This document shows positions 1 through 64,000 of a DNA stretch of 64,000 nt, in pieces. The notes below the pieces were generated by a model. The model searched no databases. It was not told the DNA's origin and worked only from the letters and a program-made list of their open reading frames with translations. The DNA comes from Candidatus Kuenenia hertensis (GTDB lineage: Bacteria > Planctomycetota > Brocadiia > Brocadiales > Brocadiaceae), in NCBI GenBank assembly GCA_021646465.1, contig SOET01000006.1, forward strand, positions 1-64,000, given 5' to 3'. Each line of letters begins with the position of its first letter. Position 1 is the stretch's first letter. The position numbers were made by a program, and so were the translations under genes.

Positions 1-196
1 AAAAAAATTTTGTTGATTATTTGCTTCGCAAATACTTAACCGGACAACGCTGAATATTTTCGAACTATTTTAAAAATGTTTATTGCAAAATATTTTCTTT
101 TGGAAAGCAATTAATAAAATCATTTAACTCTTCCCCCGGTAATCTTTATAAAGCAGTGACGGTTTTGGTTTGCCTAAATGAGCAATGAAAATGTCC

Positions 197-224
197 TTGA
201 CAAGATGTTCCACAGTTGTATAAT
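197..224 (+). promoter_or_regulatory. Consensus sigma70-type promoter of the hydroxylamine oxidoreductase gene
   Basis: A perfect -35 hexamer TTGACA (197-202) and a perfect -10 hexamer TATAAT (219-224) are separated by 16 bases. Transcription would start near 231, leaving a 5' untranslated leader of about 190 bases before the hydroxylamine oxidoreductase start. A match this close to consensus is unusual and fits a very highly expressed catabolic gene. Inferred from sequence only. Confidence 0.72.
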
Positions 225-419
225 GTTGAAAATTTTTATACCTATAAATTTTTTAAGAAAATCTTTTACAAAGTTGTTTAATGAAGAACATTAGGAAGGG
301 GGGTGGTTAGGCTAAAGATCATCAGATGTTCCTGCTTTTACCTGTGATTTTCGCTTGTGTCACTTAGGTAATTACCGTGGTTTTAAAAGCGTATAAAAGT
401 AAAGAAAGGAGAAGATGTA

Positions 420-2030
420 ATGTTTGAAATTTTTAAGAAGCCATTGTCCAGGATTGCAGGTGCGACGTTTGCTTTGGCAGGCGCAACCTTGCTAACATGT
501 GCGATGGAGAATGGTGTCGCAATGGCTGAAGGGCCAACTTTTCAGGATGTAGCATCACAGGTATTCGGTCAGGCAGTCGGTCCGGATAATGACGGTACTT
601 TATACATATTCGGGTTGACCGCTAAATATACTGAGCCTGAATATGTTGACGGACGCGGGCCATATAAGTCTTTCTTGAAGTTTTTGCCATCAATTCGCTG
701 GTATGATCCGGAACACTACTGGACGCCAGGCAGCCAAACAGAAGGCGAATTTAAGAACGAAGAATGTGTGTTATGCCATACAGTGCAAACCCCAACCATC
801 GTGAACGACTGGAAGCAGAGTTCTCATGGTAACAAGGACATGAGAAGGGGAATCGGTATACAGAAGAATGGAAAACCAGTTGAAGATTTGGTTGGTTGCG
901 GAGATTGTCATGGCAATAACCACCAGAAACTCGAAATGCCAAGCTATAAGCTCTGTAATGATTGTCATCCAAAAGAAACAGCGGAGCACAGGGCTGGCGG
1001 TTTGGGGTCTCATACCCATGCATTTACCGTTAACGTGTTAGAATTTTCATGGCACGTAGGAAAACCAGCAGAAGAAGTTGCAGGCTGTGCGGAATGTCAT
1101 GCTATCGCGGAAAACAGGTGTTCCGGCTGTCACACAAGGCATAAATTTGACCCGGCGGAAGCCAGAAAGCCAACCGCTTGCAGGGCTTGTCACATGGGTA
1201 TAGACCATGATGAATGGGCTATGTACAATACTTCTATTCACGGTACGTTGTATGAAGCAGAATCAGCTACAATGGACTGGAGCAAGAAGCTAAAGAAGGG
1301 CAATTACAGGGTTCCTGCCTGTGCTTATTGTCATATGCAAAATGGAGACCACAATGCACAGAGGTTCGGAACGATCTATAGTGATATGGGTATGTTCCAG
1401 GTAGACCGCGGTGCTCCCAGACATAAAGCGAAAAGAGATGCATGGATTAAACTGTGTCAGGATTGTCATTCTCCAAGATTTGCTGCGGATAGGTTTTACA
1501 ATATGGACAAGGGCATCAATTTAAGCTTTACCAAATGGAGAGAAGCTGCTGCAGTTATCGTAGGCTGTTACCTTGATGGCGTTGTTGATCCAATGCCTGA
1601 GGGATCTGCTCCTGACTGGTACGGTCATTATACGTTCAGCTTGTTGCCAGGCGGTGATCCAAGATTCTATGCTACTTCCAACTTAGAGCGTTTAGGGCTG
1701 GAAATGATTTGTTATTTAACTGGTAACGTTTATAAGGCATATGCTCATATGTCAATGTACAACCAGACATACGGAAATGGTAGCGCCTTTGAACAGGATA
1801 GAAAACTGGTTGAAATCAAGACCGAGGCAGCTAAGTTGAGAAGGTTTGCCGCTATCGAGAAAAAGATCGGTTTAGAGCACAAATCTGCAGAGTTCTGGAA
1901 ACATGGTGAATATCTTGATTTGCTTCCAGGCTGGAAGAGGAAACCGGGAGACGTAGATGTTGAATGGTTCAAGAGAACTGATATTCCTCATCGTGCTAAT
2001 GCAGATGCTGGCGTTGAAGTACACCACTAA
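420..2030 (+). CDS. hao: Octaheme hydroxylamine oxidoreductase (anammox HOX/HAO type)
   Basis: This periplasmic/anammoxosome-type multiheme enzyme oxidises hydroxylamine, in anammox bacteria to nitric oxide. A signal peptide covers about residues 1-36 (cleavage after AMA). Eight CXXCH motifs sit at C116, C160, C179, C223, C234, C254, C301 and C346. The fourth (CAECH, 223-227) is in the position of the catalytic P460 heme. Tyr451, in the C-terminal helical part, is where family members carry the tyrosine covalently bound to a neighbouring subunit's P460 heme. At 536 residues it matches the soluble trimeric family. The sequence closely resembles, from memory, the characterised Kuenenia hydroxylamine oxidase rather than hydrazine dehydrogenase. 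AGGAGA lies 7 bases before the ATG. The gene appears monocistronic, with its own promoter and terminator. Confidence 0.95.
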   Translation: MFEIFKKPLSRIAGATFALAGATLLTCAMENGVAMAEGPTFQDVASQVFGQAVGPDNDGTLYIFGLTAKYTEPEYVDGRGPYKSFLKFLPSIRWYDPEHYWTPGSQTEGEFKNEECVLCHTVQTPTIVNDWKQSSHGNKDMRRGIGIQKNGKPVEDLVGCGDCHGNNHQKLEMPSYKLCNDCHPKETAEHRAGGLGSHTHAFTVNVLEFSWHVGKPAEEVAGCAECHAIAENRCSGCHTRHKFDPAEARKPTACRACHMGIDHDEWAMYNTSIHGTLYEAESATMDWSKKLKKGNYRVPACAYCHMQNGDHNAQRFGTIYSDMGMFQVDRGAPRHKAKRDAWIKLCQDCHSPRFAADRFYNMDKGINLSFTKWREAAAVIVGCYLDGVVDPMPEGSAPDWYGHYTFSLLPGGDPRFYATSNLERLGLEMICYLTGNVYKAYAHMSMYNQTYGNGSAFEQDRKLVEIKTEAAKLRRFAAIEKKIGLEHKSAEFWKHGEYLDLLPGWKRKPGDVDVEWFKRTDIPHRANADAGVEVHH

Positions 2031-2077
2031 GCTGATGAACCTGATTTGATTTTTCAGGTATTAACGGTGTAAATAAG

Positions 2078-2118
2078 CAATGAGGGTAGCAGAGATCAAT
2101 TTGCTACCCTCATTGTGT
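2078..2118 (+). terminator. Terminator after the hydroxylamine oxidoreductase gene
   Basis: A perfect 14-bp inverted repeat (CAATGAGGGTAGCA at 2078-2091 and its complement at 2102-2115) has a 10-base loop and is followed by a short T-rich tail. It lies 48 bases after the stop codon and would separate the gene from trpB. Confidence 0.75.
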
Positions 2119-2172
2119 TTATCAGGCATAGGTATATTTTATTATTATAAAAAAAAGAAGGTGATTTAAGTT

Positions 2173-3420
2173 ATGGGTATAACTACTACAAAAACAAAAA
2201 CTTTCGATTATGAACGTTTATCCGAGACAGATAGTTTTTCTGCTAAAATGGGACATTTTGGACGTTTTGGCGGAAAGTTTGTGCCAGAAACTATTATGCC
2301 TGCGCTGGATCAATTGGAACAGGCCTATAATGAAGCAAAAAACGATCCTGCCTTCAATGCAGAGCTGGAATATTACTTGAGAGAATATGTTGGGCGGCCT
2401 TCAACTCTTTATTATGCAGAAAGATTAACGAAGAAACTTGCTGGTGCTAAAATCTATTTTAAAAGAGAGGATTTAAATCATACCGGTGCACATAAAATTA
2501 ATAATACCATTGGGCAAATATTATTAGCCTTAAGGATGGGCAAAAAACGTATTATTGCTGAAACTGGTGCTGGCCAGCATGGGGTGGCAACTGCAACCGC
2601 TGCCGCAATGTTTGGCATACAATGCGACGTATATATGGGCGAAGAGGACATGAGACGTCAGGCATTAAATGTGTTCAGAATGAAATTGCTCGGCGCCACG
2701 GTAATCCCTGTGGTCAGTGGTTCAAAAACCTTAAAAGACGCTACAAACGAGGCATTGAGAGACTGGATGGGATCGGTAAAGGATACACATTATATTATCG
2801 GTTCTGTTGTAGGTCCACATCCGTATCCAACAATGGTGAGAGATTTTCAGTTAGTAATAGGAAGGGAAGCTAGGAAACAGATAGTAGAAAAAGAAAACAG
2901 GCTGCCGGATTATCTTATTGCTTGTGTTGGGGGCGGTAGTAATTCAATAGGATTGTTTCATCCATTTATTGCCGATAAGGAAGTAAAAATGATTGGCGTA
3001 GAAGCCGGAGGTCTTGGTAATGAGATTGGTCAACATGCATCGACTCTAACGAGCGGGAAAATCGGCGTGCTGCATGGAAGCGTAAGCTACGTTCTGCAGG
3101 ATGATGAAGGCCAGACATTGCCGGTGCATTCAATTTCTGCCGGATTAGACTATCCTGGGGTTGGTCCTGAACATAGCTATCTGAAGGATATTGGAAGAGC
3201 TGATTATGTTTCGATAACTGATGAAGAAGCGGTAAATGCCTTTCAGGAATGTGCGAGATTAGAAGGCATAATTCCTGCCCTTGAGGCATCACACGCTATT
3301 GCATATACCATGAAATTGGCTCCCACTCTGGATAAAAATAAATTGATTATCATTTGTTTATCTGGTAGCGGAGATAAGGATTCCTTTGAAGTAGCAAAAA
3401 AACTCGGTTACACCATCTAA
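2173..3420 (+). CDS. trpB: Tryptophan synthase beta chain
   Basis: Condenses indole with L-serine to form tryptophan, using pyridoxal phosphate, in the cytoplasmic TrpA2B2 complex. The PLP lysine is K108 in HTGAHKINN. The ETGAGQHG segment carries the catalytic glutamate, and the [10 protein letters not shown] loop binds the cofactor phosphate. At 415 residues it is full length, and the N-terminal [11 protein letters not shown] is the family signature. AAGGTGA precedes the ATG. It is followed by trpA 65 bases downstream; the rest of the trp pathway is not in this window. Confidence 0.95.
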
Positions 3421-3485
3421 GCTATAACCAGCTATACTATTTTTTGGAGCAGAGAAATCAGCAAAGTATTAATGAGATATTTATA

Positions 3486-4289
3486 ATGAACCGGATTGAT
3501 AAAAAATTTGAAGAGTTAAAGATTAAGAAGAAACCAGCTTTTATTCCCTTTATAACGGCAGGTGATCCAGATATTGAGACTACAGAGTCTTTAATTCTGG
3601 CATTCGAAAAACGGGGAGCAGATATTATTGAACTTGGAATACCTTTTTCCGACCCTATTGCTGATGGTCCTGTTATTCAGGCATCGTATCACAGGGCGCT
3701 GGAAAAGGGTATTAAAGTTTCGCAGATTCTTGATATGATCTCGGCACTTCGCAGAAAAACCCAAATACCGATAGTTGGTATGATCTCCTATAGCATTGTG
3801 TACAAATTAGGGAGTAAGGCTTTCGTAGAAATGGCACTAAAAGCAGGACTTGATGGGTTGACTATTCCCGATCTTCCTGTTGAAGAAAATGAAGAAATCT
3901 TTGAGATTGCATCCAAAAATGATGTAAAAATTGTTTGTTTTGTTGCTCCAACAACAACAAGTCAGCGAATGAACCTTATCACACAAAAGACGCAGGGTTT
4001 TTTGTATTACATTTCCGTGGTAGGCATTACCGGTGCAAGGGATACATTGCCTGACGATATTGTGCAAAATATTAACAAACTCAAACAGCTTACAGATATT
4101 CCTATTGCGGTTGGTTTTGGGGTATCAACCGTTGAACAGGCAAGAATGGTAGGAAAAGTTGCAGAAGGTGTTATTGTTGGAAGCGCCATCATTAAAGAAA
4201 TTGAGAAATACGAACATGAACCTCATGAAAAGTTAATAGAAAATGTTGGGAACTTTGTCGGAGAGTTGGTTCTTGGTACAAAGGGATAG
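3486..4289 (+). CDS. trpA: Tryptophan synthase alpha chain
   Basis: Cleaves indole-3-glycerol phosphate to indole and glyceraldehyde 3-phosphate and feeds indole to TrpB. It is a TIM barrel of about 267 residues. The catalytic aspartate lies in ELGIPFSDPIADGP, and the phosphate-binding GFGVST and VGSAI segments are present. The reading frame extends upstream to a TTG at 3444, but the ATG at 3486 gives the normal family N-terminus (MNRIDKKFEEL), so I chose it. It forms an operon with trpB. Confidence 0.92.
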   Translation: MNRIDKKFEELKIKKKPAFIPFITAGDPDIETTESLILAFEKRGADIIELGIPFSDPIADGPVIQASYHRALEKGIKVSQILDMISALRRKTQIPIVGMISYSIVYKLGSKAFVEMALKAGLDGLTIPDLPVEENEEIFEIASKNDVKIVCFVAPTTTSQRMNLITQKTQGFLYYISVVGITGARDTLPDDIVQNINKLKQLTDIPIAVGFGVSTVEQARMVGKVAEGVIVGSAIIKEIEKYEHEPHEKLIENVGNFVGELVLGTKG

Positions 4290-4327
4290 TCGGCAGCAAA
4301 TAGAACATTTTATTCCAGGGAAACACG

Positions 4328-4597
4328 TTGGACCAAAATAAAGATAAAGGGTATACGCAGTATCAAAAGAAGGTTATCAGGGGATTTTATGAGAATAAAG
4401 ACCTGAGACTGATACAAAAATTAGGAGAATTGGTTTCTGATATGTATCTTATAACGGATGAAAAGAAGAAAGAATCCGGCTGGAAAAGAATAAAGAAAAT
4501 CTTGATAGATTTAAAGGTACATACAAATGAAGTAGAATACCTGATTCGAGACAGAAATCTTGCTGCTATATCAAGAAAAATAGAAGAATTATTCTAA
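4328..4597 (+). CDS. Small hypothetical protein downstream of trpA
   Basis: An 89-residue charged, helical, Lys/Glu-rich protein with no signal peptide or membrane segment. It would start at TTG (4328), with a weak purine-rich CAGGGAAA upstream; the first ATG lies about 38 codons further in. It follows trpA by 38 bases in the same direction and is probably co-transcribed. I do not recognise the family. The sequence is consistent with a small helical-bundle cytosolic protein, function unknown. Confidence 0.55.
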   Translation: MDQNKDKGYTQYQKKVIRGFYENKDLRLIQKLGELVSDMYLITDEKKKESGWKRIKKILIDLKVHTNEVEYLIRDRNLAAISRKIEELF

Positions 4598-4679
4598 CGG
4601 AAACAAAAATTCCATTCTATTTATAACCAATTCCTTATCCTGTTGATAAGGTAAAATATTGCCGACCACTAATTCTGAA

Positions 4680-5639
4680 TTATTTCTTTTTTTGCAACTT
4701 TAACTGTTTATCGTACAAAGAAAAATAATTTTTTGCTTCTTCTTCCATTCCTTTTGCTTTGTATACCTTACCGAGATCGTTATATGCTTCAATGTTGCCG
4801 GGATTTGCCATAAGAGATATCTCAAAAGCGTTAATTGCCTCGTCATATTGCTTTTTCTTGAAATAATTTATTCCTAACCGGTATTGAGCAGTCGCATTGC
4901 TTGAATTGCATTCTACAGTTTTATTATAAAATGTAGTTGCTTCATCAATTTTCCCCATATTTTCATAAAGAAATGCAATATTAAATAGCGTTTCTTCATG
5001 GTAGGGATTTATTACCAATGCCTTATTGTATTCAGCTAAAGCCTCCTTGTTCATTCCTTTCATTGTATAGACCAAGCCTAAATTAGAATATGTTATTGCT
5101 AAATTAGGGTCCTGTTCGATTCGTTTTTTAAGCATCCTGATTGCTTCGTCATATTTGCCACTTTTTGCATATGAAATACCCAATAAAGAATATGCTACTT
5201 TATAATCAGGATTCATTTCTATCGCTTTCTTAAAATATTGAATTGCAGGTTCGTATTTCTCCGTATCAAAATAAACCGTACCAAGTTTAAAATACACTTC
5301 AGGTTGGTCAGGATTTAATTTCAGGACTTTTTGAAATATTTCAATAGCTTCGGCATCCATTCTTTTTTCTATGTACACGTCTCCAAGGCTAATACAGGTT
5401 TCAATATTATCCGGGTCAGTAGCAAGTGATTTTTCGAATAATTCGATTGCTTCATCATGTAACCCGTACTTTGCGTATTCTAATCCTTGTAAATATAATT
5501 CGTGGGCTATGTTTATATGGGAAAGCAACCGGCCTTTTTCGGAGTTTGCATAAATCACAGAACAGTGCAAAGCACCTGTTAAAAATATTATTGCAAGATT
5601 ATATGTTATAGTTGACTTGAAAAATCTTAAAAAATTCAC
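4680..5639 (-). CDS. Exported TPR repeat protein
   Basis: The 319-residue protein has a hydrophobic N-terminus (about residues 9-31, ending near YAN), probably a signal peptide or membrane anchor. About seven tetratricopeptide repeats follow (about 40-310), with repeated patterns such as A-x-x-L-G-x-x-Y and P-x-x-x-x-A-Y. TPRs form a superhelical protein-binding scaffold, so a role in assembling envelope or anammoxosome complexes is possible but unproven. The gene stands alone, transcribed leftward and convergent with the trp genes. Such proteins are abundant in anammox genomes. Confidence 0.85.
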   Translation of the reverse strand: MNFLRFFKSTITYNLAIIFLTGALHCSVIYANSEKGRLLSHINIAHELYLQGLEYAKYGLHDEAIELFEKSLATDPDNIETCISLGDVYIEKRMDAEAIEIFQKVLKLNPDQPEVYFKLGTVYFDTEKYEPAIQYFKKAIEMNPDYKVAYSLLGISYAKSGKYDEAIRMLKKRIEQDPNLAITYSNLGLVYTMKGMNKEALAEYNKALVINPYHEETLFNIAFLYENMGKIDEATTFYNKTVECNSSNATAQYRLGINYFKKKQYDEAINAFEISLMANPGNIEAYNDLGKVYKAKGMEEEAKNYFSLYDKQLKLQKKK

Positions 5640-5898
5640 GAAAATACCCTTTCCCTACATAAAACAAAATTAAAATATTGATAAATTCGCAGCGAAGTTA
5701 TCATTGTTACGATTATTTTATTATATTTGTAAATGCTTATTTATTCAATGTTATCTTTCAATATCTCAACTTTAAAAAAGAATGAAAAAAAGCTTGCACT
5801 AAGTATGAAAAATGATAGAATTTGCAATACTTAAGAAAATTTTCACCTAATCTGGCTGCTTTGCACACTTACAACAATTTTAACATAAAGGGCAAGTT

Positions 5899-6147
5899 AT
5901 GTTAAATGCAATGGCGAGGGTAGCGGATAATACAAATGTTGTTGCAAATATTGCAGCACTTGTACCGCACTATAATCCCAAAAAAGAAGCTGTTCGGAAG
6001 ATGAACCAGGTTCAGCCATCAAACCACTCTAACAAATCTAATGTTCGCAACAAGGGAGAAAAGGATTCGCCACAGGCGGAAAAATACAAATCAAAAGGGA
6101 CTGATACTAAGTATAATGTGAATTCACACATTGACCTTGTCGTTTAG
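5899..6147 (+). CDS. Small hypothetical protein, Asn/Lys-rich
   Basis: An 82-residue protein with an alanine/valine-rich first third and a polar middle rich in Asn, Ser and Lys (about 30-70), likely disordered. It ends in a short hydrophobic tail (HIDLVV). No domain is recognised. GGGCAAG lies 5 bases before the ATG and could serve for ribosome binding. It lies alone between two leftward genes, so it should have its own promoter. It could be a real small gene or a chance open frame. Confidence 0.4.
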   Translation: MLNAMARVADNTNVVANIAALVPHYNPKKEAVRKMNQVQPSNHSNKSNVRNKGEKDSPQAEKYKSKGTDTKYNVNSHIDLVV

Positions 6148-6207
6148 AAAAAGCTTTATCTTTCTTTTTCATAAAGTGATTGTTTTAATATTTTTTCTCC
6201 GACAATT

Positions 6208-6939
6208 TCAGCTGTCTGTTTTTTCTGAAGGCCAGTAATAAGCATCGGGAGTATTTCTTGCTCCGAAAATTGCGGTGCCGATTCTCACCATATTTGACCC
6301 TTCCTCAATTGCGATCTGATAATCATTTGTCATTCCCATTGAAAGGTAGTTCATTTGTACTTTATCAATACCTTCTTGTACGATATTGTCAAAAAGTTTT
6401 TTTAATACTTTGAAGCATTTACGAATTTTTACTTCATCCCTGGTAAATAATCCGATAGTCATGAGGCCGCGAATATTTAATGTATCGTATTTCGAAACTT
6501 CTTTTATTAAAGATACTGCCTTTTCCGGTTCAACACCATACTTACTCTCTTCATAGGAGGTATTGACTTGTATAAGGATGTCGAGGGAACGACCTTCCTG
6601 CATGAGTCGATGGTCGAGTTTTTCTACCAGTGGAAGCCTGTCTACTGAATGTATCATATTTGCAAATTTTAGAGCATCTTTTGCTTTATTTGACTGCAAA
6701 TGTCCGATGAAATGCCATTCTACCTTTTCATCTTTTAACTCCTGGTATTTTTTTAACGCTTCCTGTATTTTATTTTCACCAATTATATTGCCACCCGCCT
6801 GTATCGCTTCCCGTATCCGATTAACATCTACCGTTTTAGTGGCCATAACGAGAATAATATCTTCTGGCTTTTTTCCCACTTTTAAAGCGGCGGTTGCAAT
6901 ATTTTGTTTTACCTTCTCCATATTTTCCTTAATAGACAT
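6208..6939 (-). CDS. yggS: YggS/PROSC family pyridoxal phosphate homeostasis protein
   Basis: A cytoplasmic PLP-binding single-domain TIM-barrel protein that buffers free PLP and amino-acid pools. Family features are the PLP lysine in the VMATKT strand near the N-terminus, the IGENKIQEALKK segment, EWHFIGHLQSNKAK, and the C-terminal LSMGMTNDYQIAIEEGSNMVRIGTAIFG region. The open frame begins at 6978, but the ATG at 6939 has a strong GGGGAG Shine-Dalgarno and gives the usual N-terminus, so it is preferred (243 residues). It lies 31 bases downstream of the phosphohexomutase stop and is probably co-transcribed with it. Confidence 0.9.
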   Translation of the reverse strand: MSIKENMEKVKQNIATAALKVGKKPEDIILVMATKTVDVNRIREAIQAGGNIIGENKIQEALKKYQELKDEKVEWHFIGHLQSNKAKDALKFANMIHSVDRLPLVEKLDHRLMQEGRSLDILIQVNTSYEESKYGVEPEKAVSLIKEVSKYDTLNIRGLMTIGLFTRDEVKIRKCFKVLKKLFDNIVQEGIDKVQMNYLSMGMTNDYQIAIEEGSNMVRIGTAIFGARNTPDAYYWPSEKTDS

Positions 6940-6970
6940 ATCAACTCCCCTGTTAAAATAACATTGCTTT

Positions 6971-8596
6971 CTATTCAAGTACCTCTTTAGTAATAGATTT
7001 TACAGTATCGATCATTGCAGGCAATTCTTTTTGAGATCTGGTTTCTATATAAAATCTCACTTTCGGTTCAGTTCCAGATGGTCGCACCAAAAACCACGAA
7101 TTATCATCCAGTATAATTTTAATACCATCCACAGTAATAACAGACGCAATTATTTTTCTTTCTCCTCCAATAGAAAGCTCTCTGCCTATTTTAAATTTTT
7201 CGACTAAATGAGAAAGTTTTTTGGCGAGGGGGGCTCCTGCCAGAGATCGTTCAACCTCAATTCCAGCCCTTTCCGGATAATATGCGCCAAACTCTTCTTC
7301 CAGCCCGCTAAGATATTCACTGATATTTTTTCCGGTAACTGCCATCATCTCAAGCGCAATCAAAAGTCCAAACAAGGCGTCTTTCTCAAGGGTATTGTTA
7401 TATCCTGAAATTCCGTCACTCTCTTCATAAGATACAATAGCTCTGTCCCTGGCATTTTGCAGCATATAGGGGCGGAAATTCTTAAATCCTACTGCTGTTT
7501 CCTTTATCGGAATACCCAGTTTTTGGGCAATTGCATTACCAAAATTACTTGTTGCCACCGATTTTACCAATACACCGGAAAGGTTTTTATACGTGTACAG
7601 AAAGTGAAGAACCATTGCGCCAAAATGATTCATTGTTATGTCTCTGTTTCCGTCAGTGAATCTTATTCGATCTCCATCCGGGTCCATGATTACACCTAGT
7701 TTAAACCTGTTTTTTCTTTCTTTCAGCGCGTCCATTACCAATTGTAAGTTCCTGGCAGAAGGTTCGGGTGGAATCCCACCAAACAAATAGTCGTCTTCCG
7801 TTCTCAAGTAAGATATTTTATCGCTTTCTCCCAAAAGTAGTGATGGCTTTTTTCGTGTTGCACCGTGAACATGATCTATACAAATAAAACAATCTTCTTT
7901 TTGAATGAAACTCCTTATTTTTTCAATGTTCAACGTACCACGCTGTCTAAGAAAGTTTTCATAAAGCTTTATGGTATTAATTTTCTCTACTTTTTTTGGT
8001 AAAATCTCCGGTATAATTTTGTTGTTCGCCATTAATTGATTTGCTTTTTTTTCGATAATATTTGTAATCTCTATGCCTGCGGGGCCTCCATCCGCAGGAT
8101 TAAATTTAAACCCTGCATAATTGGCAGGGTTATGTGAAGGCGTTAAATTTATTGCAGCTGCGGCATTCAACATTTCAATTGAGGCAGACAATTCAGGCGT
8201 GGTTGCTTCACCCGCATAATAGACCTGTATTCCTTCCCTTGCCAACAACCCCATAACAGAATTTGCGAATTCCGGTCCAAGGAATCTGTTGTCATGTCCC
8301 ACAATTACGCCCCGTTTTTTTATCTCTTCGAAATTCTTAACTCCTAATGCATTCAATAATTCCGCGTTTATGTTTTTGAACATTTCAATTATTGCAGTAG
8401 TTACAATACGTACATTATTGAAGGTGTAATCTGTGCCAATCTCTCCTCTCCACCCGGACGTTCCAAAAACAATATTTGTCGGAGCGGTGTTTTCTTTCGC
8501 AAATTTTTTAATTTCGCTCAGTAAGCTGGCGTTTCCTTTTACGTCAGACATGATAGAACGCCAACATTCTTCTGCATTCTTAAAATGATATGCCAT
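6971..8596 (-). CDS. Alpha-D-phosphohexomutase (phosphoglucomutase/phosphomannomutase)
   Basis: Interconverts sugar 1- and 6-phosphates for glycogen or cell-surface polysaccharide synthesis. The four-domain family layout is visible. GTSGWRGEIG near residue 45 is the N-terminal signature. TPSHNP carries the phosphoserine (S154). DPDGDRIRF is the Mg2+-binding loop. YEESDG is the sugar-binding loop, and RPSGTEPKVRFYIE is the C-terminal phosphate-binding loop. At 541 residues it is somewhat longer than bacterial ManB and close to the PGM2/PgcA-like branch. Whether glucose or mannose is preferred cannot be read from the sequence. GGGAGAAA precedes the start. Confidence 0.9.
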   Translation of the reverse strand: MAYHFKNAEECWRSIMSDVKGNASLLSEIKKFAKENTAPTNIVFGTSGWRGEIGTDYTFNNVRIVTTAIIEMFKNINAELLNALGVKNFEEIKKRGVIVGHDNRFLGPEFANSVMGLLAREGIQVYYAGEATTPELSASIEMLNAAAAINLTPSHNPANYAGFKFNPADGGPAGIEITNIIEKKANQLMANNKIIPEILPKKVEKINTIKLYENFLRQRGTLNIEKIRSFIQKEDCFICIDHVHGATRKKPSLLLGESDKISYLRTEDDYLFGGIPPEPSARNLQLVMDALKERKNRFKLGVIMDPDGDRIRFTDGNRDITMNHFGAMVLHFLYTYKNLSGVLVKSVATSNFGNAIAQKLGIPIKETAVGFKNFRPYMLQNARDRAIVSYEESDGISGYNNTLEKDALFGLLIALEMMAVTGKNISEYLSGLEEEFGAYYPERAGIEVERSLAGAPLAKKLSHLVEKFKIGRELSIGGERKIIASVITVDGIKIILDDNSWFLVRPSGTEPKVRFYIETRSQKELPAMIDTVKSITKEVLE

Positions 8597-8744
8597 GAGT
8601 TATTTCTCCCAAGATTCTGATAAAAAGCAAATAGAGGAAAGTTGTTGATATGGAATTGTGGCAGATTAATTAGGTTTTTCTGCTATGAGCAAAATAATAA
8701 AATAAATCCGTTCAGGCAAAGCATAAAAATAAAAATGTACTTCA

Positions 8745-9165
8745 CTATCCATATACCTTAAAGACTTGTGAAAGCCTCATAATTCTCTGGACATGCCGCT
8801 TGAGGTTTAAGTCCGTTTCTTCAATACGCAGCGCAAGGGTTTCCAGCAATTTTTTGCAAAACAGTGTGTCATTTGAAAGATTTTCTTCAAATGTTTTTTT
8901 GTCCATAATGCGAAGTTTACAGTCTGTAAATGCAATTGCTGTAGCAGTCCGCTTATTGCCGGTAATTAATGACATTTCACCAAAAAAAATCACCGGCGTC
9001 AAGAATTGTCAATATGCCTTCATTGTCTCCAAATTTTTTAATTATCTTTACTCTTCCCGAATCAATGAAATACATTTCGTTGCCTTCATCGTTTTCGTTA
9101 AATATAACGTCATTCTTCTTGAAACGGTTTGTATTTTTTGAAAACAGCGTTTTTTTAATAGTCAT
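8745..9165 (-). pseudogene. Cyclic-nucleotide-binding domain protein, split by a frameshift
   Basis: Two adjacent leftward frames together form one cNMP-binding (CRP-type) beta-roll of about 139 residues. The first (9165 to 8977) ends in LDAGDFFW; the second continues as FFGEMSLITGNKRTATA, the phosphate-binding cassette. The break falls in a run of eight A/T at 8982-8989, where seven would restore DFFGEMS. No DNA-binding helix-turn-helix follows, so the intact product would be a stand-alone cNMP sensor. It could be a true pseudogene, a phase-variable gene or a homopolymer sequencing error. Confidence 0.8.
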
Positions 9166-9401
9166 ATTTTTTAGTAATCCTACTGATAAATTTTGAGAAA
9201 ATTATTTTCGAAATTCAGGAGCAATTTGTCGCGTTATCATTTGTTTTCTTATGTGTATCGTATAAAAAGAAATATACGATGACAATTTTATTCTTATTAA
9301 AAAAAGATATCAATAAGAATTTTGGTTATAAAACAACTAATACTATATGTGTTTACGTTCATAGGTAATCAGGCTTTTTGATGGTAAGAGAAACGAAAAA
9401 T

Positions 9402-9668
9402 TTATTTATTCAGATCTTCTACCATTTTCAGATATTTTTCTCCGGCGTTATTTACCACTTGTTTCAGTAAGTCTTCATTTTCTTGTAATGCTTTAATTGT
9501 TTCTATGTTCAAATGCAATGCCTCATAATACCCATTCATATAGGCAATTTTGATTTCCTGAAATTTGAGTTTGAGACCTGAGTACACATAGTTTATGCAA
9601 AAAACGAAAAAAATGAAAAATAACAGCGTTATGGATATCATACGTATTTTGAATCGCATTGGGTACAC
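9402..9668 (-). CDS. Small single-pass membrane protein
   Basis: The 88-residue protein has one strongly hydrophobic segment at about residues 11-30, followed by a charged helical domain (about 32-88) that looks like a short coiled coil. The family is not recognised. It lies 82 bases downstream of the HAMP-like membrane protein in the same direction and may be co-transcribed and interact with it. Confidence 0.6.
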   Translation of the reverse strand: MYPMRFKIRMISITLLFFIFFVFCINYVYSGLKLKFQEIKIAYMNGYYEALHLNIETIKALQENEDLLKQVVNNAGEKYLKMVEDLNK

Positions 9669-9750
9669 CTCCGAACTTTGGTATCTTTTTATTAATGTCT
9701 TTTCAGTGTATAAAGAGAATATATTTGAAAATTTAATATTTAATACACCA

Positions 9751-10338
9751 TTATGTTGAAGTGCCGTTTTTTATTTTAAAAGCAGAAATAATTTCACATA
9801 TACGATTCACACAGTTTTTCTTTTTTGTTTCGTCATCCAACTCTTTACATAGCCCTTGTAACTCCTGAATTGGTTCGTTCCATCGTTCTTTTAAATTGTT
9901 TATTTCACTTAATAATGATTTAAATTCATCGTTTTTTCTCAAATCTCCGACAGAAACGCCCAGGTTATATTTTGACATTTCAGACAATATTTTTCGCATC
10001 CGATAAATAGGTCCCGCCATTCTGTGAGACACAATAACGCCAAAGAAAAAAATGGATAGTAATGTAGCAAGAACGCAAATTGTCAATACCGGCCATAAAA
10101 CCTCAAAAACAGTGTACATATTCGAATCTTCGACGATCCTGGCTTTTTCAGTTACCTTAAATAGTACAGGCTGAGTTATTTTAACGTTTACGTCTCCATA
10201 AAAACGATACACCATAGCAAAGAAAAAAAGCGATCCGATAACGATCAAAATGGCCAGTATAGAAATTTTACGAATAAATCCATATTGAAAATTACGATCA
10301 ATAATATATATCCGACGTCTATTTGCTTTTTGTTTCAC
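9751..10338 (-). CDS. Membrane protein with HAMP-like region
   Basis: The 195-residue protein has two transmembrane segments (about 24-45 and 83-106) flanking a short periplasmic loop. A HAMP-like linker follows (HRMAGPIYRMRKILSEM, about 110-126), then a helical tail. The conserved R-M-A-G-P-I-Y-R pattern is typical of small HAMP proteins in planctomycetes and deltaproteobacteria. No kinase or methyl-accepting domain follows, so it would be a truncated sensor-like or scaffold protein. It is divergent from the glycosyltransferase at 10685. Confidence 0.7.
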   Translation of the reverse strand: MKQKANRRRIYIIDRNFQYGFIRKISILAILIVIGSLFFFAMVYRFYGDVNVKITQPVLFKVTEKARIVEDSNMYTVFEVLWPVLTICVLATLLSIFFFGVIVSHRMAGPIYRMRKILSEMSKYNLGVSVGDLRKNDEFKSLLSEINNLKERWNEPIQELQGLCKELDDETKKKNCVNRICEIISAFKIKNGTST

Positions 10339-10684
10339 AGCCTTTCTCCTTTCATTCCTAAGGTTTAGAGTGTGTATAAGATATCTTTATTGTGTTGTTG
10401 AGGAATAAACTGAATGTATACCTTAAAAAAACTTGCTAACAAAATACCGTAATTACAGAAAGTTATCCATATAAATTCATGCAGATTCTGAACCCATTCC
10501 CGAATCAATATGTACAATTATCGTTGCAGGTTCTATGGAGGGAATATATAATCTGATTCGTTGCCTTTGTAAAAAGCGTCATATAGTTTAAACCATTTCT
10601 GTAATTTGGATTAATCTTTAAGCAATTATAATTAAATCTTGCGTCAAAGTTGTTTTTCTAACGCAGGAAATTTTACTATAAAAA
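10339..10684. other. Divergent intergenic region
   Basis: 346 bases between the leftward HAMP-like gene and the rightward glycosyltransferase. It must hold promoters for both, but no hexamer pair close to consensus stood out, and I see no RNA gene or repeat here. Confidence 0.5.
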
Positions 10685-11371
10685 ATGAAACTTTCCATAA
10701 TAATGCCTGTTTTCAATGAAGAGAAAACGGTCTCTGAAGTAATTGAACGTGTTAAAACGATTCCTATTGATAAAGAAATAATACTGGTGAATGACGCATC
10801 ATCGGACGGTACGTTTGATATAGTAAAAAAACTTGCATCCCATGATATTAAAGTAATTCATCATCCGGTGAATCATGGTAAGGGGGCTGCTATCCGCACG
10901 GGTCTGAATAGCGCATGTGGCGATGTTGTCGTTATACAGGATGCCGATCTGGAATATGACCCGAATGATTTTCTTCAAATGATTGTGCCGATCAATGAGA
11001 AAAAAGCCGATGTTGTATATGGTGTACGTTTGCTGGAAACGCAGAAAATGGTTATGCGTTTAGGCAACAGGTTTTTAACTTTTGTTACAAACCTTGTATA
11101 TGGGCAGCATTTGAAAGATATGGAAACGTGTTACAAGATGATGCGGCGTGAAATTGCTCTTAACCTTGACCTCGAATGTCGCCGCTTTGATGTGGAAGCA
11201 GAAATAACCGCTAAATTGCTGCGTACCGGATACACAATATATGAAGTTCCCATTAGTTATCAAGCACGTTATGAAAATAAAAAACTTACCCCGTTTGATG
11301 GATTGCCTGCATTAAAAGCTTTATGGAAATACCGGAACTGGAATCCTTACCTTGATAAGTCAAATACATAA
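10685..11371 (+). CDS. Family 2 glycosyltransferase, dolichyl/polyprenyl-phosphate mannose synthase-like
   Basis: A 228-residue GT-A fold enzyme. The N-terminal IIMPVFNEEKTVSEVIERV, the nucleotide-binding LVNDASSDGT and the DXD-like QDADLEYDP motif (about 80-88) are clear. There is no C-terminal membrane segment, so it is the short soluble form. It probably moves a sugar from a nucleotide donor to a polyprenyl phosphate. The next gene (11430) is a multi-spanning GT39-like transferase that uses such donors, and the pair is likely one pathway for glycosylating lipid or protein. Confidence 0.85.
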   Translation: MKLSIIMPVFNEEKTVSEVIERVKTIPIDKEIILVNDASSDGTFDIVKKLASHDIKVIHHPVNHGKGAAIRTGLNSACGDVVVIQDADLEYDPNDFLQMIVPINEKKADVVYGVRLLETQKMVMRLGNRFLTFVTNLVYGQHLKDMETCYKMMRREIALNLDLECRRFDVEAEITAKLLRTGYTIYEVPISYQARYENKKLTPFDGLPALKALWKYRNWNPYLDKSNT

Positions 11372-11429
11372 GTATTATTAGTACTGAATCGTATTTTTAC
11401 AAAATGTAACAATTTAATCTTACATAAGA

Positions 11430-13076
11430 ATGAAAATGGCACATAAAGGAGTTGCTTTCCTGGAGGGGGATGAACCTGGTAAAACATCTGCATGGGGAAT
11501 AGTATTAGCCATTACCGGGTTTTATTGTTTTTTGTCAACGCTCTTGACAGTTGGCAATTACCATTTATCCGGGGACAGTTTTGACTATCTTACCCTTGCA
11601 CGTAATATCTTCTGGAGAGAGGGGTTTTCGCGTATAGGACAGACCGAGGTATATCGGCAGCCGGGATATCCGTATCTTATTGCAGGATTTTTATTTTTTT
11701 TCCGTGATCTTGAGTTGACAGGGCATGTTGTTTCTCTTATTTGCGGTGCTATTTCAATTCCCCTGGTGTTTTGGACGGCAAAGCAATTTCTACCTGTTCG
11801 TTATGCGCTTTACAGTGCGGTGCTGCTTGCTGTAAATCCATTTTTTGCCCATGCAGGGTCTGAAGCCTTATCAGAAACCTCCAATGCTTTATTTTCCATT
11901 ATTGCGTTAGGTTTTCTGTTTGCTGTTTGCAGGCAAACAACTTTTAAATCAGTAGTTTCCAGTGTGTTTTTTGGTCTCTTTTGCGCTGCCGCATATTTCT
12001 GCAGGAGTGAAAGTTTTCTTCTGCTGCCAGCGGGAATTATTGTATTGATCGTATGCAAATGGAAAGAACGCTTAAAGTGTTCTTTATGTGTTATTGCCGC
12101 AGTCATTGCGTTAACCGTTGTTTGTTTTCCTTACTGGCAATTGTTGAAGATAACGACCGGCCATTTCAGTTTGGGGGGAAATAGTGTTAACCTGATCTGG
12201 TATCAAAGCACGCTTGATAAACGGCCTCCTAAATCATTTGATCCCGCTTGGGCTCCGCGGCCATTTGATCCTTTGTGGCCATCAGTTACCCATCCTGCAG
12301 ATTTCAATCCGGGACGTTATATCAGATTAAATGCACCTGAATTAATAAAACGTTATTTGTGTAATACTATTACTTATCTAAAGCCGTTGACCGAAATACT
12401 TTTTTTTGGATTTGGATTTATTCTCTTATTCTTCGGTATAAGGCGGAGGCAGGGAATTGGACAACAAAAGGTATTTCATGGCATATGGGTTGGATTTTTT
12501 CCTTTGCTTACCCTTTCATTCCGGGAAGGGACAGACCGGTTGCTGATTCCTTATCTCCCGGTATTTTCAATTTTGATGGCAGTCGGACTGCTGGAGATAA
12601 GCGAATGGCTCCGGGAGAGAATTCCATTTTTTCGCCATAAATCGCACACAATGAAAATAATAATTATTGTTTTTTTAACCCTGCTGCCAATGATAAAAAT
12701 GACAAGGCATGTTGGCCGGGGGGAAAATTGGAGACATTTTCGCTATCGTGCCGTTGGAGACTATATTAAAAAAGATTTTGAGGAAGGGCTGGTACCCAAA
12801 GTTGTTGCAGATGACAGCGCACCGGCTTTCTTTGCAGGAGGAGATGCTATTGCTATTCCCGATACAGCAAAATATAAAAAATTAATCGAACAGATGGATA
12901 CTTACGGAGCTCAATATCTTGTTATAACACGGGGAAAATCACCAATAGGCGGCATAAAGATCCCTGAACTAAAAAATCCGGCACATCATGATGAATTGAA
13001 ATTGCTCAAAACATTTCCCGGAGAAATAGATGTATATCGGCGTACTGAATATCAGACCCCGCCAACTGAAGAATAG
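11430..13076 (+). CDS. Multi-spanning glycosyltransferase of the GT39/ArnT-like (GT-C) superfamily
   Basis: The 548-residue integral membrane protein has about ten hydrophobic segments across residues 22-420 and a C-terminal soluble part. An acidic motif early after the first membrane helix (GDSFDYLTLARNIF, about 48-61) and RQPGYPYLIAGF match the first extracytoplasmic loop of GT-C transferases that take a sugar from a polyprenyl-phosphate donor. It lies 58 bases after the GT2 gene, which could make the donor. The acceptor is unknown. Confidence 0.75.
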   Translation: MKMAHKGVAFLEGDEPGKTSAWGIVLAITGFYCFLSTLLTVGNYHLSGDSFDYLTLARNIFWREGFSRIGQTEVYRQPGYPYLIAGFLFFFRDLELTGHVVSLICGAISIPLVFWTAKQFLPVRYALYSAVLLAVNPFFAHAGSEALSETSNALFSIIALGFLFAVCRQTTFKSVVSSVFFGLFCAAAYFCRSESFLLLPAGIIVLIVCKWKERLKCSLCVIAAVIALTVVCFPYWQLLKITTGHFSLGGNSVNLIWYQSTLDKRPPKSFDPAWAPRPFDPLWPSVTHPADFNPGRYIRLNAPELIKRYLCNTITYLKPLTEILFFGFGFILLFFGIRRRQGIGQQKVFHGIWVGFFPLLTLSFREGTDRLLIPYLPVFSILMAVGLLEISEWLRERIPFFRHKSHTMKIIIIVFLTLLPMIKMTRHVGRGENWRHFRYRAVGDYIKKDFEEGLVPKVVADDSAPAFFAGGDAIAIPDTAKYKKLIEQMDTYGAQYLVITRGKSPIGGIKIPELKNPAHHDELKLLKTFPGEIDVYRRTEYQTPPTEE

Positions 13077-13087
13077 GGGTTTAGAGA

Positions 13088-13115
13088 GTAAGGGTCCATG
13101 ATTTTGAACCCTTAC
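13088..13115. terminator. Possible bidirectional terminator hairpin
   Basis: An imperfect 10-bp inverted repeat (GTAAGGGT.. at 13088 with its complement ending at 13115) lies between the convergent GT-C and cysQ genes. There is no long T tract, so activity is uncertain. Confidence 0.35.
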
Positions 13116-13131
13116 ACCACCACCGAAATCA

Positions 13132-14055
13132 TTATCCAATCGGCGAAGCAGTAATATTTCCTCTCGTTCCTATAAAAAACGGATTAACCAGATTTTCCTT
13201 ATTATATTTTAGAGGCAAATTGTTTTCTACATCTATTATCTTCCCATTACTCTGCTCAACAATTGCTTGCCCTGCCGCCGTATCCCATTCCATGGTAGGA
13301 CCGAACCGTGGATAAATATCTGCCCGGCCTTCAGCTACAAGGCAGAATTTTAGCGAACTTCCCGCTGAGATGATTTCAATATTTTCACCGTTTTTCTGTA
13401 ATTGTTTTACAAATTTTGTAAATTGCTCTGACGGATGCGAACGGCTTCCAATAACCGTCAAATGAATTCCGTCTTTGTTCCCGGAACGATTATTTTCAAT
13501 ATCCTCTTTATGATCATCGCACAAGGGTAATTTTTGCGAACGGTCAACAAGTTCTTTTATTGCCATTGTAGCAAATGTTATGTCTTGTTTGTTTTCCAAC
13601 TTGTATGCCCCCAGTCCTTCAGTTGCAAAATAAAAAATATCCGTGACAGGCACATAAATACAACCCATAACAGGTTTGTTTTTATGAATAAGAGCAATGT
13701 TTACCGTAAATTCACCATTTCTCTTGATAAATTCTTTTGTGCCGTCCAGTGGATCTACCAGCCAAAAAGATTCCCATGCACTTCTTTCGTTATATGGAAT
13801 CTCTTTTCCTTCTTCACTTAATAAAGGTAGTGAGGTAACAGTATTTCTGCTATCGGTGTTATTGCTGGTATTGAAGTTTTTTAACTCTTTCGCAATAATT
13901 TCATGCGATCTTTTATCAGCCATTGTTAAAGGAGATTGATCGTCTTTGTGTTCAACCGCAAAATCAGAGTGGTATACCTCCAAAATTGCATTACCTGCCT
14001 TACTAGCAGCTGTAAGGGCAATCAGAAGATGCCGTGTGTATTTTATATTGTTCAT
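13132..14055 (-). CDS. cysQ: 3'(2'),5'-bisphosphate nucleotidase, CysQ family
   Basis: Hydrolyses 3'-phosphoadenosine 5'-phosphate (PAP) to AMP, a by-product of sulfate assimilation. It is an inositol-monophosphatase-fold enzyme needing Mg2+. The metal-binding motifs are LLSEEGKE (acidic), WLVDPLDGTKEFI (about 108-120) and EWDTAAGQAI near residue 250. An insertion of about 30 residues (about 175-205, polar, charged) makes it longer (307) than E. coli CysQ (246). It is convergent with the glycosyltransferase pair. Confidence 0.88.
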   Translation of the reverse strand: MNNIKYTRHLLIALTAASKAGNAILEVYHSDFAVEHKDDQSPLTMADKRSHEIIAKELKNFNTSNNTDSRNTVTSLPLLSEEGKEIPYNERSAWESFWLVDPLDGTKEFIKRNGEFTVNIALIHKNKPVMGCIYVPVTDIFYFATEGLGAYKLENKQDITFATMAIKELVDRSQKLPLCDDHKEDIENNRSGNKDGIHLTVIGSRSHPSEQFTKFVKQLQKNGENIEIISAGSSLKFCLVAEGRADIYPRFGPTMEWDTAAGQAIVEQSNGKIIDVENNLPLKYNKENLVNPFFIGTRGNITASPIG

Positions 14056-14113
14056 GGGCTTTTATGGATAGTAATGTTTGTGTAGTGATAGATTAATACG
14101 GTAAAAAAAGTTT

Positions 14114-15277
14114 TTAATACAACTCGCAGATCGGTATGGGTTTTGTCCTGCTGATTAAAGTACCATCTCCCAGTTGGCCAAAATCATTTCTGCCCCACCC
14201 CCACACACTACCGTCGTTTTTCAGTACAAGATTGTGAAACTCACCGCAGGCTATCTCGGTGACATTGTTTATTTCACTTACCAGAACAGGCCGGTGGGTA
14301 GGCAAAGCAACTTCATTTTCCGGAGGGGTAACTCCCAGGATGCCAAATTCCCATAGCTTGCCTTCAATGGTGAGTGCGAGGCTGTGGTTCCCTTTTGTAG
14401 CTATTTCAATAATATCTTTTGCATTGGAGGCTTTTACGGGAGTATTTCTATTTGTAGTAGTTCCATCACCCAATTGCCCAAGACTATTTGAACCCCATGC
14501 CCAAAGGGTACCATCTGCTTTCAAAGCCAGACTGTAATCGCTTCCTCCATCTACCGCGATTATGTTATGAAGATTGTTCACCAGGACAGGACTAAGCCTG
14601 TCGGTGGTGCTTCCATCACCCAATTGTTCCTTGTTGTTTGAACCCCATGCCCACAGGGTCCCGTCAGATTTAAGGGCAAGGCTGTGATACCCTCCTGCGC
14701 TAATATTAATAATATTGTTCAGGCCATGTATGCAGACGGGTGTATTCCGGTTTTCAGTGGTACCAATACCGAGCTGCCCTTTGTCATTAACCCCCCATGC
14801 CCACACCGTTCCATCGGACTTGAGAGCTAAATTGTGCTGTCCTCCGCAGGAAATTGAGATAATACCTGTTAAATCTTTCGTTTGAACAGGAACATTGCAG
14901 CTCTTGTATGAACCTTCACCTAGCTGGCCGGCCCAATTTCCTCCCCATGCCCACACTGTTCCGTCAGATTTTAAGGCGAGACTGTGCCATGCTCCCCCGT
15001 CGATTGCAATAATGCTGCTAAGATGTTTTACCTGTATAGGGGTATTTTTGTTTTTTATGGTGCCATCACCAAGTTGTCCGTATTCATTTTTTCCCCAAGA
15101 CCAGACGCTGCCATCTGGTTTTACCGCAAGAGAATGGAACGCCCCTGCTGCAATTTTTGGTAAAACCTGAACAGCGAAGGAAGTTTCCATTGACAGTGCT
15201 AAAACCAAAAATACAATTATCGGATACAAATATAGTTTATATCCGATGAAAGTAAAACGGTTGAAAGTGTTTTTCAT
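14114..15277 (-). CDS. Exported RCC1-repeat beta-propeller protein
   Basis: The protein has a signal peptide (about residues 1-35 from the chosen start) followed by seven RCC1/BLIP-II-type repeats of about 50 residues. Each repeat has a core such as HSLALKSDGTVWAWG and a trailing GQLGDG. Seven repeats predict a complete seven-bladed propeller. The sixth blade is degenerate and lacks the tryptophan pair. The open frame starts at 15349, but the ATG at 15277 has AAAGG upstream and begins the signal peptide. Such propellers mediate protein binding; the target is unknown. Confidence 0.87.
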   Translation of the reverse strand: MKNTFNRFTFIGYKLYLYPIIVFLVLALSMETSFAVQVLPKIAAGAFHSLAVKPDGSVWSWGKNEYGQLGDGTIKNKNTPIQVKHLSSIIAIDGGAWHSLALKSDGTVWAWGGNWAGQLGEGSYKSCNVPVQTKDLTGIISISCGGQHNLALKSDGTVWAWGVNDKGQLGIGTTENRNTPVCIHGLNNIINISAGGYHSLALKSDGTLWAWGSNNKEQLGDGSTTDRLSPVLVNNLHNIIAVDGGSDYSLALKADGTLWAWGSNSLGQLGDGTTTNRNTPVKASNAKDIIEIATKGNHSLALTIEGKLWEFGILGVTPPENEVALPTHRPVLVSEINNVTEIACGEFHNLVLKNDGSVWGWGRNDFGQLGDGTLISRTKPIPICELY

Positions 15278-15366
15278 TATCGTATACCTTTCAAAAGAAA
15301 TAATTGCCATGGTAAAAAGGTACCAGAAAATTTTTTGTGATTTTCGCAATTACACAAAACAATATT

Positions 15367-15915
15367 TTATTTAATAGTTTTTAAATGTTTCAGATATATT
15401 AACGCGCACAAATCGTAAATGAAATGTGCCTGAATGGGGACAAGCAGGCTTTGAAAATAGTAATATAATAACCCCAGGTATATGCTCATTAAAAACGCAA
15501 TAACAAAGTATGCGGGTGAAATAAAGTGAAGTAATCCAAAGATCACGCTTGTTGCAAAAATACCGAGTTTATTTTGTGTCACTCCCCGAAATAGTAATTC
15601 TTCGGCAAATCCTGCTAAAAGAGAAATTATGCACATATCAGGGAGCGTTAAACGAGAAAATAGAGATTTTAAATAATGTGTTATTGTTTGTTTTAACGAA
15701 TCAGCAAAAGGAATCCTTTTTGTTTTTTCAGATAGGAGAAAAATAAAAAAAGAAAAAGGGACTGCTGCCCCAAAGGTGCCAATAAGAACATCACGTAAAA
15801 TATTTCCAGTCAGAGGAAATAATGGTATTTTTAAATATCTTACCATCGCCAGTGCCAAGAACAGCGCAAAACCTTCCGTAATAAAAGTAAAGAATAGTAA
15901 TTTTGATCTTTTCAT
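15367..15915 (-). CDS. CPBP family intramembrane metalloprotease (CAAX protease-like)
   Basis: The 182-residue integral membrane protein has about five membrane segments. The family catalytic motifs are present: EELLFRG (E105/E106 and R110), FGLLHF with H130, and QAHFIYD with H164. The family includes CAAX prenyl proteases and bacteriocin-immunity proteins. It lies 89 bases upstream of the RCC1 gene in the same direction. The substrate is unknown. Confidence 0.82.
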   Translation of the reverse strand: MKRSKLLFFTFITEGFALFLALAMVRYLKIPLFPLTGNILRDVLIGTFGAAVPFSFFIFLLSEKTKRIPFADSLKQTITHYLKSLFSRLTLPDMCIISLLAGFAEELLFRGVTQNKLGIFATSVIFGLLHFISPAYFVIAFLMSIYLGLLYYYFQSLLVPIQAHFIYDLCALIYLKHLKTIK

Positions 15916-16398
15916 TTCAGAGGCGTCGTTCTGAAAAAATTTTGTAACGAGAAAAAGACTATTATAGAAAATGGTGAGAGTGGAAGTATTAAATCTTTAT
16001 CGCGAGAAAGATCGGGTAGAAAAAATGTTTGATATATTTAAGAATGAAATAGATGGGAATCGATTATAAGAACATAGTCAATATAATACAAAAGGATGTT
16101 TCTTTATTAGATTTGTTGCATTGATCATAATATATGCTGAAGCATCCAAGAGGATAGATTACATCGTTATTAACCTTTTATCCAATTTAGGTTATAAAGC
16201 TACGATACGGAGATACTGCAGAAATGAACTTTCAGGCACTCCTATATCGGGGAACTAAACTCTTTTCTTTCCAAATGAGGTACGCTTTGCTGGCCGATAG
16301 GCAAGGTAGGGTTCAACATTGCAACCCCACCTCGAATATGTGATTGAGAAGGGAATCCCGAATGGTTCCCCACCACCAAATTCAAAATTCATAAATAT
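15916..16398. other. Intergenic region with a palindromic repeat
   Basis: 483 bases between rpmA and the CPBP protease. It contains a near-perfect 10-bp inverted repeat (AGGTAGGGTT at 16304-16313 with AACCCCACCT at 16323-16332). Next to it is a GGGAATCCC/GGTTCCCC-like stretch (about 16350-16370). On the minus strand this could end the rplU-rpmA transcript, although no T tract follows. No coding frame is convincing. Confidence 0.45.
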
Positions 16399-16647
16399 TT
16401 AATTGCTTGAAGGATATACACTTACACGACGTCTCGTGTCAAACTTAACCACCCCGTCTATCATAGAAAAAATTGTATAATCTCTGCCTAACCCCACATT
16501 TTTTCCCGGTTTAAATTTTGTGCCGCATTGACGAACTATGATCGAGCCTGTCGTCACAGATTCGCCGCCATATTTTTTAATTCCCCTCATTTGGGGATTA
16601 CTATCTCGTCCGTTCTTGGAAGAACCTTGTCCTTTTTTATGTGCCAT
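16399..16647 (-). CDS. rpmA: 50S ribosomal protein L27
   Basis: An 82-residue ribosomal protein of the peptidyl-transferase region. The N-terminal [16 protein letters not shown] and the central [15 protein letters not shown] are family signatures. The Lys/Gly-rich N-terminal tail starts directly at AHKKG, with no cleavable extension of the Firmicutes type. It follows rplU by 43 bases, the standard L21-L27 pair. Confidence 0.96.
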
Positions 16648-16690
16648 GTTTTTCTCCTCTCAAAAAAGCATCGTTATATTCACTTAATGG

Positions 16691-17005
16691 TTAATTTACG
16701 ATTATTTCTTTCACTTCGATTTTTGTATATTTTTCCCGATGTCCCCGCCTTCTCATAGACGCTTTTCTTCTTCTAAACTTTATTGTCATGCACTTTTTAT
16801 CTTTTTTTACCCCTTTTACCTCTGTAATAACCTTTGCGTTTGCGCTGCTTCCAAAAGCTGCATTTCCGGCTTCATCGGAACAAACTACTATATTGTCAAA
16901 CTCCAAAGTATCTCCGGCTTTGGCATCTGCCCTCAAATCAATCATAAGCTGCTCGCCGGCTCTCACCTTATATTGTTTACCCCTGTCACTTATAATGGCA
17001 TACAT
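16691..17005 (-). CDS. rplU: 50S ribosomal protein L21
   Basis: A 104-residue large-subunit protein that binds 23S rRNA. It begins with the family's MYAIISDRGKQYKVRAGEQL and ends with the basic RRKASMRRRGHRE region. It lies in a leftward housekeeping run, directly after the ribonuclease G/E gene (42-base gap) and before rpmA. The rng-rplU-rpmA arrangement is common in bacteria. Confidence 0.95.
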   Translation of the reverse strand: MYAIISDRGKQYKVRAGEQLMIDLRADAKAGDTLEFDNIVVCSDEAGNAAFGSSANAKVITEVKGVKKDKKCMTIKFRRRKASMRRRGHREKYTKIEVKEIIVN

Positions 17006-17047
17006 CTCTCTTATTCTCCTTCAATATTTACATATATAACCGAAAAA

Positions 17048-18568
17048 CTATACGGTAACTGGTTCACCTTTATTATTAAAATAATGAATGTTTATTGTAC
17101 CATATTCATTACTGGTATCACTAAAAATAATTATTTTTTTATGGTATGCTTCTTCTATCTCTGCCAGTTGTTTTCTTTTCTGATTCTGTAAATAATTAAC
17201 AACTTCATAATTTGCGGCTATTTCAATCCTTGCGATTTGTGGCAAATGCAAGGCAAATTTTACAGCCCTCATAATATTTAAACACATTGATTCCACCGTC
17301 TTTGCGTACCCGGTTCCACGGCAAAATTTACATTCTTCAAACAAAACATCCCGAAGGCTTGGCCGAATTCTTTGTCTGGTAAGTTCAATTGTACCAAATT
17401 TCGACATTTTAAGCATCTTTGTTTTTGCCCGGTGGCTCTTCAGCGCATCCGCAAGCGCCTTTTCAACAGACTGGATATGCTTTTCTTCACGCATATCTAT
17501 AAAATCAATAACAATTACGCCCCCTAAATCCCGCAATCTGATTTGACGCGCAATTTCTTTTGCCGCAATGATATTCGTTTTAAATGCTGTTTCTTCAGGA
17601 TCGCATTTGCCTTTAAACTTCCCGCTGTTAACATCAATAGCAACCAATGCTTCTGTCTGCTCAAGAATAATTGAACCTCCGTGCGGCAATGGAATTTTCC
17701 TGGAATTTATTCCTTCTATCTCATCTTCTATGCCATAATTATGAAATAATGGTTTTTCTTTATCGTAAAATTTCAGCTGTTTTTCATATTTAGGCATTAT
17801 TATTCGCAGAAACTCTTTTGTTCTCTTATAAACAGATTCCGAGTCTACGATAATTTCATTTATGTCCTGGCTGAATATGTCCCGAATAACGCGAATCACC
17901 AGGTCGCTTTCCTGGTAAATCACGCCGGGGGTATCAATTTCCTTTGATTTTTTATATATATTCTTCCATAATTTTAAGAGGTAATGAAAATCTTTCTGAA
18001 GCTCTTTCTTTGTCTGCTGTACACCGGCGGTTCGAACAATAAAACCGATATTTTTCGGTGGATTTAAGCTTTCCAGTATTTTTTTTAATCTCTGCCGCTC
18101 ATCTTCCGCCGTTATTTTCTTTGAAACCCCGTAACGTTTTACTTCCGGCATTAAAACCAGATACCTGCCAGGCAAACTAATATAGGTCGTCAAACTAGGG
18201 CCTTTTGCCCCGATACTTTCCTTTGTTACCTGAACCAGTATTTCTTTCCCTTGTTGCAAAACATCACGTATTTTATGGTGTTTCGCAGGGGTATCAGATT
18301 CATCGGCGTGTTCCTTGCCTTCTGTGGGAATTAAAACATCAGAAACATGAAGAAAACCGTTTTTTTTCAGCCCAATATCAACAAATGCCGCCTCTAAACT
18401 CGGTTCAATATTAACGACTCTTCCCTTGTAAATATTTCCTGCAATTTGTTCACGGGAAGTTCTTTCAATATACAACTCCTCAAGGATATTGTTTTCTAAA
18501 ACAGCAATACGACACTCTTCAGGTTCCACAGCATTTATAAGCATCCGCTTTTTCATTATGTTTTCCAT
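17048..18568 (-). CDS. rng: Ribonuclease G/E
   Basis: An endoribonuclease for rRNA and mRNA processing. The N-terminal S1-type RNA-binding domain (about 38-125) includes GNIYKGRVVNIEPSLEAAFVDIG. The 5'-sensor/RNase H-like regions follow. The catalytic Mg2+ motif is GGVIVIDFIDMREEKH (about 346-361). CKFCRGTG (about 418) is the zinc-link motif. At 506 residues it is the short RNase G-like form without the degradosome scaffold tail. It starts 3 bases after the upstream DUF2344 stop, suggesting translational coupling. Confidence 0.92.
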   Translation of the reverse strand: MENIMKKRMLINAVEPEECRIAVLENNILEELYIERTSREQIAGNIYKGRVVNIEPSLEAAFVDIGLKKNGFLHVSDVLIPTEGKEHADESDTPAKHHKIRDVLQQGKEILVQVTKESIGAKGPSLTTYISLPGRYLVLMPEVKRYGVSKKITAEDERQRLKKILESLNPPKNIGFIVRTAGVQQTKKELQKDFHYLLKLWKNIYKKSKEIDTPGVIYQESDLVIRVIRDIFSQDINEIIVDSESVYKRTKEFLRIIMPKYEKQLKFYDKEKPLFHNYGIEDEIEGINSRKIPLPHGGSIILEQTEALVAIDVNSGKFKGKCDPEETAFKTNIIAAKEIARQIRLRDLGGVIVIDFIDMREEKHIQSVEKALADALKSHRAKTKMLKMSKFGTIELTRQRIRPSLRDVLFEECKFCRGTGYAKTVESMCLNIMRAVKFALHLPQIARIEIAANYEVVNYLQNQKRKQLAEIEEAYHKKIIIFSDTSNEYGTINIHYFNNKGEPVTV

Positions 18569-18571
18569 TAT

Positions 18572-19204
18572 TTACACAGAAGATAAATTCACTTCCGTCC
18601 TAATAATTTCAAAGAGCTCTTTCTTCAGATCGATTCCAAGGGCGTCAATTACTTCTTCAGCTCTTGGCATCCCATCCTGCGTAAATCTGATAGTCAAAAA
18701 CAGGGAATCATTTTCTATCCAGATTTTCTGAACAGAGGATCGAATATCAACGGACTTTTGCCCTGTTTTTTTCATCCGTTTTATTACAAAAGAATGTTCT
18801 TTCCAAAAACCTTCTATTTTTAAAGTTTGCAAAAGACCTTTGTCTTTAAAAATAACTTTATACGTAACACTGGTAACTATGCTTTTCTCCGATAACGAGA
18901 TTGGTTGGACAGAAGTAATTTTAATCCCTTCCGGTAATTGACTGCCAAACCGTTCTGCCAGCAAATTTAACGATTCGTGGCGAACCAACTCCAATTCTAA
19001 AATTTCTTCTTCTCCACTAATACCAACACCTAGCGCCAACGGGATGGAAATTTTTGGATGAGGGTTAAAACCTTTAGACATTGCAATGGGTATATTTGCC
19101 CTTCTTATTGCCCGTTCAATGGTTCTCATTAAATCATTATGAGAAATAAACCGGATATCACCTGATTTGGAAAACCGAATTCGTATTTTTTCTACTATGG
19201 CCAA
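18572..19204 (-). CDS. TIGR03936/DUF2344 family protein (radical-SAM-linked domain)
   Basis: A 210-residue protein with the family's N-terminal RIRFSKSGDIRFISHNDLMR and the following GFNPHPKISIPLALGVG. In many bacteria this domain is fused to, or lies beside, a B12-binding radical SAM protein; here it stands alone. Its precise biochemical role is unknown. It sits 36 bases after the HPr-enzyme I gene and is tightly coupled to RNase G/E, suggesting a link to RNA metabolism or only shared transcription. Confidence 0.82.
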   Translation of the reverse strand: MAIVEKIRIRFSKSGDIRFISHNDLMRTIERAIRRANIPIAMSKGFNPHPKISIPLALGVGISGEEEILELELVRHESLNLLAERFGSQLPEGIKITSVQPISLSEKSIVTSVTYKVIFKDKGLLQTLKIEGFWKEHSFVIKRMKKTGQKSVDIRSSVQKIWIENDSLFLTIRFTQDGMPRAEEVIDALGIDLKKELFEIIRTEVNLSSV

Positions 19205-19240
19205 TCAACCTTTGTATAACCGGTGTAAAAACATTCAATA

Positions 19241-21277
19241 TTAAAACACTTCCGGCAAAATTTTACTGACAAAATTGCTGAGATAATTTTTTGTTTTTTC
19301 CGGATTATCAAACTTGAAAATTGTTTCTGCAACTTCTCTTGCTTCTTCAAAAGTAACTGATCTGATAATCTTTTTAATCTCAGGTATAATTGTTGCCGGA
19401 GCGACACTAAACTCTTTTAATCCTAATCCAATCAGAGGAATAGTATATTCCAGTTCTCCCCCCATTTCACCACAAATTCCAATGGGAATATTATTTTCCT
19501 GCGCGGCTTTTATGGCAATTTTCAGGAACCTTAAAATAGCCGGGTGGACCGGACAATATAAGTACGCCACACGCTCATTGTTTCTGTCAACTGCCAGTGA
19601 ATATTGGATAAGATCATTTGTTCCTATGCTAAAAAAATCACATTCTTTTGCCAGCATATCCGAAATCATGACAGAGGAAGGAACTTCCAGCATAGTTCCC
19701 ATTTGCACATTTTTATCAAAGGGAATATTTTCTTTATCCAGTTCTTCCATTGTTTCATGCACCATCTGTTTCGCCAGTCTCAGTTCCTGCATAGATGAAA
19801 TTAGTGGAAACAATATTTTCACCTCTCCCAGTGCAGAAACTCTCAACAGTGCTCTAAGCTGGGTCTTAAATATAGAAGGATTTTCAAAACAATACCGTAT
19901 AGAACGACATCCAAGAAAGGGATTTCCCTCTTTTCTGTGCTCCAGATATGGCAGCTTATCCGCACCCAAATCAAGCGTTCTGATAATAACAGGCTTTCCA
20001 TTCAATTCCCTCACGACAGTTGTATATGCCTCCAAATGCTGCTCTTCTGTTGGAGGCGTAGGAGAATTTAAATAGAGAAACTCTGTCCTGTAAAGGCCGA
20101 TCCCTTCCGCACCGTAACTTACATTTATGCCTATTTCCCGCGGGAATTCAATATTGCCAAAAATGGAAATGTGCTTCCCATCCGCCGTAGTTGAAGGTTG
20201 ATCTCTCAGTTCCGTTGCCAGTTTTTTCTCAAAAACATGTATACTCTTTACCTTATTTTGGTACGTTGATAATGTTTCAGCATCTGGTCGAACAATTACC
20301 AATCCCCGATTTCCATCTACAATTACGATATCTCCCCCAAAAACATCAGAGGTAATCGTACCCAATCCTACAACCGCTGGTATCCCCAATGCACGGGCAA
20401 CTATTGCCGTATGAGAAGTCCTCCCACCACCATCAGTAGCAAACCCCTTTACCTTTTGCGGATCCAGCATGGCTGTTTGGGAAGGAGTAAGATCATGCGC
20501 CACTAAGACTACTTCTTCCGCAAGATTTTTAAGTTCTTCTCTCTTTTCACCTAACAAATTTCTTAAAAGACGGCGTTCAACATCAAAGATATCCGTTACC
20601 CTTTCCGCCAGGTAGGAATCTTCAACATCCTGAAATTTTCTAATATAAACACGCAAGGCAAGAGAAACGGCAAATTCCGGCGTAAAATTGGTTTTCCGTA
20701 TCCGCTCTATAATCTCATTTTTCAGCCGCACATCCTGCAAAACCATTCTGTGAGTACCAAAAATGGCCCCTATCTCAGAACCCAAATTGTCGGAAACCTT
20801 TTTTTCCAGATCCCGTATTTCTTTTTTTGATGCTTCGATGGCTTTTTCCAACCTGCAAACTTCATGTTCGACTTCATTGTTTTTTATAACATGACGTGGT
20901 ATCCGAAAACCTTCACTTTCAAACAAGAATGCCTGACGAATTACTACTCCAGGGGAAACGGCTATCCCTTTTCGAATTTCCATGAATTCTTCTTCGAATT
21001 TGCTTTTCACCAATTCCTCCAGAGCATCCAATGCCTCTGCACAATCGGTTCCTGCTGCACGTATCGTTATCTCCGTGCCGTTTTCCGCCCCAAGAGTTAA
21101 AAGCTCAATTATGCTTTTGCCATCAACATTTTTCCCTTTTGCTTCTATGCGTATTTCGGAATCATATTTATTGGCAATTTCAGAAAATTTGGTTGCTGGC
21201 CGCGCATGCAGACCATTTGAATTCAAAATTTTCACTTTTCGTTCAGACAATTTTGAATTTACAAATAAAAAATCCAT
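19241..21277 (-). CDS. ptsI: HPr-enzyme I fusion of the phosphotransferase system
   Basis: Enzyme I takes phosphate from phosphoenolpyruvate and passes it to HPr. Here both are one 678-residue cytoplasmic protein. An N-terminal HPr domain (about 12-98) has the phosphorylated histidine H24 in NGLHARPA and a serine (S55) in GKSIIELL, the HPr-kinase site. The enzyme I part has the active H289 in GGGRTSHTAIVARALG. The C-terminal PEP-binding barrel includes LYRTEFLYL and the catalytic cysteine in IGICGEMGG. AGGGA precedes the start. A ptsN-type IIA gene lies just upstream and no IIB/IIC permease is seen, so a regulatory role is likely. Confidence 0.92.
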   Translation of the reverse strand: MDFLFVNSKLSERKVKILNSNGLHARPATKFSEIANKYDSEIRIEAKGKNVDGKSIIELLTLGAENGTEITIRAAGTDCAEALDALEELVKSKFEEEFMEIRKGIAVSPGVVIRQAFLFESEGFRIPRHVIKNNEVEHEVCRLEKAIEASKKEIRDLEKKVSDNLGSEIGAIFGTHRMVLQDVRLKNEIIERIRKTNFTPEFAVSLALRVYIRKFQDVEDSYLAERVTDIFDVERRLLRNLLGEKREELKNLAEEVVLVAHDLTPSQTAMLDPQKVKGFATDGGGRTSHTAIVARALGIPAVVGLGTITSDVFGGDIVIVDGNRGLVIVRPDAETLSTYQNKVKSIHVFEKKLATELRDQPSTTADGKHISIFGNIEFPREIGINVSYGAEGIGLYRTEFLYLNSPTPPTEEQHLEAYTTVVRELNGKPVIIRTLDLGADKLPYLEHRKEGNPFLGCRSIRYCFENPSIFKTQLRALLRVSALGEVKILFPLISSMQELRLAKQMVHETMEELDKENIPFDKNVQMGTMLEVPSSVMISDMLAKECDFFSIGTNDLIQYSLAVDRNNERVAYLYCPVHPAILRFLKIAIKAAQENNIPIGICGEMGGELEYTIPLIGLGLKEFSVAPATIIPEIKKIIRSVTFEEAREVAETIFKFDNPEKTKNYLSNFVSKILPEVF

Positions 21278-21452
21278 TTATACATTCCCTGCAAAACTAC
21301 AACAACATACTTTATAGAATAAGGTTAAGGCTTGAAAGTTATACAAAAACGCACTTTTGCTAGTATAATAGCGTATCCGTGTTGTATAAAAATCTAATCG
21401 GGTGATCGTAGTTCGTATTCCGTTTTGGCGCAAGCGAATCACACTGCTGATG

Positions 21453-21923
21453 TTACACCTGAATGCCGTCGACTTCCTTTAGCGTATCTATCATGCCCTT
21501 CTTACCTTCTGCTTCACGCATAAAGCGACGGAAATCATTATCCCTAATAGCGGTAGATATTTTTTCTAAAGCGGCAAGATGTGTTCCGGTGGAATCAATC
21601 GGGGAAAGCAACAGAAAAAACAGGTATACAGGTTCGCCATCCAATGCGTTAAAATCAACCCCTTTTGCTGAACGTGCTACAGTGCCTATAATGTTTTTTA
21701 TACTTTCATGCTTTGTATGAGGGACGGCCACTCCTTTGCCTATTCCAGTACTCCCCAATTCTTCCCTTTTCATAAGTGATTCAATAACCTTTACAACATC
21801 CTCGTCACCGATTTTTTCCGCATCTCGTAAAGCACACACCATCTCTTTAATAACTGCTTCTTTTTCAGTGGCTTTTATATCTGTTATAATTGCCTCAGAT
21901 ACAATAAAATCCGTTAATTTCAT
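21453..21923 (-). CDS. ptsN: PTS IIA domain protein, nitrogen-regulatory (PtsN/EIIA-Ntr) type
   Basis: A 156-residue cytoplasmic IIA protein of the fructose/mannitol-Ntr family. The phosphorylated histidine is H69 in GKGVAVPHTKH, preceded by the ELGSTGIG loop. It has no membrane or IIB domain. It would accept phosphate from the HPr-enzyme I fusion encoded 175 bases downstream. In other bacteria such proteins regulate potassium transport, nitrogen or sigma54-linked processes. A sigma54 activator is encoded at 33547, but a link is only a guess. Confidence 0.9.
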   Translation of the reverse strand: MKLTDFIVSEAIITDIKATEKEAVIKEMVCALRDAEKIGDEDVVKVIESLMKREELGSTGIGKGVAVPHTKHESIKNIIGTVARSAKGVDFNALDGEPVYLFFLLLSPIDSTGTHLAALEKISTAIRDNDFRRFMREAEGKKGMIDTLKEVDGIQV

Positions 21924-22135
21924 TTATCCTTACACCTCCATTAATTATTCTATTTATTTCCCTTGTTCGTTTCAGGTTCTTCCGCTTTTTCCACAAAGTG
22001 TTTCTTTTGCCGAACGATTTTTCTTTCTATTTTTCCCTAGTGTTTTTTCAATTCTTTCAATAAAAAAATATTATCTCTAAACCTTTTTATTCTACTTATA
22101 GAAATCCTTCAGTCAAGAAAATAAAAACAGAATGC

Positions 22136-22885
22136 CTAACTCCTGTAGTCCGCAATTGCTAAAACAAATAAATGTACGGATTTAACTCCCGTTTCCTTCA
22201 ATTTTTTTGCGCATTCCTGCATTGTTAATCCTGTAGTTAAAACATCGTCTACTAACAATACTCTTTTTCCCTCAACTAAGGCCGGATCTTTAATGAAAAA
22301 TGCCTTTCGAACATTTGCATATCTTTTACTTTTTGACAATTTTGTTTGTGACACGGTATTTTTGATTCTAATGAGGTTTTTAACGGACAAAGGCTTCAAA
22401 AAGATCCGATGAATTTCCCGCGCTATAAGTTCCGATTGATTAAAACCTCTCTGTAATTTTTTTCGCCAATAAAGGGGCACTGGCACCACAATATCTATTT
22501 CTTGAATAATTTTCTCAAGTTTCTTATTTGCCAGTATTAGGTCGTTTATCCCCTTGTACAGGAAACGTTGCTTTTCATACTTATATTTATGTATTAACTC
22601 TTTAATCGCACCGTTATAGTGTGCGATTGCCGTTAATGAATCATGGTAAAAATGCTGCGACCGACAAAAAACGCAGCCCTCTTTATCAGACGAAAGAGAA
22701 TACGGCCCTAAAATAGCCCCACACCGAATGCAATGACTCTCATTTATGAATGAGATATCTTTCTTACATTTGCTGCAAATATAACAGTCGCAAGAATAAT
22801 TTATATTCCTACGACAATACAGGCATATTCTCGGGTAGAATATGTCCAATAATGCCTGTGCATAACTATTTATAGTTCTACGCAT
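22136..22885 (-). CDS. comF: ComF family amidophosphoribosyltransferase-like protein
   Basis: The 249-residue protein has an N-terminal zinc ribbon with CXXC pairs (about residues 16-60: CLYCRR, CYICSKC, CIRCG, CVFC). A C-terminal type I phosphoribosyltransferase domain carries the PRPP loop VLLVDDVLTTGLT. Family members are linked to DNA uptake (ComF/GntX), but the reaction is not defined. The start overlaps the 3' end of the LptF/G gene by 8 bases, indicating translational coupling. Confidence 0.9.
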   Translation of the reverse strand: MRRTINSYAQALLDIFYPRICLYCRRNINYSCDCYICSKCKKDISFINESHCIRCGAILGPYSLSSDKEGCVFCRSQHFYHDSLTAIAHYNGAIKELIHKYKYEKQRFLYKGINDLILANKKLEKIIQEIDIVVPVPLYWRKKLQRGFNQSELIAREIHRIFLKPLSVKNLIRIKNTVSQTKLSKSKRYANVRKAFFIKDPALVEGKRVLLVDDVLTTGLTMQECAKKLKETGVKSVHLFVLAIADYRS

Positions 22886-23951
22886 TCATCATATCGAAAA
22901 AGAATATTCCCACAGATCCAAAGATTATTATGGGCAACCAGGCCGCCAGTATAGGATGAACCATTCCGGTATTGCCAAGATTTGAACAGAGAAACGACAA
23001 AGAATAAAACACCCCGCAAGCAAGGATGCATAAACCTACACGTAAAAAAATGTTTTTACTCATTCTTTCAAATCCAACAACAAGCGGTATACCTAAAAGA
23101 AGTAATACAAAATGTGTAAGGGTATAAGCAATTCGGGAATGAAACAAGACTTTATGTTTAGGATTATCAGGTTCCGTTTCGCATAATTCCTTTAATTGTT
23201 CGAAGTTCAACAAGCTGGAATCTATTTTTTTCTTCCCAAGTTCTAAAGGGGTCACGGAAGACTCAAACTCCAAATTATCCAATTGATGAACCGGAGCTAC
23301 CCATCTCCCCTGCTCATCATAAACATGTTTTATAATCTTGCTCAATAACCACTTATTGTCTCCAATCCATTCGCCTTGATTCGCATTTATGGTAAATCTT
23401 TTTCTCCCATTTTCATAACGGGAAAGGATAAACACTGAATCCATTTTCTGCATTTTATTATTATATTTCCATATCCGAATTAATGCGTTATTCTGATCAT
23501 CATGTACAAGCAGGTTCCGTTGAATATCACTTTCAAAGTTATTTTGCTGCATCATCTCCAATTTTTCCGCAACCCGGGGAACAATCCACTCCTGATCCCC
23601 AAACGATGCAAATGCCATAAACACCGTAACAATAAAGATAGGTAACAATATCCTGTACATTGAAATACCTGCAACCTGCATTGCCAATATCTCCCGGTTT
23701 CGGGATAATTTGACCAGAACAATACTCACTGCGATTAAAGTAATTGCAGGGAAAAACTGCGTGATGATTACGGGAAAAAGATACGTGTAGTAACGTAATG
23801 CGAGGCCAAACGAATTTAATCCCATCTCCAGAAATTCATCCAGCTTTTGAAGCAGGTCAATGATAACATAAGTACCGGATATAATGAGGAGACACAAAAA
23901 AAATGTCGGAATAAAAGCTTTTAATAAGTATTTGTCCAGCCTGGAAAACAT
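22878..23951 (-). CDS. LptF/LptG family lipopolysaccharide export permease
   Basis: The 357-residue inner-membrane protein (YjgP/YjgQ family) has six membrane helices (about 14-36, 56-78, 100-118, then three near 275-355) around a periplasmic beta-jellyroll (about 125-265). It forms the transmembrane part of the LptB2FG exporter, which extracts LPS and feeds it to LptC/LptA. It begins one base after the folK stop. No LptB ATPase is in the window. LptF and LptG cannot be separated by eye. Confidence 0.87.
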   Translation of the reverse strand: MFSRLDKYLLKAFIPTFFLCLLIISGTYVIIDLLQKLDEFLEMGLNSFGLALRYYTYLFPVIITQFFPAITLIAVSIVLVKLSRNREILAMQVAGISMYRILLPIFIVTVFMAFASFGDQEWIVPRVAEKLEMMQQNNFESDIQRNLLVHDDQNNALIRIWKYNNKMQKMDSVFILSRYENGRKRFTINANQGEWIGDNKWLLSKIIKHVYDEQGRWVAPVHQLDNLEFESSVTPLELGKKKIDSSLLNFEQLKELCETEPDNPKHKVLFHSRIAYTLTHFVLLLLGIPLVVGFERMSKNIFLRVGLCILACGVFYSLSFLCSNLGNTGMVHPILAAWLPIIIFGSVGIFFFDMMNA

Positions 23952-24437
23952 TTATTTTTGTAATCCTTGTTGATTAAGATTTTTAAGTTCCTGATACATT
24001 TGCAGTATCTTCTTTTTCAAAACGGGATGAACCATATGTGGTGCAATTTCTACGAGAGGCTCCAGAACAAACATCCTTTCATGCATGAAAGGATGAGGAA
24101 TTTTTAATGTATCGTCTTCTACAATTCTGTCCCCAAAAAGCAAGATATCAAGATCAATGATTCTCGGCCCCCATTTTTCTCCACGTATTCTGCCCATAAG
24201 TAATTCGATCCGCTGAAGTTCTTCCAGTAATTGATGAGGCTCCATTGATGTTTGCATTTCAAGTACCGCATTTAAAAACATTGGCTGCGGGGGACCTCCC
24301 ACAGGAACGGTTTCATAAAACCTTGAAAATTTCCCCGGTTGAATCTTTTCAGACCCAATTATGTGATCATAGGCATTCTTCAAATTTTCCTCTCTGTCAC
24401 CCAAATTAGAGCCTAAAGCAATATACACCATTTCCAT
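23952..24437 (-). CDS. folK: 2-amino-4-hydroxy-6-hydroxymethyldihydropteridine pyrophosphokinase
   Basis: Transfers pyrophosphate from ATP to the pterin in folate synthesis. The 161-residue protein has the family start VYIALGSNLGDREENL, the RGEKWGPRIIDLDILLFG signature holding the Mg2+ aspartates, and IPHPFMHERMFVLEPL near the end. The start could be M1 or M3 (MEMVY). It is the first gene of a leftward cluster folK-lptF/G-comF. Confidence 0.94.
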   Translation of the reverse strand: MEMVYIALGSNLGDREENLKNAYDHIIGSEKIQPGKFSRFYETVPVGGPPQPMFLNAVLEMQTSMEPHQLLEELQRIELLMGRIRGEKWGPRIIDLDILLFGDRIVEDDTLKIPHPFMHERMFVLEPLVEIAPHMVHPVLKKKILQMYQELKNLNQQGLQK

Positions 24438-24668
24438 TAATTATTTTTATTTCTCTCCATGCCTTTTTTTTTACCATGCGTTTACGGTCTGATAAACTTT
24501 CTACAAATTTTTTTTAGTATTTCCTTTACAACGACCAGTAACATTTTATTCTTATCGTTAAATACTAACAAAAAAACAATAATTTCCTTAATAAAAAATG
24601 AAAAGAGCAGTCCATTGATAAAATACTTGAAGAAGTACTGAATTCCTTGCTAAAATAAACCGACTATT

Positions 24669-25559
24669 ATGAAAGGCATTATTCTAGCCGGAGGCTCCGG
24701 CACACGTCTTTACCCCATCACGAGGGCGGTAAGCAAACAGCTTTTGCCTGTTTTCGACAAACCGATGATTTACTATCCTTTGTCGGTGTTGTTGCTTGCG
24801 GGAATAAAGGAAATACTTATTATTTCAACGCCGAGAGACTTACCGCAATTTAAAGAATTGCTCGGAGACGGCTCACAATTAAATATTTCGATTTGCTATG
24901 AGGAACAACCCTCCCCGGAAGGTTTGGCGCAAGCCTTCATTATCGGAAAATCCTTCATTGGCAACGACTCTGTTGCCCTTATCCTTGGAGATAACATTTT
25001 TTACGGACACGGGCTTCGCGAAATATTTAAAAAAGCAACTCAACTTAGGAAAGGTGGGTTAATTTTCGGATATCACGTTCAAGACCCAGAACGCTACGGC
25101 GTAGTGGAATTCGATCAAGGCGGAAAAGTCATCAGTATTGAAGAAAAACCGCAAAAACCAAAATCAAAATACGCTATCCCCGGCATATATTTCTATGACA
25201 ATGATGTGATAAAAATTGCAGAAAATCTGAAACCTTCCGCCAGAGGTGAACTGGAAATTACGGATGTAAATATCGCCTATTTAAGGAGAGGTGATCTCTG
25301 CGTGGAACTTTTGGGGCGTGGTTTTGCATGGCTTGACACCGGAACGCACGAATCCCTTCAGCAGGCATCCAGCTATGTTCAGGCAATACAGGAACGGCAG
25401 GGTATAAAAATTGCCTGTATTGAAGAGATTGCGTATCGGTTAGGATATATCAACCAGACAAAATTAAAAGCGCTTGCCGCTAATATGTTAAAAAATGATT
25501 ATGGCCGCTACATCATGGCAGTTATTGAAGAAGAGGAAATAAATGAATATGGCCTGTGA
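24669..25559 (+). CDS. rfbA: Glucose-1-phosphate thymidylyltransferase
   Basis: Forms dTDP-glucose from dTTP and glucose 1-phosphate, the first step to dTDP-rhamnose and related deoxysugars. The N-terminal nucleotide-binding [11 protein letters not shown] (about 8-18) and [17 protein letters not shown] are diagnostic. [12 protein letters not shown] and the C-terminal [10 protein letters not shown] are also conserved. At 296 residues it is full length. Its end overlaps rfbC by 17 bases. Confidence 0.95.
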
Positions 25560-26112
25560 ATTTGTAAAGACCGATCTGCCGGAGGTAGTACTCATTAAAC
25601 CATGCGTTTTCAAAGATGACCGGGGTTTCTTTCTGGAAACCTTTCACCAAAACAAATATGCGGGCGGAGGAATCAAAGGGAATTTTGTGCAGGATAATCA
25701 CTCACACTCAAAAAAAAATACCATAAGAGGTTTACACTACCAGCTCCTGCACCCTCAGGGAAAACTCGTCTATGTTGTTTCGGGAGAAATTTTCGATGTT
25801 GCGGTTGATATCCGGCGAGGTTCCCCCTCTTTTGGAAAATGGACAGGGGTTTGTTTATCCTCTGAAAACAAATACCAATTATATATCCCGGAAGGATTCG
25901 CACATGGTTTTCGGGTTTTGAGTGAAACGGCAGATGTATTATATAAATGCACTGAACTTTACTACCCCGATGATGATTATGGAATTCTCTGGTCGGACCC
26001 GCTGATAAACATACATTGGCAGGTATCTGCACCGATTCTTTCAAAAAAAGACCGGGAATACCAAACATTAAACAACATACCGGAATCGCTTTTGCCGATA
26101 TACCGGAAATGA
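25543..26112 (+). CDS. rfbC: dTDP-4-dehydrorhamnose 3,5-epimerase
   Basis: A 189-residue cupin-fold enzyme that epimerises dTDP-4-keto-6-deoxyglucose. Visible features are the N-terminal [19 protein letters not shown] with the catalytic histidine, and the [18 protein letters not shown] region with substrate-contacting tyrosines. Start codons at 25543 and 25549 are both possible. It overlaps rfbA and is translationally coupled. The dehydratase (rfbB) and reductase (rfbD) are not in this window. Confidence 0.94.
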
Positions 26113-26168
26113 TTTTGAAGGGAAATTTTCTGCTTTAAGAAACTTATACTTTTTTAACCAGGAATATA

Positions 26169-28001
26169 ATGGCAATTCAGCAAATATCTCCGGATTCTCC
26201 CGCGCCAGAAAAAGAGATTGAATCGTTACACTTTCAATGCGCAAAATTAAAAGAATTACTCTCCGGGTACAAACACGAAAAAGATGCCCTTGAAGAAAAA
26301 GAGAGACGTTACCGGACCATAACAAACATCCTGCCTGTAGGAATATTTTATGCAGATACGGACGGAAATTTTTCCTATGTCAACGAACAATGGTGCGAAA
26401 TTACAGGTTTAACTGCGAATGAATCTCTTGGAGACGGTTGGACGAAGGCATTGCATCCCGAAGATAAAAAACGCGTTATCGGGGATTGGAAAAAAACGGC
26501 GAAAAACATCACCACCTTTCATTCGGAATTCCGTATTGTTCAGCCAGGAGGAAAAATCGTATGGGTGTGGTGCGTAGGTGTATGCGTAATATTTCCCAAT
26601 ACCGGAAACAGCCAGAAAAATAAAAATTATGTGGCAACAATAACAGATATCACCGAACAGAAAAAGGCTAAGGCGGAGGCCGAAAAAGCAAGAATAATTG
26701 CAGAAGAAGCAACCAGGGAATTGGAAAAAAATTTAATCATATCAGAAGAATTAAGAAAAAAGGCTCAGGAAGCAAAAGAACAGGCAAAAGTTTTCGCTGA
26801 AGAAGCAAAGGCGGCAAACAACGCAAAAAGCGAATTTCTGGCCTGTATGAGCCACGAAATCCGTACCTCGCTAAATTCTATCCTTGGAACCGCAGAACTT
26901 CTTGCCGGGGCGCAGCTTACTACAGAGCAAAAAAAATATCTTCACATTTTAAATAATGCCGGTGAAAATCTTTTACATTTAATTAATGATATCCTGGATA
27001 TTTCTAAAATAGAGGCAGGGCACGTTGAATTTTCAGAAGATGTTTTTTCCCTGAAAGATGTTATCGAAGATAGTATCACAATGATGAAGACTCCTGCCAA
27101 TAAGAAAGGGGTGGAACTTGTTTGTTCTCTTCAGCAAAACTTACCCGGATTACTGGTTGGAGATCAAACCCGTTTGCGACAGATTATTATCAATCTGGTT
27201 GGAAACGCTATCAAATTCACCAGCGAAGGAAAAGTTGCCCTTGAGGTAAGCAATACAAATAAAAGCCTTGATTCCTGTACGTTGCTGTTTTCCGTCTCTG
27301 ATACAGGAATTGGAATTTCTAAAGACAAGCAGAAAAAAATATTTGAAGCGTTCGCACAGGCGGATTCTTCTACTACACGGGAATACGGCGGCACCGGTCT
27401 GGGATTGGCTATTTGCAAACAACTGGTTGAATTAATGGGAGGTTCAATTTGGGTGGAAAGTGAACCAAACAAGGGAAGCACTTTTTCTTTCGCCATTTCC
27501 TTTAAACCGGGTAAAAATGCACCGGCACGAAAAGAACCTCTACGGTCGAAGACATTTTCTATAAAAAGCCCCCTTAAAATCTTGCTTGTGGAGGACAATA
27601 AAGATAATCAAACATTAATTCTTGCTTATCTGAATAAAAGTTCCCTTTTGATTGATACTGCGGAAAATGGACAAGCCGCATTAGAAAAATTCGTTAACAC
27701 CAATTACGATTTGGTACTTATGGATGTTGAAATGCCTGTAATGGACGGCTATACCGCTACAAAAAAAATCAGAGAATGGGAAAAAGCGAAAGGGAAAGAG
27801 CCAACTCCTATCATTGCCCTCACCGCTCATGCACTAAGTGAACACAAAGAAAAAAGCCTTGCCATTGGTTGTACCGGACACATTACGAAACCTATAAAGA
27901 AGGCGCATCTCATTGAGATTATAGAGAATTTTACAGGGGGGGAAAGAACTTGGAACAAAAACAAAATAGCAGTGCACACGAAGACATTCTTGTCCGCGTA
28001 G
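26169..28001 (+). CDS. Hybrid histidine kinase (PAS-HisKA-HATPase-REC)
   Basis: The 610-residue cytoplasmic sensor kinase has no membrane segment. A PAS domain spans about 47-165, and an Ala/Glu-rich coiled coil about 165-220. The H-box CMSHEIRTSLNS has H229. The ATPase domain includes NLVGNAIKFT, DTGIGIS and GGTGLGLAI. A receiver domain (about 468-590) has D519 in LVLMDVEMPVMDG. The last 15 or so residues, after the G7 run at 27936-27942, look out of frame. An HPt domain in the next frame overlaps by 52 bases. The likely original form is one kinase-receiver-HPt chain. Confidence 0.92.
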   Translation: MAIQQISPDSPAPEKEIESLHFQCAKLKELLSGYKHEKDALEEKERRYRTITNILPVGIFYADTDGNFSYVNEQWCEITGLTANESLGDGWTKALHPEDKKRVIGDWKKTAKNITTFHSEFRIVQPGGKIVWVWCVGVCVIFPNTGNSQKNKNYVATITDITEQKKAKAEAEKARIIAEEATRELEKNLIISEELRKKAQEAKEQAKVFAEEAKAANNAKSEFLACMSHEIRTSLNSILGTAELLAGAQLTTEQKKYLHILNNAGENLLHLINDILDISKIEAGHVEFSEDVFSLKDVIEDSITMMKTPANKKGVELVCSLQQNLPGLLVGDQTRLRQIIINLVGNAIKFTSEGKVALEVSNTNKSLDSCTLLFSVSDTGIGISKDKQKKIFEAFAQADSSTTREYGGTGLGLAICKQLVELMGGSIWVESEPNKGSTFSFAISFKPGKNAPARKEPLRSKTFSIKSPLKILLVEDNKDNQTLILAYLNKSSLLIDTAENGQAALEKFVNTNYDLVLMDVEMPVMDGYTATKKIREWEKAKGKEPTPIIALTAHALSEHKEKSLAIGCTGHITKPIKKAHLIEIIENFTGGERTWNKNKIAVHTKTFLSA

Positions 28002-28279
28002 ACCCTGATCTGAGAGAAATTGTTCCTGATTTCTTACAAAACCGTCATAATGACATATTGACGATTAATGACGCAGTAAGGAAGAATGATTATGAAACGA
28101 TCCGTATTATCGGACATAGCATGAAAGGTTCCGGTGGAGGATATGGATTTGATGCTATAAGTGGCATAGGGGCTGCTATTGAAACAGCGGCAAAGAAAAA
28201 AAACCAGAAAGGAATCACGGAACAATTGAACATTCTTTCTTCATATCTTAAACGAATTAAAATTGTTTTTTCACCATAG
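27950..28279 (+). CDS. HPt phosphotransfer domain protein
   Basis: The 109-residue histidine phosphotransfer protein has the phosphoacceptor H56 in IGHSMKGSGGGYGF. It would receive phosphate from the receiver domain of the overlapping kinase. As a separate gene it starts at TTG (27950) with a GGGGGGG tract 7 bases upstream as a strong ribosome-binding site. Its frame is also open upstream back to about 27917. This means it may instead be the C-terminal domain of the kinase, separated by a one-base change in the G run. Confidence 0.85.
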   Translation: MEQKQNSSAHEDILVRVDPDLREIVPDFLQNRHNDILTINDAVRKNDYETIRIIGHSMKGSGGGYGFDAISGIGAAIETAAKKKNQKGITEQLNILSSYLKRIKIVFSP

Positions 28280-28351
28280 GACTGTTCTGATAGAAGGTTT
28301 GATTACAGGGCCAAAGAATGTTTTAGCCGTTATTCACAGTTGCATATTTTG

Positions 28352-28900
28352 TTAAAATACAAGGTTCAAATCTATTTCAAGCCCTTTCAAAAGTGGCGAA
28401 TACAAGATGGCGTCCGCAGGATATACATTTTCTGTCTTGTAGTCATTTTTGGTGTGCGTTAATTCCTCTAGAGTCTGTTCTACTGGATCAACGATCCAAA
28501 ATTCTTTCACACCGTGTTTAAAATAAAGCTTGCGTTTGATCTTCCTGTCACGATACCCTGTTTTGGGAGAGACAATTTCTACGATTAAATCAGGCGCTCC
28601 CTGGATATTGTCTTTTGTGATAATATTTTTTCGTTCTTTTGACACATAGACAATATCCGGCTGCACGACATCCTCATCAGAAAAAACAACATCAAAAGGG
28701 GCATAATACACAAAGCCAGACTTGTTCTTTTTCACATAACCAAGCAGTGCATATTCGAGTTCCCTTGATATGCGCTGATGATATTCGTTTGGCGAAGGAA
28801 CCATAAAAAATTCTCCTTCGATAAGCTCATATCTCCTGTCTTCTGACATATGGAGATAATCCTGATAGGTAAATTTTACCTTTGTAAGTGTTTTAATCAT
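28352..28900 (-). CDS. Uma2 family (DUF820) putative endonuclease
   Basis: The roughly 182-residue protein has a PD-(D/E)XK nuclease core. Residues visible are LIEGEFFMVPSPN near the N-terminus, then QPDIVYVSKERKN, and APDLIVEIVSPKTGYRDRKIK with the catalytic D-E-x-x pattern. FWIVDPVEQTLEEL closes the domain. The frame extends to a TTG at 28939, but the ATG at 28900 fits the family start. Uma2 genes occur in many copies in cyanobacteria and planctomycetes; the function is unknown. Confidence 0.85.
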   Translation of the reverse strand: MIKTLTKVKFTYQDYLHMSEDRRYELIEGEFFMVPSPNEYHQRISRELEYALLGYVKKNKSGFVYYAPFDVVFSDEDVVQPDIVYVSKERKNIITKDNIQGAPDLIVEIVSPKTGYRDRKIKRKLYFKHGVKEFWIVDPVEQTLEELTHTKNDYKTENVYPADAILYSPLLKGLEIDLNLVF

Positions 28901-29230
28901 GGTCGTGTGTAATGTTGGTTTACTGTAGCCTATTGTCAAATACTTACACGTAAAATAATAGAAATGAAAAATAAAGTCAATGTAAATTACCGGAAGAAAT
29001 ACGTGTAAACCTTTGGCAACATTTTACTCCTTTGAAAACCCCCTGTAACAACATTATTTATTCCCTTCTCTTTATTTTTTACATTTGGTTACACAACTTT
29101 ATATGTTATCATTAAAAACCGTTTTTACTTTATAGTTTTCAAAAGGATGTATTCCAGGTATTCGATGTCAACTATGGTTTTCCTGCAAAGAATTTCTTCT
29201 TAATTGACTAAAAAAAATGGAAATTAACCC

Positions 29231-30175
29231 ATGATCATTTTGCAATGTATCTTACTTTTTGTTGGCATCGCCACTCTTTATTTTGGTGCTGAATGGCTTG
29301 TCAAAGGGGCGTCCCGGTTCGCTTATTTTCTCAATATCAAACCCATTGTTATCGGACTTACGATCGTTGCTTTTGGCACCTCTGCGCCCGAGCTCGTTAC
29401 AGGAATTACGGCTGGAATAAAACATTTAAATGACATCGCGATAGGAAATGTCGTTGGAAGCAATATCGCCAATATTGGATTGGTACTTGGGGTAACGGCT
29501 ACAATCTTTCCGTTGAAAGTGGAAATGAAACTTCTCCGCAGGGAAATTCCTATCATTATAGGAATCTCTGCTCTTTTATATTTGATGTGCAGAGATGGTA
29601 TCCTAAGCCGTTTGGAAGGCTGTTTCCTGGTGGCAGGTATTGTCGTGTATACCTGTTATATTTATCGAATCTCTAAAAAAGAATCCAGCGCAGTAGAAAA
29701 GGAATACGAAGATTTTATTCGAAAGAAAAATACGTTGACTATAGATATTTTATTAATTTTTATCGGATTGGTAACACTTATTGGAGGAGCACATCTGCTC
29801 GTTAACTCGGCCATCTATCTGGCACGTACTTTTGGTGTAAGCGAACTGATCGTTGGTCTTTCCGTTGTTGCCGTTGGTACATCTTTGCCGGAATTGGCAA
29901 TATCAACTGTCGCAGCTCTTCGTAAAGAAGCAGATATCAGTGTCGGGAATGTGCTGGGGAGTAATATTTTCAATATTTTTGTAGTACTTGGAATTACTGC
30001 GGCTATACATCCGTTGCAGATCAATGTATCATCGCTGCGGTTTGATATGCCGGTCATGATTATATTCAGCCTTATTCTTATACCCATGATCAGGAGAAAT
30101 TTCATACTTACCAGGGTGGAAGGAATTTTTTTACTGGTCGGTTATAGTGTTTATATTGCATTTCTTTACAAATAA
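29231..30175 (+). CDS. Calcium/sodium antiporter, CaCA superfamily (YrbG-like)
   Basis: The 314-residue inner-membrane protein has about ten membrane helices. The two inverted alpha-repeats that form the ion site are clear: GTSAPELV followed by GNVVGSNIANIGLVLG, and GTSLPELA followed by GNVLGSNIFNIFVVLG. It exchanges Na+ (or H+) for Ca2+. It is transcribed rightward and converges with the heptosyltransferase; no partner gene is evident. Confidence 0.92.
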   Translation: MIILQCILLFVGIATLYFGAEWLVKGASRFAYFLNIKPIVIGLTIVAFGTSAPELVTGITAGIKHLNDIAIGNVVGSNIANIGLVLGVTATIFPLKVEMKLLRREIPIIIGISALLYLMCRDGILSRLEGCFLVAGIVVYTCYIYRISKKESSAVEKEYEDFIRKKNTLTIDILLIFIGLVTLIGGAHLLVNSAIYLARTFGVSELIVGLSVVAVGTSLPELAISTVAALRKEADISVGNVLGSNIFNIFVVLGITAAIHPLQINVSSLRFDMPVMIIFSLILIPMIRRNFILTRVEGIFLLVGYSVYIAFLYK

Positions 30176-30200
30176 ATCCTTTTATAAAAAATATTATAAA

Positions 30201-31277
30201 TTATCTCTTGTTTTGCCGAATCAGTTCCACGCTCACCCCTGCAACTTTTTCCGGTTTTATCTGGATCATACATCTGTGGTCTTTCGGGCAAACCTTTAAC
30301 TGGCACGCAAGACAATCCACATCTGCGCGTATTACCTCTCCTATTTCCGACGGAGAACTCGAGTAACGCGGATCATTCGGCCCCATCAACGTAATAACGG
30401 GTTTTTTGAATGCTACCGCTATGTGCCTTGGGCCAGAATCAACGGAAATTAACAAATCACTTTTTTGAATAATCGATTTTAATACTTCCAAATCCAATGC
30501 GTTACCCGCCAAATTTATTATTTTTGATTTTGCCCTTTCTTTAATATCTTCTCCTAATTTAACCTCATGCGGAGCGCACACAACAGCAATATTACATTTC
30601 ATTTCTGACTGAATAATATCCGCAGTCCTGGCAAATCCCTCTGCCGTCCAACATTTTGAAGACCCATAGGCCGCCCCGGGGTTGAAAAGAATAAAAGGTT
30701 TTTCATTGTTAATTCTATATTTTTCAAAAATCTCCGCTGTTCGTTTCTGTCCCTGTTCGGTAACAAACAACTCCAGTTCTTTTGAACGTATTGTACAACC
30801 GACTTCAGAACATAACCGCAAATAATAATCTGCCATATATGTTGGTAAAAATCTCCCATTCTCTTTCAGCCGATTTAATCCTTTGGTAAGCAAAAAATTA
30901 CGGGCATCCCTTTTGTAACCGATACGATACCTTACCCCTGCCAGCCAGAATAGCGCCGCAGAACTAAATGAGTTGGGAAACAAGATACCAAGATCATACT
31001 GATTCCTTCGTAATTGCATAATAAGAGCAGTATATCCTTTGGCTTTTCCTTTTGAATTATTCTCATCAATTTGCACAATTTCATCAAACCACGGAGCGTT
31101 ATCAATTAATTTCCCGACGTAGGATTTTAAAAGAATGCATATCTTAGCATTCGGAAAGTTTTCACGAATACAACGAAATGCGGGAGTAGCCATAACCACA
31201 TCGCCAACCCAGTTTGGCGACCTGATAATTATTTTGTTTACAGAGTCGGTGATATTTTTATTTCTTTTGCATAACAT
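30201..31277 (-). CDS. waaF: ADP-heptose:LPS heptosyltransferase family protein
   Basis: The 358-residue GT9-family enzyme probably adds L-glycero-D-manno-heptose to the LPS core. Features include the N-terminal IIIRSPNWVGDVVMATPAF, FNPGAAYGSSKCW at the centre, LISVDSGPRHIAVAF and TLMGPNDPRYSSS. A cysteine-rich C-terminal stretch (ADVDCLACQLKVCP) is typical of the RfaF type. An LPS core is consistent with the LptF/G permease in this window. Confidence 0.87.
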   Translation of the reverse strand: MLCKRNKNITDSVNKIIIRSPNWVGDVVMATPAFRCIRENFPNAKICILLKSYVGKLIDNAPWFDEIVQIDENNSKGKAKGYTALIMQLRRNQYDLGILFPNSFSSAALFWLAGVRYRIGYKRDARNFLLTKGLNRLKENGRFLPTYMADYYLRLCSEVGCTIRSKELELFVTEQGQKRTAEIFEKYRINNEKPFILFNPGAAYGSSKCWTAEGFARTADIIQSEMKCNIAVVCAPHEVKLGEDIKERAKSKIINLAGNALDLEVLKSIIQKSDLLISVDSGPRHIAVAFKKPVITLMGPNDPRYSSSPSEIGEVIRADVDCLACQLKVCPKDHRCMIQIKPEKVAGVSVELIRQNKR

Positions 31278-31327
31278 AATTTTTGTTTATTGTCCGATAT
31301 ATATTAAAAATCATGTTCCTTTTTCTA

Positions 31328-31356
31328 TTGACATGTTTCTTTTATACTATATTAAT
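31328..31356 (+). promoter_or_regulatory. Possible promoter for the kinase/sigma54-activator operon
   Basis: A perfect TTGACA (31328-31333) is followed by AT-rich TATACTATATTAAT. The best -10 alignments have suboptimal spacing or match, so only the -35 is convincing. Confidence 0.35.
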
Positions 31357-31425
31357 AGTGTGGTTACAAAATTATATCTTTTTTTGCAATGATTTTGCAG
31401 GAAGAAAATTTCCAAAAATATATCT

Positions 31426-33543
31426 ATGCCTCTTTATGAAATTATTTCACTTATAGGTTTCATACTCGGAACGATTCTTCACATCGTCTTGTCCGTCCTC
31501 ATTGTGCAGCGGAAGCACAAAACAAGGAGTGAATTTGTTTTTCAATTTCTTGTTATTAGTGTGGCAATGTGGCATTTTGGCAATACTGTATATCTCTTCA
31601 GCGCCATTTTGTTCGGCAAAAATATCTTTCCCGTAATTTTTGTAGCCGATGCCATTTCATATGCCGGTATTGGATTTATGCCCAGTTTATTACTCCATAC
31701 GGCGGTTTTATTTTTATACGAAAACGGACTTAATATAAACAGGTCTTTGCAGAAGATTATTCTTCTGGCAATATATTTTCCCGTTATCCCCTTTTCATTT
31801 GTTATAAAAAAATTCATTCACCTGGAAGAATCTTATTTGATTGCCCATAGCCAGCTCGTAAAACCGTTTATCGTATGGTTAATGATATCATTACTTATTT
31901 CCGCCTATATTTCCAAATGGCTGGCAAAAAACGTTGAAGAAAAGGAGGAACAAAAATTCCTTCTCGCCATCTTTTGGGTATTGATAACCATTGCGGTTTT
32001 CATCGGATTTACCGTAATACTGGAAGGGAGAAAGATCGTATATATCGGTGACTATCTGGTGCTCGTATCCATGTTGTCTTCGATTTTTCCCAGTATCATT
32101 TTTTCCTACTATGTTTATCGTTACAATTATATGGAATTTGTTCTCAGAAGGAGTATCTTTTACTCTTTCCTTACCCTCATCATTATATGTCTCTACTACT
32201 TTGGAATAAAACAATTCAGCAAATTTATGGAACTAAAATACGAGATAAACTCCAAGATGCTGGAGGCAGTCTTTGTTATCAACCTGGTCTTTTGGTTTCC
32301 AACGATTAAAGAAAAGGCACAGGAACTTTTCAGGAAAGTAATCTTTTTCCGGAGTTCAGATACAGAGTACCTTTTGAACGAATTAAATCATGTCATAAGT
32401 ACTGATCCTCTTGTCAATTTTACCACACTCCTTGAAAACGTTGTTCTTTCCATTAAAAAGGCTATTGCGATTAAAACAATAAACCTCCTTCTCCTCAGGA
32501 ACAACAGAGTTCAAATCATAGGAGATAAAAAAAATGAAGCTATCGAATTTTCAAATTTACAAAATATTATTCAGTTTTTTTCATCGGGAGAGTTGGTGGA
32601 ACTAAACCGGTACGAAGTAAAAGATGCCGCCGTCATAAATGAAATGCGGTTGCTGGAGGCTATTTTCATATTCCCTGTTTTCGTAAACAGAAAACTGAAA
32701 GGGCTCTTATGCCTGGGAAGAGCAAAACGCGGCATGCCCATTGCCTCTGATAATCTTGATCAAATAATGATTATTGCGAACGAGATTGGTTCCGCATTGG
32801 AAAAATCAAAAATTATCGAAGAAAAACTTTTCCTCGAGAGAAAAATGTTTGAAAACGAAAAATTATCCAGTCTTGGACGTCTTTCCACAAGCGTCGCTCA
32901 TGAGGTAAAAAATCCTCTCAGTTCCATAAAAGCTATCGTTCAGGCCATGCGTGAAGATTTAGAAAAAGAGAATCCTTTGCAAAAAGATCTTAATATCATA
33001 GTTGACGAAATTGACAGACTGAACAAAGTAGTAAACCAATTACTCCTTTACGCCAAACCAAGTAGAAATATCCATGAACAGGTAACAATAAAGGAAGTTA
33101 TTGATTCAACACTGGTCGTGCTGAATCATGAGGCGCGGCGAAATAATATTGCAATATTGAGTAATATTCCTGATCTACTTCCTTTTATTTCAGCAGATAA
33201 AACTGCATTAAAGGAAGTATTTTTTAATCTCATACATAACGCTATTCAGGCAACACCTCCAAACGGAAAAATTTCCATTGACGCACATCTCTTGCCTATG
33301 AAACATTTTATTCAAATAAAAATATCCGATACGGGTCACGGAATACCGCAGGGTTTACTTCAAAAGATTTTCGAACCTTTTTTTACAACAAAACAGACGG
33401 GAACCGGTTTAGGACTTTCTATTGTTAAAAAGAAATTAGAAGAAATGGACGCCTCGATTCATGTTGAAAGTAGTGAAAACGGAACAACCTTTTTTGTGGA
33501 AGTTCCTTTAAATACCTTCGAACCTATTCTGACAACATATTAA
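31426..33543 (+). CDS. Membrane sensor histidine kinase (7TM-GAF-HisKA-HATPase)
   Basis: The 705-residue protein has about seven to eight N-terminal membrane helices (about 5-265), a GAF-like sensor region (about 310-470) and a HisKA domain with H492 in STSVAHEVKNPLSSIK. A C-terminal ATPase follows (NLIHNAIQATP, DTGHGIP, TGLGLSIVKKKLEEM). It is an NtrB-type kinase with the partner sigma54 activator encoded 3 bases downstream, so the pair is a two-component system. The layout resembles PrsK/PrsR systems linked to exopolysaccharide and exosortase export. The signal is unknown. Confidence 0.88.
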   Translation: MPLYEIISLIGFILGTILHIVLSVLIVQRKHKTRSEFVFQFLVISVAMWHFGNTVYLFSAILFGKNIFPVIFVADAISYAGIGFMPSLLLHTAVLFLYENGLNINRSLQKIILLAIYFPVIPFSFVIKKFIHLEESYLIAHSQLVKPFIVWLMISLLISAYISKWLAKNVEEKEEQKFLLAIFWVLITIAVFIGFTVILEGRKIVYIGDYLVLVSMLSSIFPSIIFSYYVYRYNYMEFVLRRSIFYSFLTLIIICLYYFGIKQFSKFMELKYEINSKMLEAVFVINLVFWFPTIKEKAQELFRKVIFFRSSDTEYLLNELNHVISTDPLVNFTTLLENVVLSIKKAIAIKTINLLLLRNNRVQIIGDKKNEAIEFSNLQNIIQFFSSGELVELNRYEVKDAAVINEMRLLEAIFIFPVFVNRKLKGLLCLGRAKRGMPIASDNLDQIMIIANEIGSALEKSKIIEEKLFLERKMFENEKLSSLGRLSTSVAHEVKNPLSSIKAIVQAMREDLEKENPLQKDLNIIVDEIDRLNKVVNQLLLYAKPSRNIHEQVTIKEVIDSTLVVLNHEARRNNIAILSNIPDLLPFISADKTALKEVFFNLIHNAIQATPPNGKISIDAHLLPMKHFIQIKISDTGHGIPQGLLQKIFEPFFTTKQTGTGLGLSIVKKKLEEMDASIHVESSENGTTFFVEVPLNTFEPILTTY

Positions 33544-33546
33544 GTT

Positions 33547-34941
33547 ATGCGTATAAACTCCATTTTAATTGTAGACGATGAAAAAGCGGCACGCTATGGC
33601 ATGCAAAAAATATTACAAAGAGACCATTACACAATATTTGAAGCTGCAAATGGTTTAGATGCCTTGCAAAAGATACAGACCCTTCAGCCCGCATTGGTAT
33701 TTTTAGACATAAACATGCCGCAGCTTAACGGGTTAAAAACACTTGAAAAAATATGTGAAATGAAACATCCGCCACTCGTGGTTATTGTTACGGCACACGG
33801 TTCCGAGAAGATAGCCGTGGAGGCTATGAAAAAAGGGGCATATGATTATATAGCAAAGCCGTATGAAATGGAAGAATTGCGACTTATTGCAAAAAACGCC
33901 CTTGAAAGAATAGCCCTTCAGGAAGAAAATACCCGATTACGTTTAGAGATTGGCAGGCTTGAGGGGTACGGAGAACTTCTCGGTCAAAGCAAGATTATGA
34001 GGGAGGTATTCGACAAAATAGAAAAAGTTGTCACTGCTGATGTTACAGTGTTGCTTCAGGGAGAAAGCGGGTGTGGCAAAGAACTTGTGGCAAGCGAGAT
34101 TCACCGGAGAAGCAAAAGAAAAAACGGCCCGTTTATTGTTATGAATTGCGCCGCTGTCCCTGAGACGCTCATTGAAAGCGAACTTTTCGGTCATGAAAAA
34201 GGTTCCTTTACCGGGGCGACAGAACGAAGAATGGGTAAATTCGAACTTGCAAACAAGGGAACGATTCTTCTTGATGAAATCGGTGATATGAGTCTCAGTA
34301 CACAATCAAAACTCCTGCGGGTATTGCAGGAACAAAAATTTGAACGTTTGGGCGGCGCGGAAACACTGGAAGTTGATGTGAGAATCATTAGTGCTACCCA
34401 TCGTGATCTCGAAGAGGAAATAGAAGAAGGCAGATTCAGAGAAGATTTATACTATAGAATTAAAGTGGTAAACATAAAAATTCCTCCCTTGAGACAGAGA
34501 AAAGAAGATATCCCGCTGCTGGTAAACCGGTTTATACATTATTTTAATGAAAAACATCAAAAAAACGTTGCTTCAATCTCAAATGACGCCATGAAAAAAC
34601 TTATTGCATATAATTGGCCGGGAAATATCCGTCAGTTGAAAAATACCATAGAAAGTGCGGTAGTTCTTACCAACAACGAGATGCTCGACGCTTTAGACCT
34701 TTCCGAAGAAATATTACAACCGGAAGAACCTCTTATTCCGCAAAAAAATATAAATTATAATCTTTCATTCCGTGAAGCCAAAAAAATCATCATAGAAAAT
34801 TTTGAAAGAGATTTTATTAAAAAAAAACTGGAAGAATGCGGTGGCAATATTAGCCGCACAGCAGAGGCATTAGATATGCACCGGCAGAACCTGCAGCAAA
34901 AAATGAGAGATTTAGAAATAAACAGGGGTTGCAGAGATTGA
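33547..34941 (+). CDS. Sigma54-dependent response regulator (NtrC family)
   Basis: The 464-residue regulator has a receiver domain with D54 in LVFLDINMP. A AAA+ domain follows with Walker A GESGCGKE (172-179), a GSFTGA loop (219-224; the classical form is GAFTGA) and Walker B GTILLDEIGDM. A Fis-type helix-turn-helix near the end (NISRTAEALDMHRQNLQQK) completes it. It is phosphorylated by the kinase just upstream and activates sigma54 promoters. The serine for alanine in GAFTGA is a common tolerated variant. Confidence 0.93.
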   Translation: MRINSILIVDDEKAARYGMQKILQRDHYTIFEAANGLDALQKIQTLQPALVFLDINMPQLNGLKTLEKICEMKHPPLVVIVTAHGSEKIAVEAMKKGAYDYIAKPYEMEELRLIAKNALERIALQEENTRLRLEIGRLEGYGELLGQSKIMREVFDKIEKVVTADVTVLLQGESGCGKELVASEIHRRSKRKNGPFIVMNCAAVPETLIESELFGHEKGSFTGATERRMGKFELANKGTILLDEIGDMSLSTQSKLLRVLQEQKFERLGGAETLEVDVRIISATHRDLEEEIEEGRFREDLYYRIKVVNIKIPPLRQRKEDIPLLVNRFIHYFNEKHQKNVASISNDAMKKLIAYNWPGNIRQLKNTIESAVVLTNNEMLDALDLSEEILQPEEPLIPQKNINYNLSFREAKKIIIENFERDFIKKKLEECGGNISRTAEALDMHRQNLQQKMRDLEINRGCRD

Positions 34942-34982
34942 TCCCTGAACATGGCTATGTCAATCAAAGCTAATACATCCTT

Positions 34983-35552
34983 ATGAAACTGATATGGTTT
35001 CTCCACTTTGGAATTATTGGGCTGTGTGCCATAGTTTTTTCCTTACTTTTGCTGTTTACAGCAAAAGTAAGGAAAAGACAAAATACCTTTGGGCAAATAC
35101 TGCTTCGAACATCGATTATACTCACGGCGCTTGTGCTTCTACTGACAGGTTTTAATGCTACACTTTATATTTTTCAGCATGATAAAAATTTAGTACTGTT
35201 GGAAGAAGCGGAGAGCTATTCCAATCAAGAAAAGCGCGACTTACTGCAAAAAATCACCCTGTTAGAAGATCAACTGAAAGCCATTGAGGAAGAGAAGGAC
35301 TTTTTAATCACGCACCGGGATACTGTCAGGGCCACAGTACAGCATGCCAGGGAAGATATCGCACAAATCAGGGAATTAGCCGCAAATATTGCGACCTATA
35401 AGACTGCAAAGGCGTCGGTGTCGCTACCCAGCGATTTTTCACCTCAAGAGGCCCATGTCAAAGTACGGTTTCCAAAAGACGAGGAAATAAAGAATCAATT
35501 ACTGGAAAAAATAGATATAATTAACAGTCGGCTTAATAAAATATTGGATTAG
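34983..35552 (+). CDS. Two-pass membrane protein with coiled coil, downstream of the two-component pair
   Basis: The 189-residue protein has two hydrophobic segments (about 8-27 and 41-62) and a long coiled coil (about 72-140). A tail with FPKDEEIKNQLLEKIDIIN follows. The family is not recognised. It lies 41 bases after the sigma54 regulator and could be its membrane partner. A perfect 19-bp inverted repeat sits within codons 19-32. Confidence 0.65.
   Translation: MKLIWFLHFGIIGLCAIVFSLLLLFTAKVRKRQNTFGQILLRTSIILTALVLLLTGFNATLYIFQHDKNLVLLEEAESYSNQEKRDLLQKITLLEDQLKAIEEEKDFLITHRDTVRATVQHAREDIAQIRELAANIATYKTAKASVSLPSDFSPQEAHVKVRFPKDEEIKNQLLEKIDIINSRLNKILD
35037..35076. repeat. Perfect 19-bp inverted repeat inside a coding region
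   Basis: TTTTCCTTACTTTTGCTGT (35037-35055), two T bases, then its exact complement (35058-35076). In RNA it would form a very stable hairpin about 55 bases after the start codon of the membrane protein. No T tract follows on the plus strand. On the minus strand, it is followed by AACTATGG, also without a T tract. Confidence 0.9.
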
Positions 35553-35608
35553 AATCAATCCTCCACTTTTCTACAAATTAGTCCTATCGGAATGGATAAC
35601 ATTGTATC

Positions 35609-36097
35609 ATGCAACCATGTAATAAAAAGATGTCCCATGAACTGAAATTCTCCAAAAATTTAACATGGAGTTACAAAGAATTTGCGCCGCCTGCCCGACT
35701 TCCTGAACCGGTTATTCAGGCTGAAATTTATAAACAACTAAGGGAGAATCACATCGAATGTACCGTTGGATGTCCTATTTATTGTGAGGCATATGGTGGA
35801 GAACTCACTCCTGATATTGCCATCCTGTATAAAGGATACGTAATCGGAATTATTGAAATAAAATCCTTTAAAAAAATAAAATTACTGTCGAATAAAATCA
35901 TCAACAACCTGGAACCACATCAAATAAAAAGTAAACAATTAAAAAGATATTTGTTGTATAATTTGCCCTTATATTATTGTACCAACAGGGATGATATTCC
36001 CCGCGCGGTTGGATTTGCAAAGTTATGTATACAGGAATTTGAACAACATTCCCCCCCTGTGAAAAAACAGAGAGAAACCCCCTCCCTTAACCAATAG
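35609..36097 (+). CDS. Putative PD-(D/E)XK nuclease-like protein
   Basis: A 162-residue protein with a short nuclease-like core: an N-terminal helix with EIYKQLREN, then GELTPDIAILYKGYVIGIIEIKS (about 70-92), where D and E-x-K match the catalytic PD-(D/E)XK motif. The N-terminus may start at M8 (35630) instead. No methylase or other restriction partner lies nearby. The fold call is an inference from the motif alone. Confidence 0.55.
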   Translation: MQPCNKKMSHELKFSKNLTWSYKEFAPPARLPEPVIQAEIYKQLRENHIECTVGCPIYCEAYGGELTPDIAILYKGYVIGIIEIKSFKKIKLLSNKIINNLEPHQIKSKQLKRYLLYNLPLYYCTNRDDIPRAVGFAKLCIQEFEQHSPPVKKQRETPSLNQ

Positions 36098-36109
36098 AAG
36101 CAAACCTGA

Positions 36110-36250
36110 AATATTGCTGACGCCGTTAATGGATTCTTATACATTCATCAAAAAAAGAATGAGATTATTGAAATACAGGGAGGCCACCGGGACCTATCGG
36201 AGGAAGAATTGAAAAAGCAAGGATTTAACATCAAGTGCTCGTGCAGTTAA
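36110..36250 (+). pseudogene. Possible remnant of a coding region without a start codon
   Basis: A frame of 46 codons between two stops encodes a protein-like sequence (…FLYIHQKKNEIIEIQ… ending GFNIKCSCS) but has no ATG, GTG or TTG start. It may be the tail of a decayed gene downstream of the PD-(D/E)XK gene, or chance. Confidence 0.25.
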
Positions 36251-36323
36251 ATTCCGGATGCTTTTTTATTTTGAATGGTTTTTTCAATAATAAAATACAG
36301 ATTTTATTTACAGAACCTGTGAT

Positions 36324-36755
36324 TTATTCTTCAATACAATTTTCTGTACCAAGCTCATCGATGTCTTCTCCCGCGATGGAATATTCTTTCGTTCTCTGGC
36401 ACAGATCGGTAAACAAGATTCTTTTGTTCACTCTCACATTTTTGAAATACGCATAAAAAAGATATTTCCTTCCGGTTTCAAAAGGGAAACTGCAGGAATT
36501 TATATCGCTGAATGTGTATAGGACAGCTCTCCTTTCAAACGAACCTTTCCATGCGCAATCAACGTCAACCTGTACCTGAATATACTCCCTCCTGTCTCTC
36601 ATCGATAACACCGTTCCGGAAAATACCGCATCTGCTTCTTCCAATGCTTCTAAAGGGGGGAGAGGTGGAATGCATGAACACGCATGGGTATTTTCCGTAA
36701 GTAATAAAATGCCACATATCAGTAACGATAACATTATCTTCATATTCATTTTCAT
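36324..36755 (-). CDS. Exported TIMP/NTR-like cysteine-rich protein
   Basis: The roughly 143-residue secreted protein has a signal peptide ending ...NTHA, after which the mature protein begins Cys-Ser-Cys. This is the typical start of the tissue-inhibitor-of-metalloprotease (NTR/OB-like) family. Further cysteines (VDCAW, NSCSF, DLCQR, ENCIEE) would pair. FSGTV and FETGRKYLFYAY are conserved family elements. Several in-frame ATGs exist (36785, 36755, 36749, 36743); the choice is arbitrary. Bacterial functions are unknown. Confidence 0.7.
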   Translation of the reverse strand: MKMNMKIMLSLLICGILLLTENTHACSCIPPLPPLEALEEADAVFSGTVLSMRDRREYIQVQVDVDCAWKGSFERRAVLYTFSDINSCSFPFETGRKYLFYAYFKNVRVNKRILFTDLCQRTKEYSIAGEDIDELGTENCIEE

Positions 36756-36911
36756 TGGCGTATTATATGCAAAAACCATTTTCAAAAAAACAAAATATTT
36801 TCCTTAAACATCATATATATGCCTGGTTACTCAACAGGCGTCGGATACTTTTTCTTTTGAGCGTAAAAAATAGCATTATTATAGAGGAAAATGCCTGGCG
36901 GGAGAAACTTT

Positions 36912-38492
36912 CTAAAAATAGTTTTCCTTCTGTTGTTTTTTGAGATGCGGTGCTAACATCGGTTTTCTTCCGCTTCCTGGCATCACGTGAAGCTGCGGTT
37001 TTTCAATAATATTTATCACCACAAAGTTTTCCATGCTTTTCAGGAATCGTTGGCATTCAGTACTGAGGTGTTTCAGGTGTAAGCGCTTGCCGTGGCTGAA
37101 ATATCGTTCTGACAAGGATTTGAGAGCTTCAAGACCTGATTGGTCGCATACCCGCGAGTGTTTAAAATCTATTACCACATTCTCCTGATCCTTATGGGGC
37201 TCAAAATACTCAAGAAATTTTCGTACCGAACCAAAGAACAACGGACCGGTAAGGGAATAGACACTTACCCCGCGTGCGCTTACGTGCGAATCGATCCTGA
37301 TGTTTTTACCGCTCTTCCAGGCGAAAACCAAGGCGGAAACAACTACTCCGGCAGCTACTGCAATGGCAAGGTCGGTAAACACCGTTACCCCGGAGACGAG
37401 AACCAGCACAAATGCGTCCGCACGCGGCATTTTGTGAAGAATGCGAAAGCTCGACCACTCAAAGGTACTGACCACCACCATAAACATAACTCCCACCAGC
37501 GCAGCAAGAGGAATCATTTCGATGAATCGCGAGGCAAACAAAATGCACATGAGCAAAAATACCGCGGCAGAAATACCGGATAATCGTCCTCGTCCCCCTG
37601 AATTTACATTAATCATGCTCTGGCCGATCATGGCGCATCCCCCCATCGTACCAAAAAAACCGGAAACGACATTGGCAATGCCCTGCCCGAAACATTCTCT
37701 GTTGCCGTTACCGCGGGTCTCCGTTATTTCATCCACAAGGGACAATGTCATCAGAGACTCTAAAAGCCCAACCACAGCGAGTATTAAGGAATACGGCAAA
37801 ATAATAACAAGGGTTTCCCATGTTAAAGGGATCATGGGGATATGAAATTGCGGCAGTCCACCACCCACAGAGGCCATATCGCTCACCTTCAGGGTATCTA
37901 TATTAAATCCCGTTACCGCTACGGTAATCACAAGGATAGCAATCAAAGGAGCGGGAACAGCACGGGTGATACGAGGAAGAAAATGAATAACGGCCATGGT
38001 TATACCTACAAGCCCCAACATCATCCACAGGGCTGTGCCACCCATCCAAATCAGTACACCCGATTCTCCCGGTATTTTAAAATGTCGTAATTGTGAAAGA
38101 AAAATGACGATGGCCAGGCCATTGACAAATCCAAGCATGACAGGATGAGGTATCAGGCGTATAAACTTTCCCAAACGCAAAATTCCGGCGGTTATCTGGA
38201 TAATACCCATCAATACCACTGCGGCAAACAGGTATTCCACCCCATGCTTTGCGACAAGTTCGATCATAATCACTGCAAGGGCGCCTGTCGCCCCGGATAT
38301 CATTCCCGGCCTTCCGCCAACAACAGCGGTAATAATCCCAACGATAAATGCGGCATACAAACCCACCAGCGGCTGCACACCCGCTACGAATGAAAATGCC
38401 ACTGCCTCTGGTACCAATGCCAGAGCAACAGTCAAACCGGAGAGAATATCATCCTTTATGTTCGCGCGTTTTTGAATATAGAGACTAAACAT
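36912..38492 (-). CDS. SulP family anion transporter with STAS domain
   Basis: The 526-residue inner-membrane permease has about 12-14 membrane segments (about 15-400) and a cytoplasmic STAS domain (about 420-505: [19 protein letters not shown]). The family moves sulfate, bicarbonate or other anions. [26 protein letters not shown] and the [13 protein letters not shown] region are typical. Here the true substrate is undetermined. Bicarbonate uptake is plausible for an autotrophic anammox organism. No regulatory partner is adjacent. Confidence 0.9.
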
Positions 38493-38749
38493 GATTCAAT
38501 TACTTAATATACTTGCTCACAAAAAATGCGAAAAAGATAGTAACTATACGTCTCTTATACTAATGTGTCAATTAAAATATTGATAACTCAAATAATTATG
38601 AAGCTTGCATCCACTCTGCCAACCTGATACACTTCGGTTCACCATTGTTTCTTTTCTGCCTCACACATTTAAAAACATAAGCATTGAAAAATAGAGAACA
38701 GAGAAAATGTAAGGTATGCATTTTCGATAACTCGTTTATTTTTTAAAGA

Positions 38750-39454
38750 TTGCATATGCATATGGAAGGCACAAAAAAATTAAATATTCTGATAACTTCT
38801 GGACCGACCAGAGGTTATATAGACGAGGTCAGATACATAAGCAATAAATCTTCCGGCCAATTGGGTACCGCGATAGCGACTGAAGCTTTGAAAAGAGGGG
38901 CGTATGTAACATTGGTGCACGGTGTTGGAAGTATTACCCCGGATACTGCTTGTTTAGAAAAAGATGCTATTAACAGGCTTACCCTTATTGAGATAGAAAC
39001 GGTTCAGGATTTATCAAGATTAATCCGTGAAAATTTAAAAGGGAAAACGTTTGACGCCATTATACACGCAATGGCAGTGCTGGATTATACCCCGGAACAG
39101 CCGGTTAATGGCAAATTACCTTCCCAAAGCAGTGAGATTACCATACGGTTTATAAAAATCCCGAAAATAATAAAATTAATAAGGGAACTGTGGCCCCGTT
39201 CGCTGCTTATTGGTTTTAAATTAGAAGCGGGTATTCCCCATGAGGAACTTCTAAAAAGGGCCTGTGCATCCCTAATAGAGAATAAGGCCGATTTTGTAGT
39301 AGCAAACGACCAGCAGGAAATTTTAGGAGGAAAACATCCGGCTTATATCATTAATTCACAACACGAACTTATGGCAACGTGTAATACAAAACAAGATATA
39401 GCAGAACGACTCATAGAAATAGTGTTTCATTCCGTACCAAAGAATACCATCTAA
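38750..39454 (+). CDS. coaB: Phosphopantothenate-cysteine ligase domain protein (stand-alone CoaB)
   Basis: The 234-residue protein carries only the CoaB half of CoaBC, which joins cysteine to 4'-phosphopantothenate in coenzyme A synthesis. Signatures are ILITSGPTRGYIDEVRYISNKSSGQLG (about 11-37), GFKLEAG and VVANDQQEILGGKH. There is no flavin-dependent decarboxylase (CoaC) domain. This resembles the split, eukaryote- or Streptococcus-type arrangement. CoaC would have to be elsewhere. The start could be M1, M3 or M5. Confidence 0.87.
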   Translation: MHMHMEGTKKLNILITSGPTRGYIDEVRYISNKSSGQLGTAIATEALKRGAYVTLVHGVGSITPDTACLEKDAINRLTLIEIETVQDLSRLIRENLKGKTFDAIIHAMAVLDYTPEQPVNGKLPSQSSEITIRFIKIPKIIKLIRELWPRSLLIGFKLEAGIPHEELLKRACASLIENKADFVVANDQQEILGGKHPAYIINSQHELMATCNTKQDIAERLIEIVFHSVPKNTI

Positions 39455-39574
39455 AACTATTGTAAATTTAACGCTAAATATTTTAAAATATCAGCCGATC
39501 ATCCTATTTATAGTTTTCAGAATTTTTTCACGCTAATTTACAACACTGAAAAATCTTATTTAAAGGAAAAACGA

Positions 39575-39925
39575 ATGTCGATATCGTCCTCTTTTAAAAC
39601 TTCCCAAAGCGGCATGCAGGCCGCAGCATCTTTGCTTAGCACAACCGCAAACAATCTCGCAAATATCAATACGAACGGTTACAAAAAAAATATTGTACGA
39701 TTCGCTGAAGATGGTAACGGCGGTGTAAAATCGGAGGTTTCAAAGAATGACGAATCGCCAGGTTATTACAAAAGTGAAGATGGTACTATCGTCGAAACAT
39801 CAAATGTTGAATATGCAAATGAAATGACAAACCTTATGACCGCGGGATATCAGTTTAAAGCAAATACCCTTGTGCTGAAAACAGTTGATGAGGCACACGG
39901 AAATCTTCTGGACGCCCTGGCATAA
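39575..39925 (+). CDS. Flagellar basal-body rod/hook-type protein, orphan
   Basis: The 116-residue protein has both terminal signatures of axial flagellar proteins (FlgB/C/F/G, FlgE). The N-terminal rod motif is MQAAASLLSTTANNLANINTNGYK. The C-terminal helix is EYANEMTNLMTAGYQFKANTLVLKTVDE. The middle domain is only about 40 residues, close to FlgC. No other flagellar gene lies nearby. AAAGGAAAAA precedes the ATG. FlgC or a divergent paralogue is the best guess. Confidence 0.82.
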   Translation: MSISSSFKTSQSGMQAAASLLSTTANNLANINTNGYKKNIVRFAEDGNGGVKSEVSKNDESPGYYKSEDGTIVETSNVEYANEMTNLMTAGYQFKANTLVLKTVDEAHGNLLDALA

Positions 39926-40243
39926 AAATCTGCCGTCAGCACCTTTTCTTGTCCGGTTTATTAATCATACCCACTCTTACATTTTTTTCCTGCCGTACAG
40001 CATGGATAACACCATACAATAAAATTCTTGTTTTATTGCGGTAAAATAAGTATTCTTAATAGACAACCTATGCCATTACGTCAAAGATTGTTTTATTGGA
40101 GAGACCCCTTATTTTGCCTGCCACAGACCAGAAGAAGGCAGTATTTACGGGGATACTTTTACGGCTGAAAACCATGGTTTTAATATATTGAACGGGAAAC
40201 TATTTTAGTAGAAATTTTAATGAAATAGAGGAGAAAATTTTAA
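39926..40243. other. Intergenic region before the His-rich OB-fold gene
   Basis: 318 bases. It contains the GAGGAG ribosome-binding site of the next gene (about 40230-40235). I saw no convincing promoter hexamers, RNA gene or repeat. Confidence 0.4.
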
Positions 40244-41029
40244 ATGAAGAAGATTGTATTTGTATTTGCCTTATCACTCACATTATCATCCGCGTTAATC
40301 ATAAAAAATACGTTTGCTTATCAAATGAAATCTGTAGAAGAACATTCACATGATCACTCGCAACATGATCATTCATCACACGACCATTCACACGGAGAAG
40401 CCTCTGAGAGCAACTACTTTCTGGCAGGAAAAATTGTAGAAACAATGAACAGTGGCGGCTACACCTATCTTTACATTGATGACTACGGGAAAAAGACCTG
40501 GGTTGCCATACCGGAAACAACCGTATCGGTGGGGCAGGAAATCGTTTTACAACCCGGTTTCGAAATGACCAATTTTGAAAGCAAAACTTTGAATCGTACA
40601 TTTGACAAAATCATTTTTTCCAACGGGCCTGCAACTCCCGGGCAGGATGCTCCGGCATATAATATGAAAGGCAGTAAAGGCGTCAGCGTTTCACCTGATG
40701 AAAAAATACATGTGGAAAAAGCAGAAGGTTCCGGCGCTTATACCATCGAAGAACTTTATGAAAATAGCAAGAAGCTTAATAAAGAAAAGATCCTCGTCAA
40801 AGGGAAAGTGGTAAAGGTATCCGTTGGTATCATGGGGAAAAACTGGCTGCATCTTCAGGACGGAAGCGGAAGCAAGGACAAGAACAATTTCGACCTTGTG
40901 GTTACCACAAAAGACCAGCCTTCTGTCGGTGATATTGTAACCGTGAACGGCGTTCTTTATAAGGATAAAGATTTCGGAAGCGGTTATAAATACGATGTGA
41001 TTGTAGAAGAAGCAACGGTAAAGAAATAA
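40244..41029 (+). CDS. Exported His-rich protein with two OB-fold domains (NrfJ-like)
   Basis: The 261-residue periplasmic protein has a signal peptide (about 1-25), then a histidine-rich metal-binding stretch with repeated HDHS (about 34-51). Two OB-fold-like domains follow. The first is GKIVETMNSGGYTYLYID...WVAIPE, with the NrfJ pattern. The second is GKVVKVSVGIMGKNWLHLQDG...SVGDIVTVNGVL. It may bind copper, nickel or zinc through the histidines. Related proteins in Geobacter-like bacteria accompany c-type cytochromes. It ends with its own terminator. Confidence 0.8.
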   Translation: MKKIVFVFALSLTLSSALIIKNTFAYQMKSVEEHSHDHSQHDHSSHDHSHGEASESNYFLAGKIVETMNSGGYTYLYIDDYGKKTWVAIPETTVSVGQEIVLQPGFEMTNFESKTLNRTFDKIIFSNGPATPGQDAPAYNMKGSKGVSVSPDEKIHVEKAEGSGAYTIEELYENSKKLNKEKILVKGKVVKVSVGIMGKNWLHLQDGSGSKDKNNFDLVVTTKDQPSVGDIVTVNGVLYKDKDFGSGYKYDVIVEEATVKK

Positions 41030-41062
41030 CAGGAAAGCACGTTTTTGAACTTGCTATTTTTC

Positions 41063-41098
41063 AAAAGCCCCTTTTTTCCACAAAGGGGCTTTTTCTTT
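41063..41098. terminator. Intrinsic terminator, likely bidirectional
   Basis: A perfect 12-bp stem (AAAAGCCCCTTT at 41063 and its complement at 41082-41093), loop TTTCCAC, with a T-rich tail on the plus strand and A/T-rich flank on the other side. It lies between the convergent OB-fold gene and small membrane protein. Confidence 0.88.
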
Positions 41099-41187
41099 TT
41101 GCGAAACAGAACAGAAATTACTATCTACATTTTGTTCTGCATATGTTAAGGCATCCTTTGAATTTTGTATAGGTATTGGTTTTTTCG

Positions 41188-41385
41188 TTATTTCTTAAAA
41201 CCTTTTACGATCCAGCGGATAACCCATGTTAGCCCAAAAATACACCCTATGGGGAAAAAGAGGACAATAAATGCGGCGCTTGCGCTGGGAGCGCCATATC
41301 GGGTACTCATGTAAACAACAAATATCGCCCACAAAAACGAAACCACTATGATAAATTTGTACCAACCATCTAATTTTGTTTTCAT
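41188..41385 (-). CDS. Small two-pass membrane protein
   Basis: The 65-residue protein has two hydrophobic helices (about 10-26 and 36-60) joined by a short loop (STRYGAPSASAA). It has a basic N-terminus and a Lys-rich end. It lies downstream of, and in the same direction as, the methyltransferase gene. The family is unknown; its small size and clean topology suggest a real membrane micro-protein. Confidence 0.55.
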   Translation of the reverse strand: MKTKLDGWYKFIIVVSFLWAIFVVYMSTRYGAPSASAAFIVLFFPIGCIFGLTWVIRWIVKGFKK

Positions 41386-41434
41386 TTGTTCTCGTATTTT
41401 TTTACCTTTCCCTATACTAAAGACATTATGTATT

Positions 41435-41986
41435 TCATCGTTTATTTTTCCTTTTCAATCCGGGAAACCATCTTGGTACCTGTTGACAATACTTTTCGTA
41501 TTCCCTGCCGAAACGTCCTTTCAACTCAGGTTCTTCAACATAAACAACTAACATATGCGCAATAATACTTATCATAAACGCATAAATAAGTATTCCCATG
41601 TTTGCAAAGAAAAGAACTTCTCCCCACAATACCATGAGTTCTGCTACCATAATCGGATTGCGTACAATACCGAAAAGGCCGCTGGTCACAAGATTTCGGG
41701 GTGCATCCAGCATCAGAGGCGTTCCCCTGCCCTTATGGCAAAATGTCCACAGGCAGTAAATCCACATAACAGTTCCGGCAAATATTAAAAACACTCCTCC
41801 CCATTTACCAACTACATGAGGAATCGGCAATTTTAAGGGAACTACCCGATACGCCACCCATGGTAAAACAACCATGAATATCGCAAGGAATAAGAATGCA
41901 TTCAACAGCGACTTTCCCCACAATACCAGAGTACTCGTTGTCTTGCTTTGCCTTACCCTGGGAAGGTAAAATTTAAAGGCAGCCAT
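41435..41986 (-). CDS. Isoprenylcysteine carboxyl methyltransferase-family membrane protein
   Basis: The 183-residue protein has about four membrane helices. It ends with the ICMT/PEMT S-adenosylmethionine-binding region: APRNLVTSGLFGIVRNPIMVAELM (about 94-117) and VYVEEPELKGRFGREYEKYCQQVPRWFPG. Bacterial members methylate unknown lipids or proteins; phospholipid N-methylation is another possibility. It lies 40 bases downstream of the BadF-type kinase, in the same direction. Confidence 0.82.
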   Translation of the reverse strand: MAAFKFYLPRVRQSKTTSTLVLWGKSLLNAFLFLAIFMVVLPWVAYRVVPLKLPIPHVVGKWGGVFLIFAGTVMWIYCLWTFCHKGRGTPLMLDAPRNLVTSGLFGIVRNPIMVAELMVLWGEVLFFANMGILIYAFMISIIAHMLVVYVEEPELKGRFGREYEKYCQQVPRWFPGLKRKNKR

Positions 41987-42026
41987 GCATAGTTCCTTTC
42001 ACTACTATCGTTAACTTACATTCCTC

Positions 42027-43007
42027 CTATGATTTGGCCATACCAGTATACTCCAATGCCAAAATTATCGCTCCCTTTGCCTCTTCTTCAGCAAGTACCA
42101 TCGGTATTGCCATAGGAACTGATTGTCTTATTTTGCGAACAAGTTGTTTTTCAACGAAATCACTATTGCGTAATACGCCTCCCGTCAGTACAAGAGAAAA
42201 ATTTTCTTTCGTGAAAGAAAGTTGTTTTGCTACTGCTATTACCCCTTTGCATAACTCTTCGGCTGCATTTGTTAAAATATGCATAGCAACCATATCACCT
42301 GATTTTGCCGTTACATTTACCAATCTTGCGAGACCTGCGATCTCAGTAACAGCAGGAGTTTTTCGCAAAACATGCGATACCATCTCTGCCGGTGTAATAC
42401 AGTTTAATTCCTTTAAAATAATTTCCGTAAGAAGGGTTGGGTGATCTCTGCCATCATATGCCCTCATGATTGCCCTTAACGCCATCATTCCTATTTCGTA
42501 ACCACTGCCTTCACTATCCAGAAAATTGCCCCAGCCCCCAGCCCGCGCCGTTTTGTCGCCGGAACGTTCTCCATATATTATGGAACCCGTGCCGGAAATT
42601 ACCACAATACCGTGTCGCTTGCCTGTTCCGGCAACAAGAGAGATTATCGCATCCGTATGCACTTCAATTTGCATACCTCTGGCAAAAAGTCCTTTGTACC
42701 TTGTATCCGCATCAAAATTATCTATTACCTGGCAGATCAAACTTCTCATTCTATGCTGTGTTTCTTCTTCACCAACCCCTGCAATGCCGGCACATAATGC
42801 CTCTATTTTAAACTCTGGAACAGATGAAGAGCGGATTGCGCCGGAAATGGCTTCATACACTGCTGTTACTATATCGTCAGAGTTAACAAGATTTGGATTT
42901 GAAGGCCCTCCCACTCCCTGTCCAATTATTTTCCCCGCATTATCCGAAAGCAGGCACGCGGTCTTTGTAGCTCCGCCATCAATTCCCAATACGCATCTTT
43001 TTATCAT
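42027..43007 (-). CDS. BadF/BadG/BcrA/BcrD ATPase-family sugar kinase (N-acetylglucosamine kinase-like)
   Basis: The roughly 326-residue ASKHA-fold protein has the phosphate-binding GIDGGATKTACLLSD, an adenosine-binding ISGTGSIIYGE in the centre, and the later GGVLRNSDF loop. Many members phosphorylate N-acetylglucosamine or related amino sugars. The open frame reaches 43151, but the ATG at 43007 has a strong GAGGGGTGG site and begins exactly at the ATPase fold, so I place the start there. The upstream extension is the MITE-like element. Confidence 0.87.
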   Translation of the reverse strand: MIKRCVLGIDGGATKTACLLSDNAGKIIGQGVGGPSNPNLVNSDDIVTAVYEAISGAIRSSSVPEFKIEALCAGIAGVGEEETQHRMRSLICQVIDNFDADTRYKGLFARGMQIEVHTDAIISLVAGTGKRHGIVVISGTGSIIYGERSGDKTARAGGWGNFLDSEGSGYEIGMMALRAIMRAYDGRDHPTLLTEIILKELNCITPAEMVSHVLRKTPAVTEIAGLARLVNVTAKSGDMVAMHILTNAAEELCKGVIAVAKQLSFTKENFSLVLTGGVLRNSDFVEKQLVRKIRQSVPMAIPMVLAEEEAKGAIILALEYTGMAKS

Positions 43008-43050
43008 TTTCCACCCCTCTTTTTTTTCAAACACCGTGTCCCCCGGATAA

Positions 43051-43259
43051 TATAACCAAACAAATCTGATTTTCGAAGAATATTTATCTGTAGGGGGCGA
43101 AGCATTTGCCGGTATAAAGCATCGATATATAAAATGCCGTATGTGTGCCAAGTCAGTTTTACTGAAAGAGTTATGCCGAAAAGTGTCAAATGCTTCGTCC
43201 CTACTTTTTATAAAACCATATTCCCTCTAAATTTCTAAAATCAGATTTGTTTGGCTATA
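43051..43259. mobile_element. MITE-like palindromic element
   Basis: A 209-bp segment is bounded by inverted repeats: TATAACCAAACAAATCTG.. (43051-43073) and its complement (43237-43259), 22 of 23 matching. Nested inside is a second inverted pair, GTAGGGGGCGAAGCATTTGCC (43090-43110; 21 bases) and its near-complement (43185-43204). The GTAGGGGCGAAGCATTT core is a repeat I know from cyanobacterial and other genomes as a palindromic interspersed element. There is no transposase gene inside. It lies in the promoter region of the BadF-type kinase. Confidence 0.7.
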
Positions 43260-43556
43260 TAATTGCCAAGCAAACTTTTTATGGTGCTACAGAGACCGGG
43301 TTTACCATTTTGATTACTTATTGTCTAATCTCTCCCTCGTAATCATTTTTCATTAATTCTACATGTCGGAAACGCTATTTTAAACATATTTCTTGCATGT
43401 GCACCCAGACAAATGTAAAATCAATTTTTCGTTTTTCCCTAATTTTTGCAACCTGTTGATATTGTATATAAAATATTTTTACACAAGATATTAGGATTAC
43501 GTAATAACATTTTTTTTCGTTCAGTAAGATAATTTTATTAAAGGGTATGCGGGATT
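43260..43556. other. AT-rich intergenic region before the aminotransferase
   Basis: About 300 bases between the MITE-like element and the aminotransferase gene. No gene or RNA is visible. A TTGATATTGTATATAAAATA stretch (about 43455) could supply a promoter, but it is not a good match. Confidence 0.35.
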
Positions 43557-44858
43557 ATGCGCAGAAGCATTGAACATGAAGGCTGGAGACACCTTACCTA
43601 TGAAATAAGAGCTATCGTAGCGGTAGCAAACGAATTAAATAAATTGGGCGTCGATATTACCTGGGAAAACATCGGAGATCCTGTCCAAAAAGGAGAAAAA
43701 ATTCCTCAATGGATAAAAGATATCGTTATCCAATTGGTTTCAGAAGACAAAACCTACGGGTACGTAGCGACACAGGGGGTACCCGAAACGAGAAAATTCC
43801 TTGCCGACCAGGTAAACAAACGCGGCGGATACCAAATTTCTCCGGACGATATTATCTTTTTCAACGGCTTAGGCGATGCTGTTTCTACCATATTCAGCCT
43901 TTTAAAGAGGGAAGCGCGGGTAATCGGCCCATCCCCGGCATATTCCACCCACTCTTCGGCGGAGGCTGCTCATTCCGGATATGATCATCTCACCTATGAT
44001 CTTGACCCCGATAACAATTGGCTGCCTGATCTTAATGACATTGAAAATAAAATAAAGTACAACGATTCCATTGCCGGCATGCTTCTCATCAATCCCGACA
44101 ATCCCACAGGAGCAGTATACCCGCGACCTTTTCTTGAAAAAATCGTTGATATTGCGAAGAGGTATGGGTTATTTCTTATCTGTGACGAAATATATGCCAA
44201 TATCGTATATAATGGCGCAGAAACAGCAAATCTCAGCGAGATAATCGGAAATGTGCCCGGCATGGCAATGCGCGGCATTTCCAAAGAATTTCCATGGCCG
44301 GGATCCAGGTGCGGATGGATAGAGGTGTTCAATCAGGAGTTAAATCCTGAATTCAAAAACTATATCAAAAGTCTGATAAATGCAAAAATGCTTGAGGTGT
44401 GTTCCACCAGCCTCCCGCAATATGCTATTCCGCTGGTTATGGGAAATCCAAATTATCAGGCACATCTGGAAAAACGCAGAACGACGTATGAACACCGTGC
44501 ATACGAAGCGTGTGAAATCTTTTCAAAGGCAGATGGCATACAAGTGGTAAAACCCCAGGGGGCATTCTATATGTCTATTGTATTTAAGGATACTGTTTTA
44601 AACGCACAACAAACCCTGCCGATCGAAAATAGTACCGTAAAAAAATATATCGAGGACAAGGTAAGCGGCGTGGAGGTAGACAAACGGTTTGTTTATTATC
44701 TTCTGGGGGCAACAGGGATATGCGTTGTACCCTTAACAGGCTTTTGTTGCACAAGAAAAGGGTTCCGAATTACTCTTCTGGAAACCGATGATGAAAAGCG
44801 AAAATGGACATGGAATACTATTACGGAGAATATTAAGAAATATTTAGCCTCTGCCTAA
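43557..44858 (+). CDS. Class I/II aminotransferase, pyridoxal-phosphate dependent
   Basis: The 433-residue fold-type I enzyme. Features are LINPDNPTGAVYP (about 181-193), CDEIYANIVYNG, and MRGISKEFPWPGSRCGW, where the lysine after IS should hold PLP. The C-terminal FRITLLETDDEKRKW carries the substrate-carboxylate arginine. It resembles aspartate/alanine aminotransferases of the AlaT/MalY-like group with an N-terminal extension (EGWRHLTYEIRAI). The substrate cannot be named. It is followed by the ferritin-like gene. Confidence 0.88.
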   Translation: MRRSIEHEGWRHLTYEIRAIVAVANELNKLGVDITWENIGDPVQKGEKIPQWIKDIVIQLVSEDKTYGYVATQGVPETRKFLADQVNKRGGYQISPDDIIFFNGLGDAVSTIFSLLKREARVIGPSPAYSTHSSAEAAHSGYDHLTYDLDPDNNWLPDLNDIENKIKYNDSIAGMLLINPDNPTGAVYPRPFLEKIVDIAKRYGLFLICDEIYANIVYNGAETANLSEIIGNVPGMAMRGISKEFPWPGSRCGWIEVFNQELNPEFKNYIKSLINAKMLEVCSTSLPQYAIPLVMGNPNYQAHLEKRRTTYEHRAYEACEIFSKADGIQVVKPQGAFYMSIVFKDTVLNAQQTLPIENSTVKKYIEDKVSGVEVDKRFVYYLLGATGICVVPLTGFCCTRKGFRITLLETDDEKRKWTWNTITENIKKYLASA

Positions 44859-44931
44859 CCCCCGTTTGCAATATATAAATGCAAAACAGGGGTAAGCCTT
44901 ACAGACATACTTAAAATTGGGAGATTACAAA

Positions 44932-45417
44932 ATGGATATATATGAATTTGCAATGCAGATGGAAAAAGACGGGGAAAAATATTATCGCGATTCAGCCCAA
45001 AAAGTTAACAACACAGGACTTAAGAACATACTGTGTATACTGGCAGATGCCGAAGCAAAGCATTACGATATTTTACAGAAAATGAAGCAAAATGAAACAA
45101 TTCATCCGCCTGATACACAAATATTATCAAACGTAAAAAATATATTCATACAAATGAATGAAAACAAAGATACATTCGGTGTTAATATTTCACAAATAGA
45201 TTTATATAAAAAGGCTCAGGATATTGAGAAAAAGAGCAAAGAATTTTATTTAGAAAAAGCTGAGGACGCAAAAGACCCATCTCAAAGAGAAATTTTTTTG
45301 AAGATTGCAGAGGAAGAAAAAAAACACTATTCTATACTGGAAAATATAATCAATTTCGTGTCACGGCCGCTGAATTGGCTTGAAAATGCAGAATGGTATC
45401 ATTTAGAAGAATATTAA
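44932..45417 (+). CDS. Ferritin-like/rubrerythrin-type diiron protein
   Basis: The 161-residue four-helix bundle has two halves. Each has an iron-ligand glutamate and an E-x-x-H pattern: MEKDGEKYYRDSA with ADAEAKHYDIL, and IEKKSKEFYLEKAED with AEEEKKHYSIL. There is no rubredoxin domain. The frame extends to a TTG at 44917, but the ATG at 44932 lies 7 bases after GGGAGA. It probably handles peroxide or iron. The convergent peroxiredoxin gene lies just downstream. Confidence 0.85.
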   Translation: MDIYEFAMQMEKDGEKYYRDSAQKVNNTGLKNILCILADAEAKHYDILQKMKQNETIHPPDTQILSNVKNIFIQMNENKDTFGVNISQIDLYKKAQDIEKKSKEFYLEKAEDAKDPSQREIFLKIAEEEKKHYSILENIINFVSRPLNWLENAEWYHLEEY

Positions 45418-45511
45418 AGAAAACTACAACAGTAACCGTTTTCCGGCACGATACCAGCCTTCACTATGTTAGTACCCTTAATCTTCTTCCAAATTTCGTC
45501 AGCATCCTCTT

Positions 45512-45982
45512 TTACGCACCTATGTCTCTTAAATCTTTTAACACTTCTTTTGCGTGATCAGTAGGTTTTACCTTTTCATAAATTTTTGCAATATTTCCCT
45601 TCGGATCAACCAGAAAAGACATTCTAATGGTTCCCATATGCTCTTTCCCCATGAACTTTTTCATTCCCCATACATCATACTGTTCTACTACTTTTTTATC
45701 TTCATCCGCCAGCAAGGTGAAGGGTAATTGGTATTTTTTTGCAAATTTTTCATGGCCCTCTACGGAATCCGTACTTATTCCGATAACTTTTATCTTACTC
45801 TTTTCGTATTCTTTAAAACTATCCCGAAAGGCACATGCCTCTTTTGTGCACCCTGGGGTGTTATCTCTTGGATAAAAGTAAATCAACACCCATTGCCCTT
45901 TAAAATCCGATAATTTGTGCTTTTTACCATTTTGATCAGACAAAATAAATTCCGGCGCACGATCACCGTGTTTGAGTTTCAT
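45512..45982 (-). CDS. bcp: Thiol peroxidase of the peroxiredoxin Q/Bcp family
   Basis: The 156-residue cytoplasmic enzyme reduces H2O2 and organic peroxides. The peroxidatic C45 is in YPRDNTPGCTKEACAFRD, with a candidate resolving C50 five residues later (atypical 2-Cys). The SFLVDPKGNIAKIYEKVKP region ends the thioredoxin fold. It is a single gene, convergent with the ferritin-like gene, and the two suggest an oxidative-stress pair. Confidence 0.93.
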   Translation of the reverse strand: MKLKHGDRAPEFILSDQNGKKHKLSDFKGQWVLIYFYPRDNTPGCTKEACAFRDSFKEYEKSKIKVIGISTDSVEGHEKFAKKYQLPFTLLADEDKKVVEQYDVWGMKKFMGKEHMGTIRMSFLVDPKGNIAKIYEKVKPTDHAKEVLKDLRDIGA

Positions 45983-46081
45983 AGTTGCTCCTATAAAATA
46001 TAAAGAATATTCACGAGGCTATTAAACAGACATGTTTTGCTATTTTTAGCATCCTTTCACCTTTTCACGAAAATCCTCACT

Positions 46082-47524
46082 TTACTCTCTGCTGACATTA
46101 ACTTTTAGTTTCGCCCTCAATCCCTCAGCGGTAAACAGAATTTTTGCATTGCCTTTCTTATTCCCGGCAGTAACAGTAAACGCCGCTTCGCCGTTTTCAT
46201 CCGTTTCCGCTGTTCCGGGTGATATTTCTATAATTTTTTTCCCTTTTTTAATTTTTGTATTCACCGTGACGCCTTCCGGGAAGCAGTCATTATCGCCTTG
46301 CACCGTTACCGTAACTTCTTCACTTTCTCCCGTTACGAGGTTTAACTTAGGAGATGAAACCTCTATCGATTCCGCATCACACTCATCCGGTGCAGGAGTA
46401 GTTGTTACCACCGGAGATGAGGTCGGCGTTGGAGTTGGAGTTACGTTTGCATTTATAAGTTCCTGTATGGCCGTATACGAAGGTTTTTCAATAAATGCCA
46501 CCTCTCCGGTAGTTTGATCAGTTATTATCTGTGCAAGCAATCCTTCCGCAACATCTGCCGCCTCTAATCCATCATTATCCCTCAGGGTAACGAATACCTT
46601 ATCAACACCATTATCCAAAATGGTATTAATAGAGGAAGCATAGTACTCCGCTTGCGATATAAATCCGTTATTATAATTTTCATCTGTTTGATAATTCGGA
46701 TCAGAAGTATATCCATGTTCTGATACCCATATTGGCCCGCTAAAACCAATGGATGAAAACATATCTTCAAACTCTTCTACCATATCAGACAATTTATCAA
46801 GGTCATCCCGAACATGAACGTTGGCAATATCAAATTTCCCCGCGGCATTATCCTCCACTTCCTGCAGCCATTCGTACAAATCCTCATGGTTTTGCGGCAT
46901 AAATACACCCGCAATCAATACGTATGCGGTGCTATCTACCGCCTTAATTGCATCATATGTTGCGGAAAGCAGCTTTGCATATTCAGAGGCGTCACCATAG
47001 AAAAATCCCTCACATTCCGTGCTCGTACACGTATATTCATTAGGTTCGTTCCAAACTTCCCAGTAATGGATATCATCTTTGTATCGTTCTGCAATAAGGG
47101 TGATCCACTCTTTCCATAGTTTATAATCTGCAGGCGGGCAGAAATTAGGATCATAGGTCACATCTCCCGATGGACAATTTCCGGCCCAGTCAGGCATAGA
47201 GGTGAGCGTCCCCAGAATCTGAACATTATATTTTCTCGACAATTCAACGACAATATCCATCGGACTCCAGTCTGGGTCAACGTTTTCCTCAACAAAAATA
47301 GAGGACAACTGTACATCAAGCCGTATATAATTTGCCCCTAATGCCGAAGCCTTTGAGAAAAGCTCTTCTATGTCAGCTTCCGGCATATCAGGATAAATCA
47401 TGGAATGCGCACCATAATTTTCACTGCTATATGCGCAGCAATTATTCATAAAGGAGAAACTTAAAACTACAACCAAAAAAAACCCCGCGAGTGCATTCAT
47501 CATCTGTATCCGGTATTTCTTCAC
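46082..47524 (-). CDS. Secreted clan-A glycoside hydrolase with C-terminal Ig-like domain
   Basis: The 480-residue exported protein has a signal peptide (about 1-31) and a TIM-barrel hydrolase domain (about 36-360). The acid/base glutamate is E160 in YWEVWNEPNE and the nucleophile E269 in IWVSEHGYTSDP, as in GH39/GH5-type enzymes. A Thr/Pro-rich linker (NVTPTPTPTSSP, about 364-375) leads to an Ig-like domain (about 390-480) with two cysteines. The substrate is unknown; it may trim the organism's own exopolysaccharide. It stands alone. Confidence 0.83.
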   Translation of the reverse strand: MKKYRIQMMNALAGFFLVVVLSFSFMNNCCAYSSENYGAHSMIYPDMPEADIEELFSKASALGANYIRLDVQLSSIFVEENVDPDWSPMDIVVELSRKYNVQILGTLTSMPDWAGNCPSGDVTYDPNFCPPADYKLWKEWITLIAERYKDDIHYWEVWNEPNEYTCTSTECEGFFYGDASEYAKLLSATYDAIKAVDSTAYVLIAGVFMPQNHEDLYEWLQEVEDNAAGKFDIANVHVRDDLDKLSDMVEEFEDMFSSIGFSGPIWVSEHGYTSDPNYQTDENYNNGFISQAEYYASSINTILDNGVDKVFVTLRDNDGLEAADVAEGLLAQIITDQTTGEVAFIEKPSYTAIQELINANVTPTPTPTSSPVVTTTPAPDECDAESIEVSSPKLNLVTGESEEVTVTVQGDNDCFPEGVTVNTKIKKGKKIIEISPGTAETDENGEAAFTVTAGNKKGNAKILFTAEGLRAKLKVNVSRE

Positions 47525-47599
47525 TTTTTATTCTCCCTTTTTTTCAAAATATCAAAGTTGCCTGCAAAGGAACTACCTGCTCATATTTCACGCAAATAG

Positions 47600-49015
47600 T
47601 TAATTTGCGCGGATGTCAACACCCAATTCCAGTGGCTTTTCTTTTAAAATTTTCATTCTTCTGAAATAATCTTTCGTAAGAGATGCAACTACCGGAGAAA
47701 GCACTGCAAGCGCTATAAGATTCGGCGCTGCCATAAGACCGTTCATCGAATCGCAAAAATTGATGATAGGGCCTATTTTCATAGTGGCGCCAAGGATAAT
47801 GAAACCAAGATAAATTATGCGATACGGATGAACCGCTTTCTTTCCAAAAAGGTAATCTGCCGCACGGTCACCATAATACGACCACGAAATAAGGGTAGAA
47901 AACGCAAAGAATATAATACTTGCCGCAACAAATTTAGCGCCTATATTGCTACCAATACCAATCGAAAATGCCTTGCCGGTTAATTCACCTTTCACATCAC
48001 ACACCTCATGGGCGCCGGTTACAATAATAACAAGCGCCGTCATAGAACAAATACAGATGGTATCAATAAACGGACCAAGCATAGCAACAAGTCCTTCCCG
48101 AATGGGTTCCTTTGTCCTTGCTGCACCATGTGCAATCGCAGCAGAACCAAGCCCCGCCTCGTTAGAAAAAAGCCCTCGTGCTACTCCGGAACGAATCACG
48201 CTTCCAAGGATCCCACCTGCTATTGACTCCGGGGCATGGAACGCATAATAAAATATCGTATAAAATCCGGAGGGAACCGCTGAATAATTGATAGTTAAAA
48301 TAAAGACCCCACCGATAACATAAAAGGTACACATAAAGGGAACAATCTTTGAAGCCACACTCCCTATGCTTTTAACCCCCCCGATAATGACAAAACCAAC
48401 CACTATCGCAATGACAACCCCAACGATAACATTAAACAAAAAACTTGGTTCACTGCTGCCGCGAATAAGTTCGTTCAGACTCACCACAACATTGTTAATC
48501 TGAAACATATTTCCACTGCCAAAACTTGCCATAATCGCAAAGAAGGCAAACAACACCGCAAGCCATTTGAATTTTGGCCCCATGCCGATTTCAATGAAAT
48601 GCATAGGCCCCCCGTGCGCCTCCCCATTTTTATCAATGCGCCTGAAGTGTACGGCAAGCGAACATGAAGTAAATTTTGTAGCCATGCCGACAAGTGCGGT
48701 AATCCACATCCAGAATACAGCGCCAGGCCCGCCTGTCAATATTGCGGCAGCCACTCCGACGATGTTGCCGGTACCAATTGTTGCAGAAAGGGCTGTTGAA
48801 AGCGCCTGAAAGTGGGTAATCTCACCCGGGTCCCGCTCATCATCATAGTTGCCGCGAAGCACTTTTATTCCGTGCGCAAAACCCCTGAACTGAACAAACA
48901 ACAACCGAAACGTTAAAAACAGGCCCACCCCCACGAGGAGCACCATAAGAGGCGCACCCCAAACATAACCGTTAAACGCTTCAATATATTTTTCAACCAT
49001 TACTTTCCTCTGCAC
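47600..49015 (-). CDS. Sodium:alanine (amino acid) symporter, AGCS family
   Basis: The 471-residue inner-membrane protein has about eleven membrane helices. Signature segments are ALSATIGTGNIVGVAAAILTGGPGAVFWMW (family N-terminal motif), FSNEAGLGSAAIAHGAA in the middle, and the C-terminal NLIALAVLSP. It takes up alanine or glycine with Na+. The start is set by the ATG of MQRKVMVEKYIEAFNGYVWG; M6 is also possible. No partner gene is linked. Confidence 0.92.
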   Translation of the reverse strand: MQRKVMVEKYIEAFNGYVWGAPLMVLLVGVGLFLTFRLLFVQFRGFAHGIKVLRGNYDDERDPGEITHFQALSTALSATIGTGNIVGVAAAILTGGPGAVFWMWITALVGMATKFTSCSLAVHFRRIDKNGEAHGGPMHFIEIGMGPKFKWLAVLFAFFAIMASFGSGNMFQINNVVVSLNELIRGSSEPSFLFNVIVGVVIAIVVGFVIIGGVKSIGSVASKIVPFMCTFYVIGGVFILTINYSAVPSGFYTIFYYAFHAPESIAGGILGSVIRSGVARGLFSNEAGLGSAAIAHGAARTKEPIREGLVAMLGPFIDTICICSMTALVIIVTGAHEVCDVKGELTGKAFSIGIGSNIGAKFVAASIIFFAFSTLISWSYYGDRAADYLFGKKAVHPYRIIYLGFIILGATMKIGPIINFCDSMNGLMAAPNLIALAVLSPVVASLTKDYFRRMKILKEKPLELGVDIRAN

Positions 49016-49653
49016 AAAATGAAATGTGTATCCAATAAACTAACAAAAACTGTAATACCTTTTACCAGATTTAACCCTGTGAATGCAATGATTCCTTTTC
49101 TTTATAAAGGGAAAAGTATCTCCTTTTTTTACAACTTCATGAAAAAATATCAGATGGCATCACAATCTTCATTCTTTGCTATTTGCAATCTTTTACTCAA
49201 CAAATTTAGGAATAACCACCTATCAAACTATCACGAACAAACATACCCTCACAATAATACTTTCTTTTGAGCCTATTCTTTTAGGTACACCCATTTTAGG
49301 GCATTGAAAAGAAGAAGAACACCCGTACAATTATGTAATTATGGTACCAATATTAAATACAAGACGCTCTTTTACCAATTTTGTATTACGCGATTTTTTG
49401 AATAATCTGATGCTTAAAAACTCTATGTTAATTGATATTAAAGGCAAGCAATTTTTAACATTGCGGAAAATAATTTAAAAACAATGTTCGTCTAAAAAAT
49501 ACCATGCGACTAAGCGCGAACCATAGTTGTTGGAAATGGCACTCATTCATAAAACATATATTGATTACATATTTTATTGCCAGTTTTTTCGGTTTTTTAA
49601 TATGCCCTATGGGTATCAGTATCTGTTTTCGCAATTACCGATCTTGGTTTTCG
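49016..49653. other. Intergenic region upstream of the accessory block
   Basis: About 640 AT-rich bases. Open frames here (49019, 49527) have no ribosome-binding site or protein-like sequence. I see nothing else clearly functional; it separates the housekeeping-type neighbourhood from the IS remnant. Confidence 0.4.
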
Positions 49654-49986
49654 TTATCGAAAACTCAGTTGATGAAAAAAATTTTGACGCTGGCGAACCT
49701 TCAACTCTACGTGAAATTTCTTTTCAAAATGGTAGCTCAACAATTTACCATCCCACAAATTTTGCATATATTTATATTCGCTAGGGAACAAACGGAGACA
49801 CCATGCGGTAATCCGTCGCTCTTCCTCGGAAAGTCGAGAACGCCTTCCGGAGCGGGCAGCATTGCGCAAGCCTTCAATTCCAGTATCATTAAAACGCTTC
49901 TTCCGATGTTGAACAGTTCGTACACCATCTCCAAAAAAGCGCAACAACCTCAGCGCATTTTTTCTATGGCAGATCAAAAAAAACAA
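49654..49986 (-). pseudogene. IS630-type transposase N-terminal remnant
   Basis: On the minus strand a 110-residue frame has the helix-turn-helix and linker of IS630-like transposases: VRTVQHRKKRFNDTGIEGL followed by RSGRRSRLSEEERRI. The DDE catalytic domain is missing, so this is a truncated relic. It overlaps the start of the coiled-coil lipoprotein on the opposite strand and makes the plus-strand open frame there look artificially long. It marks an old insertion at the left edge of the accessory block. Confidence 0.65.
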
Positions 49987-50442
49987 TGGAGGAAAATCAT
50001 TAGAAAAAATGGCTTGGTGTGCGTGATAACTTTCGTTTTATTTCTCATGGTATCATGTGGTAATGAAAAATCAGAAAAAACAGAAACTGAAATAACTGCA
50101 AAAAATGTCCAACGTAAGACACAAGAAACCCTTGAAACAACGCAGGCTTACCTAAAACAGGGGCAGGAAAAATTTGCAATGGATATAGAATACAAACTGA
50201 ATGCTATTGAAGAAAAAATAGAACAATTAGAAAAAAGGGCAGAAAATGCTACAGCAGAGACAAAAGATAAATATAATGAAATAGTTGAAGAGCTACATCA
50301 GAGACGTGATGTTGCGCGAGATAAATTAGATGAATTAAAGTCTGCTGGTATAGACGTCTGGGAAGATCTTAAATTCGGAATGAATGTTGCTTACACTGAT
50401 TTAGAGAACTTTTTTAACAAAGCTGTATCTGAGTTCCAATAA
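49966..50442 (+). CDS. Coiled-coil lipoprotein
   Basis: The 158-residue lipoprotein has a basic N-terminus, hydrophobic stretch and lipobox LMVSC (C32). A long coiled coil follows (about 50-130), and the C-terminal LKSAGIDVWEDLKFG matches the protein encoded at 55854. The continuous open frame begins at 49504, but its first 154 codons run antisense to a transposase remnant, so the start is set at the ATG at 49966. No good ribosome-binding site precedes it, so expression may have been disturbed by the insertion. Confidence 0.65.
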   Translation: MADQKKQWRKIIRKNGLVCVITFVLFLMVSCGNEKSEKTETEITAKNVQRKTQETLETTQAYLKQGQEKFAMDIEYKLNAIEEKIEQLEKRAENATAETKDKYNEIVEELHQRRDVARDKLDELKSAGIDVWEDLKFGMNVAYTDLENFFNKAVSEFQ

Positions 50443-50859
50443 AGAGGCAAAAAACGAAATACCCTTAATAGGGAAATCATGTCGGGTTTTTAATCATTAT
50501 TTACAGGATTTGTTACCTTTTTCAATACAAGAATATCAAATTGAAAAAGCCTGGCATCGCTTTTCAATCGGTGTTTTCAAAAAACTAAAGTGTTACGATT
50601 CTTCATTATCGAACCTTAATTGTGAAAAACATGATTATTTTAGGTTTAAGTTGTATTTTTCAGCCTTTACTCCATGTTAAGAATTAAGCTATTTTTCTTT
50701 GCAGAAACTTTGTTCTTTTAATGAAAAACACTTAAAGTACTACTGAAATGTATATGCTGTAAATGATACAGTTTACTAAAATATTGTTCAAAATATTTTG
50801 TCATGTGACGAAGAATTCAAACTAAAATTAAATCAAAAAAATTAACAAGAGGGGTAAAA
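50443..50859. other. Intergenic region upstream of the P460 lipoprotein
   Basis: 417 bases, AT-rich. Near 50757-50771 is a small dyad, CTGTA-AATGA-TACAG, nested in GTAAA...TTTAC. It could be a regulator site for the P460 gene. No near-consensus promoter is visible. Confidence 0.35.
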
Positions 50860-52560
50860 ATGAAAAAATATTTATTATCATTATTAGTTGTGATTGCAAT
50901 TGGTTTTTCCCCCATAATAGGATGTAAGAAGATAGGCAAGGGATATAAATCTGAAGAATCAACAGAAACGGCCAAAGAAAGAACAACTGAATCTGATACA
51001 GAAAAATCACTTTCCGTTTCTGAAGAAGAAAGAACTGAAATTACAGGAAAAGGAACATCTTTAGAGCCGGAGAAAGGATTGTCTGAAACAGAAAAAACAG
51101 AAATCATGATAACAGATGTTGAGAGGATAGCGAAGGAACTTTGGGATACGATACACAAAGAGAATTACAAACTTAATTGGAAGTTATGGCCAGATACGGA
51201 AGACTTTCATAAAGGAAGGAAACCACATGGGGAATTGCTAACTACCTATGTTAATGATATTGCTTATGATGCAATTAAAAATAAGAAAGGAAAGCTGGAT
51301 GCTGGATCGATAATTATTACTGAGAATTATACATCAGATAGAAACATTATTTTTGTAACAGTAATGCAGAAAATAAATGGTTTCAATCCACTTGCAAATG
51401 ATTGGTTTTGGGTAAAATATGAAACTAACGGTGAAATTACTGCTGTTATAAAGGACAATAAGACATTGAAATTGGCTGGAAATGTTGCTGATTGTATTGA
51501 ATGCCACATCTTGCAGACCGATAACGATTATCTTTACACGAGCCCCATTATTGATATAGAAAAAGTAATTCTCGATACAAAAAAGAAAGAAGAAGAAATT
51601 GCGAATGTGGAAAGGCTGGCTGCTGAAATCTGGAATAAAATAAAGAGTGACAATTACCCGGAAACTTGGAAAATGTGGCCAGGTAAAGAGGCTTTTTATA
51701 ATGGAATCGATCCGCATGGAACATTATTGAACACATATGTAAATGAAGTAGCTTATGAATCAATTATACAGGAGAAAGAGTCCATACCTTACGATGCTGT
51801 CATCGTTACAGAAAACTATATGTTTGATAAAAATCTGGAATTCATTACCGTGATGAAGAAGATAAAGGGTTTTGACCCAGAAAACAATGATTGGTTTTGG
51901 ATCAAGTTTAAACCAAATGGTGCGATAATAACCGAAGAAAAGTACGGAGAAACTATTCCTTTGGCAGGTAAAGTCGATACCTGCATAACTTGTCACAAAA
52001 ACCAGTCTCTTAATGATTATATTTATACAAGTTTTACAAAGGGTATTACAAAAAAAGAAATAACCGAAGAAAAACCAGAAGGTACAGAGCGTGTTTATGA
52101 ATTAATGGCGAAAGAACTATGGGAAATCATGCAAAATGAGAAGTATCGTGAAAACTGGAAAATGTGGCCAGGGAAAACCGCTTTTTATGAAGGGACAGAA
52201 CCACATGGGTTTTGGCTTACCACATATGTAAACGATCTCGCCCATGAGGCAATTAAACATAAGAAAGGTGAATTACAACCAGGCGCAATAATAATTAAAG
52301 AGAATTACAGAAAGGATAAAAACATTGATTCTATAACGGTAATGCAGAAAATAAAAGGTTTTGATCCTGATGCAAAGGATTGGTTCTGGGTTAAATATGA
52401 ACCGAATGGTGACGTTATGGTCATAGAGAAAGAAGAAGATGGGAAAACGAAGACCATCAAGCTTGCCGGCAAGCTGTCACCATGTATTAAATGCCACGGA
52501 ACTCAGACCAGCAATGATTATATTATGACAACTCCTTTAAAATTATTGCATACTTACTGA
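50860..52560 (+). CDS. Lipoprotein with three tandem cytochrome P460 domains
   Basis: The 566-residue outer-surface or periplasmic lipoprotein has a lipobox IIGC with C22. An acidic Ser/Thr/Glu-rich linker (about 25-85) follows, then three P460-type domains (about 86-228, 249-391, 411-559). Each has the family WP...HG...TYVN, ENY, GF.P...DWFW and a C-terminal heme motif: CIECH (212-216), CITCH (375-379), CIKCH (542-546). Cytochrome P460 oxidises hydroxylamine or binds NO. In Nitrosomonas P460, Lys70 bonds to the heme. By my alignment domain 3 keeps it (K480 in IIIKENY), while domains 1 and 2 have threonine (T154, T317). Confidence 0.85.
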   Translation: MKKYLLSLLVVIAIGFSPIIGCKKIGKGYKSEESTETAKERTTESDTEKSLSVSEEERTEITGKGTSLEPEKGLSETEKTEIMITDVERIAKELWDTIHKENYKLNWKLWPDTEDFHKGRKPHGELLTTYVNDIAYDAIKNKKGKLDAGSIIITENYTSDRNIIFVTVMQKINGFNPLANDWFWVKYETNGEITAVIKDNKTLKLAGNVADCIECHILQTDNDYLYTSPIIDIEKVILDTKKKEEEIANVERLAAEIWNKIKSDNYPETWKMWPGKEAFYNGIDPHGTLLNTYVNEVAYESIIQEKESIPYDAVIVTENYMFDKNLEFITVMKKIKGFDPENNDWFWIKFKPNGAIITEEKYGETIPLAGKVDTCITCHKNQSLNDYIYTSFTKGITKKEITEEKPEGTERVYELMAKELWEIMQNEKYRENWKMWPGKTAFYEGTEPHGFWLTTYVNDLAHEAIKHKKGELQPGAIIIKENYRKDKNIDSITVMQKIKGFDPDAKDWFWVKYEPNGDVMVIEKEEDGKTKTIKLAGKLSPCIKCHGTQTSNDYIMTTPLKLLHTY

Positions 52561-52568
52561 TCGGTTAA

Positions 52569-52580
52569 GCCTCCGGAGGC
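52569..52580. repeat. 12-bp perfect palindrome
   Basis: GCCTCCGGAGGC lies 8 bases after the P460 gene stop and 17 bases before the next start. It contains an internal GGAGG. It could be a small hairpin at the gene junction; it is too short to call a terminator. Confidence 0.45.
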
Positions 52581-52596
52581 ATTAAAGGAATCAGGA

Positions 52597-52935
52597 ATGA
52601 AAAATAATTTAATAGTTATACTGTTTCTGTTGCTTAATCCCACTATTGCTTTTTCAGGAGAAATTTACGGAACGATAAAAAAAGATGGAAGGCCGATACC
52701 GGAAGGGTCAGAGATAAAAGTCGAAATGTTGACATCCGGAAAGACGTACTCTTCAAAATGTGCACAATATGGGTCATATTCATTGTATGTACCGGGGAAA
52801 GGACGTGGTCTTCTTATTATACAAAATGATGAATTAATATCAGAACCGATATTAATATATATCTATGAGAATGCTATCCAGTATGATTTCGTTTTAGAAG
52901 AAAAAAACGGTTCTTTCCCCGTAAGGAGAAAATAA
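52597..52935 (+). CDS. Small exported beta-rich protein (carboxypeptidase-regulatory-like)
   Basis: The 112-residue protein has a signal peptide (about 1-20) and a single beta-sandwich-like domain: GEIYGTIKKDGRPIPEGSEI and GSYSLYVPGKGRG. This is the pattern of carboxypeptidase-regulatory-like (transthyretin-type) domains. It lies 36 bases after the P460 lipoprotein and 2 bases before the first of the paired membrane proteins, so they are likely one operon. Confidence 0.65.
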   Translation: MKNNLIVILFLLLNPTIAFSGEIYGTIKKDGRPIPEGSEIKVEMLTSGKTYSSKCAQYGSYSLYVPGKGRGLLIIQNDELISEPILIYIYENAIQYDFVLEEKNGSFPVRRK

Positions 52936-52937
52936 GC

Positions 52938-53894
52938 ATGGGTGAGGAAGAAAAGGGGAAAGCAGAAAAAAATTTAGGTGCTAAATTTGAAAAATTTACT
53001 ACCCATTATCTCGGACCATGTGGAAGCCTGATTATTGCAACTGCAATACTTATTTCAGGTTATTTAGGCTCCAATTATTTAAAGGAACGGGCGGCAGCTA
53101 AAGCACGTACAGACAAAGGAGTGCTCACCATGGAGGCAATACAAATTTACTCCGATATGATGAGAGAACAAGAAGAGGCGGAAAATAATTTACGCAAAGA
53201 TATGTTTAATTCAAGTATGAAAGTGTTTTCTCTGCCGGACGCCTACGATCTTGAAGAGCAATTATTAAATCTGGAGCTTCTTGCTTTAAACTTTCATGAA
53301 ACTTTTAATTTGAAACCCTTTTTTCGTTTTATAAGAGAACAAATACCGGTTTCTTCAGTCTATGATCCAAAAGAGATGTATTTAACTCGTTTATATACCA
53401 CAGCAAAATCGATAATGAAAAAACAAATGATGATTGTGGAAGGAGAGGGTGAAAAATTCTCCCAAACGATAGATTTGGAACGGCTGGGACAAATTCAGGG
53501 AAGTCTTCAACTGGACGAAGAAAGTCTTGTTGTACAAGGGGTAAAGAGAAACTATAAAATTTATGTACAAAAAGCGAACTACGAATTAAAAGAAATATTG
53601 GTCAGGTTAGAAATAAGAACACAAAAAGAATCTTCAGAAGACATTGATACAAAAATTTCGGAGTGCCGGTTAGACTATTTTAATTTTCCTATGATTCATA
53701 ATGTTGTCCTGTCACACGATCAACGGTGTGCAGTCGTATTGAATGAATTTACAGAATCATGCGCCGATATTACACTAATAGCATTCCCAGGCTCTTTGGC
53801 CGTAAGGGGAAAACCGTATTATCAGGATGTGATTCAAAATCTCCTCGTAACGGGAAAATTATTTGATGAAAATATCAACAAAGAATTGTGGTAG
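52938..53894 (+). CDS. Single-pass membrane protein, first of a tandem paralogous pair
   Basis: A 318-residue protein of unknown family. Its N-terminus has one hydrophobic segment (LIIATAILISGYLGSNYL, about 32-49) preceded by a conserved GPCGS. A long soluble region (about 55-318) ends with YDP/HDQRCAVVLNEF, TESCADITLIAFPGSLA and the conserved GKPYYQDVIQNLLVTGKLF. The strongest identity with the next gene is at both ends. The function is unknown; the position next to the P460 lipoprotein suggests an anchored partner in the same complex. Confidence 0.7.
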   Translation: MGEEEKGKAEKNLGAKFEKFTTHYLGPCGSLIIATAILISGYLGSNYLKERAAAKARTDKGVLTMEAIQIYSDMMREQEEAENNLRKDMFNSSMKVFSLPDAYDLEEQLLNLELLALNFHETFNLKPFFRFIREQIPVSSVYDPKEMYLTRLYTTAKSIMKKQMMIVEGEGEKFSQTIDLERLGQIQGSLQLDEESLVVQGVKRNYKIYVQKANYELKEILVRLEIRTQKESSEDIDTKISECRLDYFNFPMIHNVVLSHDQRCAVVLNEFTESCADITLIAFPGSLAVRGKPYYQDVIQNLLVTGKLFDENINKELW

Positions 53895-53990
53895 CCTTAT
53901 AATGTAAGATAAAATATTTTGTTAGAAGAGTGTGCAAAAAACCGTAAACGTTTTTAAGTATGATGACTCCGTTTTACAGAAAAGATAGTC

Positions 53991-54950
53991 ATGGAAGATA
54001 AGAATGAAGAAGAGAAGAATATTCAATATTGCAGCAGGAGAGAAAGACTTATCAATTGTTACATCGGGCCTTGTGGAAGCCTTTTTGTTGCAACGGCTAT
54101 CCTTGTTTCCGGATATTTAGGCTCCAATTATCTAAAGGAGCGGACGGCAGCAAAAGCTCGTATAGAAAGAGGAGTACTCACCATGGAGGCAATTCAAGTT
54201 TATTCCGGTATTATGAGAAAACAGGAAGAAGCAGAAAATAAATTGCGTGAAGACCTGTTTAATACAAATATAAAAATATTTTCCAAAACAGATACATTTA
54301 AACTGAATGAACAAATGTTAAATTTAGATATTATTGCAACTAATTTTCATGAAAGTTTTAATCTAAAACCATTTTTTGAATATATGAAAGAAAAAATATC
54401 TGCTTCTTCTCTATCCGATAGTATATATGGAGCGTATTTAGCGCGATTGTATCAAACCGCACAAACAATAATTCATAAACAGATGCTGATTCTGGAAGGA
54501 GCCGGAGATAAATTTTCACGAATGGTTGATATTGAACGGCTTAAACAAAGCCATGGGTCCCTTCAATTAGAAGAAGAGAACCTTATGGTAGAAGGTGTCG
54601 AGAGGAACTATAAAACGAGTGTAATAAAAGTCAACATCGAATCAAAAGAGATATTAGTCCGGCTGGAAGTCAGGACGATAAAGATGAATACTGCGGAAGT
54701 CATTAAAAAAACTACCGAGTTTTGGGTAAGCTTTTTTGATTTTCCTATGATTCATTATGTTACCCTGTCATATGATCAACGGTGTGCAATTGTGCTGAAT
54801 GAATTTACTGAAACATGTGCTGATATAACGCTTGTTACGTTTCCAGGCTCCCTTGCAATCAGGGGAAAGCCATATTATCAGGATACAATTCAAAACCTTC
54901 TTGTGACGGGCAAGTTATTTAATGAAACTAACAACAAAAAACAATGGTAG
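53991..54950 (+). CDS. Single-pass membrane protein, second of a tandem paralogous pair
   Basis: A 319-residue paralogue of the gene before it. It shares GPCGSLFVATAILVSGYLGSN with one membrane helix (about 32-50), then KERTAAKARIERGVLTMEAIQ and the C-terminal NEFTETCADITLVTFPGSLAIRGKPYYQD region. The middle is more diverged. The two arose by tandem duplication. I do not recognise the family. A gap of 96 bases separates them, so the second may have its own control. Confidence 0.7.
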   Translation: MEDKNEEEKNIQYCSRRERLINCYIGPCGSLFVATAILVSGYLGSNYLKERTAAKARIERGVLTMEAIQVYSGIMRKQEEAENKLREDLFNTNIKIFSKTDTFKLNEQMLNLDIIATNFHESFNLKPFFEYMKEKISASSLSDSIYGAYLARLYQTAQTIIHKQMLILEGAGDKFSRMVDIERLKQSHGSLQLEEENLMVEGVERNYKTSVIKVNIESKEILVRLEVRTIKMNTAEVIKKTTEFWVSFFDFPMIHYVTLSYDQRCAIVLNEFTETCADITLVTFPGSLAIRGKPYYQDTIQNLLVTGKLFNETNNKKQW

Positions 54951-55429
54951 CTTGCGTCAGTCTGTCTTCTTGTCAGGCATTTTTACTGTAAAACAAAATT
55001 GAAAAAAAGAAGAGATGATCATGAAAGAAAATAATTGTATAAGTGGATGGTTTGTATACCGGAAAAATTATTTATTCACCCGTGTTAAAGAAGGTACTTC
55101 TAAGCACCTGTATCTTAAATACAAAAATTATTAAAATGATAAAAATATTTCGATAAAGGCATACCTTGAGGAATCAGGGGACGCAAAGAAAAGGGTCTTT
55201 TAAAGTTTATAGAAAAAAGAGGGAAAAGACAGCCTTACTGCCGAAGATATTTTTAAATATCGCGGCAGTAAGGCTGTCTTTTTCTGGACGTTTTTTGAGT
55301 AAGAAATTATGCAGTTCATGAAGAGCATGTAATAATCGTATTTTTTTGATTTGATGTTAAGGATATTTTACCCATCGTCTGTAGAAATCATTATTTTAAA
55401 CCTTTAATGAAAATGAAGGAGGCAATAGT
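54951..55429. other. Intergenic region with long hairpin
   Basis: 479 bases after the membrane-protein pair. It holds the hairpin at 55225-55281. A short open frame at 55021 (36 codons, with GAAGAGA upstream) could encode a micro-protein, but support is weak. Confidence 0.4.
55225..55285 (+). terminator. Long two-part hairpin terminator
   Basis: A perfect 19-bp inverted repeat (AAAGACAGCCTTACTGCCG at 55225-55243 and its complement at 55263-55281) encloses a second AT-rich inverted repeat, GATATTT...AAATATC. A run of T follows. It probably ends the P460 operon transcript. Confidence 0.8.
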
Positions 55430-55606
55430 ATGCTTTACTGGGCGTTGGTTTTTTTTATCATTTCAATTGTTGCTGCAGTATTGGGGTTCACCGGGATTGC
55501 TGCTGCAGCAGCAGGGATAGCGAGAATACTGTTCTTTCTTTTTATCGTCGTCTTTATCTTCTTTTTGATAGCCGGGTTATTCGGGAGGAGAAGACCGCCG
55601 ATATGA
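55430..55606 (+). CDS. DUF1328 family small membrane protein
   Basis: The 58-residue protein has two hydrophobic helices (about 3-28 and 31-48) with an Ala-rich middle and a basic GRRRPP end, as in the widespread YtjA/DUF1328 family. AAGGAGG is 7 bases before the ATG, the best ribosome-binding site in this area. DUF1328 genes are often near other stress micro-proteins, as here. Function is not known. Confidence 0.83.
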
Positions 55607-55681
55607 AATATTTTTCAAACTCTTAAGGCGTGAAATCACCGAACACATTTCATCTTATACCATTTTAAAAGGAGAAATACG

Positions 55682-55837
55682 TTGTTAAGAACAATACTAA
55701 TCATACTGCTTATTCTGGCTCTTCTTGGGGCATTACCAACGTGGCCCTATAGTATTGGGTGGGGATATTATCCGAGCGGTTCTCTGGGGTTTATCCTGAT
55801 AATTTTACTCATTTTACTTTTAATCGGGCGTATTTAG
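55682..55837 (+). CDS. DUF3309 family small membrane protein
   Basis: The 51-residue protein has the DUF3309 pattern: hydrophobic N-terminal helix, GALPTWPYSIGWGYYPSG loop and a second hydrophobic helix ending LIGRI. It starts at TTG (55682) with AAGGAGA 6 bases before. It lies 75 bases after the DUF1328 gene and 16 bases before the coiled-coil gene, so the three are probably one operon. The function is unknown. Confidence 0.8.
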   Translation: MLRTILIILLILALLGALPTWPYSIGWGYYPSGSLGFILIILLILLLIGRI

Positions 55838-55853
55838 AAAGAGGAGATTTCTT

Positions 55854-56144
55854 ATGAATAAGAGAAAGGCATATGAAGAAAAGTTAGATGCACAACTAAG
55901 GGAATGGAGATCAAAGATTGAGAATTTAAAGGCCAAAGCGGACAAGGCAGATGCAGAAGCAAAGATAGAATACTATCGGAACATCGATTCATTGAAAAAT
56001 GACTATAACGCATTACAAGCTAAGCTCCTGCAGCTTAAGTCCGCAGCAGATGAATCATGGGAGGATATCAAAGCAGGATCAGAAACCGCATGGGAAGAAC
56101 TTAAGACCGCTTTCAGCAATGCAATGGCAAAATTCAAGGATTAA
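55854..56144 (+). CDS. Small coiled-coil protein
   Basis: The 96-residue, charged, all-helical cytoplasmic-type protein has repeated A-K-A-D-K-A-D-A patterns. Its second half, LKSAADESWEDIKAGSETAW, resembles that of the coiled-coil lipoprotein at 49966, so the two are paralogues, one lipidated and one not. GAGGAG lies 8 bases before the start. It is the last gene of the DUF1328-DUF3309 group. No enzymatic motif is present. Confidence 0.78.
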   Translation: MNKRKAYEEKLDAQLREWRSKIENLKAKADKADAEAKIEYYRNIDSLKNDYNALQAKLLQLKSAADESWEDIKAGSETAWEELKTAFSNAMAKFKD

Positions 56145-56908
56145 TCATGCATTTTCCCCTTTTCAGATTAAACAGAGTTCTATCGTTAATCGCGTTGCAG
56201 GGGATTCAAATACTAAAATTTTTCAGGTCGGTAAAATATTGGTTGAGTAACAATATTGTTCGTTGTTATTACCAATATTTACTCCTTGTTTGGATTACAA
56301 AAATTTTTTATTTAAAGGCTTGCAACGATTCTTAAGACACGAAGACAAGAAGATGGGTGAAAACAACATATCAGATGGAAGAAATGTCCAAAGAGGAAGC
56401 TGCACTAATGAAGGCGCTAAAAATTGAGGACATTCACAATTCACGACTTAAATTCCCGGATGCAGGATGTTGGTATATACAATTAATTGCATATTTAACT
56501 CTAACTTAATTAAATACTTAGATAATTTTGCCCCTCTTTCATAATAAACTCACGCGAGAAGACTCTTCATTTTTATATCGCTTTTCCATTATAAGCTTCC
56601 TCCTATATATGCTATTAATTTGTTTATCCTATATACCGTTTATGAGCTCTGCTGAGTTAACTCAATAACCAGTTAATAATTATGATTACATGTTTTAATT
56701 GTTTTTCCCTTAAAAATATGGTAAAAACCTCACATTATTTTATTCTAATTTACAAAAATTAACGAATACATTTTTGCATGTGCACTGGAATCAGAACAAT
56801 GATTTGCTCTTGAATTCGCTTAGATTACAAATAATTTCTGTTTGCTCGTTTGTTTTTTCGTATAGTAAGTTATGTAAACACATCAACCTTTTCTCTACAA
56901 GATAAACC
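56145..56908. other. Intergenic region, largely AT-rich
   Basis: 764 bases with no convincing gene. A 62-codon frame (56147) and a 44-codon frame (56375-56509) are open but lack protein-like sequence or context. I see no hairpin or RNA gene of note. It may hold decayed sequence from the accessory block edge. Confidence 0.4.
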
Positions 56909-57787
56909 ATGAATTTAAAATTAATCAAACGTATAACTACCTTCCTGTCAATACTTTTTATTTTTGGCTGCAGTGCCACACAAAAGCAAGCCATTCACGA
57001 TAAAGCACTGCTCCAAACGCTGGAAAAAAGAATTGATGATTTATCCAAATCTCTCATCCTTATCATTAAAGATACAAATGTCATGCATAATGAAATAGAA
57101 ATGCTCGCAGAAAGCCATGATTCTCTCGCGCGAAAAACCGGCAAGCTGGAAGAGGGAGTCACTTACCTCAGTAAAAAACTCTTTGATTCCTCAGCCACAA
57201 ACAGCAGCAGTTCTGAACGCAATCATACTCCAGAAACACTGCCGGGAGCAGGCAGCGCTTGCAGCAGCCATGCGGGACATGCGCATACATTTACCCCAGA
57301 CACACATATACATGACGATACCATTCATGCCGTTATCAGAAATATTGCCGCGGGATTCTGGGATGCATTACTGGAACACGACCTTGACGCTGCAAAAACT
57401 TTTGCAACCAGGGCAAGCAGCGCCAATCTGAAACTCAACGACAGCATTGATGACAGCAATAATCAGGCGACTTTTGGCGATATTATTATCAATGAGGATA
57501 AAGCAATAACAGAAACCATACTGAATACACGGAAGGATGGATCCCAGATAAGCATTCCATTACAAACAATCCTTATAACAGAAGATAATCAATGGAAAGT
57601 GGATGCAGACCAGACTATGATGTCTGTTTTTGGCGGCGCCATGGGAGAACTTATGAAGGACGTCGGTGAAGCAATGAAAAACGGCATGGGGGATATGGGC
57701 AAAGCGCTCACAGAAGGGATGCCAACCAGTATGGAAGGCATACCAAATCCCCCTGAAAATACAGCCCATGATACCACGTCCGATTAG
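56909..57787 (+). CDS. Lipoprotein with coiled coil and NTF2-like domain
   Basis: The 292-residue lipoprotein has lipobox IFGC (C21). A coiled-coil segment (about 35-90) is followed by a Ser/His-rich linker, including HAGHAHTFTPDTHIHDD, then a domain (about 140-230) with AAGFWDALLEHDLDAAKTFAT and the downstream NQWKVDADQTM. This is the pattern of small SnoaL/NTF2-like (DUF4878-type) domains. A Met/Gly-rich tail closes it. It is convergent with the TPR gene. Function unknown. Confidence 0.65.
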   Translation: MNLKLIKRITTFLSILFIFGCSATQKQAIHDKALLQTLEKRIDDLSKSLILIIKDTNVMHNEIEMLAESHDSLARKTGKLEEGVTYLSKKLFDSSATNSSSSERNHTPETLPGAGSACSSHAGHAHTFTPDTHIHDDTIHAVIRNIAAGFWDALLEHDLDAAKTFATRASSANLKLNDSIDDSNNQATFGDIIINEDKAITETILNTRKDGSQISIPLQTILITEDNQWKVDADQTMMSVFGGAMGELMKDVGEAMKNGMGDMGKALTEGMPTSMEGIPNPPENTAHDTTSD

Positions 57788-57802
57788 GATACTTTGCGTC
57801 CT

Positions 57803-59641
57803 CTACTCACTGACAATTTTTTCGAAATCAACATCTCCCCTGTATTTTCTGAAATCGGGGCTACTACGAGCTACCTCTTTATATCGGTAATTTAACCGTA
57901 CCACTTTTTCCAATAAACTGAGGGCATCTTCTTTTTTCGAAAGCAAAGAAAGCGCACAGGCTTTATTAAATAATACCGCTTCAAAATCCGGTTTTATACG
58001 TAATGCGCTGTCATATATTCTTATTGCCTCCTCATGATTACCCATACTATCAAGCAAAAGCCCCTTATTGTTGATTGCTTCAAGAAAGTCAGGTTTTATC
58101 TGGAGCGCTTTGTTATAAGCATCAAGGGCTTCCCGGTGTTTCCCCGTTTCTTCCAGGACATAACCTTTGTAATTAAATGCCTCATATGCATTGTTTCCTA
58201 ATGATGCCGCTTTATCAAAGGCATTTAACGCTTCATTATAATCCTTCAAAAATGACAGGGAAATCCCTTTGTTCATCCATATACCAAAATCATCATTTTT
58301 AATTCTTAGTGCATTATTGTATACATTAACAGCATCAGCATACTTTTGGAGCTGGAGAAGCGCAATGCCCATATTTTGTAACGCTTCCAATTTGATTTTT
58401 GCCATGCGGGGGACATTCACCGCTTCTTCATCAGTAATAATTTGCCCTACCTTTTCAAACGACTTTATTGCCTCTTCAAGGCGCCCCATCCTGACCAGGG
58501 CATTCCCTTTGTTTTTCCATACCTGCGGATAATCCGGGCGCAATTCTATCGCCTTGTCGAATACCTTAATTGATTCGGCATAGCTTCCAAGATGAAACAA
58601 TTCACAGCCTTTATTCGTTATAGTCTCATATGAATCAGGCTGGATTTCCAATGCCTTTTCATATGCGGCAACAGCCTCTCTATGCTTTCTTAACCGTGAA
58701 AAGGCCAGTCCCATATTTGTCCATGCCCCGTAAGAATCCGGCTGTATCTCAATTGTCTTTTCATATGCTTCCAGTGCTTCCTCATACCTTCCTAAGGCGT
58801 CTAATGCGAGCCCTTTTCCATTCCACGCCGCATACGAACCTGGTTTTAACTCAATCGCTTTATTAAAGGCGTCCACGGCTTCTTCATGTTTCCCCAAATC
58901 AGCAAGAGTAAAGCCCTTATCCGCCCATGCCGCATGTTCTTTCGGCCTTATTTCTATTGCAGTATCATATGCGCTGATCGCTTCCTCATACCTGCGTAAC
59001 CGGACAAAACAATTTCCCTTGTTAATCCATGCCTCATAGTATACCGGATTTATTTCTATTGCCTTATCGTATGCCTCCAGCGCCTTTTCCCTATTTTCCG
59101 GAATTCTTGCCAAAGTCAAGCCTTTATTATTCCATGCTTCATATTCACCAGGTTTTAATTTCAGGATATAATCATACGTCTTAATTGCAGCTTCGATATC
59201 ACCTATATGATCCTGCACATTTCCCTTATTATACAAAAACATTAAAGTATCTGGTTTTATTTCTAACGCTTTATCAAACGCCTTTATTGCCTCATAATAC
59301 TTTCCCGCATGATCCGAAGCCCTTCCTTTCATATACCACGCTTCACAGTAATCCGGTTTATGCTTAATCGCCATATCAGAAGCTTCAATGGCTTCTTCAT
59401 AATTTCCCAGATAATCGAGTACAACGGCTTTATTATACCACGCCTCCGGCGCATCTGGTTTAATGGATATAGCACGTTCATACTCATTAAGCGCATCCTG
59501 ATAATTCTGTTTGCGTACAAGGATATTTCCCTTATTAATAAACTCCTCAAAATTTTCCAGAGCAAACACACCCCCGCCATGTACAGTACACATGAAAAAA
59601 ATGAAACTATTTACTATCAATACCTTTACTTTTTTTATCAT
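57803..59641 (-). CDS. Large exported TPR protein
   Basis: A 612-residue protein with a signal peptide (about 1-30) and roughly sixteen tetratricopeptide repeats. Most have the form Y-x-x-A-I-x-x-Y-D-x-A-I-E-I-x-P with A-W-x-N-K-G. The open frame begins at 59698, but the ATG at 59641 has a textbook GGAGGAGGT site 5 bases upstream and begins the signal peptide. It is a scaffold for protein assembly. The PLD/OB gene upstream ends 40 bases before the start, so they are probably co-transcribed. Confidence 0.88.
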   Translation of the reverse strand: MIKKVKVLIVNSFIFFMCTVHGGGVFALENFEEFINKGNILVRKQNYQDALNEYERAISIKPDAPEAWYNKAVVLDYLGNYEEAIEASDMAIKHKPDYCEAWYMKGRASDHAGKYYEAIKAFDKALEIKPDTLMFLYNKGNVQDHIGDIEAAIKTYDYILKLKPGEYEAWNNKGLTLARIPENREKALEAYDKAIEINPVYYEAWINKGNCFVRLRRYEEAISAYDTAIEIRPKEHAAWADKGFTLADLGKHEEAVDAFNKAIELKPGSYAAWNGKGLALDALGRYEEALEAYEKTIEIQPDSYGAWTNMGLAFSRLRKHREAVAAYEKALEIQPDSYETITNKGCELFHLGSYAESIKVFDKAIELRPDYPQVWKNKGNALVRMGRLEEAIKSFEKVGQIITDEEAVNVPRMAKIKLEALQNMGIALLQLQKYADAVNVYNNALRIKNDDFGIWMNKGISLSFLKDYNEALNAFDKAASLGNNAYEAFNYKGYVLEETGKHREALDAYNKALQIKPDFLEAINNKGLLLDSMGNHEEAIRIYDSALRIKPDFEAVLFNKACALSLLSKKEDALSLLEKVVRLNYRYKEVARSSPDFRKYRGDVDFEKIVSE

Positions 59642-59681
59642 GGTTACCTCCTCCAACTTGAAAAAACATAAAGCAACCAAA

Positions 59682-61109
59682 TTATTGATTTCTGCCAAAC
59701 AAGGTCAATATATCACCATCTTCTATAATATAAGGGATATCCAATCCCCATCTTTTGGTTAATTTCCCTTGATAGATTACCATATCACCCTCATTAAACC
59801 TCGATAGCTCATCTATTCTCGCTTTTTTAATCCTGAGCTCTAATTTACATTGCCCATCTTCCCCTTGTTCAAATCCAAACCGTAGACCATCGTTTGCATC
59901 CAAACGTTTGTATATGATTTTCCCCATCCAACTCAGGTATTTACCTTCAAATTTTTCCCACTTTTCTTTTTTTTGTTCTTCAGAAAATCTGCTCTCCTTG
60001 CAAAATATACCCTCCATATCCGTAAGCGTTTCTATGATATATTGTTTCCCGGGCCCCTGGCATAAGGTTGTCGTATAAGGGTCTGCGGTCAGTTCTTCAT
60101 ATGTTAGCGGTTCAGGCGCATCATCCTCAGTCCGAATTACATTACCGTCTGTGAGTTTATAGGGATACACTTTTGTTACCCGCGAACCAAGACATCCTGT
60201 GTATGTTGCAATATCACCATATTTAACATCTGCAAAGTTTTCCTTATGTTCCGGGTTCAGACTTACTTCCACGCTCGTATCACCATGGGTAATAGTCATT
60301 ATCCATCCATAAACGATTGTCCATCCAATATACTTGACCTTCCCACGCCACCTGACCCTCTTGCCCTCACACTTTTTCCATAAATTTTCCTTTTGCGTAT
60401 CCGATAAATCACTTATCATTCCAAATATTTTATCAAACTCCTCAAAATTCATGTCAATACAACCTTCGGCATTTTCAATAATCTTTATACCGTATTCCGA
60501 CGCAATCACTTTTCCTTCAGCGGATTCCTTCTCCGCAACTTCGGCTTCCGCTTCATCCTTTTTCCCCGATTCCTCCGTTAAATACCCCTGTTCTTTAAGA
60601 GACGGAACAATACCCTTGTGAAATAACCTGTCAAATTCCTTTTGATATTTCATCAACACCGGCATTTCATTTATAAAAATGCCATTTTCGCAATTAAATC
60701 TGCTTGTTTTTTCATACCATAGATAAGAACCGGTTACCAGCAATTGAGAATCAAAGATTGCATAATTGTTGCGCATAACACCCTTCTGAATCAATATCCT
60801 CACTGTAAACCCGTTTTCCTTGCAATGTTTTGACAATATCCCTTTCGAAAAAAAACGTTTTCTGTCGATAACAATCCTTATCTTAACCCCTCTTTCCTTT
60901 GCCCTGACAAGTGCATTTACAATATCAACCGAGGTAATGTTTATCGCTGCAATATCAATAGATTCACTGCATGTGTTTATTTCGCCAAGGATTTTCTCTT
61001 TGATTTCATCCGGTGTAAAATATACTTCTGATGAAAATGCCTTCTCTTGCATACATATAAGGCTTATAATCCCAGCAATAACAATTGCGTGAATCTTCTT
61101 CATATTCAT
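59682..61109 (-). CDS. Exported PLD-like protein with degenerate active site and two OB-like domains
   Basis: The 475-residue protein has a signal peptide (about 1-26), then a phospholipase D-like domain (about 30-170). The expected HxKxxxxD is replaced by RNNYAIFDSQLL, so the catalytic histidine and lysine are missing and a single half-domain remains. Two related OB/tRNA-anti-like domains follow (about 235-335 and 365-470), each beginning with E-x-x-x-x-W-x-K-x-E-G-K. A non-enzymatic, nucleic-acid or ligand-binding role is more likely than lipase activity. Confidence 0.75.
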   Translation of the reverse strand: MNMKKIHAIVIAGIISLICMQEKAFSSEVYFTPDEIKEKILGEINTCSESIDIAAINITSVDIVNALVRAKERGVKIRIVIDRKRFFSKGILSKHCKENGFTVRILIQKGVMRNNYAIFDSQLLVTGSYLWYEKTSRFNCENGIFINEMPVLMKYQKEFDRLFHKGIVPSLKEQGYLTEESGKKDEAEAEVAEKESAEGKVIASEYGIKIIENAEGCIDMNFEEFDKIFGMISDLSDTQKENLWKKCEGKRVRWRGKVKYIGWTIVYGWIMTITHGDTSVEVSLNPEHKENFADVKYGDIATYTGCLGSRVTKVYPYKLTDGNVIRTEDDAPEPLTYEELTADPYTTTLCQGPGKQYIIETLTDMEGIFCKESRFSEEQKKEKWEKFEGKYLSWMGKIIYKRLDANDGLRFGFEQGEDGQCKLELRIKKARIDELSRFNEGDMVIYQGKLTKRWGLDIPYIIEDGDILTLFGRNQ

Positions 61110-61287
61110 GCACTTACCCCTTCTTGAATTTTTATATGGAACAAATATCCATAATTCATTGTTAAATTTCGCATATCACGTAGTTTGAAAATGAAACACC
61201 TAAAATAATATCAACGATAATAAAATAATGCAAGTAATATAGAAATGTGTTCCGTTTCTTTTCGCATGGTAACACATTCAAATTGTA

Positions 61288-61316
61288 TTGACAAAAAATC
61301 CCATCTAAAATAGAAT
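61288..61316 (+). promoter_or_regulatory. Near-consensus sigma70 promoter of the DegP-type protease
   Basis: TTGACA (61288-61293), a 17-base spacer, then TAGAAT (61311-61316; one mismatch). This is the ideal spacing, about 50 bases upstream of the start codon. Confidence 0.68.
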
Positions 61317-61367
61317 TTAAAATCGAAACTTTATACGTTAGGACATTTACAAAAAGGGAGTATCGCC

Positions 61368-62906
61368 ATGCTGAACAAAGCACGAAGTAACTGTTTACGC
61401 ATACTATGCATTCTCGGCTTATTTGCTTCAATAGATTTATGTTTGCCCAAAAAATCAATAGTATTCGCTTCAAATAAAATAAACACCAACGATACGGGAA
61501 TTGAAACCGCACGTAGTTTTGAAAAAATTTTTGCACATGTTGTGGAACAGGTAAAACCTGCCGTTGTTTCCATAACCTCTGTAAAAGTATTCAAGCACCA
61601 AAGAGGCCGGCAGCGTGAAATGCCAAACGACCGTTTCCATTCCCGCCCAAGCCCAAGACAAGAGCAGGATCAATTTCGGGATTTTTGGGATTTCTTTGGA
61701 GACGATTTCCTTGACAGGTTTTTCAGCCCCCGATATCCAGAAGAAGATTTCAAGGTGCAAGGCCTTGGGTCCGGTGTAATCATTGACAGCGAGAATGGAT
61801 ATATTGTCACCAATAACCATGTCGTTGAAAATGCCGATGAGCTTACCGTTGCGCTTGAAGACAAACGTGAATTTAAAGGAACGATCGTTGGCACTGATCC
61901 TCAAACAGATTTAGCAATCATAAAGATCGAAGGGAAAGATTTACCTTCCGCAAAATTGGGAGATTCTGAATCCCTCAAGGTAGGACAGTGGGCAATTGCA
62001 ATCGGGAACCCATTCGGTTTGACACAAACCGTTTCAGTGGGTGTTATTAGTGCTATTGGACGGGCCAATGTCGGCGTTGCACAATATGAAGATATGATTC
62101 AAACAGACGCTGCCATAAATCCGGGGAACAGCGGCGGGCCGCTGGTCGATTTAAACGGGGAAGTAATCGGCATAAACACCGCAATTTTCACCAGAAGCGG
62201 TGGTTATCAGGGTATCGGATTTGCCATACCCGTCAATATGGTAAAAGCTATTATGAAAGACCTTATAGAGAAAGGCAAGGTCACGAGGGGCTGGCTCGGT
62301 GTCGCAATACAGGACATCAGTCCCGATCTGGCAGAATCATTTGATGTAGCCATCACTGAAGGAGTTATTATCAGCGACGTGCAGGATAATTCTCCGGCAA
62401 AAGAGGCTGGTTTCGAGCGTGGTGATATTGTAATCAATTATAATGGCAAGCCAATACGGGACGTCAACCACCTTCGCAATACCGTAGCACAAACGGAAGT
62501 AGGCAAAAAAGTAAAGGTTACCGTGCTGAGAAGCGGAGAAGAAAAAATACTAACGGTAAAAATCGGTGAACAACCAGTAGAAATGTTTGCGGCAGCTCCA
62601 GGAGGACCAATACCGGAAAAAGAACTTGGTATAACGGTGCAAACCCTTACAAAAGAAATCGCAAAAAATCTCGGCCTGGAAGATGAAACAGGCGTTATCG
62701 TAACAGAAGTACATCCGGAAGGCCCTGCAGCAATGACAGGTATGAGAGAGGGAGACATCATCAAGGAAGTTAACCGTCAAAAAATAACCAATGTGGAAGA
62801 GTTTAACAGCGCCGTGAAGAAAGGTGATAAGAGGAAAGGAATACTGCTGTTAATAAAACGGGGGGAATACGCTCAGTATCTTATTGTGAAATCAGATAAA
62901 GAGTGA
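61368..62906 (+). CDS. DegP/HtrA-type serine protease-chaperone with two PDZ domains
   Basis: The 512-residue envelope protease has an N-terminal hydrophobic segment (about 10-25) as signal peptide or anchor. A trypsin-like domain has H151 (IVTNNHVV), D181 (DPQTDLAI) and S255 (NPGNSGGPL). Two PDZ domains follow (about 300-395 and 420-505). The loop after the N-terminus (about 75-125) is rich in Arg, Asp and Phe. It degrades or refolds misfolded periplasmic proteins. AGGGAG lies 9 bases before the ATG. Confidence 0.93.
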
Positions 62907-62938
62907 TAAAAATTCTCTTTTGTAAAAACTTTTTACAT

Positions 62939-62972
62939 AAAAAAGGGCAATCAAAAAGATTGCCCTTTTTTT
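62939..62972. terminator. Intrinsic terminator after the protease gene
   Basis: A hairpin (AAAAAAGGGCAATC and GATTGCCCTTTTTT, loop AAAAA) with a T-rich tail. The convergent cysteine desulfurase ends about 200 bases further, so it probably serves both strands. Confidence 0.9.
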
Positions 62973-63168
62973 ATTGCCTACAAGATTTTATAATAATTTG
63001 TTAAATCCGGAATGGGCAAAGAGAAAATGTAACAGGGCTATTAATTATACGAGAGGAATAGTCATCCCGGAGTTTTGGGAACGAGTCATGCTTTACACCC
63101 CCAGTAGTTCGGTAAATTACGCTGAATAGATACAAAAAACAGCAACATCACCAAATCACATAATGGTC

Positions 63169-64000
63169 TTAGCAGTGACCTGCCGCAGCAGAAATTTGCC
63201 CCTGAAATTTCGAATCACGGTTATAGGGTGATATCTCCCTGAGCCTCCTTACTATCGGCGGAAGGTGTTCCACAATATAATCCACATCGTCTGAAGTGTT
63301 GTACCTGCTTAAGCTTAACCGAACAGAACCATGCACCGCCGTAAAGGGAATACCCATTGCTCTTAATACATGAGAAGGTTCCAAAGAACCCGAAGTGCAG
63401 GCGGAACCGGAAGAAGCACAAATCCCCTTTTCATTAAGTAATAACAAAATAGCTTCTCCCTCCACATACTCAAAACTTATATTTGTCGTATTGGGCAACC
63501 GTGGAGATTTATATCCGTTTATTATTGCATCAGGCGCTTTCTCCACAATTTTACGTTCTAATCTGTCGCGTAATTGCTTTACCCTCGTTTGCTCCTCTCC
63601 CATAAATCTTTTTGCCAACTCACACGCCGTGCCAAGACCAATAATAGAAGGCACATTTTCCGTACCGCCCCTGCGATTTTTCTCCTGATGCCCTCCAATA
63701 ATAAAAGGGGCTATCGATGTGCCTTTTCTTATGTACAATGCCCCGACTCCTTTTGGCGCGTGTAATTTATGCCCTGAAATCGTTAATAAATCTATTGAAC
63801 TCTCAGAAAGATTCAACGGTATCTTACCTACTGCTTGTACCGCATCGGTATGAAAAACAGATCCCTTTTGCTTTACAATACCGGCAATTTCCTTAATCGG
63901 GAAAATGACACCCGTTTCATTGTTTGCATACATAATTGACACAATTGCCGTATCTTCCCTCACGGCATTGGACAACTCATCCACATTGATCATCCCATCT
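63169..64000 (-). CDS. Cysteine desulfurase (NifS/IscS-type), 5' end cut by the window edge
   Basis: The visible C-terminal 277 residues belong to a fold-type I PLP enzyme that takes sulfur from cysteine for Fe-S clusters or tRNA thiolation. The PLP lysine is in SGHKLHAPKGVGALYIRKG, and GGHQEKNRRGGTENVPSIIG follows. The active-site cysteine is in CASSGSACTSGSLEPS, near the C-terminus. The frame remains open through position 63999, so the true start lies beyond the window; the internal ATG at 63993 is not the start. Fe-S demand is high in anammox bacteria. Confidence 0.92.
   Translation of the reverse strand, partial: DGMINVDELSNAVREDTAIVSIMYANNETGVIFPIKEIAGIVKQKGSVFHTDAVQAVGKIPLNLSESSIDLLTISGHKLHAPKGVGALYIRKGTSIAPFIIGGHQEKNRRGGTENVPSIIGLGTACELAKRFMGEEQTRVKQLRDRLERKIVEKAPDAIINGYKSPRLPNTTNISFEYVEGEAILLLLNEKGICASSGSACTSGSLEPSHVLRAMGIPFTAVHGSVRLSLSRYNTSDDVDYIVEHLPPIVRRLREISPYNRDSKFQGQISAAAGHC

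Follow-up and report, generated by a model that had tools for sequence, protein, structure and literature searches.

The gene at 50860..52560 in the window (the whole 64,000-nucleotide stretch of Candidatus Kuenenia hertensis DNA that was analyzed) encodes a lipoprotein in which alignments showed three predicted P460-fold heme-c sites; only domain 3 has lysine at the cross-link position, and none of the three has the distal carboxylate. With moderate confidence, we regard the product as a triheme P460/c'-beta lipoprotein in which one heme is a probable Lys-heme and the other two are c'-beta-like, and that handles NO or possibly peroxide. Judged from its residues, NO or peroxide handling is more likely than hydroxylamine oxidation.

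Gene and domain architecture

The gene and its domains were located as follows.

50845 to 50856, + strand: likely ribosome-binding site, a purine-rich aacaagaggggt 5' of the ATG (read from the sequence)
50860 to 52560, + strand: triheme P460-superfamily lipoprotein, 566 aa (ORF; three PF16694 domains; orthologue in genome G031)
50860 to 50925, + strand: type II signal peptide and lipobox, MKKYLLSLLVVIAIGFSPIIG-C22 (sequence inspection)
51112 to 51549, + strand: domain 1; Lys70 position T154, Glu96 position T167, cap H123, CIECH at 212-216
51595 to 52038, + strand: domain 2; Lys70 position T317, Glu96 position T330, cap H286, CITCH at 375-379
52096 to 52542, + strand: domain 3; Lys70 position K480, Glu96 position T493, cap H449, CIKCH at 542-546

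The reading frame was intact and started with ATG. By inspection, the product had the type II signal peptide and lipobox cysteine of a bacterial lipoprotein (IIGC22), and the Gly-Cys of this lipobox was also found at the equivalent place in the Jettenia and Brocadia homologues. The initial annotation had described the protein as surface-anchored. A membrane anchor is indicated by the lipobox, and this part of the claim stands; a surface location does not follow from it, because the lipobox does not specify which anammox membrane is involved. The site of action would probably be a membrane facing the anammox redox compartment.

When the whole protein was searched against Pfam, Cytochrome_P460 (PF16694) was found in three stretches (E 1.5e-24, 87.2 bits; cut-off 27 bits), and each single domain scored 30-34.7 bits in the genome search against the same cut-off. 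There was one CXXCH motif per domain, and the domains were about half identical to one another (48-53% to domain 1). These results bore out the earlier description of three P460-type domains, each with its own CXXCH, in one lipoprotein. Besides the signal and the three domains, the 566-aa protein contained a charged linker roughly 60 residues long. Two further single-domain P460 proteins are encoded elsewhere in the same genome.

Residues at the cross-link, carboxylate, and cap positions

A script check placed T154 in SIIITENY, T317 in AVIVTENY, and K480 in AIIIKENY. In profile alignments with PDB sequences, this column aligned with Lys70 of NeP460 (TVTVKEL), Met79 of NeCP-beta, and Phe61 of both TtCP-beta and McCP-beta. 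These residues are structural equivalents in Table 2 of PMC11928373, and the cross-link column is thus anchored on four solved structures. The initial annotation had assigned K480, T154, and T317 to the Lys70 column by eye and had proposed alignment to PF16694 or characterized structures as a check; the profile alignments to NeP460, NeCP-beta, TtCP-beta, and McCP-beta confirmed the assignment, with K480 falling on Lys70. Lysine at the cross-link position (Lys70/Lys78/Lys106) was therefore present in domain 3, and Thr was present in domains 1 and 2.

The distal carboxylate is Glu96 in NeP460 and Asp102 in McP460 (PMC11928373, Table 2). Its column (Ala109 in NeCP-beta, Gly82 in TtCP-beta) fell on the Thr of the TVMxK motif, namely T167, T330, and T493, and the carboxylate was absent from all three domains, with no D or E within two residues. 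The NeP460 alignment has a one-residue ambiguity at this column, the alternative being Ile (Val in domain 1), and neither register gives a carboxylate. Domains 1 and 2, which have neither the cross-link Lys nor the distal carboxylate (T154/T167 and T317/T330), thus have the residue pattern of a cytochrome c'-beta. Moreover, each of the three domains had His at the cap position (Phe41 in NeP460, Phe29 in TtCP-beta) and, at the Arg44 position, Leu in place of the Arg or His that aids cross-link formation.

The initial annotation had also proposed structure prediction, and this gave a P460 fold for domain 3. In the AF2 model of this domain (pLDDT 86.3), strand 68-74 held the Lys and strand 80-88 the Thr of the following motif. 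Foldseek matched the model to 6hiu, 9hrk, 7ead, and 6hih, with McP460 (6hiu) on top; 6hiu, 7ead, and 6hih were matched at a probability of 1.00 and TM 0.50-0.59, and McP460 and the cytochromes c'-beta were the sole high-probability matches. The five-stranded beta fold with a C-terminal CXXCH site is indicated by this model for domain 3, and by sequence only for domains 1 and 2. The AF2 model of the full-length 566-aa protein (five sequences) was of low confidence (pLDDT 44, pTM 0.27). By profile, the best match among the solved structures was NeCP-beta (E 7e-7), a distant similarity.

Tandem P460 proteins and lysine evolution in Brocadiales

Tandem proteins of the triheme-gene subfamily were found in 10 of the 62 Brocadiales genomes, six of them triple and four double, all within Brocadiaceae. 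Their Lys-column states were as follows.

Triple-domain proteins: T/T/K in G000 and G031; T/A/K in G022; K/K/K in three Jettenia-group genomes
Double-domain proteins: E/K in G019; T/K in G026; K/K in G017 and G024

For these counts, L055, L057, L058, and L061 were left out as duplicates repeating L033, L039, L036, and L025. Lys was then present in every C-terminal domain of the tandem proteins (10/10, the weak single-domain matches L098 and L100 being excluded), whereas the upstream repeats had Lys in 8/16 and Thr, Ala, or Glu in the other 8/16. All 43 single-domain homologue sequences, some from duplicate records, also had Lys. When the tandem proteins were counted in the same way, no domain had a carboxylate in the Glu96 column, and most had Thr there.

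The triple architecture, again T/T/K, was found in G031, a genome of the same genus, with domain identities of 81-94%; because G031 is a single-contig assembly, the architecture is not an assembly artefact. In the domain tree, the C-terminal domains of the Kuenenia and Brocadia groups formed one clade (98/94), the upstream domains of G000, G031, and G022 another (95/94), and the Brocadia first domains a third (100/100), with the Jettenia domains lying apart. By these groupings, Lys has been lost at least twice and probably three times, in every case from an upstream repeat. When G000 was compared with G031, dN/dS was about 0.15, 0.20, and 0.10 for domains 1, 2, and 3, respectively, indicating purifying selection that was strongest in domain 3; the Lys-free domains are therefore maintained. 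The lysine asymmetry is biologically meaningful: the earlier observation that only domain 3 keeps Lys proved evolutionarily real, given the constant C-terminal Lys, the losses confined to upstream repeats, and the strongest selection on domain 3.

Decay of domains 1 and 2 was considered and rejected on their dN/dS values and their intact CXXCH motifs. Chance resemblance was likewise rejected, since all 10 C-terminal domains keep the Lys.

Relatives outside Brocadiales were single-domain (Nitrospira, Thermaceae, Dadabacteria, Desulfonatronospira, Desulfocarbo, and others) in a scan of 84,980 species genomes that used two short peptide patterns and is not exhaustive. No tandem version was found outside Brocadiaceae in a sample of 199 Planctomycetota genomes. 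The triheme protein probably arose by tandem duplication of this widespread single-domain P460 type, whose signature reads PHG ... KENY ... TVMxK ... WFW ... CXXCH.

Other arrangements of P460 genes were also seen. On L051, two single-domain P460 lipoproteins (4489-5094 and 7353-7994) lie on either side of a gene (5967-7238) whose homologue is immediately upstream of the triple-domain gene in Jettenia L040, L042, and L043; the L051 arrangement suggests a possible origin of the tandem copies. In G007, which belongs to another Brocadiales family, two separate P460 genes, each with a single domain of the Lys/Thr type, lie side by side (L032:1282-1833 and L032:1872-2393). A second, distinct tandem P460-fold family also occurs in Brocadiales (L006, L007, L008, L009, L010, L011, L012, and L014). 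Its members have two domains, in frames mostly of about 330-360 aa; the Lys position is occupied by Ile, Val, or Leu, the Glu96 position by Ala, and the cap by Tyr, and by these residues the family looks like a diheme cytochrome c'-beta.

Gene neighborhood

Three genes follow the cytochrome gene on the same strand.

52597 to 52935, + strand: signal-peptide protein, 112 aa; 36-nt gap after the cytochrome gene, probably same operon
52938 to 53894, + strand: protein of 318 aa, likely in the same operon; a single hydrophobic segment at the N terminus; of no known family
53991 to 54950, + strand: 319-aa paralogue of the preceding protein (about 62% identity), likewise with an N-terminal hydrophobic segment and of no known family

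The 112-aa protein matched no family above the cut-off and had an 89% identical counterpart at the equivalent place in G031. A homologue of the 318-aa protein adjoins the triheme gene in both G031 and G022, and the gene order is kept in G031. The family of the 318-aa protein was found in 8 of the 62 Brocadiales genomes, and in those of the 8 where it does not adjoin the triheme gene it lies away from P460 genes. In both Kuenenia and Brocadia, a small coiled-coil lipoprotein-like family was present in the vicinity of the cytochrome gene. Coiled-coil proteins with weak similarity to apolipoprotein repeats are encoded at 49504-50442 and 55854-56144 of the window; at the Brocadia loci L035 and L036, their homologues come directly after the double-domain P460 gene. 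The window also encodes a 631-aa protein composed almost wholly of TPR repeats (57803-59698, - strand).

The neighbors examined were sodium:alanine symporter, TPR, PLD-like, trypsin/PDZ, aminotransferase, and rubrerythrin proteins. No HAO, nitrite reductase (NirS), or hydrazine synthase (HZS)-type gene and no gene indicating NO was found among them; an operon link to nitrogen metabolism was sought there and was not found.

Proposed function and alternatives

We propose that the heme of domain 3 is, or can become, a low-potential P460 heme cross-linked to Lys, that domains 1 and 2 would hold plain c'-beta-like hemes with the distal side open or His-capped, and that the three hemes together may bind a small ligand and process it by redox chemistry, the likeliest ligand being NO, with peroxide also possible. 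In NeP460, formation of the cross-link requires peroxide and is influenced by Arg44; McP460 cross-links although it has no Arg so placed, and Arg44 is therefore not strictly defining. The Leu at the Arg44 position and the presumed anaerobic host count against a cross-link at K480.

The cap residue bears on a different reading, in which H123, H286, and H449 bind iron, the three hemes form a bis-His, low-spin electron wire, and the Lys is structural. A cap-position His could serve as an iron ligand and block ligand binding, and it is uncertain whether the distal cap His leaves a five-coordinate, NO/CO-binding heme in domains 1 and 2. All 16 upstream and all 10 C-terminal tandem domains have this His, as do most single-domain homologues, and three tandem hemes suit electron transfer. 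However, the cap column is Pro in 11 single-domain anammox sequences, showing that His is unnecessary for the fold; the cap residue (Phe or Arg) of the solved relatives is not an iron ligand (PMC11928373); and a wire would leave the constant retention of Lys in one domain unexplained. We consider an electron wire fairly unlikely.

Given that NeCP-beta, the nearest solved structure by profile, has guaiacol peroxidase activity, and that NeP460 Lys70Ala gains this activity while the wild type lacks it, we also considered a peroxidase-like or peroxide-scavenging lipoprotein. Its Lys-less, distal-His domains would act in the manner of NeCP-beta, and peroxide would also drive the K480 cross-link. 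The G031 locus contains a rubrerythrin gene, although this gene is not contiguous with the cytochrome gene and a conserved peroxidase neighbor is absent. With Jettenia keeping Lys in all three domains and the similarity to NeCP-beta only distant, such a role appears quite improbable.

A further reading, to which we give only a small chance, is that of a multiheme enzyme with a division of labor, in a single chain, between one heme cross-linked to Lys and two without it. In such an enzyme, a pocket in which His/Thr replaces the Glu would carry out NO, hydroxylamine, or peroxide chemistry by a novel route, unlike that of the single-domain cytochromes P460. The K/K/K, K/K, T/K, E/K, T/A/K, and T/T/K variants offer a natural series for this reading.

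Hydroxylamine metabolism is part of anammox, K480 falls on Lys70, and the Lys is invariant among C-terminal domains; nevertheless, it is very unlikely that domain 3 is an active NH2OH-oxidizing P460 heme whose electrons are relayed by domains 1 and 2, because Thr takes the place of the Glu96/Asp102 carboxylate in every domain, NsP460, with Lys and no carboxylate, is inactive, and the same type of domain is present in organisms that are not known to metabolize hydroxylamine. In the known NH2OH-oxidizing cytochromes P460, the Lys and a precisely placed carboxylate are both required, and only A131E restores activity to NsP460 (PMC11928373). As aligned, domain 3 holds one of these two features established as necessary, and hydroxylamine oxidation of the NeP460 type is not expected. 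The initial annotation had proposed one catalytic P460 heme and had argued from the presence of hydroxylamine in anammox. The catalytic claim outruns the evidence; the anammox-specific argument is weakened because the Lys/Thr/His single-domain type is common to sulfate reducers, Thermaceae, Dadabacteria, and Nitrospira, and because no HAO/NirS/HZS-type gene was seen nearby.

Comparison with known systems

The cytochromes P460 and c'-beta solved or reviewed in PMC11928373 are single-heme domains, mostly from proteobacteria and Thermus. The terms 'tandem', 'diheme', and 'Planctomyc' are absent from the text of that paper, and the literature searched yielded no description of a tandem P460 protein from anammox bacteria. 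Like NeP460 of Nitrosomonas europaea (2je3) and McP460 of Methylococcus capsulatus (6hiu), the triheme protein has the PF16694 fold, CXXCH, and, in domain 3, a Lys at the cross-link position; unlike them, it is a lipoprotein that combines three domains, of which domain 3 alone has the Lys, and it lacks Glu96/Asp102 and has a His cap and Leu at the Arg44 position. NsP460 (6amg, from Nitrosomonas sp. AL212), a type called a 'halfway house' in PMC11928373, resembles domain 3 in having Lys without the distal carboxylate, but it is single-domain, with Ala at the carboxylate position and a Phe cap where the triheme protein has Thr and His. Domains 1 and 2 are like NeCP-beta (7s5o), McCP-beta (6hih), and TtCP-beta (7ead) in lacking both the cross-link Lys and the carboxylate, whereas those cytochromes are single-domain and have Met or Phe at the Lys position and a hydrophobic or Arg cap, in place of the Thr and His found here. 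The Brocadia doubles (about 350 aa) and the Jettenia triples share the domain type, the lipobox, and the tandem plan; the Jettenia proteins differ in having Lys in all three domains, and domain 1 of the Brocadia doubles varies among E, T, and K.

Taken together, the protein arranges a known fold in a new way and is not a proven hydroxylamine oxidase. In this one anammox polypeptide, a domain with Lys is combined with two that lack it, and its relatives range from all-Lys to one-Lys. With the fold and pocket otherwise alike, this Lys series could reveal the role of the heme-lysine bond and, possibly, an uncharacterized NO or redox function in anammox cells.
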